From Motilibacter peucedani (GTDB lineage: Bacteria > Actinomycetota > Actinomycetes > Motilibacterales > Motilibacteraceae): a stretch of 64,000 bases of DNA. Below the pieces are notes generated by a model. The model was given only the letters and a program-made list of their open reading frames with translations. It was not told the DNA's origin and searched no databases. The stretch spans positions 434,001 through 498,000 of the forward strand of contig NZ_RBWV01000009.1 in the NCBI RefSeq assembly GCF_003634695.1, read 5' to 3'. Of the stretch, positions 1 through 64,000 are shown piece after piece. A program made the position numbers and the translations under genes. Positions within the stretch are counted from its first letter, which is position 1, and the number at the start of each line of letters is the position of its first letter.

Positions 1-2156
1 TCGGTCAGCGGGCCGGGTGCGGTGGCCGTGGCGGTCAGCGGCGCGATCGCCACCTCGACGCCCGCGACGGGTCGCCCGACGCAGACACCCTCGCCCTGAC
101 CTGCCTTCTCGATCTCCTCGAGCGTGACGTCGGTGACGGGCAGCGCCTCGGTCATGCCGTAGGGCGTGTGCAGGCTCGCGGCGGGCAGCAGGTCCTGCAG
201 CTGGCGCAGCAGCGGGACCGGCACGGGAGCGCCGGCGGAGAGCAGGGTGCGTACGCCGCCCAGCGCCGCCCGGGATGCCGGGCTCAGCTCGTCCGCCGAG
301 GCGAGCACCGCGGCCAGCGCCGCCGGGGAGGCGAAGACGGTGGTCGCCTCGACCGCGGCGACCGCCTCGGCGAGGGTGCGTGCGCTCAGAGTCCGCGGAG
401 CGGTGACGTCCATGTCGGGCACGGCGGACACGGCGCCGAGCGCCGGACCGAAGAGCGCGAAGGGCGCGAACGCCGCGACGAGACGCGTGCCCGGGCCGAC
501 GTCGTAGGTCTCGGCGAGCAGGTCCCGGATGCGCGCGAGCTGGCCGAAGCTGTAGACGACGCCCTTGGCGGGCCCGGTCGAGCCCGAGGTGAACAGCACC
601 GCGGCCTCGTCGTCGGGGCCCGGCGCCGGTGGCAGCTCCGCGCCCCGGCCGCGGCGGGCGACGTCGCGCAGGCTGAGCTCGACGCCGAGTGCGCGGGCCG
701 TGACGCGGTCGAGGGGACCGGCGGCGATCCGCTGGCCCGGCCAGCCGAGCGCCCGGGCCGCGGCGAGGGCGCGCGGGATGCCGATGACGTGCTGCGGGCC
801 GGCGCCGCGCACCGCGCGGTGGAGCCCACGGATGCCGAGCCCGGCGTCGGCCACGACGATGACCGCGCCGATGCGCAGGCAGGCGTAGAGCACGGCCGTG
901 AGGTCGGCGCCCGGTGGGACGAGGAGCGCGACGCGGTCACCCCTGCGTACCCCGCTCTGCGCGAGCCCGGCGGCGAGCTCGTCGACGCGGCGGGCGAGCA
1001 TCGCCCAGCTGACCGTCCGCCCCGCGCCCGCCAGCTCCACCACCGCTGGCTCCTGCTCGCCCCTCCGCTCCTCCAGCCCTGCCCAGAGCGGGCGCGCCGC
1101 CGACGTTGATCGCCCTGGCCGATCGAACTCGTGCGAGGCCGACTCACGTTGCTCGGCCTGGCGCGAGGTTGATCGCCCTAGCCGATCAACATCGGGCCCG
1201 CTGGCACTGCCGAGCCAGGCGAAGAGGGTGGCGGCGACGTCCGCGTCCTCGGCCACCAGGTGGCCGGCGGTCTCGAAGCGGTGGACGTCGGCGTGGGGCA
1301 GCCGCGTGCGCAGGTCGCGGAGGTAGCGGTCGGAGAAGACGGGGTCGCGCGGGCCCCACAGGAGCAGCGCGGGCACGTCGGCGAGCTCGCCGAGGCGCGA
1401 GGCGACCGCCTCGAGCGCCGGAGCGGACGGGTGCGCGGGCGAGAGCGGGATGTCGTCGACGAACGCGCCGACGGCACCCCGCCGCCGCGCGCCGCGGTAG
1501 GGAGCGCGGTACGCAGCGGCGACGTCGCGCGCCAGGCGCGGGTGCGCGAGGGCGAGGGTGGTCTCGAGGAACGCGGGCGTGTCCACCGTGCCGAGGTGGA
1601 GCAGACCGCGGGCGTGCGCCACCCGGAGCGCGGGCGGCAGTCCCGCACCTGCGTCGGACACGGCCGTGTTGAGCAGGACGACACCGGCGAGCGACGAGCG
1701 GTGGGCTAGCGCCCAGCCCAGCGAGATGGCGCCGCCCCAGTCGTGGGCGACCGTCACGACCGGCCCGGACAGCGACAAGGCGTTAGAGACACGCGAGAGG
1801 TCGTCGACGCGCCGCTCGAGACGCCGCACCGTGCCGGTGCGCTCCGAGAAGCCCATGTCGAGGTGGTCGACGGCGAGGACGCGCCAGCCCTTCTCGGCGC
1901 CCAGCGCGAGCAGCGAGCGCCACAGGTAGGACCACGTCGGGTTGCCGTGGACGCACAGCAGCGTGCCCACGGGTTCGCCGGACAGCGACGGGGCGTTGTC
2001 GAGGACGTGCCACGTACGCGTCGCGCCCTCGCCGTCGACCGCCTGCACCAGCCGCGACCAGGCGGGGTCGAGACCCGGAAGGCCGGCCGGGGGCCGGACG
2101 GCGGGGGACGGCGGGTTGCGGAAGCGGTCGGCAGGATCGCCGAGGCCCCGCTTCAC
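1..2156 (-). CDS. oleBC: OleB-OleC fusion (beta-lactone decarboxylase + beta-lactone synthetase), 3' end outside window
   Basis: Partial gene; the coding strand runs off the left edge. Residues 1 to about 320 are an alpha/beta hydrolase of the haloalkane-dehalogenase type: HGNPTWSYLW (oxyanion hole), AHDWGG (nucleophile Asp), LLWGPRDPVF (acid) and TAGHLVAED (His). After a linker at about 323-351 comes an AMP-binding ligase with the P-loop TSGSTGPAKG and YGMTE. No stop separates the halves, so this is the fused OleBC known from actinobacteria. By family knowledge OleC turns a beta-hydroxy acid into a cis-beta-lactone and OleB decarboxylates it to an alkene. The GTG start overlaps the oleA stop as GTGA, so translation is probably coupled. 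OleD is not visible and may lie beyond the edge. Confidence 0.87.
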   Translation of the reverse strand, partial: MKRGLGDPADRFRNPPSPAVRPPAGLPGLDPAWSRLVQAVDGEGATRTWHVLDNAPSLSGEPVGTLLCVHGNPTWSYLWRSLLALGAEKGWRVLAVDHLDMGFSERTGTVRRLERRVDDLSRVSNALSLSGPVVTVAHDWGGAISLGWALAHRSSLAGVVLLNTAVSDAGAGLPPALRVAHARGLLHLGTVDTPAFLETTLALAHPRLARDVAAAYRAPYRGARRRGAVGAFVDDIPLSPAHPSAPALEAVASRLGELADVPALLLWGPRDPVFSDRYLRDLRTRLPHADVHRFETAGHLVAEDADVAATLFAWLGSASGPDVDRLGRSTSRQAEQRESASHEFDRPGRSTSAARPLWAGLEERRGEQEPAVVELAGAGRTVSWAMLARRVDELAAGLAQSGVRRGDRVALLVPPGADLTAVLYACLRIGAVIVVADAGLGIRGLHRAVRGAGPQHVIGIPRALAAARALGWPGQRIAAGPLDRVTARALGVELSLRDVARRGRGAELPPAPGPDDEAAVLFTSGSTGPAKGVVYSFGQLARIRDLLAETYDVGPGTRLVAAFAPFALFGPALGAVSAVPDMDVTAPRTLSARTLAEAVAAVEATTVFASPAALAAVLASADELSPASRAALGGVRTLLSAGAPVPVPLLRQLQDLLPAASLHTPYGMTEALPVTDVTLEEIEKAGQGEGVCVGRPVAGVEVAIAPLTATATAPGPLT
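1105..1190. repeat. Pair of palindromic repeats inside the oleBC linker
   Basis: Two copies of the same palindrome lie 39 bases apart. The copy at 1168-1190 has perfect arms GTTGATCG and CGATCAAC around CCCTAGC. The copy at 1105-1128 has GTTGATCG, CCCTGGC, CGATCGAAC (one extra base in the right arm). The stretch between them is itself partly self-complementary (GAGGCCGA against TCGGCCTG). The element is read in frame and gives the near-repeated peptide DRLGRSTS / DRPGRSTS. It looks like a dispersed palindromic element inserted into an inter-domain linker. Confidence 0.7.
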
Positions 2157-3178
2157 CAGACGATCTCCATGACCGAGGCGTTGAGGCCGGAGCCGATGCC
2201 CATGCACAGCACCCGGTCGCCGGCGGCCAGCTTGTCGGCCTCGGCGGCGAGCGTGATCGGCAGCGAGGCGGGGCCGACGTTGCCCAGCCGGGGGAACGTG
2301 GTCGGCGCCTTGGCCGCGTCGATGCCGAGGGCGTCGACGACCGAGCTGATGTGGACCGCCGACACCTGGTGCATGACGTAGCAGTCCATGTCGGACCAGT
2401 CCCAGCCGCTGTCGCGGGCGTCCTGCCAGACGTCCTTGGCGAGCGCGACACCGGCGTCGAGCAGGGCGCGGTGGTCGGTGCGCATCTGGGTCAGGTCGCC
2501 GATGCAGAGCTCGTGGTGCTGGGTGCTCGCGCGCGAGATGCCCCCGAGGATGCGGTGGGCGCCGGGGTGCTCGTCGGCCCGGCCGAGAACGGCCGCCGCG
2601 GAGCCCGAGCCGAGCGTGAGCGTCGCGAACTCCTGCAGGAAGTCCTCGCGGGTCGTCTCGGGGCGCGAGAGCCGGGCGATGGTGGCCTCGTGGGTGGCGC
2701 GGGCCCCCTCGGCGTTGACCACGACGGCGTACTTCACCGCGCCGGAGTCGATCATCGTGCCGGCGATCTGCATCGCGTTGACGAAGCCGAGGCAGGCGTT
2801 GGTGATGTCGAAGTTGAGCGCCGACGGCGGCAGGCCCAGCATGTGGTGGACCGCCGACGCGGTCGAGGGCTCGAGGTGGTCGCGTGAGACCGACGAGTTG
2901 ATCAGCAGGCCCACCTCGGAGGCGTCGATGCCCGCCTCGGAGATCGCCTTGGCGCCCGCCATCGCCGCGGCCTCGGCGAACGAGACCTCCTCCGGCCACC
3001 AGCGCCGCTCGGAGATGCCGGTGAGCGCACGCAGCGTGCCCGGGCGCAGCTTGAGCCGCGTCATGCTCTCGGCGAGCCGCGCGTCGATCTCGTCGGACGT
3101 GACGACGACCGGACCTTCGAGGGCCGCGACCGCGACCAGCGCGGTGTTGGAGAGCGTGTAGGAGGCGATGCCGGTCAC
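2153..3178 (-). CDS. oleA: OleA, acyl-CoA head-to-head condensing enzyme (thiolase fold)
   Basis: 341 residues, the usual size of the family. OleA joins two fatty acyl-CoAs by a non-decarboxylative Claisen condensation to a beta-keto acid, the first step of long-chain olefin synthesis. Signature stretches are LLINSSVSRDHLEPSTAS, FDITNACLGF with catalytic Cys129, VMHQVS (His), GNVGPASLPI and the C-terminal GIGSGLNASVMEIVW, which closely resembles the end of Xanthomonas OleA as I recall it. FabH is the nearest alternative but lacks the VSRDxLEPSTAS stretch. The GTG start at VTGIASYT was chosen because homology starts there; upstream codons are not conserved in character. It lies 77 bases after the DUF4012 gene and overlaps oleBC by four bases. 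Confidence 0.9.
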   Translation of the reverse strand: MTGIASYTLSNTALVAVAALEGPVVVTSDEIDARLAESMTRLKLRPGTLRALTGISERRWWPEEVSFAEAAAMAGAKAISEAGIDASEVGLLINSSVSRDHLEPSTASAVHHMLGLPPSALNFDITNACLGFVNAMQIAGTMIDSGAVKYAVVVNAEGARATHEATIARLSRPETTREDFLQEFATLTLGSGSAAAVLGRADEHPGAHRILGGISRASTQHHELCIGDLTQMRTDHRALLDAGVALAKDVWQDARDSGWDWSDMDCYVMHQVSAVHISSVVDALGIDAAKAPTTFPRLGNVGPASLPITLAAEADKLAAGDRVLCMGIGSGLNASVMEIVW

Positions 3179-3255
3179 GTGCGTCCTGTGGTCGTCGGGG
3201 CGCGGGACGGCCTCCCGCAGGTACTCATTGTCCCCCGCTGGGGCGTGTGCACTCG

Positions 3256-5526
3256 TCAGCCCTTGACGAGGGACACCGACACGGTGCGCTGGCGGTCGAG
3301 CGCGACGTTGACGACGCCCTGCCCGGCGAGCACCTGCACACCGTCGCCGGGCGCCACTCGGTAGCCCGCCGGCGGGATCACGACGACCCGGGTGTTGGTG
3401 ACGTTCAACGCGTTGTCGGGGTCGTAGGTGAGGGTCACGGTCATGCCGGTGTCGGTCGGCACGGCCACCTTCGGGGCGCTGAACGAGAACTCCTGGCCCA
3501 GCACGGCGCCCGGCGCGATCTGCACCGTCTGCCGGGCCCACGGCCGCCCGAGCGCGTCGACCAGCAGCGGCTTCTCCAGCGCGGAGAGCATCCCGCTCTT
3601 GCCCGCGACGATGGCAGCGTTGGAACCGAGTCCCGACTCGGCCGGCGCGCTCTTGGTGACCTTCGCGCCCTTGGGCAGCAGGCTGATCAAGCCGGTACGC
3701 GCCCAGCCGCTCTGCTCCGACTTGATCACTCCGTGGGTGCGGTCGGCGGCCTTGTTGTGCTGGGTCACCGTGCGGGTGATCGCCGCGGAGCCGTCGGCGG
3801 CGAGGCGGACCACCTCGTCGACCGTGCGGTCCTGCAGCGCGTCGACCTTCGTGAGGCCGGCGTTCTGGGAGTAGACCGCGATGTGGTCGCCGGTGTCGGG
3901 GTCGGAGATCGCGCCCGCGAAGCCGTTCTCGGTGAGCGTCTGCTGCAGCGAGGAGTCCTTCATCCACATCTGCAGGTGCCGTCCCGGCGCCACGGCGGCG
4001 AGCGCCTTGGCCTTGTCGGTGAGCTGCTCGCCGCTGGCGAGCCGCTGCACGATCGCGCCCATCAGTGCGGCGTTGAGCTGGTGGCGCGCCGGGCTGTCTG
4101 CCGTGGCGTAGACGTCGGCGAGCAGCGCCTGGGCGATGTTGCCAGCGTTGATCTCGCCGTAGCCCGGTGCCTGCACCGGCCCGGTGACCGCCAGCAGCTG
4201 CCGGATGGCGGAGACGTCGAGCGACACCACGCCGTCGACCTCCTGCCCGGTGCCGCCCTGCCAGGCGCGCGCCATGCTCTCGCCCGCCACCCGGAAGTCG
4301 GGGTTGAGCCCCGCGGTGACGAACGGCGTCGCCTGCTTGCCGTTGGCGTAGGTGCCCACCGCATAGAAGGGGTCGCCCTTGACCGGCTTCCACAGCAGCG
4401 GCGGGTTGGCGTTGCCCCGCGCCGTCGGCTGCGGCAGCGCCTTCGGGAACACGTAGTCCGACGTGCTCGACGGGGTGCCGAGCCCGAGCAGCCCGTTGGT
4501 CAGCGTGACGGTGCCGACGGAGAGCGGCGCGCCGCCCGAGCCGTGCATCTCGGCCTGGTTGTTGATGGTGACGAGGTACGTCTTGGGCCCGTTCGCGCCC
4601 AGCGCCGGCGGCAGGATCTGCAGCAGCGGGATCGCGCTCTCCATCTGGCGGCGCAGGTCGCGCGCCTGCGACAGCGCCTTGTCGCGGATGCCGGGCACCT
4701 CCTGCTCCTTGACCCCGGTGCCGTCGACCGCGAGCAGCTCGCGCTCGGCGCGGACCATGAGGTCGCGGATGCGCTCGGCCTTGGCGGTCGCCTGGCGCAG
4801 GACCGGGATGTTGAAGCTGCCGTTGGAGTAGATGCCGGGCGCGCCGCCGACGGTGGTCTTGGGCTGCACGGCGGCGGCCACGTCGAGCGCGTCACGGCCC
4901 GCCTCGACGCTGAGGTCGGCGGCGGTGAGCAGGTGGCCCAGGTCGGAGACCGGGATCTTGGCGTAGGGGACCTTGCCCGCGATGTGCATCTGCGGGGTGT
5001 CCGCCGCGGCGTGCGCGGAGGCCAGCTGAAGGGCGGCGGCCTCGAGGTGGCTCTTGGCGGCGGCCTGGTCGGTGCGGGCCACGTCCTTGAACGCGGTGAG
5101 CTCGTCCTGCGCCGCGGTGGCGCTGGTCTTGACCTTCTTGGCCGAGTCCTGCAGGCCCAGCGCGAGCCAGGTGGCGAACCCCGCGAGGGCGCCGACGACC
5201 AGCAGCGCCACGAGCGTCCAGAGGAGCAGGCGGCGACGGCGCACCCACCAGCGCGGGCGCAGGGCCTCGGCCGGGCGCTCGGACTCGATCTCGTCGAGCG
5301 GGTGCGTCCAGACGACCTTGGCGGTGCCGGCGTCACCGGGGTCGCCGAGGCGCTCAGGCTCGCCGAAGCCGCCCGACCGTCGACCCGGCTCGGGCGGCGG
5401 CGTGCTTCTCTGGTCGCTGATCGTCACAGGCAGGTCCCGGGGGAGCTCGGGGTCAGGGCGCGGACGCGTGGGTGCGGTGACCCGGCAGTCGCGGAAGTCT
5501 ACGGCTCCTCGCGCGCGGCTGGCCAT
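3256..5526 (-). CDS. DUF4012 membrane-anchored extracellular protein
   Basis: 756 residues from the first ATG. A Pro/Arg-rich cytoplasmic segment of about 95 residues is followed by one membrane helix (about 99-123) and a large outside domain of the DUF4012 type. A hallmark is NNQAEMHGSGG followed by a Gly-rich strand, which corresponds to the NNAE-R-xGG core of the family. Members often sit in envelope or polysaccharide loci, but no reaction is established. The ATG at 5526 overlaps the end of the preceding phosphatase gene by 28 bases. A GTG at 5427 (VTISDQR), with a GGA seven bases upstream, would give 723 residues and remove the overlap. The start is therefore uncertain; the DUF4012 call is firmer. 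Confidence 0.8.
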   Translation of the reverse strand: MASRARGAVDFRDCRVTAPTRPRPDPELPRDLPVTISDQRSTPPPEPGRRSGGFGEPERLGDPGDAGTAKVVWTHPLDEIESERPAEALRPRWWVRRRRLLLWTLVALLVVGALAGFATWLALGLQDSAKKVKTSATAAQDELTAFKDVARTDQAAAKSHLEAAALQLASAHAAADTPQMHIAGKVPYAKIPVSDLGHLLTAADLSVEAGRDALDVAAAVQPKTTVGGAPGIYSNGSFNIPVLRQATAKAERIRDLMVRAERELLAVDGTGVKEQEVPGIRDKALSQARDLRRQMESAIPLLQILPPALGANGPKTYLVTINNQAEMHGSGGAPLSVGTVTLTNGLLGLGTPSSTSDYVFPKALPQPTARGNANPPLLWKPVKGDPFYAVGTYANGKQATPFVTAGLNPDFRVAGESMARAWQGGTGQEVDGVVSLDVSAIRQLLAVTGPVQAPGYGEINAGNIAQALLADVYATADSPARHQLNAALMGAIVQRLASGEQLTDKAKALAAVAPGRHLQMWMKDSSLQQTLTENGFAGAISDPDTGDHIAVYSQNAGLTKVDALQDRTVDEVVRLAADGSAAITRTVTQHNKAADRTHGVIKSEQSGWARTGLISLLPKGAKVTKSAPAESGLGSNAAIVAGKSGMLSALEKPLLVDALGRPWARQTVQIAPGAVLGQEFSFSAPKVAVPTDTGMTVTLTYDPDNALNVTNTRVVVIPPAGYRVAPGDGVQVLAGQGVVNVALDRQRTVSVSLVKG

Positions 5527-8500
5527 GTCCGAGCGTCCGAGCGGAGAACGAGCAGGGCCACGTCGTCGTCCCCGCCCTGCTCACGGCCGGTCGCGCGCAG
5601 CAGGTGGTCGGCCACCAGCTCGGGCGGCAGCGACACCTCCTGCAGCGCGAGGCGCAGGCGCTCCAGCCCCAGCGTGAGGCTCTCCCCGCGGTTCTCGACG
5701 AGCCCGTCGCTGAAGAGCACGACGGTGCCGCCGACCGGCACCTCGACCGTCACCATCGGGTAGGCGCCGTGCTCGGGCAGGTCCTCGGCGCCGACTCCCA
5801 GCGGCGGCCCGGCGTCGAGCTCGACGTAGGCCGCCGGCCCGCCGACCGCGGTGACCAGCGGCGGCGGATGGCCGGCCGAGGCCACCGCCAGCGAGCGGGT
5901 CGCGGTGTCGAACCGGCAGACCAGCAGGGTGGCGAGCCCGAGGTCGAGCAGCTTGTCGACGTCGGCGGCGATGCGGCCGAGCAGCTCGCCGGGGTCGAGC
6001 CGCTGCAGCGCGAGGGCGGCGACGATCGCGCGCAGCTGGCCCATGCGCGCGGCCGAGCGCATCCCGTGGCCGACGACGTCACCGAGCGCGAGCACCAGCC
6101 CGTCGGGCGTCTCGAGCGCCTCGTAGAAGTCGCCGCCGGTCAGCGCGCCCTGGCTCGAGGGCAGGTAGCGCGTGGCGATCTGGGCGCCCGGCACCTGCGG
6201 CGAGCTGCGCGGGAGCAGGTGGCGCTGCAGCTCGATGCCGTTGCGCCGCTCGGCGCGGTAGAGCAGCGCGTTGTCGAGCGCGACCGCCGCCCGGGCGGCC
6301 AGCTCGTCGACCAGCGTGCGGTCGGTCGTCCCTTCCTCGGGGGCTGCGACGACGACCGCGCCCAGCGTGCGTCCGCGGCTGACGAGCGGCACGGCGTACG
6401 CGTCGGTGGCGGTGAGCTCCGCGAGCGCCGGGTCGAGCGGCGAGTCGCCCCACCGGACCCCGGCGGGCAGCTCGGTCGCGACACCGGAGCGCGTCACGGC
6501 GCCCGGGCCGCTCTCGTCGGAGGTCCGCAGCGCCACCCCGCCGAGCAGCGCGGCCAGCTCGGCCTCGCGGGAGCGGTCGGCGTGGCGCAGGTGCACGAGG
6601 CGTACGTCGTCGTCGCCGCGCGGCGCTCCCTGCAGCATCGCGGCGCCGACGGTGGAGCGCAGGGCGACCAGCGCGTACGAGCCCATCGCCGGCACGAGCA
6701 GGGCGGTGAGCGCGTCGAGCACCTCGGCGGGCTCGAGCAGGGCGGCGAAGCGCGAGCTGGCGGCCGCCACCGTGCGCAGCCGCTCGTTGGCGCGCTCGCG
6801 CTCGGCCTCCATCGCCCGGCGCTCGTCGACGCGGTGCAGGAAGACGGACAGACCCTCGGGGTCGGGAGTCGCGCGCACCTCGACCCACGCGTCGAAGGGC
6901 TGGTAGTAGGCCTCGAACGTCACCTGCTGCCCGGTCTGCATGGCCGAGCGGTAGCCCAGCTCGAAGTCGGTGCCGAGGGCGGCGGGGTAGAGGTCCCACA
7001 TGCTGCGCCCCAGCAGCTCCTCGCGACGGCGCATCAGCAGGCGCTCGGCGGGACGGTTGACGTAGACGAAGCGCCACTCGGTGTCGATCCGGAAGAAGGC
7101 GTCGACCACGGTCTCGAGGATCGCGGCGAGGCGCTCCGCGGACTCGCCGCCCTCCTGGGCGCTGCCCAGCCCGGCCCCCAGCGCGGCGAACAGCCGTGCG
7201 TTGTCGATGGCCACCGCGACGCGACGGGCGAGGTCCTGGGCGAAGGCGAAGTCGGCCTCGCCGTAGTGCCGGTGGGAGCCGGAGGTCATGAGCGAGAGCG
7301 CGCCCAGGGTGCGGCCGCGAGCCGACAGCGGCACGAGCAGGAGGCTCTCGAACCCGAGCTCCTGCAGCACCGCGGTGTGCTGCGGGTCGCGGTCGGGCAG
7401 GTGGTGGGCCGTCACCGCGGGGATGTCCGGCACGAAGACGGGCACGCCCGTGCGGACCACCCGCCCGATGCCGGTGCCGTCGTTGACCGAGGCCGGCCAG
7501 CGCTCCTGCACCTCGCGGGCGAGCTCGCGGCGGTCGGCGTCGACGTGCTCGACGGCGACGACCCGCAGCTCACCCTCCTCGAACAGGTGCACCACGCACC
7601 AGTCGGCCAGCTCGGGCACCGCGAGCCGGGCCAGGTTGACCAGCGTGCGGTCGATGTCAAAGCTCTCGCCCAGCTGACCGGTCGCGTCGGCGAGGAAGGC
7701 CAGCTTGCGGTTGGCGTCCTGCACGCTCTCGGCGACCCGCGCGCGCTCCAGGGCCTGGGCGCAGGCGTCGGCGAAGGCGGTGAAGAACTCCCACGCGGGC
7801 TCGCCGCCGCCGTGGTCGCCCTCGGAGAAGCTCAGGGTGAGCACGCCCAGCACGCTGTCGTCGACGGCCAGGGGCAGCACCGCCGTGGTGTGCTCGAAGT
7901 CGTCGGAGACACCGCGCAGCGCGGGCCAGCGCGAGTTGCGCTCGGCGACGGAGCCCACCCAGATCGGGTCCCCGGTGCGCAGGGCCTCCGACGCCGGCAG
8001 GTCGTCGTGCAGCGAGTAGCTGGCCCAGCGGTGGAGCTCCTCGCCGGGCGTCGGCTGCAGCCGACGCGTGCGCAGGGTCGCGCCGTCGGGGTCGAGCAGG
8101 CTCAGCGAGGCGATCCGGGCGCCGACCAGGCCGACCGCGTGCGAGATGACGACGTCGAGGACGCCCTCGGTGTCGCGCACCTGCGCCAGCGCGCTGGTCA
8201 CCGCCTGCAGCCGGGTCAGCCGCTGCACGATCTGCCGGCGGGACTCGTCGAGCCGCACCCGCTCGAGCGTCTGCGCGGCCACTCCGCCGAGCGCCGTGCA
8301 GAACGCGCGCTCGTCGGGGCTGAAGAGCCGCCCTTCGGAGAAGACGAGCTCGAGCGCGCCGATGCTGTGGCCCGCCACCACGAGCGGCACGGCGCAGGTG
8401 GCGACGACGCCGTCACCGCGTACGACGAGGGCCGGGAACTGCTCGTCGCGCTCCTCGCGCGACTCGACCCACACCGCCTCGCCGGTGCGGTGCGCCTGCG

Positions 8501-9701
8501 CGCCGGGCAGCGGCGCGGAGACCTGCGCCTCGCCCTCGACGGTGACCGAGCCGACGGTGGCCAGCGCCCGCAGCCAGCGCCCGTCGGCGAGCAGCACGGC
8601 ACCGCCCGCGGCGGCCAGCTCGCTCACCGCGTGCTCGACCGCCACCTCCGCGACCGCCGCGAGGTCCTGGGCGCCGGCCAGCGCCTCGGTCGCGCGGTGC
8701 AGGCGGGCGGCCAGCGCGGACGCCAGCTGGAGCTCGGCGAGCTCGTCGACCGCGTGCAGGAGGAAGGACTCGAAGCTCGTCGGGGGCTGGTCCGGCTCGC
8801 CGGCCTGGGCGCGCTCGAGCGCCCGGACCAGCTCGCTGACGTACCACCGGCGGAACAGCGTGTGCTGCGGCGGCGAGGCGAGGGTCAGCAGCCGCTCGCC
8901 GCGCGCGTAGCGGTCCGCCTCCTCCAGAGCGGCGAGGTAGCGCCGGCCGGCGTCGGCAGCGCCAGGCGGGAGCGTGAGGGTGAGCGAGGTACGCGCCTCG
9001 CCCCGCTCGTCGGCCGCCAGCGCCTGGCGCTTGATCGACTGGCGCGCCTCGGCGAACTCGACGCTGACCGTGCGGATGAGCTCGGAGAGGTGGGCGGGCA
9101 GGGCGCCCGTGATGCCGCTCTCGGCGCCGGTGGCCGTCAGCGTGAGCTCGCGCACCAGGGAGTCGACGTGGTACTTCGCGGCGAGCAGCAGGTCTGTCGG
9201 CACGTCGCCCAGGTGCACGGTGTGGCGGGTCGGACCGGTCTCGGCGAGCAGGTCGCCCCACGACTCGAGGTCGAACTCGTCGCCGGCCGGAGCGCTCGGC
9301 CAGAGCGCCTCGGCCTCCTGGGCCTCGGGCCCGATCTCGCACCAGACGAGCTTGCCCTCACCCTCGGGCTCGGCCCCCCAGTGCTCGGCGAGCAGTGCCA
9401 CCAGACCCATGCCGCGCCCCGTCGTGGCGTCGGTGTCGGCGCGCGGGCGCAGCGGCATGTGAGGGGAGCCGTCGTGGACCTCGATGCGCAGGCCGCGCTC
9501 GCCGTGGGGCTCGAGCACCAGTCGGATCGGCTCGCAGGCGTGCAGCACCGCGTTGGTCAGCAGCTCGGTCACCACGACGGCCGCGCCGTCGACGAGCTCG
9601 TCGAGGTTCCAGGCGCTCAACGCGCCACGCAGGACGCGGCGGGCCTCGGGCACCGACTCAGGGGTGGCGGCGAACTCCCGCTCCTCCCTGGTCCTCAGCA
9701 T
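5499..9701 (-). CDS. RsbW-like ATPase + multi-GAF/PAS + SpoIIE phosphatase sensor protein
   Basis: 1400 residues. Residues 1-125 are a GHKL/RsbW-type ATPase (VVTELLTNAVLHA N-box, then GRGMGLVALLAEHWG). After a helical spacer come GAF-like modules at roughly 335-490, 495-650 and 665-830. A PAS domain at about 860-985 has VVDAFFRIDTEWRFVYVNRPAE and is followed by a short coiled coil. Another GAF-like stretch lies at about 985-1150. The C-terminus is a SpoIIE/PP2C phosphatase with the metal-binding acids in GGDFYE, LGDVVGHG, LFSDGLVENR and GGDDDVALL. Kinase-like and phosphatase domains for anti-sigma signalling are thus on one chain, pointing to a partner-switching sigma control pathway. No STAS antagonist or sigma factor lies nearby, so its target is unknown. 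No membrane helices are seen. Confidence 0.85.
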   Translation of the reverse strand: MLRTREEREFAATPESVPEARRVLRGALSAWNLDELVDGAAVVVTELLTNAVLHACEPIRLVLEPHGERGLRIEVHDGSPHMPLRPRADTDATTGRGMGLVALLAEHWGAEPEGEGKLVWCEIGPEAQEAEALWPSAPAGDEFDLESWGDLLAETGPTRHTVHLGDVPTDLLLAAKYHVDSLVRELTLTATGAESGITGALPAHLSELIRTVSVEFAEARQSIKRQALAADERGEARTSLTLTLPPGAADAGRRYLAALEEADRYARGERLLTLASPPQHTLFRRWYVSELVRALERAQAGEPDQPPTSFESFLLHAVDELAELQLASALAARLHRATEALAGAQDLAAVAEVAVEHAVSELAAAGGAVLLADGRWLRALATVGSVTVEGEAQVSAPLPGAQAHRTGEAVWVESREERDEQFPALVVRGDGVVATCAVPLVVAGHSIGALELVFSEGRLFSPDERAFCTALGGVAAQTLERVRLDESRRQIVQRLTRLQAVTSALAQVRDTEGVLDVVISHAVGLVGARIASLSLLDPDGATLRTRRLQPTPGEELHRWASYSLHDDLPASEALRTGDPIWVGSVAERNSRWPALRGVSDDFEHTTAVLPLAVDDSVLGVLTLSFSEGDHGGGEPAWEFFTAFADACAQALERARVAESVQDANRKLAFLADATGQLGESFDIDRTLVNLARLAVPELADWCVVHLFEEGELRVVAVEHVDADRRELAREVQERWPASVNDGTGIGRVVRTGVPVFVPDIPAVTAHHLPDRDPQHTAVLQELGFESLLLVPLSARGRTLGALSLMTSGSHRHYGEADFAFAQDLARRVAVAIDNARLFAALGAGLGSAQEGGESAERLAAILETVVDAFFRIDTEWRFVYVNRPAERLLMRRREELLGRSMWDLYPAALGTDFELGYRSAMQTGQQVTFEAYYQPFDAWVEVRATPDPEGLSVFLHRVDERRAMEAERERANERLRTVAAASSRFAALLEPAEVLDALTALLVPAMGSYALVALRSTVGAAMLQGAPRGDDDVRLVHLRHADRSREAELAALLGGVALRTSDESGPGAVTRSGVATELPAGVRWGDSPLDPALAELTATDAYAVPLVSRGRTLGAVVVAAPEEGTTDRTLVDELAARAAVALDNALLYRAERRNGIELQRHLLPRSSPQVPGAQIATRYLPSSQGALTGGDFYEALETPDGLVLALGDVVGHGMRSAARMGQLRAIVAALALQRLDPGELLGRIAADVDKLLDLGLATLLVCRFDTATRSLAVASAGHPPPLVTAVGGPAAYVELDAGPPLGVGAEDLPEHGAYPMVTVEVPVGGTVVLFSDGLVENRGESLTLGLERLRLALQEVSLPPELVADHLLRATGREQGGDDDVALLVLRSDARTWPAAREEP

Positions 9702-9750
9702 GGCGCCAGTGTGTCAGTGAGGACGCGTGCGCGGGCCGTGACAGCCCGGC

Positions 9751-10617
9751 TCACTTGAGCAGCCGCGAGAGCCGCCGGTCGGCGAGCACCTGACCGCCGG
9801 TCTGGCAGGTGGGGCAGTACTGCAGCGAGCGGTCGGCGAAGGACACCTCGCGCACCGTGTCGCCGCACACCGGGCACGCCTCGCCGGTGCGGCCGTGCAC
9901 GCGCATGCCGATCTTCTTCTCGGCCTTCAGCTTCCCGGCGGCCAGCCCGACCGAGCGACCCACCGCGTCCTCGAGCGTGGTCTCGACCGCCGCGTAGAGG
10001 CGCGCGACCTCGTCGGCGCTCAGGCCGGAGGCGGGCTTGAACGGCGAGAGCCGCGCCGCGTGCAGCACCTCGTCGGAGTAGGCGTTGCCGATCCCGGCGA
10101 TCACCGACTGGTCGCGCAGCACGCCCTTGACCTGCTGGCGGCCCGCGCGCGCCAGGATGCCGGCGAGCACGTCGACGGTGAACTCCTCGGCCAGCGGCTC
10201 GGGACCCAGCGTGCGGATGCCTGGCACCTCGAGCGGGTCGCTGACCAGGTAGACCGCGAGCCGCTTCTGCGTGCCGGCCTCGGTGAGGTCGAAGCCCGAG
10301 CCGTCGTCGAGGTGCAGGCGCAGCGCGATCGGTCCCTTGCCGCCCGGCTTCGGCGGGGTCGCGCCCAGGGTGTCGGACCAGCGCAGCCAGCCGGCACGTG
10401 CCAGGTGGATGACCAGGTGCAGGCCGCTGACGTCGATGTCGAGGAACTTGCCGTGCCGGGTGACCGACTCGACGGCCAGCCCGCCGAGCGAGGTGATGGG
10501 CGGTGAGTACGTCTTCAGCACGTTGATCGCGGCCACGTCGACGCGCGCCACGACGTGGCCCACGGCGCGCTCGGTGAGGAACCTCGCGAGCGCCTCGACC
10601 TCGGGAAGCTCCGGCAC
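9751..10617 (-). CDS. Fpg/Nei family DNA glycosylase-lyase
   Basis: 288 residues. This base-excision repair enzyme removes oxidised bases and cuts the abasic site. The start is decided by function: GTG at 10617 gives Met-Pro-Glu-Leu-Pro-Glu-Val-Glu, so that the catalytic Pro is residue 2 after Met removal. A Shine-Dalgarno AGGA lies eight bases upstream; longer in-frame starts would bury the Pro. Lys57 (RHGKFLD) fits the conserved Lys of Fpg. The C-terminus has a zinc finger CPVC...CPTC with 16 residues between the pairs, and ends QTGGQVLADRRLSRLLK. It may be a second paralogue rather than the main MutM. It diverges from the dehydrogenase gene at 10710. Confidence 0.88.
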   Translation of the reverse strand: MPELPEVEALARFLTERAVGHVVARVDVAAINVLKTYSPPITSLGGLAVESVTRHGKFLDIDVSGLHLVIHLARAGWLRWSDTLGATPPKPGGKGPIALRLHLDDGSGFDLTEAGTQKRLAVYLVSDPLEVPGIRTLGPEPLAEEFTVDVLAGILARAGRQQVKGVLRDQSVIAGIGNAYSDEVLHAARLSPFKPASGLSADEVARLYAAVETTLEDAVGRSVGLAAGKLKAEKKIGMRVHGRTGEACPVCGDTVREVSFADRSLQYCPTCQTGGQVLADRRLSRLLK

Positions 10618-10647
10618 GGTGATCATCCTGCCCCGCGGCGGGGGCGT

Positions 10648-10665
10648 TCGCACCTACCGGTGCGA
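10648..10665. promoter_or_regulatory. Inverted repeat in the fpg-like/SDR divergent promoter
   Basis: Perfect 7-bp arms TCGCACC (10648-10654) and GGTGCGA (10659-10665) around TACC. The site sits in the 92-base gap between two divergent genes, so it is a candidate operator acting on one or both. No regulator gene for it is visible. Confidence 0.4.
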
Positions 10666-10709
10666 CGATGTGCGCCCTCAGCGTCTCCCAGCGTCGGAAG
10701 GCAGCGCAC

Positions 10710-11501
10710 ATGGACCTCGGACTCGCCGGCAAGGTCGCCGTCGTCACCGGAGCGAGCGTCGGCATCGGGCTCGCCGTCAGCGAGGGGTTCGCGGCCGAGG
10801 GCGCCTCGGTCGTCATGGCGGCCCGCGGGGCCGACCGGCTCGCCGCCGAGGCCGGACGCATCGCGGCCGAGCGCGGCGTCGAGACGCTGGCCCTGGCCTG
10901 CGACGTCGCGACGGCAGCCGGGTGCGCGGAGCTGGTGGCGCGTACGACCGAGCGCTTCGGCGGCGCCGACGTGCTGGTCAACAACGCCGGGTCCGGCTCG
11001 AACGAGACGATCCAGGAGGCGCCCGACGAGAAGTGGCAGGCCTACTGGGACCTGCACGTCATGGCCGCGGTGCGACTGGCGCGCGGGTTCGTCCCCACGA
11101 TGCGGGCGCGCGGGGGCGGGGTCGTGCTGCACAACGCGTCGATCTGCGCGGTGCAGCCGCTGTCGTACGAGCCGATCTACAACGTCACCAAGGCCGCGCT
11201 GATGATGTTCAGCAAGACGCTGTCCACCGAGGTCGTGGGCGACGGCATCCGGGTCAACTGCATCAACCCCGGGCTGGTGCTCACGCCGGACTGGGTCAAG
11301 ACGGCCAAGCAGCTCACGGCCGACAGCGGCGGCGACTGGCAGGCCCACCTCGACGGCGTCGCGCGCGAGCACGCGGCGAACGGCCGCTTCGCGACGCCGG
11401 CGGAGGTGGCCGACTTCATGGTGTTCCTCTGCTCCGAGCGGGCCAGCTACTCCGTCGGCAGCACCTACCCCGTCGACGGGGGCATGCTGCGCGGGGTCTG
11501 A
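10710..11501 (+). CDS. Short-chain dehydrogenase/reductase (SDR)
   Basis: 263 residues, a classical SDR. TGASVGIG (13-20) is the NAD(P)-binding turn, NNAG (91-94) the structural motif, and Ser144, Tyr157 and Lys161 (YNVTK) the catalytic residues. The C-terminal VGSTYPVDGGM is typical of FabG-like SDRs. The ATG at 10710 is preferred over upstream starts because GGAAGG lies eight bases before it and homology begins with LAGKVAVVTG. The substrate cannot be read from the sequence. The gene is monocistronic: divergent from the glycosylase and convergent with the Rieske gene, with 42 bases between stops. Confidence 0.88.
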   Translation: MDLGLAGKVAVVTGASVGIGLAVSEGFAAEGASVVMAARGADRLAAEAGRIAAERGVETLALACDVATAAGCAELVARTTERFGGADVLVNNAGSGSNETIQEAPDEKWQAYWDLHVMAAVRLARGFVPTMRARGGGVVLHNASICAVQPLSYEPIYNVTKAALMMFSKTLSTEVVGDGIRVNCINPGLVLTPDWVKTAKQLTADSGGDWQAHLDGVAREHAANGRFATPAEVADFMVFLCSERASYSVGSTYPVDGGMLRGV

Positions 11502-11543
11502 GCTCCGCACCGCTCGCAAGCCATCGCGGTCCTGAGGGTCGGG

Positions 11544-12044
11544 TCAGGCGAGGACGACCTGGTCGCCCTGGACGGCGACGCTGGCCTTGGGCAGGGGCTT
11601 CGGGGCGGGGCCGCGGGCGACCGAGCCGTCGCTGAGGCGGAAGCGGGAGCCGTGGGCGGGGCAGGCGGCCTGGTCGCCGTCGACGCCCACGACCACGCCC
11701 TGGTGGGTGCAGATGGCGGAGTAGGCGACGACCGTGCCGGCCTGGGGCTGGGCGACGACCAGCGGGCCGTCGGAGCCGTCGACGACGACGCCCGAGCCGA
11801 CGGGCACGTCTGCGAGCGCCACCAGCCCCTTCGAACCGGAGGACGCGCTGGCCGACGCCGAGCCCGAGGCCGAGCTCGACGCCGCGGCGCTGGGAGCCGC
11901 GGCGGGTGCGGAGCCGGCGGGCTGGGCAGGCGCGGAGCCGGAGTCGGAGCCCGACGAGGACGAGCAGCCGGCGACGGCTCCGACGCAGGTCAGGCACGCT
12001 CCGGCGAGCATCGCGCGGCGGCCGAGGACGGGGGACGAGGTCAT
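11544..12044 (-). CDS. Rieske [2Fe-2S] lipoprotein
   Basis: 166 residues. The N-terminus has twin arginines (9-10), a hydrophobic stretch and a lipobox VAGC with Cys27, so it is probably exported (possibly by Tat) and lipid-anchored. A Ser/Ala-rich tether of about 45 residues follows. The Rieske domain has CTHQG (Cys112, His114) and CPAHGSRF (Cys128, His131), the complete set of iron-sulfur ligands. It is a small single-domain Rieske protein, not part of a recognisable bc1 or dioxygenase operon. The DUF2231 gene lies 107 bases upstream on the same strand and may be its membrane partner; this is inference from position. Confidence 0.87.
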   Translation of the reverse strand: MTSSPVLGRRAMLAGACLTCVGAVAGCSSSSGSDSGSAPAQPAGSAPAAAPSAAASSSASGSASASASSGSKGLVALADVPVGSGVVVDGSDGPLVVAQPQAGTVVAYSAICTHQGVVVGVDGDQAACPAHGSRFRLSDGSVARGPAPKPLPKASVAVQGDQVVLA

Positions 12045-12132
12045 GGGTGCTCCGGGGTCTGGTCGAGGCCTCGAGGGCGTCGCGGGGTCGGTCGTCCCTG
12101 TCGAACGGGCGCCGAGGCGGTCGCGTTCACTT

Positions 12133-12150
12133 CCTGTGCAAGTTCACAGG
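12133..12150. terminator. Short hairpin after the DUF2231 gene
   Basis: Arms CCTGTG (12133-12138) and CACAGG (12145-12150) with a six-base loop, directly after the DUF2231 stop codon at 12152. It has no T tract, so it is weak as a terminator. It could instead attenuate or regulate the downstream Rieske gene. Confidence 0.3.
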
Positions 12151-12151
12151 T

Positions 12152-12619
12152 TCAGCTGCGCGACGCCCCCACGCCGTCCCAGACCGCCTTGGCGCCGGAG
12201 TCGCCGATCCGGTAGGTCATCCACGTCGAGCCCACGGCCACCACGACGGCCACGACCGCGGTGACGGCGTGCAGCGCCCGCGGCGTCGCCGGCCGGCGCA
12301 TGAGGAACCACGCCACCGCCGCGACGACGAAGAGGACGGCGACCCACGGCAGCAGCTGGTCGCCGAGGTGCGCGTGCTTCTCGACGAGCGGGTTCTCCAC
12401 GCCGAGGTCGTGCTCGAGCGCCTCGCCGGCGTGCGTGGTGGGGGGGATCGAGACCAGAGCGGCGAGCGCCACGAGCGGCGGGACGACCCCGAGCCGGACG
12501 CGCGCGGCCGGCCACACGGCGGCCACGACGACGAGGATCGCCGCGAGGGGCACCAGCCCGACCACCGCGTGCACGAGCAGCGGGTGGGCCGGCAGCCCGT
12601 TGATGTGCGTGGGTCCCAT
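12152..12619 (-). CDS. DUF2231 membrane protein
   Basis: 155 residues with four predicted membrane helices (about 14-35, 45-62, 88-106 and 117-135). The N-terminal GLPAHPLLVHAVVGLVPLA matches the family hallmark in which a His-containing sequence opens helix 1. Further His residues (THAG, EHD, KHAH) lie at helix ends and could bind metal or haem; this is inference. Family members are often found next to Rieske or cytochrome genes, which fits the neighbouring Rieske lipoprotein. Upstream at 12701-12721 lie two copies of ACGCGTTCAG spaced 11 bases apart, of unknown role. Confidence 0.8.
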   Translation of the reverse strand: MGPTHINGLPAHPLLVHAVVGLVPLAAILVVVAAVWPAARVRLGVVPPLVALAALVSIPPTTHAGEALEHDLGVENPLVEKHAHLGDQLLPWVAVLFVVAAVAWFLMRRPATPRALHAVTAVVAVVVAVGSTWMTYRIGDSGAKAVWDGVGASRS

Positions 12620-12802
12620 GGTCCGCTCCTCCGTGCCTGGCGTCGTGCGACGCCGGGGGAAACGTACGTCAGTGGCTGCGTGTTCAACCGTCCGTGCACG
12701 TACGCGTTCAGCACGCGTTCAGAGCACCCGCCCGCCCGCACGCGGGCCCGCACGGCCTACTGTCGTCGCGCGCGGCCGACGGGCCGCCGGAGGAGGAGCA
12801 GC

Positions 12803-13243
12803 ATGCCCGAGGACACGCCGGCCGGTGCCGTCGAGACCGTCGACGTGCACTTCGACGACCTCGACGCGCTGGGCATGCTCCACAACTCGCGCTACGTCGT
12901 GCTCGTCGAGCGCGCGCTGGCGGCCTACTGGACCGCGCGCGGCTACAGCTTCCGCTACGGAAAGCCCACCAAGCCCGACGTCATCCAGGTCGTCCGCGAG
13001 CTGCGGATCACCTACAGCGTGCCGGTGCTCCACCCGGGCCCGCTCAGCGTGCACTTCTGGGTGGCGAAGGTCGGCACCACCTCGGTGACCTACCGCTTCC
13101 GCGTCGAGTCGGCCGACCGCTCGGTCGTGCACGCCGAGGGCAGCCGGGTCGTCGTCCGCGTCGACCCCGAGAGCGGTCGCCCGACGCCGTGGACCGACGA
13201 GGCCCGCGCCGACGCGCAGGCGCTGCTCAGCCCTGACGCCTGA
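12803..13243 (+). CDS. Acyl-CoA thioesterase, hotdog fold (4HBT family)
   Basis: 146 residues, normal for a single hotdog domain. The motif HFDDLDALGMLHNSRYVVLVERA has the Asp and the HNxRY pattern typical of 4-hydroxybenzoyl-CoA/YbgC-type thioesterases, which release acids from acyl-CoAs. The ATG follows a strong AGGAGGAG. The gene stands alone and converges with the glycosyltransferase gene. A link to the acyl-CoA chemistry of the Ole genes is possible, but they lie 10 kb away. Confidence 0.82.
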   Translation: MPEDTPAGAVETVDVHFDDLDALGMLHNSRYVVLVERALAAYWTARGYSFRYGKPTKPDVIQVVRELRITYSVPVLHPGPLSVHFWVAKVGTTSVTYRFRVESADRSVVHAEGSRVVVRVDPESGRPTPWTDEARADAQALLSPDA

Positions 13244-13249
13244 GCCAGC

Positions 13250-14893
13250 TCAGCCGAGGCCGAGCCGCTTCGCGAGCGCCGAGCGGTCGGCGACGTAGAG
13301 CCGCAGCGGGTAGACGTCGAGCACCTCGGTCCAGCCGTCGTCGTCCATCGGGGCGTCGAAGTAGAGCGACGTGCCGGGCAGGTGCTCGCCCTTCGGCCCG
13401 GTCGGCGCGACGAGCAGCGCGTCGTCGGCGGGGTAGCGCGTGGCAGGCAGGTGGCCGCGGAAGCTCGAGTTGAGCGCCGGCGGCCGTGACGGGTCGAAGT
13501 CGCCCAGGTAGGCGTCGATGGCCCCGCCCCACACGACGTCGCCGCCGACCGGCTCGCGCGTGTAGAACGTCAGCGTCCGCGCGGCGCGCGGCTCGGCCAG
13601 CACCCGGCGCGGCTCGTTGTGGACCAGCCACGCGCGTACGGCGTTCCAGGCGGGCTCGTCGTTGCCGGGGTGGCGCAACAGGTCGACGGAGGGCACCGCG
13701 TACCACGCCAGCGCCGCGACCACCGCCGCCGAGCCGACGACGACCCGGAGCGAGCGCCAGGGCAGCAGCCGCAGCAGCAGCCCGCCGAGCGCGACGGCCA
13801 CCACGGCCGAGCCGACGTAGGCGGCGGGCAGCACCGGGATCCAGTAGCGGATGTAGAAGTTGCGCAGCGAGGGCGCCTCGGGGTGCAGCCACCCGCCCGT
13901 CAGCGTGAGGGCCAGCCAGAACGCCGCGAGCCACGAGCCGAGCACCAGCGCGGCCAGGCGGTGCCGGTGGGCCACCACGACGCCCGCGACCGCGACCAGC
14001 GCCAGAACCCCGATCGTCGTGCCGCGAGGGTTGGACTGCAGCGCGTCCCAGAAGCCGTTGAGCGCGCGGTCCTTGGTGGTCGCCCCCGCGCCCTCGGACC
14101 CGTGCTTGCTCGCCTCGGTCAGCCGGGCGAAGGGCCAGCCGTAGACGTACTGCCCGTTGGCCAGCTCAAGGGCGTAGCAGGCGAGCGCCGGGAGGACCAG
14201 CCAGACCCAGCGCCGCGGCCGCACCTTGAGCGCCAGCACGGCGACGAGGAAGGCAGGGAAGACGAAGGCGGCGTACTCGCGCACGAGGTAGGCCCAGCCC
14301 AGCGCGGCACCCGCACCGGCCAGCCACAGCGGGTTGCGCCGCCGCGAGCCCGCGACCAGCAGCGCGTAGGCGAGCGTCAGGAACGCCGCGCACGGCACGT
14401 CGGGGGTCAGCTGCAACGCGGTGAGGTTCTGACCGGACCCGGCGTCGACCAGCGCGGGCGTCAGCACCATCGCGGTCGTCGCCAGCACCGCGGCTGCGAA
14501 CCCGCCGAGCTGGCGCGCCAGAGCGTAGGTGGAGGCGACGAGCAGCACCGAGCAGAGCGCGGGCCAGGCGTAGTAGGAGCCCTGGCCCCGGCCGAGCAGC
14601 TCGATCGCCCCGCGCACCGGGATCAGGGTGCCGATGCGCAGCGCGTGGTGCACCGGCTCCGAGCCGCGCTCGGGCCAGGCCAGCGCGTGCCGGTAGACCT
14701 CGTAGGAGTCGCCCCAGTAGGGCGCCGGCCGGGTGCGCCACAGCACGGCGAGCTCGGCGACGACGAACGCGAGGCCGACCAGCAGGTCGGGGAGACGACT
14801 GGTACGCGGTCGGGCGTGGCGCGCACGGACCGCGCCGGGAGCCGGCGCCACGCCGGCTCCGGCCCCGAGCTCGGGTGCGACCGACGTAGCCAT
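13250..14893 (-). CDS. GT-C type polytopic membrane glycosyltransferase
   Basis: 547 residues with about ten membrane helices and an acidic first outside loop (YWGDSYEVYRHALAWPERG), where GT39/ArnT/PMT-like enzymes carry their catalytic Asp. A soluble outside domain of about 150 residues forms the C-terminus. Such enzymes move a sugar from a polyprenyl-phosphate donor to protein or lipid outside the membrane. The particular sugar cannot be named. The ATG at 14893 was chosen because the peptide upstream is shadow sequence overlapping the divergent lipoprotein gene. It shares a 74-base divergent promoter region with that lipoprotein gene, which may mark a functional pair. Confidence 0.72.
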   Translation of the reverse strand: MATSVAPELGAGAGVAPAPGAVRARHARPRTSRLPDLLVGLAFVVAELAVLWRTRPAPYWGDSYEVYRHALAWPERGSEPVHHALRIGTLIPVRGAIELLGRGQGSYYAWPALCSVLLVASTYALARQLGGFAAAVLATTAMVLTPALVDAGSGQNLTALQLTPDVPCAAFLTLAYALLVAGSRRRNPLWLAGAGAALGWAYLVREYAAFVFPAFLVAVLALKVRPRRWVWLVLPALACYALELANGQYVYGWPFARLTEASKHGSEGAGATTKDRALNGFWDALQSNPRGTTIGVLALVAVAGVVVAHRHRLAALVLGSWLAAFWLALTLTGGWLHPEAPSLRNFYIRYWIPVLPAAYVGSAVVAVALGGLLLRLLPWRSLRVVVGSAAVVAALAWYAVPSVDLLRHPGNDEPAWNAVRAWLVHNEPRRVLAEPRAARTLTFYTREPVGGDVVWGGAIDAYLGDFDPSRPPALNSSFRGHLPATRYPADDALLVAPTGPKGEHLPGTSLYFDAPMDDDGWTEVLDVYPLRLYVADRSALAKRLGLG

Positions 14894-14967
14894 CGCCTGC
14901 CAGGGTAGTTGGCGCCCGGGCCCGACCTGCGAAGGTTGGGGCTCGACCACGGCAGCGAGGAGGCGGG

Positions 14968-15954
14968 ATGCGCACACGGCACCGGGCCGCCGCGACGGCG
15001 CTCGCGGCGGCGCTGCTCGCCGGCTGCTCGCACGGCGCGTCGACCGCGACGGCACCCCAGCCCGGTACGCCGTCGCCGGCCCCCAGCACACCGACGGCCC
15101 CGACGACCAGCCCAGCAAGCTCGCCCACGCCGTCCCCGACCCCGAGGCGCGCAGCGGTCGCGCCGTGGGGACGCGGCCCGCTGTTCCCCGGCCACCTGCT
15201 CGTCGGCTTCGCCGGGCACGAGCACGCCAGCACGCTGGGCATCCTGGGCACCGGCACGCTGGAGAGCAAGGGCGCGCAGCTGAAGGCGCGCTCGGCGCCC
15301 TACGCCGCGAAGGGGCGCACGGTCGTACCCGTCTTCGAGTTCCTCGCGACCCTCGTGCACGGCTCGGCGGGCAAGGACAAGACCTACCGCTCGCGCTCGG
15401 ACGACGCGCTCGTCGAGAAGTACCTGCGGGCGGCGCGCAAGGCGCACGCCGTGCTGCTGCTCGGCATCCAGCCGGGCCGCGCCGACTTCCTGCCCGAGGT
15501 ACAGGCCTACGAGAAGTGGTTGCGCGAGCCGGACGTGGGCATCGCGCTCGACCCCGAGTGGGCGGTCGACGACGACGAGCTGCCCGGCCGGAACTTCGGC
15601 CACACGACCGGCAGTGAGCTCGACGTGGTCGCGGCCTACCTCGCCTCGGTGGTCGCCGAGGGGCACCTGCCCGAGAAGGTGATGGTCTACCACCAGCTCT
15701 CGCCGCGGATCGTCCGCGACGAGAGGCGGCTGCACCCGCACAAGGGCGTGGTGCTGCTCAAGTCGGTCGACGGCATCGGCAGCCCCGGCGCCAAGACCGG
15801 GACCTACCGCCAGATCGTGGCCGACACCCCGTCGTTCGTGCGCACCGGCTTCAAGCTCTTCCTGCAGGAAGACGTGGAGCGGGGCCACCGCCTCATGACA
15901 CCCCGCGAGGTGATGAGACTGCGGCCCCGGCCCGACTACGTCGTCTTCGAGTAG
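14968..15954 (+). CDS. Secreted lipoprotein, glycosidase-like fold suspected
   Basis: 328 residues. The signal peptide ends at the lipobox LLAGC (Cys20) and is followed by a Pro/Thr/Ser-rich tether to about residue 65. The remainder has alternating strands and helices with acidic turns (VPVFEFLATLVHG, LLLGIQPGRADF, IALDPEWAVDDDE, VMVYHQLSPRIV), the look of a TIM barrel such as a glycoside hydrolase. The acids in DPEW and near HQ are candidate catalytic residues. I do not recognise the family by name. It is transcribed away from the GT-C gene and may process or bind the glycan that enzyme makes; this is inference. Confidence 0.68.
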   Translation: MRTRHRAAATALAAALLAGCSHGASTATAPQPGTPSPAPSTPTAPTTSPASSPTPSPTPRRAAVAPWGRGPLFPGHLLVGFAGHEHASTLGILGTGTLESKGAQLKARSAPYAAKGRTVVPVFEFLATLVHGSAGKDKTYRSRSDDALVEKYLRAARKAHAVLLLGIQPGRADFLPEVQAYEKWLREPDVGIALDPEWAVDDDELPGRNFGHTTGSELDVVAAYLASVVAEGHLPEKVMVYHQLSPRIVRDERRLHPHKGVVLLKSVDGIGSPGAKTGTYRQIVADTPSFVRTGFKLFLQEDVERGHRLMTPREVMRLRPRPDYVVFE

Positions 15955-15958
15955 GGCC

Positions 15959-16855
15959 TCAGCCCTTGATGCCCGTCTCCGCGACGCCCTGCACCAGGTA
16001 GCGCTGGAGGAAGACGAACACCAGCACCAGCGGCGCGATCGAGAGCAGCGCCGCCATGAACAGCTCGTGCAGGTTGATGGTCTGCGCCGTCAGGAGCGTC
16101 GAGAGCGAGACCTGCACGGTCCACTTCGACGGGTCCTGGCCGACGACCAGCGGCCAGAGGAACTGGTTCCACGCGGCGATCACCGTGATGACCGAGATGG
16201 CGGCGAAGAACGCCATCGAGTTGGGCACCACGATCCGGAAGAACACGCCGAGGTAGCCCAGCCCGTCGATGCGGCCGGCCTCCTCGAGCTCTTTCGGGAA
16301 GTTCAGGAAGTACTGCCTGAACAGGAATGCCGTGAACCCGCTGAACATCACCGGGACGATGATGCCCTGGTAGGAGTTCACCCAGCCCAGCCGCGAGACG
16401 ATGATGAAGCTCGGCACGAAGGTGACGGCCGGCGGCACCATCAGGGTCACGAGCACCGCGTAGAAGATCGGCGTCGAGAACCTGAAGGGGATGCGGGCCA
16501 GCGCGTAGCCGCACATCGAGGCGAGCAGCACGGTGCCGGCGGTCTGCGCCAGCGCGATCACCGACGAGTTGATGAGGCTCTGCTTGAAGCTCACCGACGG
16601 GTCGTCGAACACCTCCTTGACGTTGCCCCAGTGCAGCGACTTCGGGAACAGCGTCCAGTCCGGCGAGGTGATGTCGGTCTCGGCCGAGAGCGCGTTGCGC
16701 AGCATCAGGTAGAACGGCAGCAGGAACAGCAGCGTCGCGACGACCAGCGCGCCGTAGCGCGCCACTGCCCCGAGGACGGAGCCGGGTGTGCGGTGGTGCG
16801 GCCGGTGCGTGTGCGAGGTGACGGGGGCGTCCTGCGCCACGGTGGCAGTGCTCAC
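15959..16855 (-). CDS. Sugar ABC transporter permease, MalG type
   Basis: 298 residues with six membrane helices. The cytoplasmic EAA loop reads EEAGRIDGLGYLGVFFRIVVP, the contact site for the ATPase. It is the second permease of a CUT1-family carbohydrate importer. The GTG start overlaps the stop of the MalF-type gene as GTGA, so the two are coupled. No ATPase gene is present; in actinobacteria a shared MsiK-type ATPase encoded elsewhere commonly serves such importers. It converges with the lipoprotein gene, with stops four bases apart. Confidence 0.9.
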   Translation of the reverse strand: MSTATVAQDAPVTSHTHRPHHRTPGSVLGAVARYGALVVATLLFLLPFYLMLRNALSAETDITSPDWTLFPKSLHWGNVKEVFDDPSVSFKQSLINSSVIALAQTAGTVLLASMCGYALARIPFRFSTPIFYAVLVTLMVPPAVTFVPSFIIVSRLGWVNSYQGIIVPVMFSGFTAFLFRQYFLNFPKELEEAGRIDGLGYLGVFFRIVVPNSMAFFAAISVITVIAAWNQFLWPLVVGQDPSKWTVQVSLSTLLTAQTINLHELFMAALLSIAPLVLVFVFLQRYLVQGVAETGIKG

Positions 16856-17805
16856 TTCTCCGCCCTCCCGAAGCCGAAGATCCTGCCCTGCACGAGGGTG
16901 ACGATGATGATGAGGATGGCCAGGATCATCGCGCCGGCGCTGCCGTGGCCGTAGTCCTGGTTGCCCTGCGCGGTGTAGTAGAGGTAGACCAGCGGCGGAC
17001 GCGCGAGCGAGCTGTTGCCCAGCAGGTTGTAGAACTCGTCGAACGCCTGGTACGCCGCGATCAGCAGGAGCAGCAGCACCGACACCGACGTGGTGCGCAG
17101 CTGCGGGACCGTGATGAAGCGGAACGTCTGCCAGCCGGGCTTCGCGCCGTCGACGTAGGCCGCTTCGTAGAGCTCGGGCGAGATCCGCTGCAGGCCGGCG
17201 AGGAACAGGATGATGTAGAAGCCGAGCTGCAGCCACAGCCGGACCGTCGCCAGCACCAGCCAGTACCACGGTGGGCTGATCGACGACAGCCACGCTATGT
17301 TGTCGAAGCCGAACGCGCCGATGACCTGGTTGGCCAAGCCGAAGCGCACCCCGTTGAAGATGGACAGCTTCCACACCATGGACGCGACGACGTAGGAGCA
17401 CGCGGTCGGCAGGAAGAACGCGGAGCGGAAGAACGCCCTCGCGATCGTGACCTGGTTGAGCAGCACGGCGAGCAGCAGCGCCAGGGCGAAGGTCAGCGGC
17501 ACGATGATGGCCGCGAAGATCGTGAAGGTCCACAGGCTGCTGCGGAACGGGCCCGGCTTGAGCAGGTCGACGTAGTTGTCGAAGCCGATGAAGTTGGTCG
17601 AGGTGACCGTGTTCTGGGCGCTCGTGAAGCTGAGGACGGCGCTCCAGATGATGGGCAGGTAGACGAAGACGACCAGGCCCAGCAGGAACGGGCCCGCGAA
17701 CAGCCAGAACGCGCGGGTGGCTCCCTTGTTGCCCCGCCGGCGCCGCCGCGGCGGCGCAGTCGTGGCAGTCGGTCCCACAGCCGTGGTGGCGTCAACTGTG
17801 CTCAT
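16852..17805 (-). CDS. Sugar ABC transporter permease, MalF type
   Basis: 317 residues with six membrane helices after a basic N-terminal tail (RRRRRGNKG). The EAA loop ELYEAAYVDGAKPGWQTFRFITVPQL is intact. It pairs with the MalG-type permease downstream and the binding protein upstream in one CUT1 importer. The ATG at 17805 has AAGGAG five bases upstream; a longer in-frame start exists but lacks such a site. The gap of 69 bases to the binding-protein stop is common where the binding protein is made in excess. Confidence 0.9.
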   Translation of the reverse strand: MSTVDATTAVGPTATTAPPRRRRRGNKGATRAFWLFAGPFLLGLVVFVYLPIIWSAVLSFTSAQNTVTSTNFIGFDNYVDLLKPGPFRSSLWTFTIFAAIIVPLTFALALLLAVLLNQVTIARAFFRSAFFLPTACSYVVASMVWKLSIFNGVRFGLANQVIGAFGFDNIAWLSSISPPWYWLVLATVRLWLQLGFYIILFLAGLQRISPELYEAAYVDGAKPGWQTFRFITVPQLRTTSVSVLLLLLIAAYQAFDEFYNLLGNSSLARPPLVYLYYTAQGNQDYGHGSAGAMILAILIIIVTLVQGRIFGFGRAEK

Positions 17806-17874
17806 GGACACTCCTTGTCCGTCAGAGCCGTCGGGGCCGGCACCCTGCACGGGTGCCGGCCCTGCGGCGCGGGA

Positions 17875-19242
17875 TCACTTGGAGAGTCGGGCCAGCTCTG
17901 ACTCGACGACGGCCTTGGCCTTGGCCAGGTTGGAGTCGACGTCGCCCTTCTTGCGCACGATGGCGGTCGCGGCGTCGGCGTAGGCGGAGTTCATCTTCGG
18001 CGTCCACATGGGGTTGCCCGGCACCGCGTAGTCGTTGAAGATCTTGAGCGCCTCGGCCGGCACGCCGCTCTGCAGCTTGGTGGCCTTGGCCGCGAGCGCC
18101 TTCTTCGGCGGCACGTGGAAGCCGTAGGAGGTGTTGAAGTCCTCCTGGTCCTTCTCGTTGTCGACCCAGAGCCACTTCGTGTAGGCCTTGGCCGCGTCGA
18201 CGTTCTTCGACTTGGCGCTGACCATCGAGGTCCACCCGCCGAGGAAGGTCGACGGCTTGCCGACGCTGGCGGAGAGCTTCGGCCAGGGGACGACGCCCAC
18301 GTCGTCGCCGAGCGCCTTCTGGATCCCGGGGTAGGCCCACAGGCCGCACCACTGCATGGCGGCGAGGCCCTGGGTGAACGACGACGGGTCCCACCAGTCG
18401 GTGGGGGCGCCGAGCAGGATCGTGCCGCTGTTGGCCAGCTGCTGGAGCTTGAGGAACGACTGCTTGACCTCGGGGGTCAGGAACCCCGGCTTGCCGTCCG
18501 GTGTCAGGAAGTCGCTGCCGGCCGCCCAGCAGATCTGGCCCAGCAGCGACCCGCCGCCGAACGCCGGCGTGACGCCCGCGTCGTTGCCGATGAAGAGGCC
18601 CTTCATCTTGTTGCTGGACAGCGCCTTCGTCACCGAGATGAGCTCGTCCATCGTCGTCGGCGGTTGGACGCCGGCCTTCGACAGCAGGCTCTTGCGGTAG
18701 TAGAGCAGGCCCATGTCGTCGACGATCTTGACGCCGTAGATCTTGCCGTCGACCGAGGTCGCCTTGATGTCGGCGTCGGTGTAGTCGGCCTTGTTGACGA
18801 TGTCGTCGAGCGCGACGCACTGGCCGCTCTTGACCGAGTCGACGTCGACGTTGCTCTCGTAGACGTCAGGACCGTTGTTCGACAGCAGGCCGGAGGCCAG
18901 CTTCGAGGTGTAGTCGCCCGGGGTCCACTGCACCTTCACGTTGGCGTCGGGGTACTCCTTGGCGTAGCGCATGACCGCCTGCTGGGTGCCGGCCTCGCCG
19001 TAGAGGTGGTACCACTGGCTGAGGGTCGGCTTGCTGCCACCACCCCCGCCGCCGCCTGATCCCGCCGAGCTGGTCGACCCACCGCCGCCGGAGGCGCTGC
19101 CGCCCACCCCGCCGCTGTCGCCGCCGCACGCGGCGAGCGCGCCGGCGAGACCGACACCTCCAGCGAGGGCGAGGAAGGTGCGGCGGGTCGAGGCCGGGAG
19201 CCCGTCGAGTGAGACGCTGCCGTCTGGTTCTTCGTGTGTCAT
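17875..19242 (-). CDS. Sugar-binding lipoprotein of the ABC importer
   Basis: 455 residues. Twin arginines at 20-21 (STRRTFLALAGG) and a lipobox LAAC with Cys39 mark a probable Tat-exported lipoprotein. A Gly/Ser-rich tether is followed by an extracellular solute-binding fold of the MalE family (family 1), with a WYHLYGEAGTQQAV opening and the later GGWTSMVSAKSKN. The ligand is probably an oligosaccharide but cannot be named. This is the first gene of the three-gene operon; a LacI-type operator sits 17-30 bases before the ATG. No regulator gene of that family is in the window. Confidence 0.9.
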   Translation of the reverse strand: MTHEEPDGSVSLDGLPASTRRTFLALAGGVGLAGALAACGGDSGGVGGSASGGGGSTSSAGSGGGGGGGSKPTLSQWYHLYGEAGTQQAVMRYAKEYPDANVKVQWTPGDYTSKLASGLLSNNGPDVYESNVDVDSVKSGQCVALDDIVNKADYTDADIKATSVDGKIYGVKIVDDMGLLYYRKSLLSKAGVQPPTTMDELISVTKALSSNKMKGLFIGNDAGVTPAFGGGSLLGQICWAAGSDFLTPDGKPGFLTPEVKQSFLKLQQLANSGTILLGAPTDWWDPSSFTQGLAAMQWCGLWAYPGIQKALGDDVGVVPWPKLSASVGKPSTFLGGWTSMVSAKSKNVDAAKAYTKWLWVDNEKDQEDFNTSYGFHVPPKKALAAKATKLQSGVPAEALKIFNDYAVPGNPMWTPKMNSAYADAATAIVRKKGDVDSNLAKAKAVVESELARLSK

Positions 19243-19258
19243 AGCGGACTCTCTTCGT

Positions 19259-19272
19259 TGTGAGCGCTAACA
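19259..19272. promoter_or_regulatory. LacI-family operator before the sugar importer operon
   Basis: TGTGAGCGCTAACA is a near-perfect palindrome around the AGCGCT core that LacI-family repressors bind. It lies just upstream of the binding-protein start, where binding would block transcription. The cognate repressor must be encoded outside the window. Confidence 0.75.
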
Positions 19273-19473
19273 CGTGCCCGCAGACCGGGCTTCGGTGGTC
19301 GACGCGACCACGGGGGTCGCGAGGACGAGGTCGAGGCCTGCTCTGCTGGACCGGACATTCGCACCGTACGGAGGTGGGAGCCCCTGGCCAAGCATTCGAC
19401 GGTCACGAATCAATAACGTGCACCGACGCGGCCGGCTATCGGACGAAACCGATCACTCAGAAGGGCGAAACGC
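19273..19473. other. 201-base gap, likely importer promoter region
   Basis: This stretch is visibly less GC-rich than its surroundings (for example AATCAATAACGTG near 19407). It should hold the promoter of the sugar importer operon upstream of the operator. I found no reliable -35/-10 pair and no small gene in it. Confidence 0.35.
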
Positions 19474-20307
19474 TCAGAAAGTCCTTGCCTGGGCGAAAGA
19501 AATCGGCGTGCGGCGGGACGCAGTGGTGCGGCCCGCGACCGGCGCCACCCCTGCCACGCCCAGCGCGGCGAGCATGAGCGCGCCACCGACCACGCCGTCC
19601 AGCAGCCAGTGGTTGGCCGTCACGACCACGACGAGCAGGGTGCCGACGGCGTAGGCGTAGGCCGCCGCCCGCTGCCACCTGTGCCTCGCGAGACCAGCCA
19701 GCACCAGCGCGACCCAGACCGCCCAGCCGACGTGCATCGAGGGCATCGCGGCGAGCTCGTTGGTCGCCCCGCCCAGGCCGCGTGGTGCGGAGGCGTGCGC
19801 GCCCCACCAGCCCCAGGCGGAGGTCGCGTCCAGCACGTCGGTGTAGCCGCCCAGCAGGCGCGGTGGTGCGGTCGGGAAGAGCAGGAAGCCCACCAGCGCC
19901 GCAGCGGTCGCCAGCACCAGCGCGCGACGCGCCGGCCGGTAGACCGCCGGGCCGCGGCGCCACACGAGCAGCAGGACCGCGGGTGTGACGACGTAGTGCA
20001 GCACCGCGTACCAGTAGGCGGCGCCGACCTCGAGCCAGCGCACGTGCAGCACCGCGTCGTTGAGCACGTGCTCGACGTCGATGTCGAGGAACCGCTCGAC
20101 CGACAGCACCTGCCGCGCGTGGCGGCGGGCCTCGGCGACGTCGCCGTCGGCGAGCAGGCGGCTGGTGGTGTAGCCGACGTAGAGCAGGGCCAGCAGCAGC
20201 AGCTCGCGCGCCGCCGGCAGGGCGCGCAGCGGCGCGCGCAGGACGCGGGCCACGGGGGCGGCGGGGACGACGGCGGGAGCGGTGCGCTCGAGGGTGGGGG
20301 CGCTCAC
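19474..20307 (-). CDS. PAP2-superfamily membrane protein, inositolphosphotransferase-like
   Basis: 277 residues with about six membrane helices. The active-site motifs are PSMHVGW (PSxH) and TANHWLLDGVVG, where His and Asp lie as in the third phosphatase motif. This arrangement fits the Aur1/Ipt1-like PAP2 branch, whose members move phospho-inositol or related head groups, rather than the broad phosphatase branch. The GTG start overlaps the TetR stop as GTGA, so the two are coupled and probably co-regulated by that repressor. Substrate unknown. Confidence 0.75.
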   Translation of the reverse strand: MSAPTLERTAPAVVPAAPVARVLRAPLRALPAARELLLLALLYVGYTTSRLLADGDVAEARRHARQVLSVERFLDIDVEHVLNDAVLHVRWLEVGAAYWYAVLHYVVTPAVLLLVWRRGPAVYRPARRALVLATAAALVGFLLFPTAPPRLLGGYTDVLDATSAWGWWGAHASAPRGLGGATNELAAMPSMHVGWAVWVALVLAGLARHRWQRAAAYAYAVGTLLVVVVTANHWLLDGVVGGALMLAALGVAGVAPVAGRTTASRRTPISFAQARTF

Positions 20308-20951
20308 GGCTGCTGCTCCAGGACGGGCTGCCGCAGCACCGGGAGCAGCACGGTGTCGACGAGGTCGAGGACGAAGGACTCGTCGACGGGCTGGCGCATC
20401 GCCAGCCGGGCCATGAGCAGGGCGGGGAGCAGGTCGTGCGCCAGCGGCAGGCGCGCTGCGCCGGCCGGCAGCTCGCCACGGGCCACGGCGCGCTCGACGA
20501 TCTCGACCATGACCCGGCGCCGCGGCTCGGTGAGCCGCTCGCGGACCGCGGTGCACAGGCGCTCGTCGGTCTTGGTCGCGTGGGCGACGCTGGCGAACAG
20601 CCCGGAGCGGCTGGCCGCCACGGTGCCGAACGCGCGGGCGGCCTCGAGGAGGTCGTCGCGCAGGCTGCCGGTGTCGGGCACCACGAAGCCGCAGTCGCCC
20701 ACCAGGCGCAGGGCGTCGACGATGAGCTCGGCCTTGTTGGACCAGCGCCGGTAGATCGTGGCCTTGCTCGCCCGGGCGCGCTTGGCCAGCGCGTCCATCG
20801 AGAGCGCTTCGTAGCCGGTCTCGGCGAGCAGGTCGAGGGCCACCGTGCAGAGCTCGCGCTCACGGGCGTCGAGCTGGGCACAGGGCGAGGTGTCCGACAG
20901 GGCCGCGGGCGGCCCGTCGACGGTGGTCGGGGGTGCGGACAGCACGGTCAC
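20304..20951 (-). CDS. TetR-family transcriptional regulator
   Basis: 215 residues. The N-terminal helix-turn-helix reads ALDLLAETGYEALSMDALAKRA followed by ASKATIYRRWSNKAELI, the standard TetR DNA-binding domain. The C-terminal ligand domain is of the kind with Asp/Glu-rich helices and cannot be assigned a ligand. It is the first gene of a two-gene operon with the PAP2 protein, which suggests control of that enzyme and of itself. A long perfect palindrome lies 22 bases before the start. Confidence 0.9.
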   Translation of the reverse strand: MTVLSAPPTTVDGPPAALSDTSPCAQLDARERELCTVALDLLAETGYEALSMDALAKRARASKATIYRRWSNKAELIVDALRLVGDCGFVVPDTGSLRDDLLEAARAFGTVAASRSGLFASVAHATKTDERLCTAVRERLTEPRRRVMVEIVERAVARGELPAGAARLPLAHDLLPALLMARLAMRQPVDESFVLDLVDTVLLPVLRQPVLEQQP

Positions 20952-20972
20952 GAGCCCCTCCTCTCCTGTCCC

Positions 20973-20995
20973 GAGTACGGTACCGTACCGTACTC
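20973..20995. promoter_or_regulatory. Probable TetR operator, 11-bp-arm palindrome
   Basis: Perfect arms GAGTACGGTAC (20973-20983) and GTACCGTACTC (20985-20995) around a single C. Size, symmetry and position just upstream of the TetR gene are as expected for an autoregulatory operator. The rest of the gap to 21165 shows no gene. Confidence 0.75.
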
Positions 20996-21165
20996 CTCGA
21001 TGCCAGGGACTCCAGTCCCGACATCACCCGGTCGGCGCAGCGCGGTACCGGGCCGGTGGTCCCAGCCTGGCCGGTCGGGCGGCCCGCGCCCACGGTGCTG
21101 GCTGGAGTCCGCGAGGTGGGGCCAGCACCACCGTGCACCCCGGGTCTGACAGCGACGGACGGCGC

Positions 21166-22626
21166 TCAGCCGCCGAGCGCGGCGAGGTAGCGCAGCGCCC
21201 GGACGCCGGGCAGGAAGAAGTACGCGCCGCCGCGGACGGTGACGAAGGCGGGGAGCCCGCGCGTACGCCGGCGCACCGGCACCGCCTGCTCGGTGAAGCT
21301 GTGACCGGTGGGGAGGTGGCCGCCGAGCAGCGGGTCCGCGTCGTCGTAGAGGCCGTCGAACTGGGCGTTGAGCGCCCACGTGTGCGTCACGAACTCGAAC
21401 TGGCGGGCGACGTCGGCGCACAGGCACAGGAAGTGCAGGCCGCGTACGTCCCCCGCCTCGTCGTCCCAGCGCGGGAGCTCGCCGCCGGCCAGGACGCCGG
21501 CGAGGTCGACCGGCGGGCCGTACTCACGGCCGCGCCTCATCAGCCGGTGGCGCTTGCCCACGGCCACGGAAGCGTCGGTGCCGGGCTTCGGCGGCAGCGA
21601 GTCGCGCGGGTTGGTGCGCCGCACGTGCGCGCCGACGGGGCACACGTGTCCAGCGAGGTCCGCGGCGTAGCCGAACTCGTTCGACTCCGCGAGCGCCGGG
21701 TCGTCGTGCTCGGGCGACTGCGTCACGGGCGCGCCGCCGGGCCAGCGACCGACCATGCGGGCCGCGAGCCGGGTGCGAGCCGCCCCGTCGCTGCTGCCGT
21801 CGGCCCGCCGCGTGCACTGGTCGAGGAACCGCCAGAAGGCGTGGACGTCCTGCTCGAGCTGCCGGACGACGAGGTAGGACCCGTCGCGGCCGAGGTCGCG
21901 CCGGCCGCCGGCCGTCTCCGGGAGCACGTCGAGCCGGTCCGTGGCCGCGTCGACCGTCGGCGTCGGCGGCACCTGGTCGTGCTCGTTGCGGTAGCCCAGC
22001 ACGAACTCGCCGGCACGCACGGTGTGCATCGCCGGCCCCGGGCGGCCGAAGCCGGCGATGGCCGGCTGCGAGACGCCGTCGCGGAACCCGAAGTGCTCGA
22101 CCGGCCCGAGGTCGTGCGTGTCGAGCGCGCGCACCAGCCGCAGGCCCGACGCCTCCGCGCGCGCAGCCTCCTCGTCGCGCAGGCGGGCTACCTGCTCGTC
22201 GTCGGGCGCGTAGAGCAGGAGCAGCAGGTCGGGCGACGGGCTCCCCGGCCCGCCCCACTCCCAGCCCGCCGGCGCTGCCGCGCCCACGTCGCCCAGCAGT
22301 CGGCTGCGGTGCGGGCTGGTCATGCCCTCCTGGACCTCGACGGGGAACTCGGCGAGCGACGCCTCAGCGAGCCCGAGCCGGCGCAGGCCCTCGTGCGTGA
22401 CCGCGACGTTGACCGCACGCCCGTCGGGGCGCCCGGACCCGGCGCTCACCCGCGGCACCAGCGAGGCGAGCCAGCCGCGGGCCCGAGCCGGGTCGACCAC
22501 CTCGAGCACGAGGTAGCAGGCGCCGCGCAGCTTGCCGTAGCCCTGGAAGACCAGCGCCTGCACGTCGTCCTCGTCGACTCGCTCGATCGCGAGCCGCCCT
22601 CGCCTGCTCAGAGCCGTGCCAGCCAC
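21166..22626 (-). CDS. Dye-decolorizing (Dyp-type) haem peroxidase
   Basis: 486 residues. The distal haem motif is FGFRDGVSQP with Asp183. HVRRTNPRD, HRLMRRGREYGPP and GLHFLCLCADVARQFEFV are conserved blocks of the larger Dyp peroxidases. These enzymes oxidise varied substrates with hydrogen peroxide. The GTG at 22626 is preferred because AGGAGG lies seven bases upstream; it overlaps the preceding gene by 19 bases. No Tat signal and no encapsulin-targeting tail is evident, so it is probably cytoplasmic. It is the last gene of the operon opened by the FAD oxidase, which could supply the peroxide. Confidence 0.88.
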   Translation of the reverse strand: MAGTALSRRGRLAIERVDEDDVQALVFQGYGKLRGACYLVLEVVDPARARGWLASLVPRVSAGSGRPDGRAVNVAVTHEGLRRLGLAEASLAEFPVEVQEGMTSPHRSRLLGDVGAAAPAGWEWGGPGSPSPDLLLLLYAPDDEQVARLRDEEAARAEASGLRLVRALDTHDLGPVEHFGFRDGVSQPAIAGFGRPGPAMHTVRAGEFVLGYRNEHDQVPPTPTVDAATDRLDVLPETAGGRRDLGRDGSYLVVRQLEQDVHAFWRFLDQCTRRADGSSDGAARTRLAARMVGRWPGGAPVTQSPEHDDPALAESNEFGYAADLAGHVCPVGAHVRRTNPRDSLPPKPGTDASVAVGKRHRLMRRGREYGPPVDLAGVLAGGELPRWDDEAGDVRGLHFLCLCADVARQFEFVTHTWALNAQFDGLYDDADPLLGGHLPTGHSFTEQAVPVRRRTRGLPAFVTVRGGAYFFLPGVRALRYLAALGG

Positions 22627-23840
22627 CGCGCCGCCTCCTGCTCGGTCATCGGCCCGCGCAGCCCGGCACGGATCGCCGCGTTCTCGTCGACCGTCACGGC
22701 CGCGAGCTCCGGGTAGGCCGACCACCACACCGGCGTCTCGATCTGGTGGCCGCGGATGAACGCCTTGAAGCCGACCTCGTCGTGCGCGCCGTCGCGGACG
22801 AGCCAGCGGGTGCGCGGAAAGCCCTCCTCCACGCCGAAGACCGTGTTGAGCACCCACGCGATCTGGTCGACGAAGTCGTTGTTGTAGCTCTCGAGGCTGC
22901 CGTCGTAGTAGCTCGTGAACAGCATCCGGTCGCCGACGCGGTCGAAGCGGGCGAAGTGCACCGTGCGCAGGCCCGAGAGGCCCTGGTGGTTGAAGACGTG
23001 GCGGGCGACGTAGTCGCCCACGGCGATCGACATGCTGCAGGACACCGACCAGAAGCGCCCGGGCTTGACGGGCGCGATGCTCGTGAAGGCGTTCTGGACG
23101 CCGTAGTCCTCGGCGTCGCCGAGGGCGCGCAGCCGCGCCGGGTCGAGGGGTACGCGTGCGGCCGGGTCCCGCCGCTCGTGCCGGCGCAGCGCGAGGAACC
23201 ACAGCACCAGAGCCGGCAGCACGACCGGCAGCAGCACGAGCAGCGCAGCCGGCACCGCCACGCGGTGGGCCGCCTCACGCAGGCGGAAGCGCAGCGCCGG
23301 GCGGGCGGGCCGGTCGAGCGCCTCCGTGAGGTCGGGCCGGGACGCGACCTCGCGGCGGAGCCGTTCACGCACCTCTCGGCACGATCTCTCGACCGGGCCG
23401 CCCTCGTCGAGGGAGTCCTCGAGCGCGGCGCGCAGGCGGGCTTCGAGGCGTACCTGCTGCACCGTACGTCCGACGTCGTGGACGTAGACCACGGCGCTCC
23501 TCTGCCGGTGGCTGCGCAGGAAGCGGGCACGTCCCGACGGGCGCGCGACCGCGGGGTAGCCCTGGCAGCAGCCGAGGAGCCGGTCGAGTCCCTCGTGCTG
23601 GGAGAGCGCCCTCAGCAGCCGGCGCTCCGGCGCGTCGCAGTCGAGCATCAGGAAGAGGAGCGGAGAGGTCTGCTCGTCGACGACGACCACCCGCGCGAAG
23701 TGCAGCCCGGGCAGCTCGGCGAAGGGCAGCACGTCGTTCGCGGCAGGGTCGTCGGCCATCGCGGTGAGCACCTCGCGCAGGCCGGGCAGCCGCCCGGGTC
23801 GAACGGCCGCGCGGATGGTGACCGCGACCTGGTGGGGCAT
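22608..23840 (-). CDS. Unrecognised protein with internal domain duplication and one membrane segment
   Basis: 410 residues; I do not recognise the family. Two stretches resemble each other: LHFARVVVVDE...LLFLMLDCDAP (residues 46-71) and VHFARFDRVGD...MLFTSYYDGSLES (294-318). This suggests two copies of a beta-alpha-beta unit, possibly of the ferredoxin-like kind seen in Dyp peroxidases. Between them lie a charged helical region (about 130-190) and a hydrophobic segment (about 193-218), probably a membrane anchor. A Tyr/Asp-rich run (SYYDGSLESYNNDFVDQ) is a likely functional site in the second copy. The gene shares one base with the SnoaL-like stop (TGATG) and overlaps the peroxidase gene, so it is tightly bound to this operon. 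Confidence 0.6.
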   Translation of the reverse strand: MPHQVAVTIRAAVRPGRLPGLREVLTAMADDPAANDVLPFAELPGLHFARVVVVDEQTSPLLFLMLDCDAPERRLLRALSQHEGLDRLLGCCQGYPAVARPSGRARFLRSHRQRSAVVYVHDVGRTVQQVRLEARLRAALEDSLDEGGPVERSCREVRERLRREVASRPDLTEALDRPARPALRFRLREAAHRVAVPAALLVLLPVVLPALVLWFLALRRHERRDPAARVPLDPARLRALGDAEDYGVQNAFTSIAPVKPGRFWSVSCSMSIAVGDYVARHVFNHQGLSGLRTVHFARFDRVGDRMLFTSYYDGSLESYNNDFVDQIAWVLNTVFGVEEGFPRTRWLVRDGAHDEVGFKAFIRGHQIETPVWWSAYPELAAVTVDENAAIRAGLRGPMTEQEAARWLARL

Positions 23841-24262
23841 CAGAGCGGGTGCCGGATCCCGCCGAGCTGCTCGACGAGCTCGAAGCGGTCGAAGGCCACC
23901 CGCACCTCGCGGATCCGGTCGCCCTGCAGGTGGAAGATGTCGATGCCGGGCACGGAGACGTGCCGGTCGGTGAGGTGGAGCCCGAGGAAGCTGGCCCGGT
24001 GCGTGCCCGTCCAGGTGAAGCGCACGGCGGCCTTGTCGTCCTGCCAGAGGATGTCGTCGATCGTGAAGTGCACGTCGGGGAACGCCTTGAAGAAGACACC
24101 GAAGAAGCGCTTGACCTCTGCGTGGCCGGTGGCGAGCCCGGTCGGCACCCAGGCCGGGTCGTGGAAGGCGATGTCCTCGGTGAACAGCGTGTCGACGTAG
24201 GACACGTCGTGGGCGTTGGTCAGCTTGTCGAAGTAGCTGCGGGCGACGGCTTCGGTGTCCAC
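23840..24262 (-). CDS. SnoaL-like / ester cyclase family protein
   Basis: 140 residues, one NTF2-like cone fold. The opening VARSYFDKLTNAHDVSYVDTLFTEDIAFHDP and the later GHAEVKRFFGVFFKAFPDVHFTIDDI are the usual SnoaL/polyketide-cyclase pattern. Such proteins act as small cyclases, isomerases or hydrolases; the substrate here is unknown. It lies four bases after the FAD oxidase stop and shares one base with the next start, so it is the second gene of a four-gene operon. Confidence 0.82.
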   Translation of the reverse strand: MDTEAVARSYFDKLTNAHDVSYVDTLFTEDIAFHDPAWVPTGLATGHAEVKRFFGVFFKAFPDVHFTIDDILWQDDKAAVRFTWTGTHRASFLGLHLTDRHVSVPGIDIFHLQGDRIREVRVAFDRFELVEQLGGIRHPL

Positions 24263-24266
24263 CGGC

Positions 24267-25634
24267 TCAGGCGCCCGGTGAGGCGATGAGCTCGCGGAAG
24301 TAGTCGTTGAGCAGCCGGCCTCCGGGGTCGTAGCGCCGCCGGTGGGCGTCGAACTGCTCGATGCGCGAGCCGAACGCCTTGTCGACCTGCTCGCGCGTCA
24401 GGAAGTTGGTCTGGTTGAACAGCGGGACCCCGCCGAGGTCGCTGCACAGCTGGTTGTAGGCCCGCAGGAACTGGTCCCAGCCCTCGCTGCCGGTGGACAC
24501 CGGGTCGAACGTGATGACGGTCCCGTTGTAGCTGTAGGAGAACAGCGAGCTCTGGTCGTCGTTGATGCGGTAGCCCACGCTGAGGAGGTCGACGCGGTAG
24601 CCGGTGCGGCGGTAGTGCTCCTTGGTGAAGGCGAAGTAGGCCCGCAGGCACTCGACGTAGCGCTCCTCGGGGAACGCCCAGATGCTGAAGGTGTAGCGGG
24701 CGTTGGTGGGCACGACGGGGTAGCGGATCTGCTGCGCCATGGCCGCCGTGCGCTCGCCCTTCACGAAGGTCAGCAGGGCGAAGACGATGAAGCGGTTGTA
24801 GAGGTCGTAGAGCAAGCCCCTCAGACGCCTGCTCCTCACCAGGGTGGTGACCCGATGGCCGAACAGTGGCGCGGCGTGGCTCCAGACGTAGTTGCGCAGC
24901 TTCCACTGCCAGGACGTCAGCGTGCGCGGGTCGCCGACCGGCTCGTAGTGGCGGAACTCGACGGTCACGCTGTCGGTGAAGGGGTTGATGTAGAGCATCA
25001 TCGACTCGCCGCGGGCGCTGAGCTCGGGCAGCCGGGCGGCGAACTGCTCGAAGGTGAAGTGCTCGTGGTGGACGCTGAGGGCGTCGAGCCGGCGCACGCG
25101 GAACGTGGCCTCGTAGACCACACCGAACAACCCGTAGCTCGAGCGCGCCACCTGGAGCAGCTCCGGGTCGTCCTCGGTGAACTCGACCAGCTCGCCGGAG
25201 GGTGTGACCATCTTGATCGCGACCGCGTAGGACGCGAGCTGGCCGAACTCGCCCGCGAACGACGCGTCCTTGGTGCCGCCCGTGCAGGCGCTGCCGATGG
25301 TGATGTTGCCGAGCTCGACGTTGACGTAGAACTGCAGGCCGTTCTTGCGCAGCAGGATGTTGACGTCGAGGTAGAGCGCGCCCGCCTGCGCCGTCACCGT
25401 GTCGTCGCGGATCTCGAGGATGCGGTCCATCTTGCGCATCACCAGCAGCGTGCCGCCTTCGGCGACGCCGCAAGGGGTCGTCGAGTGGTTGGACCCGACG
25501 GCGCGCACAGGAGCGGGATAGCGCTCGGGGTCGCGCATGACCTCGACGATCTGCTCGACCGTCTCGACCTCCACGACGACCCGCGGCGCGGAGACGATCG
25601 AACCGAACCAGTTCGACACTCGGATCGACTGCAT
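24267..25634 (-). CDS. FAD-linked oxidase (lactone/alditol oxidase-like)
   Basis: 455 residues. The N-terminal FAD-binding domain (PCMH type) reads VRAVGSNHSTTPCG, where His50 sits where covalent flavin attachment occurs in gulonolactone and alditol oxidases. Then comes GNITIGSACTGGTKDASF, the pyrophosphate-binding loop. The C-terminal half is a substrate domain ending DPGGRLLNDYF. Many relatives reduce oxygen to hydrogen peroxide. The ATG at 25634 has AGGAGG five bases upstream; codons further upstream are promoter sequence. It is the first gene of the operon with SnoaL-like, duplicated-domain and Dyp peroxidase genes. Confidence 0.82.
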   Translation of the reverse strand: MQSIRVSNWFGSIVSAPRVVVEVETVEQIVEVMRDPERYPAPVRAVGSNHSTTPCGVAEGGTLLVMRKMDRILEIRDDTVTAQAGALYLDVNILLRKNGLQFYVNVELGNITIGSACTGGTKDASFAGEFGQLASYAVAIKMVTPSGELVEFTEDDPELLQVARSSYGLFGVVYEATFRVRRLDALSVHHEHFTFEQFAARLPELSARGESMMLYINPFTDSVTVEFRHYEPVGDPRTLTSWQWKLRNYVWSHAAPLFGHRVTTLVRSRRLRGLLYDLYNRFIVFALLTFVKGERTAAMAQQIRYPVVPTNARYTFSIWAFPEERYVECLRAYFAFTKEHYRRTGYRVDLLSVGYRINDDQSSLFSYSYNGTVITFDPVSTGSEGWDQFLRAYNQLCSDLGGVPLFNQTNFLTREQVDKAFGSRIEQFDAHRRRYDPGGRLLNDYFRELIASPGA

Positions 25635-25661
25635 GGGGGCCTCCTGGGCGCCGTTGATCAC

Positions 25662-25690
25662 AACACACCACCGGGGCAGGTCCGTGTCAA
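25662..25690 (-). promoter_or_regulatory. Candidate promoter of the FAD oxidase-Dyp operon
   Basis: On the minus strand TTGACA (25690-25685) is followed after 17 bases by TGTGTT (25667-25662), 28 bases before the start codon. The -35 is perfect and the -10 poor. This is the best match in the 136-base divergent gap. Confidence 0.4.
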
Positions 25691-25770
25691 GCGCCTGCCC
25701 TCCCAGACATTGACAGGGGCGCACCACCGGCGTCACCGTCGTGACAACGGCTCTGCGCGAAGGGGAAGCC

Positions 25771-26142
25771 ATGCTGCTGAGTCCCGCTGCTGCGCGGAAG
25801 ACGCTCGCCACGATCCGCATCGTCAACGGCGCCGCCGGCCTGCTCGCGCCCCAGCTGCTGCTCGGCCGCCTCGGCACCGACACCCGGCTGGACCGGTCGG
25901 GCTTCTACCCCTTCCGCATGTTCGGGATCCGCACCGTGCTCATCGGCGCCGACCTTCTGGTGCTGCAGGGGGAGCAGCGCCGGCGGGCGGTGCAGCTCGC
26001 GGTCCTGATCCACACCACCGACACGCTGTCGGCGGCGACGGCAGGGGTACGCGGTGACCTCCCCCGCCGTGCTGCGGTCGTCACGACCCTGGTGTCGGCG
26101 ACCAACACCGCGCTGGCGCTGGTGGCCGCGTCGGGGGAGTAG
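25771..26142 (+). CDS. Small integral membrane protein, four helices
   Basis: 123 residues with hydrophobic segments at about 12-32, 42-62, 66-80 and 98-119. It resembles the DUF4267-type small membrane proteins in layout (RIVNGAAGLLAP, FGIRTVLIGADLL), but I cannot assign the family firmly. The ATG at 25771 has AAGGGGA five bases upstream; an in-frame GTG at 25741 lacks a site. It is divergent from the FAD oxidase operon and 15 bases before the zinc-ribbon gene, so it may be co-transcribed with the latter. Confidence 0.6.
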   Translation: MLLSPAAARKTLATIRIVNGAAGLLAPQLLLGRLGTDTRLDRSGFYPFRMFGIRTVLIGADLLVLQGEQRRRAVQLAVLIHTTDTLSAATAGVRGDLPRRAAVVTTLVSATNTALALVAASGE

Positions 26143-26157
26143 GCGCAGGATGGCTCG

Positions 26158-27051
26158 ATGGTCGACACCCTGTGCCCCTCCTGCGGCTCTCGCTCACCGG
26201 ACGTGCTCGACGTCCTCACCGACCAGCGGCGCCGCTACAGCTGCCAGCGGTGCGGCGAGGTCTGGGTCGCCGGGGACCCGCAGCCGGTGCCTCGCGCGGC
26301 CGGCGGCCGACGCCCGGCTGTGCAGGCGTACTCGCGGTCCAGAGCCGACTTCCCGACGCCCGAGCAGGTGGAGCCTGACCGACGCGCCCGCGTCGAGGCG
26401 CTGAAGGCGCGCTTCCTCGCGGAGCACCCGGCCCCTGAGCCGCGCGTGGCGGAGTTCTGGGCGACCTATCAGCGGGTCTTCGCCGAGGACGGCCTCGACC
26501 GGGCCGACCCCAAGGCGTTCCACTTCTTCGCCAACAGCCCGGTCGGGGCCTACGCGGGCCAGATGACGGTCTTCAACAACGAGTGGAAGGACCTCGGGCC
26601 GCGGGAGGGCGCGCGACGGGTCGCGGAGTCCGTGCGGTTCCTGCTCTACGGCCCGGAGGACCAGGTCATCGAGGACCGGCTGACCTACCTCGTGCAGCCT
26701 GGTTGCCCCATCGGCATGAAGGGGTGGAAGGAGGCCCTGCTCACGAAGGTCCTCTGCATCGTCGAGCCCGACCGGTTCCTGCCCATCGTGACCTACGGGA
26801 GTCCCGACGTCGGCAAGCGCGCTCTGGCGCGTTCCATCTGGGGCCTCGAGCTGCCGGCGGCCGACAGGACGTCGATGACCCTGGGCCGGCTCGTGGTCTG
26901 GAGCAACGACCTGTTGCGCGCCTTGGCGGGTGACGGCTTCGCGCACGCGGAGCATGCGTCGTCGTTCCTGTGGTGGGCGAAGGACTTCGCCGGCGATCTC
27001 GCCGGCGCAGCGCCCGCGCGCGCCGCCGGAGGCAGTGCCTCGAGGAGGTGA
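26158..27051 (+). CDS. Zinc-ribbon protein of unknown function
   Basis: 297 residues. The N-terminus carries a zinc ribbon CPSC...CQRC (Cys6, Cys9, Cys30, Cys33 approximately), then a Pro/Arg linker. The helical body includes FFANSPVGAYAGQMTVFNNEW and LLTKVLCIVEPDRFLPIVTYGSPDVGKRALARSIWGL. The latter stretch recalls the helical substrate-recognition part found in some restriction or nuclease-associated proteins (pattern: K-L-Lx-P-x-RFLPI), but no nuclease motif is present. The stop codon lies five bases from the 3' end of the convergent tRNA-Leu, a place where mobile genes often settle. Function unknown. Confidence 0.6.
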   Translation: MVDTLCPSCGSRSPDVLDVLTDQRRRYSCQRCGEVWVAGDPQPVPRAAGGRRPAVQAYSRSRADFPTPEQVEPDRRARVEALKARFLAEHPAPEPRVAEFWATYQRVFAEDGLDRADPKAFHFFANSPVGAYAGQMTVFNNEWKDLGPREGARRVAESVRFLLYGPEDQVIEDRLTYLVQPGCPIGMKGWKEALLTKVLCIVEPDRFLPIVTYGSPDVGKRALARSIWGLELPAADRTSMTLGRLVVWSNDLLRALAGDGFAHAEHASSFLWWAKDFAGDLAGAAPARAAGGSASRR

Positions 27052-27055
27052 GGGG

Positions 27056-27138
27056 TGCGCGAGGGGGGACTTGAACCCCCACACCCTTTCGGGCACTGGC
27101 ACCTGAAGCCAGCGCGTCTGCCATTCCGCCACTCGCGC
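27056..27138 (-). tRNA. tRNA-Leu (CAG)
   Basis: 83 nucleotides including the discriminator A; CCA is not encoded. Acceptor arms GCGCGAG and CTCGCGC pair fully. The anticodon loop TTCAGGT holds CAG (27105-27103 on the minus strand). A long variable arm (TGCCCGAAAGGGTG) marks a class II leucine tRNA, and the T loop reads GGGTTCAAGTCCC. Confidence 0.95.
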
Positions 27139-27272
27139 ATGCACCGCCGGACCCACGCGGAGCGACCGCGGAGCGAACCTCCGGGCAGCCGGAGCAGGAC
27201 GTTGCAGTCCCTGAGGGTAGCAGCCTCCACAGGCACGCGTACGCGTCGGGACGTCCCGCGGCCCCTGCGCGT

Positions 27273-27278
27273 TACGAT
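27273..27278 (+). promoter_or_regulatory. Candidate -10 element before fhaA
   Basis: TACGAT fits the actinobacterial -10 pattern TAnnnT. No convincing -35 is found at the expected distance. The 230-base gap between tRNA-Leu and fhaA shows no gene. Confidence 0.3.
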
Positions 27279-27368
27279 CGGGGTGCGCCACCGCTGGTGC
27301 GCCGACGAGCGAACTCCGCCTGGCAGAGGCCCCGGCGGGATCCGACGACGCGAGACGAGGGAGGTGCC

Positions 27369-28235
27369 GTGGGCGTCCTGCAGCGCTTCGAGCGGCGCGT
27401 CGAGACCCTCGTCAACGGCGCGTTCGCCCGCGCCTTCAAGTCCGAGGTCAAGCCGGTCGAGATCGCGGCCGCGCTGCAGCGCGAGGCCGACGACAAGGCC
27501 CAGGTCCTCTCCCGCGAGCGGGTGATGGTGCCCAACTCCTACGTCGTCGAGCTCAGCCCGCGCGACTCCGAGCGGCTCGACCCCTGGTCCGAGCCCCTGC
27601 GCGCCGAGCTGGCCGCGATGGTGGCCGAGCACGCCGAGGCCCAGGGCTACTCGCCGACGGGCCGGGTCGGCGTCGAGTTCGAGCGCCACGACGACCTCGA
27701 CACCGGCATGTTCCGCGTGCGCTCGCGGGCCGACGCGGCACCCCCGCCCGTCCGCGTCGAGGCGCGCCGGGCCCCGGCACCCGCCCCCGCTCCGGCGGGG
27801 GCCGCCTGGTCGGAGCAGGAGCGGCGGCCTCCGGCACCCGTCCCGCGCGGCGCCGACGCGACGGTCGTGCAGCGGGTCGCGCGCACCCCCGAGCCGTGGC
27901 TCGAGGTGGAGGGCGCGCGCGTACCCCTCCGCCAGGGCGTCACCGTCATCGGCCGCGGCTCCGAGGCCGACCTGCGCCTCGACGACCCCGGTGTCTCGCG
28001 CCGGCACGCATCCCTCCAGGTCGCAGGGTCCCGCGCCCGGCTGCTCGACCTGGGCTCCACCAACGGCACGATCGTCGCCGGCCAGCGGGTGCGCGACACC
28101 GACCTGCGCGACGGCGACACGGTGGTGCTGGGCCGCTCGACCGTCGTCTTCCACAGCGACGCGGTCGCCCTGCGACCCGACGCCTACGGACCCGCCGGCG
28201 AGGACCCCGACTCCTTCGTCCCGGGGCTGCGATGA
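27369..28235 (+). CDS. fhaA: FhaA, FHA-domain protein with DUF3662
   Basis: 288 residues. The N-terminal DUF3662 domain (VLQRFERRVETLVNGAFARAFKSEVKPVEIAAALQREAD) is followed by a Pro/Ala/Arg linker at about 125-170. A C-terminal FHA domain has the phosphothreonine-binding signature GRGSEADLRLDDPGVSRRHASL and GSTNGT. In mycobacteria FhaA binds phosphorylated partners of PknB, including the MurJ pseudokinase, in peptidoglycan control. The GTG at 27369 follows GGGAGG. It is the first gene of the fhaA-fhaB-pstP-rodA-pbpA-pknA-pknB set, in the usual actinobacterial order. Confidence 0.93.
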   Translation: MGVLQRFERRVETLVNGAFARAFKSEVKPVEIAAALQREADDKAQVLSRERVMVPNSYVVELSPRDSERLDPWSEPLRAELAAMVAEHAEAQGYSPTGRVGVEFERHDDLDTGMFRVRSRADAAPPPVRVEARRAPAPAPAPAGAAWSEQERRPPAPVPRGADATVVQRVARTPEPWLEVEGARVPLRQGVTVIGRGSEADLRLDDPGVSRRHASLQVAGSRARLLDLGSTNGTIVAGQRVRDTDLRDGDTVVLGRSTVVFHSDAVALRPDAYGPAGEDPDSFVPGLR

Positions 28236-28268
28236 TCTCGCCAGCAGCGGCGACGAAGGGCTGGTGAC

Positions 28269-28772
28269 GTGGAGGAGCTCTCGGGGCTCACGCTCGGGGT
28301 CATCAAGCTCGGGTTCCTGGCCGTCCTGTGGCTGTTCGTGCTGACCGCCGTGGGCGTCATGCGCTCCGACCTGTTCGGCACCCGGCTCGCGCGCCGCGGC
28401 ACCGGCTCGGGCGGCGCCATCCGCGCGGAGCGCCCTGCGCGGGCCTCCCGGGCGCCGAAGGAGCCGCGCCGCCGCCGTGGCGCCCCGACCACGCTCGTCG
28501 TGACCGAGGGCCCGCTCGCCGGCACGACGGTCCCACTGGGACCGGTGCCCATCACCGTCGGCCGGGCGCCCGACAACACGATCGTGCTGGCCGACGACTA
28601 CGCCTCCGGCCACCACGCGCGGCTGTTCGGCCAGGACGACGAGTGGTACGTCGAGGACCTCGGCTCCACCAACGGCACCTGGGTCGAGCGCACCCGCGTG
28701 GCGAGCCCGACCAGCGTGCGGGCCGGGGTGCCCGTACGCGTGGGCCGCACCGTCCTCGAGCTGCGGAAGTAG
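28269..28772 (+). CDS. fhaB: FhaB (FipA), membrane FHA-domain protein
   Basis: 167 residues. One N-terminal membrane helix (about 8-32) and a basic linker lead to an FHA domain with GRAPDNTIVLADDYASGHHARL and GSTNGTWV. In mycobacteria it is a PknA/PknB substrate that links FtsZ and FtsQ under stress. The start is GTG (VEELSGLTLG). It lies 33 bases after fhaA and four bases before pstP. Confidence 0.92.
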   Translation: MEELSGLTLGVIKLGFLAVLWLFVLTAVGVMRSDLFGTRLARRGTGSGGAIRAERPARASRAPKEPRRRRGAPTTLVVTEGPLAGTTVPLGPVPITVGRAPDNTIVLADDYASGHHARLFGQDDEWYVEDLGSTNGTWVERTRVASPTSVRAGVPVRVGRTVLELRK

Positions 28773-28776
28773 GCGC

Positions 28777-30054
28777 ATGGCGACGGCACTGCGGTTCGCC
28801 GCGCGCTCCGACGTGGGCCTGCTGCGCGACGGCAACGAGGACTCCGGCTACGCCGGCCCGCGGCTGCTCGCGGTCGCCGACGGCGTCGGCGGGCACGTCG
28901 CCGGCGAGGTCGCGAGCTCGCTGGCGATCGCCACCATGGCAGCCCTCGACGAGGACCCGCCCGGCAACGACCTGCTGACCTCGCTGCGCGCCGCCGTGAC
29001 CGCGGCCAACGAGCAGATCGGCGCGATGATCCTCGGCGACCCCGCGCTCGAGGGCATGGGCACGACGCTCACCGCGCTGCTGCGTACCGGCTCCCGCCTC
29101 GCGCTCGTGCACGTCGGCGACTCGCGCGGCTACCTGCTGCGCGACGGCTCGCTCGAGCAGATCACCCACGACCACACGTTCGTGCAGTCACTGGTCGACG
29201 AGGGCCGCATCACCCGCGAGGAGGCCGGCTCCCACCCCCAGCGCAACCTGATCACCCGCGCGCTCTCCGGCCACGGAGAGGTCGAGCCCGACCTCTCCGT
29301 CCGCGAGGCCCGCGCTGGGGACCGCTACCTGCTCTGCAGCGACGGGCTCTCCGGCGTGGTCTCCGACGAGACCCTTCACGAGGTGCTCACCGAGGCCGTC
29401 GACCCGGACGCCGCGTGCGAGTCGCTCGTGCAGTACGCGTTGCGCGCCGGCGGCCCCGACAACGTCACGGTCGTGGTGGCCGACGTCGTCGACACCGGCG
29501 CGAGCCCGTCGCAGGTCCCGCAGGTGGTCGGCGCGGTCGCCGACGAGCGCGCCGGTCGCGGCGGCGGGATGCTGCCGCGGCCCTCGGCCGCCCAGCGCGC
29601 GGCCGCTCTTCGTCCTGCCGCCATCGAGGTGGCGACGCCCCCGCCGCCCGAGCGGCCGCGGCGCTGGCCGATCGCGCTCGTGCTGGTGCTCGCCCTTGCG
29701 GCGCTCGGCGCCGGCGGGTGGGGCGCCTGGCACTGGTCGCAGGGCCAGTACTACGTCGGCGCCCACGAGGGCCACGTCGCGATCTACCGCGGCCTGCCGC
29801 AGTCGCTCGCCGGCGTCTCGCTGTCCTCGGTGGTGCAGGACGAGCCGGTCGCCCTCACCGACCTGCCCGACTTCGCGGTGCAGAAGCTCAACGACGGGAT
29901 CGCGGCCGACAGCCTCGCCGACGCCCGCGTCCGCGTCACGACCCTCGCCGAGCAGGCGGCACGCTGCCGGCAGACCCCCGACGCCGCCGAGTGCCACGAC
30001 GCCGACGACGAGCTGGCCACGACTCCCAGCGCCAGCCCGGGAGCGACGTCGTGA
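28777..30054 (+). CDS. pstP: PstP, PP2C-family Ser/Thr protein phosphatase
   Basis: 425 residues. The PP2C domain occupies 1-240 with DVGLLRDGNEDS, VADGVGGH, VHVGDSRGYLLRDG, LCSDGLSGVV and GGPDNVTVVV, the complete metal-binding set. A Pro-rich linker leads to a membrane helix at about 291-311, then an outside domain of about 100 residues. It reverses phosphorylation by PknA and PknB. The stop overlaps the rodA start as GTGA. Confidence 0.93.
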   Translation: MATALRFAARSDVGLLRDGNEDSGYAGPRLLAVADGVGGHVAGEVASSLAIATMAALDEDPPGNDLLTSLRAAVTAANEQIGAMILGDPALEGMGTTLTALLRTGSRLALVHVGDSRGYLLRDGSLEQITHDHTFVQSLVDEGRITREEAGSHPQRNLITRALSGHGEVEPDLSVREARAGDRYLLCSDGLSGVVSDETLHEVLTEAVDPDAACESLVQYALRAGGPDNVTVVVADVVDTGASPSQVPQVVGAVADERAGRGGGMLPRPSAAQRAAALRPAAIEVATPPPPERPRRWPIALVLVLALAALGAGGWGAWHWSQGQYYVGAHEGHVAIYRGLPQSLAGVSLSSVVQDEPVALTDLPDFAVQKLNDGIAADSLADARVRVTTLAEQAARCRQTPDAAECHDADDELATTPSASPGATS

Positions 30055-31472
30055 CGACGACCAGCGCGATGACGCTGACCCCCCAGGCGACGCGCAGCCG
30101 ACGGGGCGCGGAACTGTTCCTGCTGGTCGTCGGCGGGTTGGTCTTCGTGGGCGCGTACGCCGCGGTCGGCCTCGGCGTCAACGGCGAGCTCCCTGCCAAC
30201 CTCGGCACCTACGGCGCGTTCCTCGCGGTGCTGCTGCTCGCCGCCCACCTGGTGGTGCGCCGGACGGCCCGCTACGCCGACCCGGTGCTGCTGCCGGCGG
30301 TCGGGGTCCTCAACGGGCTCGGCCTGGCGATGATCCACCGGCTCGACCTCGCCGACGTGAAGCGCGGCGAGGAGGCGCGGGGCGCGCTGCCCAGCGGCGA
30401 CGCGCTCTCGCAGCTGACCTGGATGACCGTGGGCGTCGCGCTCTTCGCGCTCGTGCTCATCGGCGTGCGCGACCACCGCACCCTGCAGCGCTACACCTAC
30501 ACCGCGATGGTGCTCGGCATCGGGCTGCTGCTCCTGCCGCTGGTGCCGGGCATCGGCGTGACGCTCAACGGCTCGCGCATCTGGATCCGCGCCCTCGGCT
30601 TCTCGTTCCAGCCCGGCGAGGCCGCCAAGGTCGTGCTGATGGTGTTCTTCGCGGGCTACCTCGTCGTCAAGCGCGACGTGCTCGCGCTGGCGGGGCGGCG
30701 GGTGCTGGGGGTCGACCTCCCGCGCGGGCGCGACCTCGGCCCGCTGATGCTCGTCTGGCTCGCCTGCCTGGCGATCCTCGTCTTCGAGAAGGACCTCGGC
30801 ACCTCGGTGCTGTTCTTCGGCTCGTTCGTCATGCTGCTCTACGTCGCCACCCAGCGGCGCAGCTGGCTGATCCTCGGCGCGCTGCTGTTCGCCGTGGGCG
30901 GGTGGTTCGCCTACAAGTCCTTCGGCCACGTGCACGTGCGCGTCGACGCCTGGCTGCACCCCTTCGCCCACCCCGAGCTCGGCCCGACCCAGTTGACGCA
31001 GGGGCTCTTCGGCCTGGCGGCCGGCGGCATCCTCGGCACGGGTCTGGGCCTCGGGCGGCCCGACCTCGTCCCGCTGGCCAAGAGCGACTTCATCGTCGCC
31101 TCGATCGGCGAGGAGCTCGGGCTCACCGGGCTGATGGCCGTGCTGCTGCTCTACGGGATCATCGTCGAGCGCGGCCTGCGCACTGCGATCGCCTCCCGCG
31201 ACGCCTTCGGCAAGCTGCTCGCGGCCGGCCTGTCCTTCATCATCGGCATCCAGGTGTTCGTCGTCGTCGGCGGTGTCACCCGGCTCATCCCGCTGACCGG
31301 CCTGACCACGCCGTTCCTCTCCTACGGCGGGTCGTCGCTCGTCGTCAACTGGATGATCATCGCGCTGCTGCTGCGCATGAGCGACGCGGCCCGGCGCCCC
31401 GCACCCGTACCGTCGACGGCCGCGAGCACCGCGAGCGCGACCACCGGGCGACAGCCGGCGGTGCAGCCGTGA
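30051..31472 (+). CDS. rodA: RodA, SEDS-family peptidoglycan glycosyltransferase
   Basis: 473 residues with about twelve membrane helices. SEDS signatures include GVTLNGSRIWIRALGFSFQPGEAAKV and the C-terminal TGLTTPFLSYGGSSLVVNW. It polymerises lipid II during cell elongation together with a class B penicillin-binding protein, here the next gene. The GTG at 30051 has GGGAG seven bases upstream. Both ends overlap neighbours as GTGA. Confidence 0.93.
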   Translation: MTTTSAMTLTPQATRSRRGAELFLLVVGGLVFVGAYAAVGLGVNGELPANLGTYGAFLAVLLLAAHLVVRRTARYADPVLLPAVGVLNGLGLAMIHRLDLADVKRGEEARGALPSGDALSQLTWMTVGVALFALVLIGVRDHRTLQRYTYTAMVLGIGLLLLPLVPGIGVTLNGSRIWIRALGFSFQPGEAAKVVLMVFFAGYLVVKRDVLALAGRRVLGVDLPRGRDLGPLMLVWLACLAILVFEKDLGTSVLFFGSFVMLLYVATQRRSWLILGALLFAVGGWFAYKSFGHVHVRVDAWLHPFAHPELGPTQLTQGLFGLAAGGILGTGLGLGRPDLVPLAKSDFIVASIGEELGLTGLMAVLLLYGIIVERGLRTAIASRDAFGKLLAAGLSFIIGIQVFVVVGGVTRLIPLTGLTTPFLSYGGSSLVVNWMIIALLLRMSDAARRPAPVPSTAASTASATTGRQPAVQP

Positions 31473-32926
31473 ACCGCCCCCTCCGGCGCATGGCGGCGGC
31501 GATGATGGTGCTGTTCGCGCTGCTCATCCTCAACGTCAACTACCTGCAGGCCGTCGAGGCGGGCAGCCTCAACGCCAAGCCGGGCAACCGGCGGGTCCTG
31601 CTGCTCGAGTACAGCAAGCAGCGCGGCCCGATCAACGTCGGCAGCCGGGCGATCGCGACGAGCGTCAAGACCGACGACCAGCTCGTCTACCAGCGCACCT
31701 ATCCCAGCCGCGGGCTGTTCGCCCACGTCACGGGCTACTGGTCGCTGTTCGACAAGACCGGCATCGAGAAGGCGCAGAACCCGGTCCTGTCGGGCACCGA
31801 CGACCGGCTGCGCATCCGCCGGCCGATCGACCTCGTGACCGGCCAGAGGATCCAGGGCGGGGCCGTGCAGCTCACGCTCAACACCAAGGCCCAGCAGGCC
31901 GCCACGGTCGGGCTGCAGAAGGCGGGCTCGGTCGGCGCGGTCGTCGCCATCGAGCCGAGCACCGGCAAGATCCTCGCCCTGCAGAGCCTGCCGACCTTCG
32001 ACCCGACACCGCTGGCGAGCCACGACGCCGGCACGGTGCTGAAGGCCTACGACGCGCTCAACGACGACCCGGCCAAGCCCCTGCTCGACCGCGCGCTGGG
32101 CGAGAACTATCCGCCCGGCTCGACGTTCAAGCTGGTCACGGCGGCCGCGGCTCTCTCGTCGGGCAAGTACACCCGGCTCGGCAAGGTGCCCGGGCAGGCG
32201 AGCCTCGACCTGCCGCAGACCGACAAGGACCTGCCCAACGAGAACGGCCGGCCCTGCGGCGACGGCAGCCCGACCCTGCAGGTCGCGCTCGAGAAGTCGT
32301 GCAACACCTCCTTCGGCGCGATCGGCATGGCGCTCGGCCCGGACGCCCTGCGCGAGCAGGCCGAGCGCTTCGGCTTCGACGACACCGAGCTGACCGTGCC
32401 GCTGCCGGTGGCCACCAGCTCGTTCCCCGGCAACCCGACGCCGCCGCAGGTCGCGCAGAGCGCCATCGGCCAGTTCGAGGTGAAGTCGACCCCGCTGCAG
32501 ATGGCCATGGTGGTCGCGGCGATCGCCAACAAGGGCTCGCTCATGAAGCCCTACCTCGTCGACCGGGTGCTCGGGCCCGACCTGACGGTGCTCGACCGCA
32601 CGACGCCCGAGCAGCTCAGCGAGGCCGTCACGCCGGAGGTCGCGGGCGAGCTCACCACGATGATGGAGGACGTCGTCACCAACGGCACCGGCACCAACGC
32701 CCGGATCGACGGCGTACGCGTCGCCGGCAAGACCGGCACCGCGCAGGTCGGGGGCGGCAAGAACCCGCACGCGTGGTTCGTGTCCTTCGCCCCCGCCGAC
32801 GACCCCAAGGTCGCCGTCGCCGTGGTCGTCCCGAACGGCGGGACAGCTCGAGAAGTCAGCGGCAACCAGGTTGCCGCACCCATCGCGAGAGCCGTGATGC
32901 AAGCAGTGCTCGGAGGTACGTCGTGA
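31469..32926 (+). CDS. pbpA: PbpA, class B penicillin-binding protein (transpeptidase)
   Basis: 485 residues. A short N-terminal tail and one membrane helix (about 8-27) lead to a PBP dimerisation domain and a transpeptidase domain. The catalytic motifs are Ser218-x-x-Lys (GSTFK), Ser277-Cys-Asn and Lys421-Thr-Gly. It cross-links peptidoglycan and partners RodA encoded just before. Starts and stops overlap neighbours as GTGA. Confidence 0.93.
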   Translation: MNRPLRRMAAAMMVLFALLILNVNYLQAVEAGSLNAKPGNRRVLLLEYSKQRGPINVGSRAIATSVKTDDQLVYQRTYPSRGLFAHVTGYWSLFDKTGIEKAQNPVLSGTDDRLRIRRPIDLVTGQRIQGGAVQLTLNTKAQQAATVGLQKAGSVGAVVAIEPSTGKILALQSLPTFDPTPLASHDAGTVLKAYDALNDDPAKPLLDRALGENYPPGSTFKLVTAAAALSSGKYTRLGKVPGQASLDLPQTDKDLPNENGRPCGDGSPTLQVALEKSCNTSFGAIGMALGPDALREQAERFGFDDTELTVPLPVATSSFPGNPTPPQVAQSAIGQFEVKSTPLQMAMVVAAIANKGSLMKPYLVDRVLGPDLTVLDRTTPEQLSEAVTPEVAGELTTMMEDVVTNGTGTNARIDGVRVAGKTGTAQVGGGKNPHAWFVSFAPADDPKVAVAVVVPNGGTAREVSGNQVAAPIARAVMQAVLGGTS

Positions 32927-34595
32927 CGCTGTCCGAAGGAAGCCTCCTCGGGAGCCGCTACGAGCTGCGGGTGCTGCTCGCCCGCGGCGGCATGGGCGAG
33001 GTGTGGCGCGCCGTCGACACCCGGCTCGGCCGCGAGGTCGCGGTCAAGGTCCTGCACTCGGCCTACGCCGGCGACTCCGACTTCCACGAGCGCTTCCGCG
33101 CCGAGGCGCGCAACACCGCCGCCTTCAGCCACCCCGGCGTCGCGCAGGTCTACGACTTCGGCGAGGCCGACGGCACGCCCTACCTCGTCATGGAGCTCGT
33201 GGCCGGCGAGCCGCTCTCGACCGTGCTCGACCGGCAGGGCGCCATCGGCGTGCCGCGCACCCTCGACGTGCTCGCCCAGACGGCCCGGGCCCTCGAGGCC
33301 GCGCACGCCGTCGGCGTGGTGCACCGCGACGTCAAGCCCGGCAACCTGCTCGTCACGCCGGACGGCACCGTCAAGGTCACCGACTTCGGGATCGCCCGCG
33401 CCGCTGACGCGCTGCCGCTGACCGCCACGGGCACGGTCATGGGCAGCGCCCCCTACCTCTCGCCCGAGCAGGCGCACGGCCGCGCGGCGACGGCCGCGAG
33501 CGACGTCTACGCGCTCGGCGTCGTGGCCTACGAGTGCCTCGCGGGGCATCGGCCCTTCGTCGGTGAGACCGCTGTCGACGTGGCGGCCGCCCACGCGCAG
33601 GACGCGCCGCCGCCGCTGCCGCCGGCGATCCCGACGCCGCTCAAGGAGCTCGTCCTCGCCATGCTCGGCAAGGACCCGGCTGCCCGGCCCGACGACCGTG
33701 CGGTCGCCGAGCGCGCCGAGGCGCTGCGGGGCGCGGGTGCCGCCGGCGCGGTGGGCACGCTGACCTCGGCCCAGACGGCGGCGCTGCCGCCGCTGCGCCC
33801 GGACCCCACGCCCACGCGTGCCCAGCAGCTCGCGCCGCCGGTCGGCGCCCAGTCCGCGCTGCGCCCGTTCACCCCGGAGCCGCGGCGCCGGCGCGGAGCG
33901 CTCGTCGCCCTGGTCACCGCTGCGGTGGTGATCGTCGCCGGCGGTGCCTACGGGCTCAGCCTGGCCCTGACCGGCGGCAGCGGCGACGGGGGCTCGGCCG
34001 ACCCGGGCACCGGCTCGGCACCCGCCGCGCCGGTCGCGACTGCCACCTCGGGGTCGCCCGCGGCGTCCGAGGCTCCAGCGCCGTCGGCGGAGGCGTCCAC
34101 GCCGGCGGCGGAGCCGACCCCGACCCCTACGCGGGCGAGCACGCCCACGCCGACCCCGACACCGCGTACGACACCGACGCCGACGCCGAGCGACACGGCC
34201 AGCGCGACGCCGACCCCGACCCCCACGCCCACGTCCTCGGCGAGCCCGAGCAGCGCGGCGTTCGACCCCGACGCGCTCGTGGGCGGGCCCGAGACCGAGG
34301 CCTACGCGGCGATCAGCGCCGCCGGCTTCTCCTTCGCGCGCCTGCACCGGGCCCTGGACGACAGCCACACCGCGTGCACCGTCGCCGACGTGCAGCCGGA
34401 CGGCGACAACTCCTACGACGTGACCGTCTGGTGGCCGAAGGACGGCGCGACCGCGTGCGCGCCGCTGTCCAAGGGCGGCGCGGCGCCGCAGTCCGTCGCA
34501 GTCGGCGGCGACAATGCAGGCGGCGGACATGCAGGTGGCCACGGTGCCGGCAGGCACGACGGCCGCGGCAACGGTGGCTCCGGGAAGGGTGACAC

Positions 34596-34599
<4 letters not shown>
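32923..34599 (+). CDS. pknA: PknA, membrane Ser/Thr protein kinase
   Basis: 558 residues. The kinase domain occupies about 8-270, with the glycine loop ARGGMGEV, the VAIK-type AVKVL, catalytic HRDVKPGN (Asp136), DFG (TDFGIA) and APE-type SPEQ. A Pro-rich juxtamembrane segment leads to a membrane helix at about 325-347. The outside part begins with a long Thr-Pro repeat tract (about 385-445) and ends with a small domain containing two Cys (HTACTVADV, GATACAPL) and a Gly/His-rich tail. That folded outside tail is larger than in the mycobacterial PknA I recall. GTG start after GGAGG, GTGA overlaps at both ends. Confidence 0.9.
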
Positions 34600-36362
<1,763 letters not shown>

Positions 36363-36375
36363 CGACGCTCGGCGC

Positions 36376-37014
36376 CTAGCCCGCCGCGCCGACGACGGGG
36401 GCGAGCCCGCGGCTGCGCTCGAGGGCACCCTCGTCTCCGCAGGTCACGAGCCAGTTGGCGAGCATGCGGTGCCCGCCCTCGGTCAGCACCGACTCGGGGT
36501 GGAACTGCACGCCCTCGATCGGGGCGTGCCGCGCGCGGGCCGCCATGATGACGCCGCCCGCCGTCGTGGCCGTGACCTCGAGCTCCGGCGTCACGGTCGA
36601 GGGCTCGATCGCGAGCGAGTGGTAGCGCGTGGCGGTGAAGGGGCTGTCGAGCCCGGCCAGCACCCCGCGGCCGTCGTGCTGCACGGAGCTCGTCTTGCCG
36701 TGCAGCAGCTCGGGGGCGCGGTCGACGGTGGCGCCGAAGGCGACGCCGATCGCCTGCAGACCCAGGCACACGCCGAAGACAGGGGTGTCGCGGGAGGCGG
36801 CGGCGCGTACGAGCTCGACGCTCACGCCCGCGCGCTCCGGCGTGCCGGGACCGGGCGAGACGAGCACTCCGTCGTAGCGCCCGTCGAGGGCCGTCTCGAC
36901 GTCGACCTCGTCGTTGCGGCGCACCTCGACCTCGGCGCCGAGCTGGCCGAGGTACTGCACCAGGTTGTAGACGAAGCTGTCGTAGTTGTCGACGACGAGG
37001 ATCCGGGCGCTCAC
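36376..37014 (-). CDS. pabA: Glutamine amidotransferase subunit, PabA/TrpG type
   Basis: 212 residues, class I amidotransferase. NYDSFVYNL opens the fold, GVCLGLQ holds the nucleophile Cys, and QFHPESVLTEGG holds His and Glu. It feeds ammonia to aminodeoxychorismate or anthranilate synthase. In actinobacteria this copy beside pknB is usually annotated PabA or TrpG; the sequence alone does not separate the two. GTG start. It converges with pknB, 13 bases apart. Confidence 0.88.
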   Translation of the reverse strand: MSARILVVDNYDSFVYNLVQYLGQLGAEVEVRRNDEVDVETALDGRYDGVLVSPGPGTPERAGVSVELVRAAASRDTPVFGVCLGLQAIGVAFGATVDRAPELLHGKTSSVQHDGRGVLAGLDSPFTATRYHSLAIEPSTVTPELEVTATTAGGVIMAARARHAPIEGVQFHPESVLTEGGHRMLANWLVTCGDEGALERSRGLAPVVGAAG

Positions 37015-37041
37015 GGCGTCAACCCTACGCGGGGGCGGACC

Positions 37042-37200
37042 TCAGGAGTCGACCGTCACGCGGGTGAACGGCAGCACCTGCTCGGCCCACGGGAACACCA
37101 CCGTGAACAGCAGCGCCACCACCGCGGCGACCAGCACGAGCGCGAGCAGCAGCCGCACCGCCACCGGCCCGGGCAGGTGGCGCCAGATCCATGCGTACAA
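37042..37200 (-). CDS. Small conserved actinobacterial membrane protein, TTG start
   Basis: 52 residues, beginning LYAWIWRHLPGPVAVRLLLA (first residue Met in the cell). One membrane helix at about 14-36 is followed by FPWAEQVLPFTRVTVDS. The same short protein beside sortase and pabA is familiar from other actinobacteria. The TTG start is supported by GAGGGG seven bases upstream; no ATG or GTG gives this conserved N-terminus. It follows the sortase stop by three bases, so it is in the DUF881-sortase operon. Function unknown. Confidence 0.72.
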   Translation of the reverse strand: MYAWIWRHLPGPVAVRLLLALVLVAAVVALLFTVVFPWAEQVLPFTRVTVDS

Positions 37201-37203
37201 CGG

Positions 37204-37902
37204 CTAGCCCCTCTTCACCGCTGAGCGCAGCGTCAGGTCGACGATGAGCCGCTGGGTCGAGGCCCAGCGCGGGTTGCAGGTGGTGAGGGTCATCTTGCGC
37301 TCGGTGGCGTGCGCGCCCGGCTTGCCGGGCACCGGGGCGATGACCTCCACGGCGGTCGGCTGCACCAGGAACCACGGCTTGTCGACGACGTAGGTGTAGG
37401 TCGTGTCCCGCGTGATGACGACGACGGTGTCTCCCGGGCGCATGCGGTCGAGGTTGCGGAACGGCTCGCCGTTGGTGGCCCGGTGTCCGGCCAGCGCGAG
37501 GTTGCCGCGCCCGCCCGGCAGAGCCGTGCCGACGTAGTGACCGATGCCCTCGTGCAGCTGCTCGGCGTCGACGCCCTCGACGATGGGCTGCGCCCAGTCC
37601 TTGCCGAGGCGCGGGATGCGGATCAGCGCGAGCGGCGTCCCCTTGGGCGGGCGCACCGCCGGCGACGGCGTCGGGCTGGCGCTGGGAGCCGCGCTGGCGG
37701 ACGCGGACGGGACGGGTACGCCGTAGTCGGGTGCCGTCGGCGACGCCCACGACGAGCGCAGGTCGGAGATCGCCGAACTGCGCGCCTGCGCCGCCGCGAC
37801 GTTGGTCCACCACAGCTGGTAGACGACGAACAGCAGCACGACGGCGCCCGCGGTCATCAGCAGGTCGCCGACCACCGTGAGGGCGCGGGTGCTGCCCCTC
37901 AC
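37204..37902 (-). CDS. Class E sortase
   Basis: 232 residues. An N-terminal membrane helix (about 8-31) and an Ala/Ser/Pro spacer lead to the sortase barrel with LAGHRATNG (catalytic His) and TLTTCNPRW (Cys209), followed by an Arg in TQRLIV. Class E sortases of actinobacteria attach LAxTG proteins to the cell wall. The GTG overlaps the DUF881 stop as GTGA. No LAxTG substrate gene is visible nearby. Confidence 0.88.
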   Translation of the reverse strand: MRGSTRALTVVGDLLMTAGAVVLLFVVYQLWWTNVAAAQARSSAISDLRSSWASPTAPDYGVPVPSASASAAPSASPTPSPAVRPPKGTPLALIRIPRLGKDWAQPIVEGVDAEQLHEGIGHYVGTALPGGRGNLALAGHRATNGEPFRNLDRMRPGDTVVVITRDTTYTYVVDKPWFLVQPTAVEVIAPVPGKPGAHATERKMTLTTCNPRWASTQRLIVDLTLRSAVKRG

Positions 37903-38651
37903 GACGGGGGCGTCGGTGCCGCCGACGCCGCGGGCGAGGCCGCGCCCAGGCCGAGGGGACCGTCGAAGGCCGGCAGCTCGAGGGCGCCGCGGCGCAGCTG
38001 GTAGCCGAGCCCGACCCGCGTGACGTAGTCGCGGAAGACGCGCACGGAGGGCTCGGCGTCCAGGGCGGCCTCCAGCGCGTCGGGGTCGCCCACCGCCCGG
38101 ACGACGAACGGCGGGGCGTAGGTGCGGCCGTGCAGGTAGAGCACGTTGCCGGCACAGCGTACGGCGCTGGTGCCGATCAGCCGCTGGTCCATGACCGCGA
38201 CGCCGCGTGCACCACCGGCCCACAGCGCGTTCACGACGCCCTGGATGTCCTGCTGGTGCACGACGAGGTCGTCGGGCCGGGTGCCCGGCGGCAGCGCGGG
38301 GTCGTCGGCGTCGCGCGGGCTGTCGTCGAGCGTGACGGTGAGCCCGTCGCCGCTGACCGGGTCGAGCCCCGCCCGGCGGGCGAGGACGTCGGCAGTCTGC
38401 TGGGCGGCTCCCGCCGGGCCGCCGGCCGCGCGGCTGCGCTGCTCGACGGCGTCGCGCAGCCGCGTCACCTGCGCCTCGCGCACCCGCACCTGGTGCTCCT
38501 GCGCCGAGATGAGGTCGACGAGGTCGGTGCGCGACCCGGCGCGCGGGTCGTCACCGGCCGAGACGGCCCCGGCGGCGAACAGCAGGCCGGCCAGCGCCGC
38601 GACCACGGGCACCAGGACGCGCCAGCGCCCTGCGCCCTCCGGTCGCGTCAT
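37899..38651 (-). CDS. DUF881 membrane-anchored protein
   Basis: 250 residues. One N-terminal membrane helix (about 12-32) is followed by a coiled-coil stretch (LISAQEHQVRVREAQVTRLRDAVEQ) and the DUF881 domain with GDGLTVTLDDSP and NALWAGGARGVAVMDQRL. DUF881 proteins (YlxW/X-like) are extracytoplasmic and common in division loci of Gram-positives. The ATG at 38651 has GAGGGG eight bases upstream, better than the GTG three codons earlier. It is the first gene of the operon with sortase and the 52-residue protein and is divergent from crgA. Confidence 0.85.
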   Translation of the reverse strand: MTRPEGAGRWRVLVPVVAALAGLLFAAGAVSAGDDPRAGSRTDLVDLISAQEHQVRVREAQVTRLRDAVEQRSRAAGGPAGAAQQTADVLARRAGLDPVSGDGLTVTLDDSPRDADDPALPPGTRPDDLVVHQQDIQGVVNALWAGGARGVAVMDQRLIGTSAVRCAGNVLYLHGRTYAPPFVVRAVGDPDALEAALDAEPSVRVFRDYVTRVGLGYQLRRGALELPAFDGPLGLGAASPAASAAPTPPS

Positions 38652-38732
38652 CGCCTGCACCCCTCGCCTCGTGCTCGAACGTCTACGCTAACGGGGTCCC
38701 GCCCGTGCCCGTTCCGTCACCCGAGGTCCTCA

Positions 38733-38984
38733 GTGCCCAAGTCGCGTCTCCGTCGCAAGGCCGCCTACACCCCGCCGCAGGAGCGTGTGGCGGCCGTCCA
38801 CGTGGGCAACCCGCGCTGGCTGGTGCCGCTCATGCTGGCGTGCTTCGCGGTGGGACTGCTGTGGATCATCGTCTACTACGTCAGCCAGACCGACTACCCC
38901 ATCGGCTCGATCGGCGCCTGGAACATGGGCGTCGGCTTCGGGCTGATCCTGGTCGGCTTCGGGCTCTCGATGCGCTGGCGGTGA
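38733..38984 (+). CDS. crgA: CrgA, cell division protein
   Basis: 83 residues with a basic N-terminus (VPKSRLRRKAAYTPP) and two membrane helices (about 29-51 and 63-80) joined by VSQTDYPIGSIGAWN. CrgA binds FtsZ, FtsQ and PBPs and coordinates septation with growth in actinobacteria. GTG start with GAGG six bases upstream. Its place beside pknB and pabA is the canonical one. Confidence 0.92.
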   Translation: MPKSRLRRKAAYTPPQERVAAVHVGNPRWLVPLMLACFAVGLLWIIVYYVSQTDYPIGSIGAWNMGVGFGLILVGFGLSMRWR

Positions 38985-39092
38985 GGCCGCTGGGAACTCG
39001 TCACCCGCGGGACCTCGTGTCGCGCGGGTGACGTGCCGATGACCGCGGTGCGGCCGACGGATGGCCGAATCCCACCGGTGTGATTCTCCACA

Positions 39093-39119
39093 GGGGTTCT
39101 CCACAGTGTGGAGAACCCC
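39093..39119. terminator. Strong hairpin between convergent crgA and rhomboid genes
   Basis: Arms GGGGTTCTCCA (39093-39103) and TGGAGAACCCC (39109-39119) with loop CAGTG make an 11-bp perfect stem. It has no T tract, as is common for high-GC actinobacteria. Its place between convergent genes supports a bidirectional terminator. Within and beside it TTCTCCACA occurs three times, a sequence resembling a DnaA box. Confidence 0.7.
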
Positions 39120-39134
39120 CCGCTCAGCGGGCGC

Positions 39135-40115
39135 TCAGGAGATGCAGTCCAGGAACCCCTGCGTGCCGGCGGGGTGCCGCAGCTCGCAGGCGGCGACCGT
39201 GGACGCGCTGGTGCCCGCCCCGAACTGGCCGAGCACGTCGACGGTGCGCCAGGTCGTCAGGGCGAGGGCGGCGAGCAGGACCGCCACCAGCGCCACGCCC
39301 TGCACGAGCGCCCGGCGCGCCGCAGGGGCGTAGACCAGCGCTGCAGCCGCCAGGGCACCACCGACGAAGCCTCCGGCGTGCGCCCGCCAGTCGACGCCGT
39401 TCATGACGAAGCCGAGGGCGACGTTGACCGCCAGCAGCGTCCACAGCCCGCTGGACTCGCGCCCGAGCCGACGGTTGACGACCAGGTGCGCGGCGAACAG
39501 CGCGAACACCGCCCCCGAGGCGCCGAGGCTGGCGCTGCCGAGCGAGGAGAACGCGTACGACGCCGCGACCCCGCACACCGCACCCAGCAGGTAGAGCGCG
39601 GCGAAGCGCACCCGGCCGAGCGCCGCCTCGAGGGGCGGGCCGAACAGCCACAGCGCGTACATGTTGAAGAGCAGGTGGAGCAGGTTCTGGTGCAGGAAGG
39701 CCGCCGTGACCAGGCGGTACCACTGGCCGCTGGCCAGCCCGGCCGAGAAGCCGCCGAAGGACGGGCCGCCGGAGTACATCCAGAACCGCGGTGCGATCGA
39801 GCTGTCGGTCGTGGTCAGCAGCAGCAGCACGACGTTGACGCCGATCAGCACCTTGGTCACCCAGGCGGGGTCGCTCGTAGCCCGGCCGCCGAAGGGGGTG
39901 CGGGGCGTGCGCACGCCCCGGTTGCCCTCGCGCACGTCGTCGGGGCACTGGAAGCCGACGGCCGCCGGGATCATGTCCTCGGGGCAGATCGGCCGGTTGC
40001 ACCGCGTGCACCGGACGTAGGTGACCCGGTCGGGGTGCCGGTAGCAGGTCGGCTCAGCGGCCGGCGGCGCGCCCGCGGGCTGGCCCGGCTGCTCGGGCTG
40101 GTCGGGCTGCGTCAT
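39135..40115 (-). CDS. Rhomboid-family intramembrane serine protease with N-terminal zinc finger
   Basis: 326 residues. An N-terminal Cys/His module (CYRHPDRVTYVRCTRC...C, residues about 24-58) is of the B-box-like zinc type seen in actinobacterial rhomboids. Six or seven membrane helices carry HxxxN (LLHLLFNMYALW), the catalytic Ser in GASGAVF and the His in WRAHAGGFVGG. It cuts within the membrane; substrates are unknown. It lies downstream of the cyclophilin gene on the same strand, as in other actinobacterial origin regions. Confidence 0.9.
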   Translation of the reverse strand: MTQPDQPEQPGQPAGAPPAAEPTCYRHPDRVTYVRCTRCNRPICPEDMIPAAVGFQCPDDVREGNRGVRTPRTPFGGRATSDPAWVTKVLIGVNVVLLLLTTTDSSIAPRFWMYSGGPSFGGFSAGLASGQWYRLVTAAFLHQNLLHLLFNMYALWLFGPPLEAALGRVRFAALYLLGAVCGVAASYAFSSLGSASLGASGAVFALFAAHLVVNRRLGRESSGLWTLLAVNVALGFVMNGVDWRAHAGGFVGGALAAAALVYAPAARRALVQGVALVAVLLAALALTTWRTVDVLGQFGAGTSASTVAACELRHPAGTQGFLDCIS

Positions 40116-40198
40116 CGGCGGGCGGAAGGGCGGGCGGTCATGCCCCCGACGCTACGCGAGCGACGGGGGCACGGCGGCCCAGGAGGTGCGCGCGGCGG

Positions 40199-40729
40199 CT
40201 ACTGCTCGCGGGTCTCCACGACGACGGACTCGATGCGCACGTCGTCGGACGGGCGGTCCATCGCGCCGGTCGAGACGGCGGCGATGCTGTCGACGACCGC
40301 CCGGCTGTCGGCGTCGGCGACCTCGCCGAAGATCGTGTGGCGGCGGTTGAGGTGCGGCGTCGGCGCGACCGTGATGAAGAACTGCGAGCCGTTGGTGCCC
40401 GGGCCGGCGTTGGCCATGGCCAGCAGGTAGGGAGCGCTGAACTGCAGCTCGGGGTGGATCTCGTCGGCAAAGCGGTAGCCGGGGCCGCCGGTGCCGGTGC
40501 CGAGGGGGTCACCGCCCTGGATCATGAACCCGGAGATGACGCGGTGGAAGATCGTGCCGTCGTAGAGCGGGCGGCTGGTGCGCTCGCCCGACGAGGGGTC
40601 GACCCACTCGCGCTGGCCCTGCGCCAGCTCGGTGAAGTTGGCGACCGTCTTGGGCGCGTGGTTCGGGAAGAGCCGCACGACGATGTCGCCCTTGTTGGTC
40701 TTCAGGGTTGCGTAGAGCTCTTCGGCCAC
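40199..40729 (-). CDS. ppiA: Cyclophilin-type peptidyl-prolyl isomerase
   Basis: 176 residues, a single cyclophilin domain without signal peptide. FHRVISGFMIQGGDP and NGSQFFIT form the active site, and the Arg in FHRV is the catalytic residue. It speeds cis-trans isomerisation at proline in the cytoplasm. ATG start. It is divergent from the repeat protein at 40886 and upstream of the rhomboid gene. Confidence 0.92.
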   Translation of the reverse strand: MAEELYATLKTNKGDIVVRLFPNHAPKTVANFTELAQGQREWVDPSSGERTSRPLYDGTIFHRVISGFMIQGGDPLGTGTGGPGYRFADEIHPELQFSAPYLLAMANAGPGTNGSQFFITVAPTPHLNRRHTIFGEVADADSRAVVDSIAAVSTGAMDRPSDDVRIESVVVETREQ

Positions 40730-40885
40730 GAGGCGTCTCCCAGCGTTGCTTCAGCATCCGGGCGCACGCGTGCGCCGGAGTGGACGCAACATCCTGACAC
40801 GACCACCATGATCAGGGAGGCATGGGCCCCGCCCGCGGTGGGGAAGGGGCTCAGAAGATCGTCCATGCTCCTGGAGGTAGACATC

Positions 40886-42097
40886 GTGAAGCGTCCCTTT
40901 GCAGGGGATCGGACCCCGCCCCCCGTCGTGCCGCCCGCTTCGGTCGCGAGCACGGCCAGTGCCGCCAAGCTCGCACTGGCCAGCGGCGCAGCGGCCGTCG
41001 CCGGGTCCTCGGCGGTCGCCGCAGCGCGCGAGCGCGCCACCCCGCTGGTCGACGCCGCACGCGAGCGGGCGACGCCGGTGGTGGAGGCGGCGCGCGAGCG
41101 AGCGACGCCCGTGGTGGAGGCCGCGCGCGAGCACGCCACGCCGCTGCTCGAGTCTGCCCGCGAGCGGGCGACCCCCCTGGTGGAGGCCGCGCGCGAGCGC
41201 AGCACCCCCCTGGTGGAGGCAGCCCGCGAGCGCACCTCGAGCGCCGTGCAGGCGGCCCGCCCGCACGTCGAGGCCGCTCGCGAGTCGGCGCTGACGGCGA
41301 CCCGCGAGAACGTGATCCCCGCCGTCCACGACGCCGCGGTGCGGGCGTCGGAGAAGGTCGAGGAGGTGGCGCCGCGCGTCGCCGCCGCCGTCGGAGGTGC
41401 GGTCACGACCGCGCTGGCCGCCAGCGAGCCCGTCCGCGAGGAGGCGCTCTCGCGCGGCGCGGCGGCCATCGCCGCGCTCAAGGGCGAGGTCGTCGTGGTG
41501 CCCAAGCGCCGCCGGCGCGGTCGTCGGCTGCTCGCGCTCTTCGCGCTCGCCGGGGTGGCGGGCGGCGCGGTCGCGGCCTGGCGCCGCAGCCAGCGCTCCG
41601 ACCCGTGGACCGTGCCCTCGACCAGCGGTTCGGCGACCACCGGCATCACGCCCAAGCACGCCGCGGGCACATCGCGCCCCGCCGGCACGGGGTCGGCAGC
41701 ATCGACGACCGGCGGCCCGCTGCTGGCCACCGGCAGCAGCAGTGCGACGAGCAGCGCCACGTCCGGCAGCTCCACCAGCGCGCCCTCGGCCGGCGTCGCC
41801 GCGTCGGGCTCGTCCGGAGGTCCCGGCCCGGTCGCGGTCGACCCGGACGACCGTGCCGAGCTGGCGGTGGACACTCCCGAGGCCCCGCCGGAGACGCTCG
41901 AGTCCGACGGCATCCACGTGTCGACCCCGCCCGCCGACGTGCTGGGCGGAGCGGCGGGCGGCACCGGTGCGGCTGACGCGACCACGCCGGTCCTCGACGA
42001 CGACGTGCCGACGCCGGCCGAGGGCAGCGCCAAGGTGCACGGCGACGTCTTCGAGGTCACCGACGAGCCGGGCAAGGGCGGGGCCGGCACGAGCTGA
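40886..42097 (+). CDS. Membrane protein with seven 11-residue helical repeats
   Basis: 403 residues. Residues 47-123 are seven tandem hendecads of the type ARERATPLVEA, likely one long amphipathic helix or coiled coil. A helical stretch (to about 195), a basic patch (PKRRRRGRR) and one membrane helix (about 211-228) follow. The C-terminus is long, Ser/Thr/Gly-rich and acidic, hence probably disordered. It resembles the DUF5324 family of actinobacterial origin regions in plan; this is inference. The GTG at 40886 has GGAGG eight bases upstream; an ATG seven codons earlier has none. Possible roles in division or nucleoid/membrane contact are only suggested by context. Confidence 0.7.
   Translation: MKRPFAGDRTPPPVVPPASVASTASAAKLALASGAAAVAGSSAVAAARERATPLVDAARERATPVVEAARERATPVVEAAREHATPLLESARERATPLVEAARERSTPLVEAARERTSSAVQAARPHVEAARESALTATRENVIPAVHDAAVRASEKVEEVAPRVAAAVGGAVTTALAASEPVREEALSRGAAAIAALKGEVVVVPKRRRRGRRLLALFALAGVAGGAVAAWRRSQRSDPWTVPSTSGSATTGITPKHAAGTSRPAGTGSAASTTGGPLLATGSSSATSSATSGSSTSAPSAGVAASGSSGGPGPVAVDPDDRAELAVDTPEAPPETLESDGIHVSTPPADVLGGAAGGTGAADATTPVLDDDVPTPAEGSAKVHGDVFEVTDEPGKGGAGTS
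41024..41254 (+). repeat. Seven tandem 33-bp repeats encoding hendecads
   Basis: Units start at 41024 and every 33 bases. They encode ARERATPLVDA, ARERATPVVEA (twice), AREHATPLLES, ARERATPLVEA, ARERSTPLVEA and ARERTSSAVQA. DNA copies are close enough to recombine, so copy number may vary among strains. Confidence 0.85.
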
Positions 42098-42120
42098 GCC
42101 GGCCGCTCGCTCACAGACGC

Positions 42121-42155
42121 CGAGAGCCCCGCGGACCCGGTCCACGGGGCTCTCG
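42121..42155. terminator. Hairpin terminator between convergent genes
   Basis: Arms CGAGAGCCCCG (42121-42131) and CGGGGCTCTCG (42145-42155) form a perfect 11-bp stem with a 13-base loop. It lies 24 bases after the repeat-protein stop and 23 bases after the end of the B3/B4 gene on the other strand, so it probably serves both. Confidence 0.8.
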
Positions 42156-42177
42156 TGCTGTCCCGAGGACGCGGTCG

Positions 42178-42891
42178 TCAGCTGCGCCCGACCAGGCGCC
42201 GGGCGGTGCGCACGTCGCTGCCCAGCCGACCCAGGTGCGCGGCGAGCTCGTCGCCCGCTGCGAGCAGCGCGGCGTCGTCGAGCGGCTCGAGCGCGTCGAG
42301 CACGAACAGCGCCGACACCGTGTCGTCGCGAAGCGCGGTGCGCCGGCCCTGGCGCCAGTTCCAGCGCCGGCAGGTGACCGCGACCTCGTCGCGCCACACG
42401 ACCTCGCCCGCCTCCGGATGCTCGACGACCGGCTCCCCTGCGTCGACGGTGTCGAACGGCTCGTCGCCTGCGGCGCGCACGAGCTGCGGCGCGCCGGCGT
42501 AGCGGTCGAGGTCCTCCCCACCCACCGGCACCGAGTGCAGCACCGACACCGCGTTGTAGACGTCGGTGAGCCGGTTGACCCGCGGCAGGCCGCCCGCCGC
42601 CCGCCGCAGCAGTGCCTCCAGGCTGTTGCGCGTGCGTTGCGGCTTCGCGCCGAACGCCCGGTAGGCCTCGCGCCACGCTGCCACGTGCGGCAGGTCCTCG
42701 ACGGCCCGGCCGTCGAGCGCGGTCATCGCCGCCCGCTCAGCGCGCACGAGCAGCTCCTCGCTCGCGGCGTCGCTGGGACCGGGCTCCAGGCCTTCGACGA
42801 CCAGCAGCAGCGCACGGTAGTCGGGTCGCAGGGCCAGCACCTGCGGGTCGACGCGCGCTGCGGCGAGCAGCGCCTCGGTCTCGGGGCGCAT
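42178..42891 (-). CDS. B3/B4 tRNA-binding-domain protein
   Basis: 237 residues. The body resembles the B3/B4 domain of phenylalanyl-tRNA synthetase beta chain found as stand-alone proteins: WREAYRAFGAKPQRTRNSLEALLRR, LPRVNRLTDVYNAVSV, and GEVVWRDEVAVTCRRWNWRQGRRT near the end. Stand-alone members may edit mischarged tRNA, but this is not shown for this branch. It lies just beyond tRNA-Ala on the same strand, which is suggestive but not proof of a link. ATG start. Confidence 0.8.
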   Translation of the reverse strand: MRPETEALLAAARVDPQVLALRPDYRALLLVVEGLEPGPSDAASEELLVRAERAAMTALDGRAVEDLPHVAAWREAYRAFGAKPQRTRNSLEALLRRAAGGLPRVNRLTDVYNAVSVLHSVPVGGEDLDRYAGAPQLVRAAGDEPFDTVDAGEPVVEHPEAGEVVWRDEVAVTCRRWNWRQGRRTALRDDTVSALFVLDALEPLDDAALLAAGDELAAHLGRLGSDVRTARRLVGRS

Positions 42892-42961
42892 GCGGGCTCT
42901 CCGGAGGGCTCGGGCGGAGCGCGTACGCCTGCGGCCGAGCGGCGACGCGGTGGTGCGGGTG

Positions 42962-43034
42962 TGGAGACGAGGGGAATCGAACCCCTAACCCCCGCCTTGC
43001 AAAGGCGGTGCTCTGCCAATTGAGCTACGTCCCC
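42962..43034 (-). tRNA. tRNA-Ala (TGC)
   Basis: 73 nucleotides, CCA not encoded. Acceptor arms GGGGACG and CGTCTCC include the G3-U70 pair that marks alanine tRNAs. The anticodon loop TTTGCAA holds TGC (43001-42999). The T arm reads GGGGTTCGATTCCCC. Confidence 0.97.
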
Positions 43035-43091
43035 GGGTCGGGGTCCTCGCCCGCCGGGCGCTCCCGGTGCGGCGTGCGCCGGGTTCCTGCG

Positions 43092-43217
43092 TCAGACGGG
43101 GTCGGTGCCCTCGCGCCAGAGGTCAGCGCCGGCGCGCTGCTCCTGCACCGTGCGCACGGCCCGGGCGGTGAGCACGCCGACCGCTCCGGACACGGTCAGC
43201 ACCAGCAGTGCCTTCAC
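43092..43217 (-). CDS. DLW-39 family small protein
   Basis: 41 residues: a short hydrophobic N-terminal helix (VKALLVLTVSGAVGVLTARA) and a charged tail containing ADLWREGTD, the Asp-Leu-Trp motif that names the family. A GTG start is preceded by GAGGAGG. This tiny protein sits between the tRNA-Ile and tRNA-Ala genes after gyrA in many actinobacteria, exactly as here. Probably membrane-associated; role unknown. Confidence 0.82.
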   Translation of the reverse strand: MKALLVLTVSGAVGVLTARAVRTVQEQRAGADLWREGTDPV

Positions 43218-43270
43218 CGGGACCTCCTCACGAGAGGGCGCCTCGCCGGACGAGGGTGCCGGGGAGGACG

Positions 43271-43344
43271 TGGGCCTAAGTGGACTTGAACCACTGACCT
43301 CTTCCTTATCAGGGAAGCGCTCTAACCAACTGAGCTATAGGCCC
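43271..43344 (-). tRNA. tRNA-Ile (GAT)
   Basis: 74 nucleotides, CCA not encoded. Acceptor arms GGGCCTA and TAGGCCC pair fully. The anticodon loop holds GAT (43310-43308), and the T arm has GTTCAAGTC. It follows DUF3566 and precedes the DLW-39 gene on the same strand. Confidence 0.97.
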
Positions 43345-43461
43345 GTCGTGCACGAGCGGCGCAGGGGCGGACCCCCGGGCCGACCCGGTGCGCGTCGATG
43401 ATAGCCGAGCCCACGACCGCCTCGTGCAGGCGGCCGGGCGCTCGACGCCGAGCGGAGCCGC

Positions 43462-43953
43462 TCAGCCGTCCTCGGTCAGGGTCAGGTGCAGCCCGCCGAC
43501 GACGGCGGCCGACACGTTGTAGATGAACGCGGTGAGCGTCGCGAGCGCGGTGATGAGGATCGCGTCGACCGCGGCCACGCCCGCAGCGAGCCACAGCACC
43601 CGCTTGAGGCTGAGCCACTCGCTGAGGTCGGTGCCGTTGTCGGTGTTGTTCTTCGTGACGTCGGCGACGGTCTTGGTGACCGAGTCGAAGACGCCCATGC
43701 CGTCGAGCACGCCCCACAGCACGGCGACGGCGACGACGAGCACGATGCCGAGGGCGATCGAGAGCAGCGCCGAGAGCTTCATGACCGACCACGGGTCCAC
43801 CCGGCTGAGCACGAGCCGGGCGCGCCGCGGCGCCTTGGCCGCCCGCTCGCGAGGGGCCGAGCGGGCGAAGGGGCGGGCGCCCGCGCGGGCCGAGAGCGGC
43901 CCACCGCCGGCCGGTCTCGGGGACTCCACCGGGCGCGCCTCGGTCGAACTCAC
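43462..43953 (-). CDS. DUF3566 membrane protein
   Basis: 163 residues. A Pro/Arg-rich cytoplasmic tail is followed by two membrane helices (about 63-83 and 118-143) framed by [23 protein letters not shown] and [21 protein letters not shown], the DUF3566 hallmarks. The gene directly after gyrA is conserved across actinobacteria; function unknown. GTG start overlapping the gyrA stop as GTGA. Confidence 0.88.
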
Positions 43954-46664
43954 TCGGCACCGTCCTCGTCATCGGCGTCGGCGGGAGCGCCGCTGGCCAG
44001 ATCGTCAGCGTCCAGTTCGGTCGCGTCAGGGGAAACGGTACCCGCTGCGAGGTCGTCCTGGACCTCCACGACCTCCGGCTCACCCGCACCGGTGGGCGTG
44101 TCGGTGCCGGTCACGGCCTCGACGGCGGTCGACGGGTCGTGCGTCGCGACCTCGACCTCGGCCGCCTCGACGGCCTCCTCGAGCGCCTCGTCGTCGGTGT
44201 CGGGCTCGGCGTTGCGGGCGATCGAGAGCAGCGTGTCGCGCTTGCCCATGACCACGAGCGTCACGCCCATGGTGTCGCGACCTGTGGGCCGCAGGTCGGT
44301 GACGCGGGTGCGGATGACGGTGCCGCTGCTCGTGATGGCGTAGACCTCGTCGGTCTCGCCGACCACGAGGGCGCCGACCAGACCGCCGCGGTCGTCGGTC
44401 ACCCGGTGCGCGCGCAGGCCCAGCCCGCCGCGGCCCTGGACGCGGTAGTCCTCGACCGGCGTGCGCTTGGCGAAGCCGGCGTCGGTCGCCGTCAGCACGA
44501 ACTCCTCAGCGCCCTCGCGCACGACGTTCATGGACAGCAGCTCGTCGCCCTCGCGGAAGCGCATGCCCGTCACGCCGCTGGTGGCACGGCCCATCGGGCG
44601 CAGCGCCTCGTCGCTGTTGCGGAAGCGCACGGCCATCGCGCCCTTGCTGACGAGCAGCAGGTCGTCCTCGGCGCTGGCCAGCCGCGCCGAGATGAGCTCG
44701 TCGTCCTCGCGCAGGTTGACGGCGATGACACCGCCGGCGCGCGGCGAGTCGTACTCGGTGAGCCGGGTCTTCTTGACGATGCCCCCGCGGGTGGCGAGCA
44801 CGAGGTAGGGCGAGACGTCGTAGTCGCGCAGGTCGAGCACCTGGGCGATCTTCTCGTCGGGCTGGAAGGCGAGCAGGTTGGCGACGTGCTGGCCGCGCGC
44901 GTCGCGCGCCGCCTCCGGCAGCTCGTAGGCCTTCGCCCGGTAGACCCGGCCCTTGTTGGTGAAGAACAGGATCCAGTGGTGCGTCGTCGTCACGAAGAAG
45001 TGCTCGACGATGTCGTCCTCGCGCAACTGCGCACCGCGTACGCCCTTGCCGCCGCGCCGCTGCGAGCGGTAGAGCGCGGTGCTGGTGCGCTTGGCGTAGC
45101 CGCCGCGGGTGATCGTGACGACCACCGGCTCCTCGGCGATGAGGTCCTCCATCGACATCTCGCCCTCGGCGGCGATGATGGGGGTACGCCTGTCGTCCCC
45201 GAACTTCTCGACGACCGCCGCGAGCTCCTCGCTGACGATCTGGCGCTGTCGCTCCTCGCTGGCGAGGATCGCGCGGTACTCCGCGATCTCGGTCTCGATC
45301 TCGGCCAGCTCGTCGATGATCTTCTGCCGCTCGAGGGCGGCGAGGCGGCGCAGCTGCATGTTGAGGATCGCGTCGGCCTGCTCGGTGTCGACCTCGAGCA
45401 GCTCGATCAGCCCTTGGCGCGCGTCCTCGACCGCCGGCGAGCGGCGGATGAGCGCGATCACCTCGTCGAGCATGTCGAGGGCCTTGACCAGGCCGCGCAG
45501 GATGTGGGCGCGCTCCTCGGCCTTGCGCAGCCGGTAGCGGGTGCGCCGGACGATGACCTCGACCTGGTGGGCGACGTAGTGCTTGACGAACTCGTCGAGG
45601 CGCAGCGTCTTCGGGATGCCGTCGACCAGCGCCAGCATGTTGGCGCTGAAGTTGTCCTGCAGCTGGGTGTGCTTGTAGAGGTTGTTGAGCACGACCTTGG
45701 CGACGGCGTCGCGCTTGAGCACGATCACCAGGCGCTGGCCGAGGCGCTCGTTGCCCTCGTCGCGCACGTCGGCGATGCCCGCGACCTTGCCGTCCTTGAC
45801 CAGGTCGGCGATCTTGGTGGCCAGGTTGTCGGGGTTGACCTGGTAGGGCAGCTCGGTGACGACCAGGCAGGTGCGGTTGTTGATCTCCTCGACGTTGACC
45901 ACCGCGCGCATGGTGATCGAGCCGCGGCCGGTGCGGTAGGCGTCCTCGATGCCGCGGCGGCCCACGATGAGCCCGCGGGTCGGGAAGTCGGGGCCCTTGA
46001 CCCGCTCGAGGAGCGCCTCCAGGAGTTCCTCGGCGCTCGCGGTGGGGTTGGCCAGTGCCCACTGCACGCCCGAGGCGACCTCGCGCAGGTTGTGGGGCGG
46101 GATGTTGGTGGCCATGCCGACCGCGATGCCTGCGCTGCCGTTGACCAGCAGGTTGGGGAACCGGCTCGGCAGGACGTCGGGCTCCTGCGCCTTGCCGTCG
46201 TAGTTGGGCGAGAAGTCGACGGTGTCCTCGTCGATGTCGGCCATCATCTGCATGGCCAGCGGCTGCAGCCGGCACTCGGTGTAGCGCATCGCCGCGGCCG
46301 GGTCGTTGCCCGGCGAGCCGAAGTTGCCGTTGCCGTCGACGAGCGGGTAGCGCAGCGACCACGACTGGGCCAGGCGCACCACGGCGTCGTAGATGGACGA
46401 GTCGCCGTGCGGGTGGTACTGGCCCATCACCTCGCCGACGATGCGGGCGCACTTGCTGTAGCCACGGTCGGGGCGGTAGCCCCCGTCGTACATGCCGTAG
46501 AGCACCCGGCGGTGCACCGGCTTGAGCCCGTCGCGCACGTCGGGCAGCGCCCGGCTCACGATGACGCTCATCGCGTAGTCGAGGTAGGACTGCTGCATCT
46601 CGACCTGGAGGTCGCGCGGCTCGACGCGACCGCCGGGCGGCGGCGTGACAGGGGTCTCGGTCAC
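43950..46664 (-). CDS. gyrA: DNA gyrase subunit A
   Basis: 904 residues. The breakage-reunion domain has the catalytic Tyr in AMRYTECRL, and the quinolone region reads [17 protein letters not shown], with Ser and Asp at the two usual resistance positions (drug-sensitive pattern). The beta-pinwheel C-terminal domain holds the GyrA box QRRGGKG. An acidic tail of about 85 residues (many Asp, Glu, Thr) ends the chain. GTG start after AGGAGA. It follows gyrB by 64 bases. Confidence 0.97.
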
Positions 46665-46728
46665 TCTTTGGATCTCCTACGCGGGCGGGCGGGGCGGGCG
46701 GACGGGCGCTGCGGTGCTCGGCGCCGCG

Positions 46729-48826
<2,098 letters not shown>

Positions 48827-48977
48827 TGCGCGGCTGCACGTGAGCGCGCCGCGGAGGCCTCCCGCTCTGCAAGAGGGGGGTCCGTGTGGCCGCCGCCTCC
48901 GCGGACGGAGGCTGCGACCTGCGGCTCGTCCCCCTCGGGACGGGTCCAGTCTACCCGGCGCAAGGGCCCGCAGCCCG

Positions 48978-48986
48978 TCGTCCACA
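48978..48986 (+). promoter_or_regulatory. DnaA-box-like 9-mer upstream of gyrB
   Basis: TCGTCCACA is the same 9-mer found twice in the dnaA leader. It lies about 180 bases upstream of gyrB, in the dciA-gyrB gap. Single occurrence, so chance is possible. Confidence 0.35.
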
Positions 48987-49079
48987 CCCGCAGAACGGCC
49001 TCAGATGCCCCGTGGCGCGACCGGACCCCGGTTCGCGACCCCTCCTACGTCGGCGGGGGCGGCCGGCGTGGGACGGCGG

Positions 49080-49694
49080 TCAGCCGTACGTGTCGCGCGG
49101 TCCGCGCCCGCGGACCGTCAGCGGGCCCTTCCGCCACGACGGCGCAGCGGGCCCGAGAACCTTGATCGAGGTGCAGACCCCGCGCCCCAGCTCGGCCGCG
49201 ATGCGTGCCTGGATGGCCGGCACGAGGTCGCGCAGCTCGGTGGCCCACGCGGTCGAGGACGCGCGCACGGTCAGCACGCCGTCCTCGAAGGACTCGGGCG
49301 TCGCGTGCGCCGCGACGTCGGCGCCGACGACGGCGTCCCACCGGCCGAGCAGCGCGCCGACCGCGGCGTCGAGCTCCCAGCCGCGGTCCCTGACCAGGCG
49401 GTCGACGGCGCGGGAGAAGGCCTGCGGGTCGCGGTCGTCGGGGCGGGGTCCGCTGCGCACCTCGTCGACGGGGCGCCGGCGCGCGGTGCGCCCGGCGGGC
49501 GGGCCGTCGAGCCCGCCGCCCGCCGCGGGGGCAGTGCCCCGGCGCAGGCCCCGGCGGCGCGCCTCGGCACGGGCGGCCGCGAGCGCCTGGCGCGCGACGT
49601 CGACACCGCTGCGCACCGGCGGGAGGTCCGCAGGGTCCGGCACCTCGGCGGGCGCCGCGGGGTCGCCGGCCCCGGGCGGCGGCTCGGCGCTCAC
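49080..49694 (-). CDS. dciA: DciA-like protein (DUF721), helicase loader family
   Basis: 204 residues. An Ala/Pro/Arg-rich N-terminal half is followed by the DUF721 domain (about 100-190): [40 protein letters not shown]721 proteins of the DciA type load or operate the replicative helicase in bacteria lacking DnaC/DnaI. The place between recF and gyrB is the actinobacterial norm. GTG start overlapping recF as GTGA. Confidence 0.87.
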
Positions 49695-50896
49695 GGGGAG
49701 CCGACCTCGGAGGCCGGCGCTGCGTCGCCGACGCGCGCGCCCGAGCCGACAGGCGTCACCTCGCCCGCCTGCACGAGCAGGCGCGCACCAGCGAGCTCGC
49801 CCGGCACGTCGGCCTCCACCGCGGCGGTGATCAGCACCTGCTCGGCACCCGACACCCGCCGCGCCAGCCGCTCCCGGCGCGAGGAGTCGAGCTCGGCGAA
49901 CACGTCGTCGAGCACGAGCACCGGCTCGCCGCCGTCGGCCCGCAGCAGGTCGTAGGACGCGAGCCGCAGCGCCAGCGCGTAGGACCACGACTCCCCGTGG
50001 CTCGCGTAGCCCTTGGCCGGGGTCGCACCCAGGCCGAGCACGAGGTCGTCGCGGTGGGGGCCCACCAGGCACACCCCGCGCTCGAGCTCGCTCGAGCGGG
50101 CTGCGGCGAGCGAGGCGAGCATGACCTGCTCGAGCTCGGTGCGCTCGGCGGGCAGGGGCCCGCCCGTCTCGGCGCCGACGCTGCTGCGGTAGTCGAGCGA
50201 GGTGGGCCCGCCGCCCAGCGACACCTCGTCGTAGGCCTGCTCGACCCGCGGGCCCAGCGCCGCCACCAGCGAGAGGCGTGCCGCCAGCAGGTCGGCACCG
50301 GCCCGCGCCAGGTGCGCGTCCCACACGTCGAGCGTCGACACGTCGTACTGGCCGCCGGCCGACGCGTACCTCGCCCCTCGGCGCGCCGCGCCCGCAGACT
50401 TCAGCAGCGCGCTGCGCTGCTTGAGCACCCGGTCGTAGTCGGCCCGCACCGCGGCGTAGCGCGGTGCGCGCGACACGAGCAGCTCGTCGAGGAAGCGGCG
50501 CCGCTCGCCGGGGTCGCCCTTGACCAGCGCGAGGTCCTCGGGCGCGAACAGCACCGTGCGCAGCGCGCCCAGGACCTCGCGCGGTCGCGGCACCGGCCCG
50601 CGGTTGATGCGCGCCCGGTTGGCTCGACCCGGGTTGATCTCGATCTCGACCAGCATCGAGCGCTCGTCGCGCACGATGCCGGCGCGCACCACCGCGCGCT
50701 CGGCACCGACGCGTACGAGCGGGCCGTCCGAGGCGACCCGGTGCGAGCCCAGCGTGGCGACGTAGCCCAGCGCCTCGACCAGGTTGGTCTTGCCCTGCCC
50801 GTTGCGCCCGAGCAGCGCGGTCACCCCAGGCTCGAGCGCGACCTCCGCGCTCGCGTAGGAGCGGAAGTCGGTGAGCGAGAGGTGCCGGACGTGCAT
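49691..50896 (-). CDS. recF: RecF, DNA replication and repair ATPase
   Basis: 401 residues. The Walker A is GRNGQGKT, the signature region lies near [15 protein letters not shown] and the Walker B is [12 protein letters not shown]. RecF directs RecA loading at single-strand gaps. It follows gnd by 21 bases. ATG start. Confidence 0.95.
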
Positions 50897-50917
50897 CTCG
50901 TCGACGCGGCGGCCCCG

Positions 50918-51823
50918 CTAGGCGGGGGCCTCCGCCTCGCCCTTCGCGACCGCGTGCACCGCGTGGCCGCCGAACTGGTTGCGCAGCGCGGCAACCGCCT
51001 TCATCGCCGGGGAGTCCTCCTGGCGGGAGACGAAGCGGGCGAACAGCGCGGCGGAGATGACGGGCGCCGGCACGCGGTGGTTGATCGCCTCCTCGACGGT
51101 CCACCGGCCCTCGCCGGAGTCGTCGACGTAGCCGGTGATGTCGGCCAGCTCGGGGTCCTGCTCGAGGGCGAGGACCAGCAGGTCGAGCAGCCAGGAGCGG
51201 ATGACCGTGCCCTGGGTCCAGGACTTGATGACGCCGGGCACGTCCTCGACGACGGGGGAGGCGCTGAGCAGCTCGTAGCCCTCGGCGTAGGCCTGCATCA
51301 TGCCGTACTCGATGCCGTTGTGGACCATCTTGGCGAAGTGCCCGGCGCCCACGGGCCCGGCGTGCACGAAGCCGGAGTCGCCCTCGGGCTTGAGCGCGTC
51401 GAAGATCGGCTGCGCCTTCGCGACGTCCTCCGCGCTGCCGCCGACCATGAGCGCGTAGCCGTTCTGCAGGCCCCACACGCCGCCCGAGACGCCGGCGTCG
51501 AGGTAGCCGATGCCCTTGGGAGCGAGCATCTCGGAGTGCACCAGGTCGTCGGTGTAGCGCGAGTTGCCGCCGTCGATCACGACGTCGCCCTCGGAGAGCA
51601 GGCCGCCCAGCTGCTTGACGGTCTCCTGCGTGGGCCCGCCGGCGGGGACCATCACCCAGACCAGCCGGGGTGCGGGCAGCCGCTCGACCAGCGCCTCGAG
51701 GCTGTCGACGTCGCGCGCCGAGTCGGGGCTGCGGTCGAAGCCGACGACGGTGTGGCCGGCGCGGCGCAGCCGCTCGGCCATGTTGCCGCCCATCTTGCCG
51801 AGCCCGATGATGCCGATGTCCAT
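50918..51823 (-). CDS. gnd: 6-phosphogluconate dehydrogenase, short (GndA-like) form
   Basis: 301 residues, matching the shorter bacterial decarboxylating enzyme. GLGKMGGNMAERL binds the cofactor; DGGNSRYTDD and GAGHFAKMVHNGIEYGMMQ are catalytic blocks containing Lys and Asn. It makes ribulose-5-phosphate and NAD(P)H. Its place between dnaN and recF is common in actinobacteria although it has no replication role. ATG start with AGGAGAGG upstream. Confidence 0.93.
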   Translation of the reverse strand: MDIGIIGLGKMGGNMAERLRRAGHTVVGFDRSPDSARDVDSLEALVERLPAPRLVWVMVPAGGPTQETVKQLGGLLSEGDVVIDGGNSRYTDDLVHSEMLAPKGIGYLDAGVSGGVWGLQNGYALMVGGSAEDVAKAQPIFDALKPEGDSGFVHAGPVGAGHFAKMVHNGIEYGMMQAYAEGYELLSASPVVEDVPGVIKSWTQGTVIRSWLLDLLVLALEQDPELADITGYVDDSGEGRWTVEEAINHRVPAPVISAALFARFVSRQEDSPAMKAVAALRNQFGGHAVHAVAKGEAEAPA

Positions 51824-51905
51824 GGTGGCCCTCTCCTGCTGGTGGAAGCGTGTGGCTGCTGTGCGGTGCGTGCTCGTGCGTCCGCGAGCGTCCCCTACCC
51901 CGCTG

Positions 51906-53039
51906 TCAGGCTCCTGAGAGCCGCACCGGCATCAGCAGGTAGCGGTAGTCGCGGCTGGGCTCGGCGTCGGCGGTCGCCCGGCCGGTGAGGACGGCGGGCT
52001 TGGTCGCCGTCGTGAACGAGAGCTGGGCGTAGGGGGCGTCGATCGCGCCGAGGCCGTCGAGCAGGTAGCCCGGGTTGAAGGCGATCGAGATCTCGGCGCC
52101 CTCGAGGTCGGCCTCGAGCGTCTCGGACGCCTGCGCGTCGTCCCCGCTGCCGGCCTCGAGCGTGACGGCACCCGCGGTGAAGGCGAGCCGCACCGGGGTG
52201 TTGCGCTCGGCGACGAGCGCCACACGCTTGACCGCGTCGACGAAGGGAGCGGTCTCGAGCACCGCGATGCTCGCGGACTCGCTGGGCAGGAGCGACTGGT
52301 ACTTGGGGAACTCGCCGTCGAGCAGGCGGGTCGTGGTGCGGCGCGAGCCGCCCTCGAAGCCCACGAGGTTGTCGCCGGCACCGCCGGAGGACAGCGCGAC
52401 CACGACCTTGTCGCCGCTGGCCAGCGAGCGTGCGGTGTCGGACAGCGTCTTGGCCGGCACGAGCGCCACGGCGGAGAGCCCCGCCTGCTCGGGCGACCAG
52501 GCCAGCTCGCGGACGGCGAGGCGGTAGCGGTCGGTCGCGGCCAGCACGACCTTCTCGCCCTCGATCTCGACCCGGACACCGGTGAGCACGGGGAGGGTGT
52601 CGTCGCGGCCGGCCGCGATCGAGACCTGGGAGACGGCGGCGGCGAAGGCGTCCCCGGGCAGCGAGCCGGAGGCCGAGGGCATCACCGGCAGCGCGGGGTA
52701 CTCCTCGACGGGCAGGGTGAGCAGGGAGAAGCGCGAGCTGCCGCAGCGCACGACCACCTTGGAGCCGTCGCTGGCGACCTCGACCGGCTGCTGGGGGAGG
52801 CTGCGGCAGATGTCGGCGAGCAGCCGGCCGCTGACCAGCGCCCGGCCCGGCTCGGAGACCTCGGCCTCGACCGTGACGCGTGCGGAGACCTCGTAGTCGA
52901 ACCCGGCGAGGACCAGGCCCTCGTCGGTGGCCTCGACCAGCAGGCCGGCGAGGACGGGCACCGGGGGACGGGCGGGCAGGCTGCGGGCAGCCCACGCCAC
53001 GGCCTCGGCGAGAACTTCGCGCTGGACCCGGAACCTCAC
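51906..53039 (-). CDS. dnaN: DNA polymerase III sliding clamp (beta)
   Basis: 377 residues, the usual three clamp folds; VSQVSIAAGRDDTLPVLTGV and the C-terminal YRYLLMPVRL are typical. The GTG at 53039 (VRFRVQREVL) has GGTGGA upstream and matches the family N-terminus. An upstream in-frame extension into the origin region is not coding. Confidence 0.95.
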   Translation of the reverse strand: MRFRVQREVLAEAVAWAARSLPARPPVPVLAGLLVEATDEGLVLAGFDYEVSARVTVEAEVSEPGRALVSGRLLADICRSLPQQPVEVASDGSKVVVRCGSSRFSLLTLPVEEYPALPVMPSASGSLPGDAFAAAVSQVSIAAGRDDTLPVLTGVRVEIEGEKVVLAATDRYRLAVRELAWSPEQAGLSAVALVPAKTLSDTARSLASGDKVVVALSSGGAGDNLVGFEGGSRRTTTRLLDGEFPKYQSLLPSESASIAVLETAPFVDAVKRVALVAERNTPVRLAFTAGAVTLEAGSGDDAQASETLEADLEGAEISIAFNPGYLLDGLGAIDAPYAQLSFTTATKPAVLTGRATADAEPSRDYRYLLMPVRLSGA

Positions 53040-53598
53040 GTCTCCACCTTCCTCGACACGCACCGTCGGCACAGAGCCTCGACGCACAGCGGGACTGCCG
53101 TCCTGCGGGGCGACGCTATCGCTCGGCGCCGACATCCACAGCAGGGGCGCCACCCCGTTCCTCGCAGGTGTCATCTCCATAGGTATCTGTAGAGCTAGTC
53201 ATAGGGGCTGTGGACGCTGTGGACACCCGCCCCGGGGTCGGGCCGGACGGCGGCCGCTCGCCGGCTGCGGCGCAGGTCACGAGGGCTCACGGGCCCGGCT
53301 CGGACCGCGCGGTCGGGCCGGTGGGCCCTGTGGGGAGCGTGTGCACGACGCAGGGCACGAGTGGCACGGCCTGGGGACGAGCCCGCGTCCCACGGGTGGA
53401 CCCACAGGTGTGTCCACTCCGCAGCCCCCGCAATCCACAGATCTATGCACAGCATGTGCAGAACGCACGGGGGCGTGCAGGGGCGCCGCTCGGGGCGGGC
53501 GGTGGTGCGGCGGCAGCCGCGCTGGACGGCGCGGCTGGACGGCGCGGCAGTCGGCCGCGGCAGTCGGCCGCGGCAGTCGGCCGCGGCGCAGGGGTGCC
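53040..53598. other. oriC: Chromosomal replication origin (oriC), dnaA-dnaN gap
   Basis: 559 bases without a gene. DnaA-box-like 9-mers seen: ACATCCACA (53132-53140), reverse GCGTCCACA (53209-53217), reverse GTGTCCACA (53218-53226), GTGTCCACT (53410-53418), CAATCCACA (53431-53439), CTATGCACA (53443-53451) and reverse TTCTGCACA (53455-53463). A relatively AT-rich patch lies at about 53171-53207 and could be the unwinding site. Tandem 13-mers lie next to dnaA. The gap between dnaA and dnaN is the known origin place in actinobacteria. Confidence 0.85.
53522..53586 (+). repeat. Five tandem 13-bp repeats in oriC
   Basis: Two copies of CTGGACGGCGCGG and three of CAGTCGGCCGCGG, head to tail, 12 bases from the dnaA stop. 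They are fully GC-rich, unlike the AT-rich 13-mers of the E. coli unwinding element. Confidence 0.85.
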
Positions 53599-55062
53599 TC
53601 AGCCCTGTCGGGACTGGCTCTTGATCCGGTTGGTGAGCTCGTGCACCTGGTTGTAGAGCGCGCGCTTCTCGGGGAGCTGCTGGCGGATCTTGCGGTCGGC
53701 GTGCATGACCGTGGTGTGGTCGCGGTTGCCGAACTGCTGCCCGATCTTGGGCAGCGAGAGGTCGGTGAGCTCGCGGCAGAGGTACATCGCGATCTGGCGC
53801 GCCTGCACGAGCCCCCGGGAGCGGGAGGACCCGCACAGGTCCTCCATCGACATGCCGAAGTAGGCCGCCGTCTGCGCCATGATCGTCGCGGCCGTGATCT
53901 CCGGGCCGCGCTCGTCGGGGATGAGGTCCTTGAGCACGATCTCGGCCAGCGCGAGGTCGACGCCCTGGCGGTTCAACGACGCGAACGCCGTGACCCGGAT
54001 CAGCGCGCCCTCGAGCTCGCGGATGTTGGTCGAGATCTTGCTGGCGATGTACTCCAGCACCTCGGGCGGGGCGTCGAGGCCGTCCTGCGCGGCCTTCTTG
54101 CGCAGGATCGCGATGCGCGTCTCGAGGTCGGGGGGCTGGACGTCGGTGGTGAGGCCCCACTGGAAGCGGTTGCGCAGCCGGTCCTCGAGCGTCACCAGCT
54201 GCTGCGGCGGCCGGTCGCTCGAGAGGACGATCTGCTTGTTCTGGTTGTGCAGCGTGTTGAACGTGTGGAAGAACTCCTCCTGGGTGCCTTCCTTGTTCTC
54301 CAGGAACTGGATGTCGTCCACCAGCAGCACGTCGATGTCGCGGTAGCGCTTGCGGAACGTCTCGCCCTTGCCGTCGCGGATCGAGTTGATGAAGTCGTTG
54401 GTGAACTCCTCGGAGCTCACGTAGCGCACGCGTACGCCGGGGTAGAGGCTCGCGGCGTAGTGGCCGATGGCGTGCAGAAGGTGGGTCTTGCCGAGGCCCG
54501 ACCCGCCGTAGACGAACAGCGGGTTGTAGGCCTTGGCGGGCGCCTCGGCGACCGCGACGGCGGCAGCGTGGGCGAAGCGGTTGCTCGCCCCGATGACGAA
54601 GGTCTCGAACAGGTAGCGCGGGTTGAGCCGGGTCGGCTCGGCGCTGCGGCCGGTGCTCTCGCGCCCGGTGCCGGGGCGGCTGCCCTCGAGCGGCGCAGCG
54701 GTCGGCGCCACCGGAGCGGCCTCGGCGGACTCCGGGGGAGCGCTGGGAGAGGGGATCGCGCCCGGTGCCGGCTCGGCGGCGCCGTCGGCCAGCGTGTCGT
54801 CGAGCGTGACGACCAGGCGCACCTCGCGACCCAGTGCGCGGGAGAGGCTCTGGGTCACGATCGGACGCAGGTCGGTCTCGAGCTGGGAGCGGATGAAGTC
54901 GTTGGGCGCTGCGACGAGGGCGGTGTCGTCGTAGAGAGCGAGGGGGCGCGTCAGCCGCAGGAACGGGCGGGTGCGCGGCGGCACGAGGCCATCGCCGCTG
55001 TCGACCAGCTCGTCGAGGGTGCGGTGCCAGATCGGGGCGAGGTCCCCGGGATCATCAGCCAT
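53599..55062 (-). CDS. dnaA: Chromosomal replication initiator DnaA
   Basis: 487 residues. Domain I (1-80), a Pro/Ala-rich domain II (about 85-160), AAA+ domain with [11 protein letters not shown] (Walker A) and LLVDDIQF (Walker B), and the DNA-binding domain IV with [27 protein letters not shown]. The ATG at 55062 has GAGGAGG eight bases upstream; a longer in-frame start runs into the leader. Its leader contains three DnaA boxes, so it is probably autoregulated. Confidence 0.97.
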
Positions 55063-55116
55063 CCGGGGCACCTCCTCGCGCTCGCATCTCGACCCGCCCG
55101 ACATCGCTCACGCCTG

Positions 55117-55148
55117 TCGTCCACACGGTTGTCCACAGTTGTGGACGA
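55117..55148. promoter_or_regulatory. Compact trio of DnaA boxes in the dnaA leader
   Basis: TCGTCCACA (55117-55125), TTGTCCACA (55129-55137, the actinobacterial consensus) and reverse TCGTCCACA (55140-55148). The second and third are arranged as an inverted pair. They lie 55-86 bases before the dnaA start, downstream of the likely promoter. Confidence 0.85.
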
Positions 55149-55173
55149 CGTGGAGGTTGCTCGCGAGGGGCCG

Positions 55174-55203
55174 ACGCTAACAACCTCGGAGCCCCCGTAG
55201 CAA
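55174..55203 (-). promoter_or_regulatory. Candidate dnaA promoter
   Basis: On the minus strand TTGCTA (55203-55198) and TAGCGT (55179-55174) are 18 bases apart, a fair match to TTGACA / TAnnnT. A perfect inverted repeat (TCCGCCG, AATC, CGGCGGA at 55208-55225) lies just upstream of the -35. Confidence 0.5.
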
Positions 55204-55359
55204 CCGTTCCGCCGAATCCGGCGGACCCGCTCCGGCGTGTCGACAGGCTGGCACTCGGAGTCGCCGAGAGACTAGGCGGTCCACTGCCGTCGGGTGCGCC
55301 GGGGTCCACAGGATGCCCGCCCGGGCAGCACCCGCCGCTCCCTGCACGACACCCGGCGT

Positions 55360-55389
55360 TTGACCGTGCCGTGCCGTCCCGCGTACCGT
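55360..55389 (+). promoter_or_regulatory. Candidate rpmH operon promoter
   Basis: TTGACC (55360-55365), an 18-base spacer and TACCGT (55384-55389) fit the housekeeping promoter pattern of actinobacteria. It lies about 105 bases before rpmH. With the dnaA boxes and promoter, this accounts for the 432-base dnaA-rpmH gap; no further gene is seen there. Confidence 0.6.
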
Positions 55390-55494
55390 GAGCCGGTCGA
55401 GCAGGAGCCGACCTCTTTGGCGTGCGCAGCGACTGGCGCGCCGGGTCGGGTCGTCCTGCTCCCCCGTCTTCGTCGATGCAGGAGCCCCGCACCC

Positions 55495-55632
55495 GTGAGC
55501 AAGCGCACCTTCCAGCCGAACAACCGTCGTCGCAGCAAGACCCACGGCTTCCGGCTGCGCATGAGCACCCGCGCGGGCCGCGCCATCATGTCGGCCCGCC
55601 GCCGCAAGGGCCGCGAGAAGCTCTCCGCCTAG
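55495..55632 (+). CDS. rpmH: Ribosomal protein bL34
   Basis: 45 residues, highly basic: [20 protein letters not shown] and [12 protein letters not shown] are nearly invariant bL34 sequence. GTG start with AGGAG ten bases upstream. First gene of the rpmH-rnpA-yidD-yidC-jag-rsmG-parAB run transcribed away from the origin. Confidence 0.97.
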
Positions 55633-55646
55633 CTGCGCGCCGCTCC

Positions 55647-56015
55647 GTGCTCGCGCGCCCGAACCGCCTGCGCCGCTCCGGGGACTTCACCGAAGTGATG
55701 CGCCGCGGGGCCGGGCACGGCCGTGGCGCGTCGCGCTCCGTGGTGGTCCACGTCGCGCTCGAGCACACCGTCCCACCCGCGTGCCCCGGCCCGCGGGTGG
55801 GATTCGCCGTCTCCAAGGCGGTCGGCAGCGCCGTGACCCGCAACCTGGTCCGCCGCCGCCTGCGCGCCCTGACCCGCGCCCGGCTGACCGGGTGGCCGGC
55901 GGGCGCCGACGTCGTGGTGCGCGCTCTCCCCGCCGCAGCCACCGCCACCGTCGACCAGCTCGGCTCCGACCTCGACCGCGCGTGGTCCCACGCCTACCGC
56001 CAGGTGGCCCGGTGA
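55647..56015 (+). CDS. rnpA: Ribonuclease P protein component
   Basis: 122 residues, basic. VSKAVGSAVTRNLVRRRLRAL is the RNR motif that binds RNase P RNA, and NRLRRSGDF opens the fold. GTG start at VLARPNRL. It follows rpmH by 14 bases and overlaps yidD as GTGA. Confidence 0.94.
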   Translation: MLARPNRLRRSGDFTEVMRRGAGHGRGASRSVVVHVALEHTVPPACPGPRVGFAVSKAVGSAVTRNLVRRRLRALTRARLTGWPAGADVVVRALPAAATATVDQLGSDLDRAWSHAYRQVAR

Positions 56016-56281
56016 GCTCGCCGGTCGGCCGGGCGCTGGTGGGCCTGGTCCGCGGCTACCAGCGGTGGATCTCCCCGCTGTCGGCACCTCGGTGCCGGTT
56101 CTACCCCTCGTGCTCGCAGTACGCGGTGGACGCGATCTCCTCGCGAGGCCCCATCATGGGGACGGCGTACGCAGTGCGCCGCCTCCTGCGCTGCCACCCG
56201 TTCACCGCGGGTGGTTACGACCCGGCACCCGCGCCGAGGGAGCACTCCCGCTCCCGTCGCCGGGACCCACGACCCGTCTAG
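56012..56281 (+). CDS. yidD: YidD, membrane protein insertion factor
   Basis: 89 residues. RGYQRWISPLSAPRCRFYPSCSQYAVDAI and LLRCHPFTAGGYDP are the family blocks, with conserved Cys. It assists YidC-mediated insertion at the inner face of the membrane. GTG start inside the rnpA stop; yidC follows after 12 bases. Confidence 0.94.
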   Translation: MSSPVGRALVGLVRGYQRWISPLSAPRCRFYPSCSQYAVDAISSRGPIMGTAYAVRRLLRCHPFTAGGYDPAPAPREHSRSRRRDPRPV

Positions 56282-56293
56282 GAGACCCTGTCC

Positions 56294-57310
56294 GTGGGCA
56301 AGATCCTCGCCCCGCTCGAGTACGTCGTCTCGAAGATCCTCATCGCGTGGCACTCGCTGTTCACGTCGCTGGGGCTCCCCGGTGACGGCGGCATCACCTG
56401 GGCGCTGTCCATCGTCGGCCTGGTCGTGGTCATCCGGATCCTGATCACCCCGCTCTTCATCCGGCAGATCAAGGCGCAGCGCGGCCTCCAGCTGCTGCAG
56501 CCCGAGATCAAGAAGCTGCAGGAGAAGTACAAGAACGACCGGGAGCGCCAGAGCAAGGAGCTCATGGAGCTCTACAAGCGCACCGGCACGAACCCGTTCG
56601 CGAGCTGCCTGCCGATCCTGCTCCAGGCGCCGATCTTCTTCTCGCTGTTCCGGGTGCTCAACGGGGTCGCGCACGAGAAGCGCGTCCCCGGCTTCCCCGG
56701 CGACCTCAACCTCGTCCGCGACGCCGCCAACGCGAAGATCTTCGGTGCGAGCATCTCCGACAGCTTCTTGGGCGCTGACAACGGTGCGGCCAAGACGCTC
56801 ACCGTCGTGCTCATCGTCCTGATGTCGCTGACCTCGTTCCTGACCCAGCGCCAGGTGATGACCAAGAACATGCCGCCCTCGGCGGCCGAGGGGCAGTTCG
56901 CGCAGCAGCAGAAGATGCTGCTCTACGTCTTCCCGCTCGTGTTCGCCGTCTCCGGCGTCAACTTCCCGATCGGCGTGCTCATCTACTGGCTCACGACCAA
57001 CCTGTGGTCGATGGGCCAGCAGTTCTACGTCATCGCCTTCAACCCGACGCCCGGCTCGCCGGCGGCGATCGCGCGCGAGGAGCGCCTGCGCCGCAAGCAC
57101 AAGGCGACGCCAGGCGCGGGCACCGGCTCCAGCTCGGGCGGCACCCCGGCGGTGGGCGGCGGCGCGACGTCCGACGGCACCGGTTCAGGCCCGAACCTCG
57201 CCAAGCGGCCGCCCGGTCAGCGCCAGCAGCCGCGCCGGCAGCCCCGCGCCAAGCGCGACCGGCCTCCGGGCGGCGCAGCTCCGGGCAACGCCGAGCCCGA
57301 CCCGTCGTAG
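56294..57310 (+). CDS. yidC: YidC, membrane protein insertase
   Basis: 338 residues with about five membrane helices and no large N-terminal outside domain, as usual for Gram-positives. RILITPLFIRQIKAQRGLQLLQPEIKKLQEKYKND holds the conserved Arg and cytoplasmic hairpin. A Gly/Pro/Arg-rich basic tail (from about 280) probably contacts ribosomes. GTG start. Confidence 0.95.
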   Translation: MGKILAPLEYVVSKILIAWHSLFTSLGLPGDGGITWALSIVGLVVVIRILITPLFIRQIKAQRGLQLLQPEIKKLQEKYKNDRERQSKELMELYKRTGTNPFASCLPILLQAPIFFSLFRVLNGVAHEKRVPGFPGDLNLVRDAANAKIFGASISDSFLGADNGAAKTLTVVLIVLMSLTSFLTQRQVMTKNMPPSAAEGQFAQQQKMLLYVFPLVFAVSGVNFPIGVLIYWLTTNLWSMGQQFYVIAFNPTPGSPAAIAREERLRRKHKATPGAGTGSSSGGTPAVGGGATSDGTGSGPNLAKRPPGQRQQPRRQPRAKRDRPPGGAAPGNAEPDPS

Positions 57311-57410
57311 CCTCGAGGTCCGCCGGTTGCTCAGCACCCGCGTACCGATCCCTGCTCCACCTGTCCCTCCCGGACCCTGCCCCGACGCCCCGAAGCCAGG
57401 AGCTCCCGCC

Positions 57411-58010
57411 GTGACCGACCTGCCCGACACGAACCTCGCCGCCGACGACGTCGCGGACGCTCCTGACGACGCCGTCACGGACGAGGGAGCGGCCTCGGCG
57501 GCTCCGGCCGGCGACGACGCACCCGCCGCTCCCTCGCGCCGGGCTGCGCTGGTGCAGCGGCTCGAGGAGGAGGGCGACGTCGCGGCCGACTACCTCGAGG
57601 GGCTGCTCGACATCGCCGACCTCGACGGCGACATCGACATGGACGTGGAGGCCGACCGCGCCGTCGTCGCGATCGTGGGCACCGGCCTCGACCCGCTGGT
57701 GGGGCCCTCGGGCAAGGTGCTCGACGCGCTGCAGGAGCTGACGCGGCTCGCCGTGCAGACGCAGACCGGCGAGCGTACGCGGCTGCTCCTCGACGTCGGC
57801 GGCTTCCGCGCCGCCCGCCGCACGGAGCTGACCGAGGTCGGCCGGAAGGCTGCCGAGCGCGCGCGCGGAGGTGAGCGGGTCGAGCTCGAGCCGATGAGCG
57901 CCTTCGAGCGCAAGGTCGTCCACGACGCGGTGGCCGCCGCCGGGCTCACGTCGGAGTCCGAGGGTGTCGAGCCGGCACGTCGTGTGGTCGTGCTGCCGCC
58001 CTCTGCATGA
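57411..58010 (+). CDS. jag: Jag/KhpB-type RNA-binding protein (KH + R3H)
   Basis: 199 residues. An acidic N-terminus is followed by a helix (RRAALVQRLEEEGDVAADYLEGLLD), a KH domain with LVGPSGKVLDALQELTRLAVQ and a C-terminal R3H domain (AFERKVVHDAVA). It binds RNA and affects division in other Gram-positives. GTG at 57411 with AGGAG eight bases upstream; a longer in-frame start is only Pro-rich shadow. Overlaps rsmG as ATGA. Confidence 0.9.
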   Translation: MTDLPDTNLAADDVADAPDDAVTDEGAASAAPAGDDAPAAPSRRAALVQRLEEEGDVAADYLEGLLDIADLDGDIDMDVEADRAVVAIVGTGLDPLVGPSGKVLDALQELTRLAVQTQTGERTRLLLDVGGFRAARRTELTEVGRKAAERARGGERVELEPMSAFERKVVHDAVAAAGLTSESEGVEPARRVVVLPPSA

Positions 58011-58759
58011 CCGAGGCGCACGAGGCCAACGGTGTTCCACGTGGAACACCGGACGCAGACGTGGCTGCCCAGGTGTTCGGCGACCGCACCGCGCTCGCGT
58101 CCCGCTACCACGCGTGGTTGGCCGGAGCCGGTGTGGAGCGCGGCCTGCTCGGCCCGCGTGAGGTCCCCCGGTTGTGGGAGCGGCACATCCTGAACTCCGT
58201 CGCCGTGGCAGAGCTCGTCGGCCAAGGAGCATCGGTCGTCGACATCGGTGCTGGAGCCGGTCTGCCTGGCATCCCGCTGGCGCTGCGGCGCCCGGACCTC
58301 CAGATCACCCTCGTCGAGCCGCTGCTGCGACGCGCCACGTTCCTCGACGAGGTGGTGGCGGATCTGGAGCTCGGCAACGTCGTGGTGCGACGCGCACGCG
58401 CTGAGGAACTGCCGCGAGCGGCCTGGTCGGTGGCCACGGCGCGCGCTGTCGCTCCGCTCGGGAAGCTGGCCGGGTGGCTGCTGCCGCTCGTTGTGCCCGG
58501 AGGGCTGGTCGCTGCCCTGAAGGGCGCTTCCGCCGCCGAGGAACTGGAACGCGACGCGGCGGTGCTGCGCCGGCTCGGGGCGACGACCCTCGCGGTCCGT
58601 GAGGTCGGCGGAGTCGACGGCATCCCGGTTGCTACGGCGGTCACGATGCTGCGAGCCCTGGAGCCGGCTCGTCTACCCTCTCGTGGTGCGCGCTCCAACC
58701 CTCGCCCCGCCAGCCGCTCTGGTCCCAACCGCCCGCGCGGGGGCCGTCCCCGTGGTTGA
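58007..58759 (+). CDS. rsmG: RsmG (GidB), 16S rRNA m7G527 methyltransferase
   Basis: 250 residues. VVDIGAGAGLPGIPLAL binds SAM; RLWERHILNS and VATARAVAPL are family blocks. The C-terminal 30 residues are Arg/Pro-rich. ATG start inside the jag stop. The codons for residues about 9-15 contain a parS site. Confidence 0.94.
   Translation: MTEAHEANGVPRGTPDADVAAQVFGDRTALASRYHAWLAGAGVERGLLGPREVPRLWERHILNSVAVAELVGQGASVVDIGAGAGLPGIPLALRRPDLQITLVEPLLRRATFLDEVVADLELGNVVVRRARAEELPRAAWSVATARAVAPLGKLAGWLLPLVVPGGLVAALKGASAAEELERDAAVLRRLGATTLAVREVGGVDGIPVATAVTMLRALEPARLPSRGARSNPRPASRSGPNRPRGGRPRG
58031..58050. promoter_or_regulatory. parS: parS site 1, inside rsmG
   Basis: GGTGTTCCACGTGGAACACC is a perfect 20-base palindrome around the parS core GTTCCACGTGGAAC. 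It lies in coding sequence of rsmG, about 4.7 kb from oriC. Confidence 0.9.
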
Positions 58760-58862
58760 GACGGCTGCCGGCCTGGGATGGCCGTTGCCCGCCGCTCGAG
58801 GGAGCCGTCGCGGCCTGGGATGGCCGGCGCTCCCGGGCGAGCAGGTGGCAGAGCCTGCCGAC

Positions 58863-59822
58863 ATGGCGCTCCCTGGCGGGTTGGCGGACGGCGCCGTCCA
58901 CGAGTCCCTCGACGCTCACGTCACTGCTCCCCTCGAGACGGACACCGCTGTCCCGCCCACAGGTCGCGTCCCGCACGTTTCACGTGGAACGTCAGCTCCA
59001 CTGCCCCGACCGGCGACTCCGCGAGTCATCACGGTCGCGAACCAGAAGGGCGGCGTCGGCAAGACCACATCGACGGTCAACCTGGCTGCAGCGCTGGCCT
59101 CGGCGGGACTCCGGGTCCTCGTGCTCGACCTCGACCCGCAAGGCAACGCCTCCACGGCACTGGGCATCGACCACACGCGCGGCGTGCCGGACGTCTACGC
59201 CGCGCTGATCGAGGGTCTGCCCCTGGCCGACGTGGTGCAGCAGACCCCGGACCTCCCCGAGCTGCTGTGCGCACCGGCGACCATCGACCTCGCCGGCGCT
59301 GAGATCGAGCTCGTGCCGCTCGTCGCGCGTGAGTCTCGGCTCCGGCGGGCGATCGAGACCTACCTCGCCAGCCGCACGCCCGAGGACCCGGCGCCCGACT
59401 ACGTCTTCATCGACTGCCCGCCCAGCCTCGGCCTGCTCACGGTCAACGCGCTCGCCGCGGCCACCGAGGTGCTGATCCCCATCCAGTGCGAGTACTACGC
59501 GCTCGAGGGGCTCAGCCAGTTGCTCACCAACATCGAGCTGGTGCAGAGCCACTTGAACCCCTCGTTGCGGGTGGGCGCGGTGCTGCTGACCATGTTCGAC
59601 GGTCGCACCCGGCTGGCCGCGCAGGTGGCCGACGAGGTGCGCGCCCACTTCGGCGAGCGGGTGCTGTCCACGGCAGTGCCGCGCTCGGTGCGCGTGTCCG
59701 AGGCGCCGAGCTACGGGCAGACGGTCGTGACCTACGATCCGTCGTCGAGCGGTGCGCTCGCCTACACCGAGGCGGCGCGCGAGCTGGCCCGCCAGACCGT
59801 CGCCATGGAGGTGCGTCCGTGA
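58863..59822 (+). CDS. parA: ParA, chromosome partitioning ATPase
   Basis: 319 residues from the ATG. The deviant Walker A is [15 protein letters not shown], followed by [16 protein letters not shown] and [16 protein letters not shown]. It drives origin segregation with ParB. The start is uncertain: a GTG at 58752 would add 37 residues of low-complexity sequence and overlap rsmG; the ATG was preferred. A parS site lies in its first 45 codons. It overlaps parB as GTGA. Confidence 0.92.
58977..58990. promoter_or_regulatory. parS: parS site 2, inside parA
   Basis: GTTTCACGTGGAAC is one base off perfect symmetry with the parS core. It encodes HVSRGT in the ParA N-terminal tail. The flanks ACGTTTCACGTGGAACGT are also near-symmetric. 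Confidence 0.88.
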
Positions 59823-60973
59823 GTGATCGACCGCGTGGACTGGGCCGGGGGCTCAGCGCCCTGATCCCCACGGCCGCCCGTCCTGCGGAGGCCGCGGAGT
59901 CGCCGTTCGGGCGCGCAGCGGTCGGCTCGGTCGAGCCAGAGGCGCTCCGCGAGGGAAGTCCACCGCCGGACGCGAGCCTGACGCCTGAGGCTGCCTCGAC
60001 GCCCGAGGCCGTGGACGTCGCAGCCCAGGAGGAGCTCGCAGCGCAGGCGCAGGACCAGCCCGCCGTAGCGGAGGACTCCGACGAGCGGGTCGGCGCTGAC
60101 GCGCAGGACGGCAGCACAGGCGTACCCGCCGTCGCGTCCTACGCCGAGCTCGACCCGGCCACGATCTCGCCCAACCCCCGCCAGCCGCGGACGGTGTTCG
60201 ACGAGGACGCGATGGCCGAGCTGGTCGAGTCCATCCGCACGGTCGGACTGCTCCAGCCCGTCGTCGTGCGCCAGACCTCGCCGGGCAGCTACGAGCTGGT
60301 GATGGGTGAGCGCCGCTGGCGCGCAGCCCAACTGGCCGGCCTCGGCGCAGTCCCGGCGATCGTGCGCAGCACCTCGGACGACGACCTGCTGCGCGACGCC
60401 CTGCTCGAGAACCTGCACCGCAGCGAGCTCAACCCGCTCGAGGAGGCCGCTGCCTACGACCAGCTGCTGCAGGACTTCGCGTGCACGCACGAGGAGCTCT
60501 CCCAGCGGCTGGGCCGGTCGCGGCCGCAGATCAGCAACACGCTGCGGCTGCTCAAGCTGCCGGCGATCGTCCAGCGCAGGCTGGCCGCCGGTGTGCTGAG
60601 CGCCGGGCACGCCCGTGCGCTGCTCGGGCTCACCGACGCCGCTGCGCAGGAGCGTCTCGCCCAGCGCATCGTCGCCGAGGGGCTCTCGGTGCGCGCGGTC
60701 GAGGAGATCGTGGCGCTCGGGGAGGCGGGCGAGCCAGCAGTGCGGCGCAAGTCGCTCCGGGCACCTACCTCGCCCAGGCTGGGCGAGATCTCGGAGCGTC
60801 TCTCCGACCGCTTCGAGACGAGGGTCAAGGTTGACCTCGGCCGCCGCAAGGGCAAGATCGTCATGGAGTTCGCGAGCCTCGACGACCTCGAGCGCATCCT
60901 CGGGCTGCTCGAGCCGCCCGCGAGCCCCGAGCAGCAGCCGTCGGAGCAGCACTCGCCGGAAGAGCAGCACTAG
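59819..60973 (+). CDS. parB: ParB, centromere-binding CTPase
   Basis: 384 residues. [12 protein letters not shown] opens the chain (ParA contact), then an Ala/Glu-rich linker. The ParB/Srx domain has [11 protein letters not shown] and [14 protein letters not shown] (CTP-binding box) and [16 protein letters not shown]. The helix-turn-helix is [19 protein letters not shown], and the C-terminal dimer domain ends [14 protein letters not shown]. It loads at the two parS sites seen here. GTG start. Confidence 0.95.
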
Positions 60974-61001
60974 AGACCCACCTCGCGCAGCCGGAGTCCC
61001 G

Positions 61002-61619
61002 ATGTCACGTCGCGTCGCCGCCGTCACCCTCGACAACCTCGACGACCTCCCGGTCCGCTGCCGCGGCTGCGTGTTCTGGGAGCTCGACCCGGTGACCGGC
61101 GAGCGCGCCGCCAACGACGGCGACCCCCGGCTCGAGAAGGAGTCCTGGGTCTCCTCGGTGCTGCTGGAGTGGGGCTCGTGCGGCCGGATCGTCTACGTCG
61201 AGTCGGCGCCGGCCGGGTTCGCGCTCTACGCGCCACCGGCGTACGTGCCGCGCGCGTCCGCCTTCCCCACCTCGCCGGTGAGCGCCGACGCCGTCCTGCT
61301 CACCACGATGCACGTCGTGCCGGAGTTCACCGGCGCCGGGCTGGGGCGGGTGCTCGTGCAGACGATCGCGAAGGACCTGCAGAGGCGAGGGGTGCGCGCG
61401 GTCGAGGCGTTCGCCGACGCGAAGCACGAGGGGCCGCACTGCCTGGTGCCGGCCGACTTCCTGCTCTCCGTCGGCTTCAAGACCGTGCGCCCGCACCACC
61501 GGTTCCCGCGGCTGCGGCTCGAGCTCAAGGCGACGGTGTCCTGGCGGGAGGACATGGAGGTCGCGCTCGAGCGGCTGCTCGGCTCGATGGCGCCCGACCC
61601 CGCGCTGCGCCCCGTCTAG
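61002..61619 (+). CDS. GNAT-family acetyltransferase
   Basis: 205 residues. The acetyl-CoA loop lies at MHVVPEFTGAGLGRVLVQTIAKDL (pattern R/Q-x-x-G-x-G). A conserved opening VRCRGCVFWELDP is typical of the GNAT encoded after parB in actinobacteria. Substrate unknown. ATG start; converges with cwlM, stops nine bases apart. Confidence 0.87.
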   Translation: MSRRVAAVTLDNLDDLPVRCRGCVFWELDPVTGERAANDGDPRLEKESWVSSVLLEWGSCGRIVYVESAPAGFALYAPPAYVPRASAFPTSPVSADAVLLTTMHVVPEFTGAGLGRVLVQTIAKDLQRRGVRAVEAFADAKHEGPHCLVPADFLLSVGFKTVRPHHRFPRLRLELKATVSWREDMEVALERLLGSMAPDPALRPV

Positions 61620-61628
61620 CGGGGTCGC

Positions 61629-62768
61629 TCAGCGCGCGACGAGCGCGTCGAGGTGGAGCGTCCCGGTGGGCGCGTCGTCCTCGGTGGGGAGGTAGAGCCG
61701 CTGGATCGCCACGACGACCGCCTCGGCGAGCGCGTCGCGGAAGGTGGGGTCGGCCAGGCGCACCGCGTCACCGGGCGAGGTGAGGTAGCCGGCCTCGATG
61801 CGGACCGCGGGCATGCGCGTGCGTCGCAGCAGGTCCCACGTCTTGGCGTGCGTGCGGCAGTCGAGCAGGCCGGTGCGCGCCACGACCTCGCGCTGCACGA
61901 GCCCGGCGAAGCGCTCGCCGACGACCGAGCTGTTGCCGCGGCCGCCGCCGAAGAAGTAGGTGGCGACGCCCTCGGCGCGCGGCGAGCGGGACCCGTCGAC
62001 GTGGAGGGAGACCACGAGGTCGGCCTGGAAGTCGTTGGCGAACTCCGCGCGCGCGGTCTCGTCGAGCTCCATGTCGGGCCGCCGGGTGAGGAACGCCTGC
62101 ACGCCTGTGGCGACGAGCCGGCCCTCGACGCGGGCAGCGAGGTCCTCGACGACGGCGGCCTCGTCGAGACCGGAGCTCTGCACACCGCGGTCGGACCCGC
62201 CGTGTCCTGGGTCGATGACGACGACCTTGCCGGCCAGGCGGGGCCCGCTGCGCGCGATGTGGAGGTCCTCGCGCAGCGCGTCGGGCCGCCCGCCGATCAC
62301 GGTGCGGCGCAGCCGGTCGAGCGCCTTGAGGGTCGCGGGCCCGCAGATGCCGTCGGGCACGACCCCGACGTTGCGCTGGAACTCGCGCAGTGCGGCGTCG
62401 GTGTCGGCGCCGAAGATGCCGTCGGCGCGACCGGCGTGGAAGCCCATGTCGAGCAGCCGGCGCTGCAGCTCGAGGACGTCGTCGCCCGCGAGCGGGTGGG
62501 TGACGGTGTAGTGCAGGATCCGAGCGCCCAGCTGCCAGCGCGCCTCGTCGAGCGCGCGGTAGGTCGCCGGGCCGACGACGCCGTCGCCGGTGATGCCGCG
62601 CTCCTGCTGGAAGCGACGCACCGCGGAGTCGACCTCGGCGTCGAAGCGGGCGTCCGCGAGCGCGGCCAGCGCGTCAGCGGGCGGCGGCAGCAGCCCGAGC
62701 AGGACGAGCTTGTGCCGGATCTCGGCCACCGCAGGGCCGCGCGACCCCAGACGCAGTGGCTCGGTCAT
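61629..62768 (-). CDS. cwlM: CwlM-like N-acetylmuramoyl-L-alanine amidase-fold protein
   Basis: 379 residues without signal peptide. Two peptidoglycan-binding domains (RFQQERGITGDGVVGPATYRAL and REFQRNVGVVPDGICGPATLKAL) precede an amidase_3 domain with VVVIDPGHGGSD, EDLAARVEG, SLHVDG and RIEAGYLTS, which keeps the zinc ligands and catalytic Glu. In mycobacteria CwlM is cytoplasmic, is phosphorylated by PknB near its C-terminus and then activates MurA. This C-terminus has candidate Thr (YLPTEDDAPTGT). The absence of a signal peptide favours the regulatory role. ATG start. Confidence 0.88.
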   Translation of the reverse strand: MTEPLRLGSRGPAVAEIRHKLVLLGLLPPPADALAALADARFDAEVDSAVRRFQQERGITGDGVVGPATYRALDEARWQLGARILHYTVTHPLAGDDVLELQRRLLDMGFHAGRADGIFGADTDAALREFQRNVGVVPDGICGPATLKALDRLRRTVIGGRPDALREDLHIARSGPRLAGKVVVIDPGHGGSDRGVQSSGLDEAAVVEDLAARVEGRLVATGVQAFLTRRPDMELDETARAEFANDFQADLVVSLHVDGSRSPRAEGVATYFFGGGRGNSSVVGERFAGLVQREVVARTGLLDCRTHAKTWDLLRRTRMPAVRIEAGYLTSPGDAVRLADPTFRDALAEAVVVAIQRLYLPTEDDAPTGTLHLDALVAR

Positions 62769-62892
62769 CAGGCGGCTCCGGGGAGAAGGACGGCTCGAGC
62801 ACGAGCGCGCCGGGCGGGCCGGCGCAGCGGGTGCCCGGCAACGGCCCATCGTAACTGCCACCGGGAGGGCAGCCTCGCAACGCGGCCGCTGC

Positions 62893-64000
62893 TCAGTCCT
62901 CGTCAGGGACGCTGGGAGGTACGCGGTTCGGCCCCGCCTCGGCGGGCCGCGGACGGTCCTGGCGGTGCAGGCGGATGGCCACCAGCGCCACGTCGTCCTC
63001 CTGTTGCTCCGGCAGCATCTGCGCCAGCAGCCGGTCGCACAGCTGCTCGAGGGGCAGCCCCGACGAGCCGAGGCGGGCGAGGGCCTCCCGCAGCGCCTGG
63101 AGCCCGTCTTCGAGGGACTCGCCCCGCCGCTCGACCAGCCCGTCGGTGTAGAAGAGCACGGTCGACTCCCGCTGGACCGTGACGACCTGCTCGGAGCGCT
63201 GCTCGGCCGGGTCGATGCCCAGCAGCAGGTCGGGCTCGGCGCTGCTCAGCACGCTCACCGTGCCGTCGGGGTGCAGGACCATCGGCGGCGGGTGCCCCGC
63301 GTTGGACCAGCGGATGCGGGTCAGTCCCTGCGCGCGCTCCTCGGGCGTCTGCTCGACGCGGGCCACGACGACGGTGGCGGTGACGCCCACCTGCAGGGTC
63401 TCGATCGCGGCGTCGACGCCGCGCAGCACGGCGGAGGGTCCGAGACCGGAGTAGACAGCGATGCCGCGCAGCAGCGTACGCACCTGTCCCATCGCCGCGG
63501 CGGCGGCGGTGTCGTGCCCGACGACGTCTCCGATGACGAGCACGGTGGCGCCGTCGGGCTGGAGGAACGCGTCGTACCAGTCGCCGCCGACCTGCGCCGC
63601 TTGGGCAGCGGGGACGTAGCGGACGGTGATGGCGGTGTGGTCGGGCTCTACTGGGGCGGTCAGCAGCGAGCGCTGGAGCCCCTCGGCGATGTCGCGCTGC
63701 TGGCGGTAGAGGCGGCTGCTGTCGAGGGCCAGCCCGGCACGGCCGGCCATGTCGCGGACGATGTCGAGGTCGCGGTCGTCCAGCGGGCCGCGCGCAGCGC
63801 CGTTGAACAGCGTGAGCATGCCGACGGTGCGCCCGCGACCCTGCAGCGGCAGCACGACGAAGGAGTCGGGAGCCAGCTTCGCGACCAGCTCTCGCGCCTC
63901 GCCCTCGACGAAGACCTGCGCCACCGACTCGGTCGCGCCGCCGCGGCCATGCACCAGCGTGCCGGCGCGCAGCGCCTGCAGCACGTAGGCGTCGTCCTGC
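62893..64000 (-). CDS. GAF-SpoIIE Ser/Thr phosphatase, 5' end outside window
   Basis: Partial: the open frame runs past the right edge (QDDAYVLQAL upstream of the first in-window GTG). A GAF-like domain (VFVEGEARELVAKLAPDSFVVLPLQGRGRTVGMLTLF) is followed by a short helix and a SpoIIE/PP2C domain with GGDWYDAF, VIGDVVGHD, AGHPPPMVL, LFYTDGLVERR and EDDVALVAIRL. It resembles the C-terminal half of the 1400-residue protein at 5499-9701. A Pro/Arg tail ends it. It probably dephosphorylates an anti-sigma antagonist; the target is unknown. Confidence 0.87.
   Translation of the reverse strand, partial: QDDAYVLQALRAGTLVHGRGGATESVAQVFVEGEARELVAKLAPDSFVVLPLQGRGRTVGMLTLFNGAARGPLDDRDLDIVRDMAGRAGLALDSSRLYRQQRDIAEGLQRSLLTAPVEPDHTAITVRYVPAAQAAQVGGDWYDAFLQPDGATVLVIGDVVGHDTAAAAAMGQVRTLLRGIAVYSGLGPSAVLRGVDAAIETLQVGVTATVVVARVEQTPEERAQGLTRIRWSNAGHPPPMVLHPDGTVSVLSSAEPDLLLGIDPAEQRSEQVVTVQRESTVLFYTDGLVERRGESLEDGLQALREALARLGSSGLPLEQLCDRLLAQMLPEQQEDDVALVAIRLHRQDRPRPAEAGPNRVPPSVPDED

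Follow-up and report, generated by a model that had tools for sequence, protein, structure and literature searches.

DyP-type peroxidases have been well studied on artificial dyes, but for most of them it is unclear what they act on in nature and which partners they have. In the 64,000-nucleotide stretch of the Motilibacter peucedani genome analysed here (the window), a gene for such a peroxidase is the last of an operon that also encodes a FAD oxidoreductase, a small SnoaL-like protein and a 410-residue protein, P0003. A preliminary description of this DNA read the operon as a closed peroxide-producing and peroxide-using module, perhaps with a membrane-tethered substrate carrier and a cyclase. 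The question is what these four genes do together, and whether all of them belong to the same functional core.

The operon and its four products

The four open reading frames all lie on the minus strand and span positions 21166-25634 of the window. Their coordinates were confirmed and the gaps between them, 4 bases (FAD-SnoaL), -1 base (SnoaL-P0003) and -19 bases (P0003-DyP), match those first described exactly. The operon is real and not a chance arrangement, because the sister genome G079 (L016), Nocardioides insulae (L024) and Marmoricola (L026) all have these four genes in identical order; the search for this neighbourhood in other actinobacteria, proposed in the preliminary description, therefore found it in some relatives. 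Apart from a DUF4267-like gene, the flanking genes checked in the window have no match in the four-gene loci, and the unit has therefore been kept while its surroundings change. In a Dehalococcoidia metagenome-assembled genome (MAG; L025) the FAD/SnoaL and P0003/DyP pairs are both present, in rearranged form. A promoter and terminator scan gave no signal, which says little at the G+C content of this DNA. Elsewhere in the window (27297-32926) FHA, PP2C, FtsW/RodA and penicillin-binding-like genes stand in series and, judged by eye, resemble a common actinobacterial cell-division and signalling cluster.

The first gene (24267-25634, minus strand, ATG start) encodes P0001, a 455-residue FAD oxidoreductase of the VAO/ALO type (FAD_binding_4, 73.3 bits; ALO, 34.6 bits; both above the Pfam cut-off), and the second (23840-24262, minus strand, GTG start) encodes P0002, a 140-residue NTF2-type protein that scores 97.2 bits against SnoaL (PF07366; cut-off 28.4), so that both family assignments made earlier stand. 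For a cyclase role of P0002 the family name is the sole support. In P0001, His50 (in the motif GSNHS) is of the covalent type, aligns with the corresponding His of 8ot8 and is conserved in five homologues. VAO-family oxidases favour a small residue at the oxygen-gatekeeper position. Such a residue was not found in P0001, where Val106 aligns with the gatekeeper Ala113 of GLDH and is Val in all five homologues. Because Val stands at this position, peroxide release by P0001 is in doubt, and the enzyme could be either an oxidase or a dehydrogenase. The sister genome carries a 74% identical copy in the corresponding position. A separate FAD-SnoaL system lacking the P0003-DyP pair was considered and rejected: of 395 genomes of the class, just two, the window genome and its sister, have close homologues of the FAD enzyme.

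P0003 (22608-23840, minus strand, ATG start) has no sequence match in Pfam, NCBIfam or the PDB, with no Pfam hit at E ≤1, the ABM/SchA-CurD family included. Its halves are homologous to one another (HHalign half against half, E 2.9e-17, probability 98.9), and thus the preliminary description was right to call it an unrecognised duplicated-domain protein. Structure prediction, which had also been proposed, was run on the single chain with AlphaFold2 and gave a confident model of an apparent tandem double-barrel (pLDDT 93.4, pTM 0.91), in which each half is modelled as a ferredoxin-like strand-helix-strand-strand-helix unit and two long helices (residues 183-202 and 204-224) lie between the halves. 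The membrane segment noted earlier corresponds to the one strongly hydrophobic stretch of the protein, residues 189-221 (23178-23276, minus strand), which has a mean hydropathy of up to 2.8 and a proline at its centre and falls within this helical hairpin. Since the two halves should pair together, both would be on the same side of the membrane, and the hairpin is therefore likely to be a monotopic anchor and not a membrane-spanning helix. In the alignment, His47 and His295 are invariant and occupy equivalent places in the two halves. When the model was searched with Foldseek, the closest solved folds were the ABM/SchA-CurD-like polyketide proteins WhiE-ORFI (9lmn) and the decarboxylase AbxO (9ltx), the apparent likeness being a tandem ferredoxin-like double-barrel over both halves of P0003. 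The match to 9lmn (E 1.8e-5 and 3.5e-5) is moderate in structural terms, with a best TM of 0.41-0.45 and an rmsd of 7.5 Å for chain A. P0003 differs from these proteins in having no sequence-family match, in the hydrophobic hairpin between its halves, and in having a DyP, not a polyketide synthase, as its partner.

The peroxidase itself, P0004 (486 residues; 21166-22626, minus strand, GTG start), reaches 102 bits against TIGR01413 (Dyp_perox_fam; cut-off 100.5). We regard it as a divergent DyP member, because the Pfam Dyp models are silent, with no match at E ≤1. The nearest solved sequence, 8re3 (E 1e-48), aligns over nearly the full length. P0004 shares with known DyP-type peroxidases the catalytic Asp183 of the GXXDG motif (here GFRDG; the Asp kept in 90 of 91 aligned rows), the distal Arg294 (86 of 87 non-gap rows) and the axial His334 (88/88); the earlier identification holds and the enzyme is predicted to be catalytically complete. 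Unlike known DyPs, it escapes the Pfam models and appears to be obligately partnered by a tandem-barrel protein with a probable membrane anchor. The second DyP of the genome (G000:C9:593339-593821; L001/L023) was set aside as a separate locus; it scores 146 bits against Dyp_perox_N, unlike P0004.

The P0003-DyP pair and its neighbours

One genome from each of 84,980 species was scanned with a reduced alignment as query, which yielded 286 relatives of P0003. The neighbourhood counts given here are for the best-scoring 80 of these, with kinship ignored. A DyP gene lies directly downstream of P0003 in all 80 loci, the median of the estimated gaps being -19 bases, and the taxa with the pair include Actinobacteria, Chloroflexi, Cyanobacteria, Acidobacteria and gamma-, delta- and alphaproteobacteria. 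The two genes form one open reading frame in an alphaproteobacterial MAG (L068) and are likewise fused on a Rhizobium plasmid, and on plasmids of Novosphingobium, Pararhizobium and Sulfitobacter (L010, L011, L013) they are joined to a cytochrome P450 in fusions of the order P450-P0003-DyP; in Skermanella the genes for P0003, DyP and P450 follow one another. As judged from gene order, P0003 and DyP are firmly established as an obligate gene pair, the conserved core of the operon. P0003 is rare in the class, being present in 8 of 297 genomes, 5 of them with strong matches. FAD and SnoaL genes accompany the pair in 3/80 loci (L024, L025, L026), besides the window and the sister genome, and are a clade-restricted add-on to the core. 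The peroxide-producing and peroxide-using module of the preliminary description does not hold as a unit, the invariant part being P0003 with its DyP.

The three-part fusions are about 1,440-1,640 residues long and are annotated merely as cytochrome P450 or DyP; upstream of each lies a related gene, the annotations being SARP-type regulator, adenylate/guanylate cyclase domain protein and hypothetical. On an Agrobacterium plasmid (L015:4720-7829) a catalase-family gene, a shorter single-domain relative of P0003 and a peroxidase gene stand in series.

Several other genes recur around the pair. The most frequent, c1, encodes a protein of about 150 residues and usually lies directly upstream of P0003 (70/80 loci). 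It has no Pfam match, but models as a FABP/lipocalin-type barrel: the AlphaFold2 model is a beta-barrel (pLDDT 80) that Foldseek places near Tcur_1030 (4mve) and proteins that bind bile acids, retinoic acid and fatty acids. In the window the corresponding slot is taken by P0002. A search of the window genome turned up no c1, which is likewise missing from all the FAD/SnoaL loci; SnoaL therefore fills the position of c1. A catalase-related hemoprotein is found near the pair in 55/80 loci. Its profile matches the coral allene oxide synthase 1u5u (6e-7) and 3e4w, a mycobacterial catalase-related protein (3e-6), ahead of true catalases, and the proteins keep the proximal Arg/Tyr pattern. On our reading of the alignment the catalase distal His is missing, the position, which we take from the catalase motif, being NTKT or NQAK in 15 of 16 rows.

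Near the pair in 47/80 loci is a gene for a fatty-acid alpha-dioxygenase, which is missing from the other 33, some of them truncated. Few genomes of the class have the gene (18 of 297); with random placement we therefore estimate about 0.2 linked cases in the 1.1 Mb of locus sequence, on the generous assumption of one copy per 5 Mb genome. Less frequent neighbours are the DUF4267-like gene (30/80), a GMC oxidoreductase (18/80), a diheme-type cytochrome (13/80) and a P450 (6/80). Across the 80 loci, alpha-dioxygenase and GMC genes occur together in one only (Fisher p 2e-7, kinship ignored). In the GMC-bearing loci (L073-L094), many from Acidobacteria, GMC and diheme-type cytochrome genes replace the alpha-dioxygenase beside the pair. 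In gammaproteobacterial loci such as L089, L095 and L098 the alpha-dioxygenase is about 970 residues long and by eye looks secreted, with a signal-like N-terminus, as does one of the two catalase-related proteins; the pair does not. Neighbour clusters c5 and c6 were discarded as apparent antisense frames of real genes (c6 is antisense to the catalase-related gene), and an apparent alpha-dioxygenase fragment in L026 proved to be an artefact, an overlong frame that covers a gene for a short-chain dehydrogenase.

The sister genome has its alpha-dioxygenase gene inside the cluster, adjoining the DUF4267 and FAD genes; in N. insulae the alpha-dioxygenase and FAD genes are divergent. The alignment of the sister-genome protein to 4kvj, a plant enzyme, covers residues 27-600 (E 1.5e-112), and the protein keeps the heme and tyrosine motifs DWxxH, AKxHTxxWT, YRMH and SRRLxxDRF. 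No alpha-dioxygenase, FABP-like or catalase-related gene linked to the operon was found in the window. The window genome has a single close alpha-dioxygenase (full-length, 58% identical), on contig C12 and unlinked to the operon. The DUF4267-like gene of the window (25771-26142, plus strand), absent from the preliminary description, is divergent from the operon; its product scores 19 bits where the Pfam cut-off is 27.8, and is 72% identical to one beside the pair in another genome (G157, L017). We count this gene as part of the conserved neighbourhood.

A candidate lipid-oxidation cassette

What chemistry would these genes support? One answer is the closed loop of the preliminary description, in which the FAD enzyme oxidises a substrate with release of hydrogen peroxide, and the DyP then spends this peroxide on a product that P0003 and SnoaL hold. 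The order and translational coupling of the operon, the conserved VAO-type His50, the complete set of catalytic residues in the DyP and the persistence of the four genes in three genera all speak for it. Against this, the FAD enzyme is missing in 77/80 pair loci, and the pair is therefore independent of it; moreover the gatekeeper Val departs from the small residue that oxidases typically have at this position. We consider such a loop unlikely. It is similarly improbable that the cassette serves lipid-peroxide detoxification or membrane repair, with the DyP and the catalase-related protein reducing toxic hydroperoxides at the membrane. Although the recurrence of heme peroxidase-like genes and a membrane-anchored partner would suit this, the catalase-related protein is without the catalase distal His, and the enzymes drawn into the cassette (alpha-dioxygenase, GMC and P450) yield hydroperoxides or oxidised products, which suggests biosynthesis rather than detoxification. 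That the nearby oxidases are merely stress sources or accessory, as this explanation would have it, we also doubt.

ABM proteins are fidelity factors in aromatic polyketide pathways (PMC6689052), and this role, the best fold matches of P0003, the SnoaL Pfam match and the SARP-type regulator beside the fused version in Novosphingobium could together be taken to indicate small-molecule biosynthesis, with P0003 as an ABM/SchA-like chaperone or cyclase, SnoaL as a cyclase and the DyP oxidising a polyketide-like or aromatic substrate. However, we saw no polyketide synthase in the clusters of genes that recur around the pair in the 80 loci, the recurrent partners are fatty-acid related and the fold similarity is moderate, and we find this the least probable of the alternatives, indeed very unlikely.

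The partner genes of the pair point instead to lipid-type substrates at the membrane, an assignment to which we give roughly an even chance. We would, with similar reservation, see the operon as a lineage-specific variant of a widespread, undescribed, membrane-associated heme-enzyme cassette for lipid (hydro)peroxides. In the mechanism that we infer, the hairpin of P0003 would enter one membrane leaflet, with both barrels on the cytoplasmic side, and P0003 would dock the DyP and present or channel to the peroxidase heme either a hydrophobic substrate or a hydroperoxide. A separate front-end oxidase would supply the oxidised substrate or peroxide; most relatives would use the alpha-dioxygenase for this, others a GMC enzyme or P450, and the window operon its FAD oxidoreductase. 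A small binding protein would carry the hydrophobic intermediate, SnoaL replacing the FABP-like barrel in the window. If P0001 does make peroxide, this could feed the DyP and could also activate an alpha-dioxygenase; activation by hydrogen peroxide is the subject of a study of a rice alpha-dioxygenase that PMC8720084 cites. Several points count against a lipid cassette: the window has no linked alpha-dioxygenase, FABP-like or catalase-related gene, 33 of the 80 loci are without alpha-dioxygenase, the GMC loci look like a different chemistry, and adjacency of P0003 and DyP is no proof of a complex.

More specifically, and with a probability that we would put somewhat short of even, the relatives may represent a widespread, undescribed bacterial oxylipin-type pathway of alpha-dioxygenase, FABP-like carrier, catalase-fold isomerase and a DyP on a tandem-barrel membrane adaptor, with the window as a branch whose front end has been swapped for a FAD oxidoreductase with SnoaL. 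Known oxylipin synthases include fungal dioxygenase-P450 fusions and coral allene oxide synthase-lipoxygenase fusions (PMC13049297, PMC5617202). The loci of the relatives resemble them in placing a fatty-acid dioxygenase with a second heme protein, a P450 or catalase-fold protein, which would process the hydroperoxide; they differ in adding a DyP, its tandem-barrel partner and a FABP-like carrier. The dioxygenase gene that such a cassette needs is in the cluster in the sister genome and in the 47 relatives, where it encodes a homologue of the known fatty-acid alpha-dioxygenases (4kvj, 4hhr), but for the window genome it lies outside the window on another contig. Cyanobacterial alpha-dioxygenases have been characterised, and a text search of the report on them returned no mention of operons or gene clusters (PMC8720084). 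The literature search found no paper that joins a DyP with an alpha-dioxygenase or a P450 fusion and, in agreement with the preliminary description, no described pathway with this gene set.

P0003 would thus be a cross-phylum, obligate DyP partner without a family model. The link to the alpha-dioxygenase provides a testable hypothesis for the role of one DyP branch, and could explain the presence of plant-like alpha-dioxygenases in bacteria. If the oxylipin-type pathway is real, it would make oxidised fatty-acid products.
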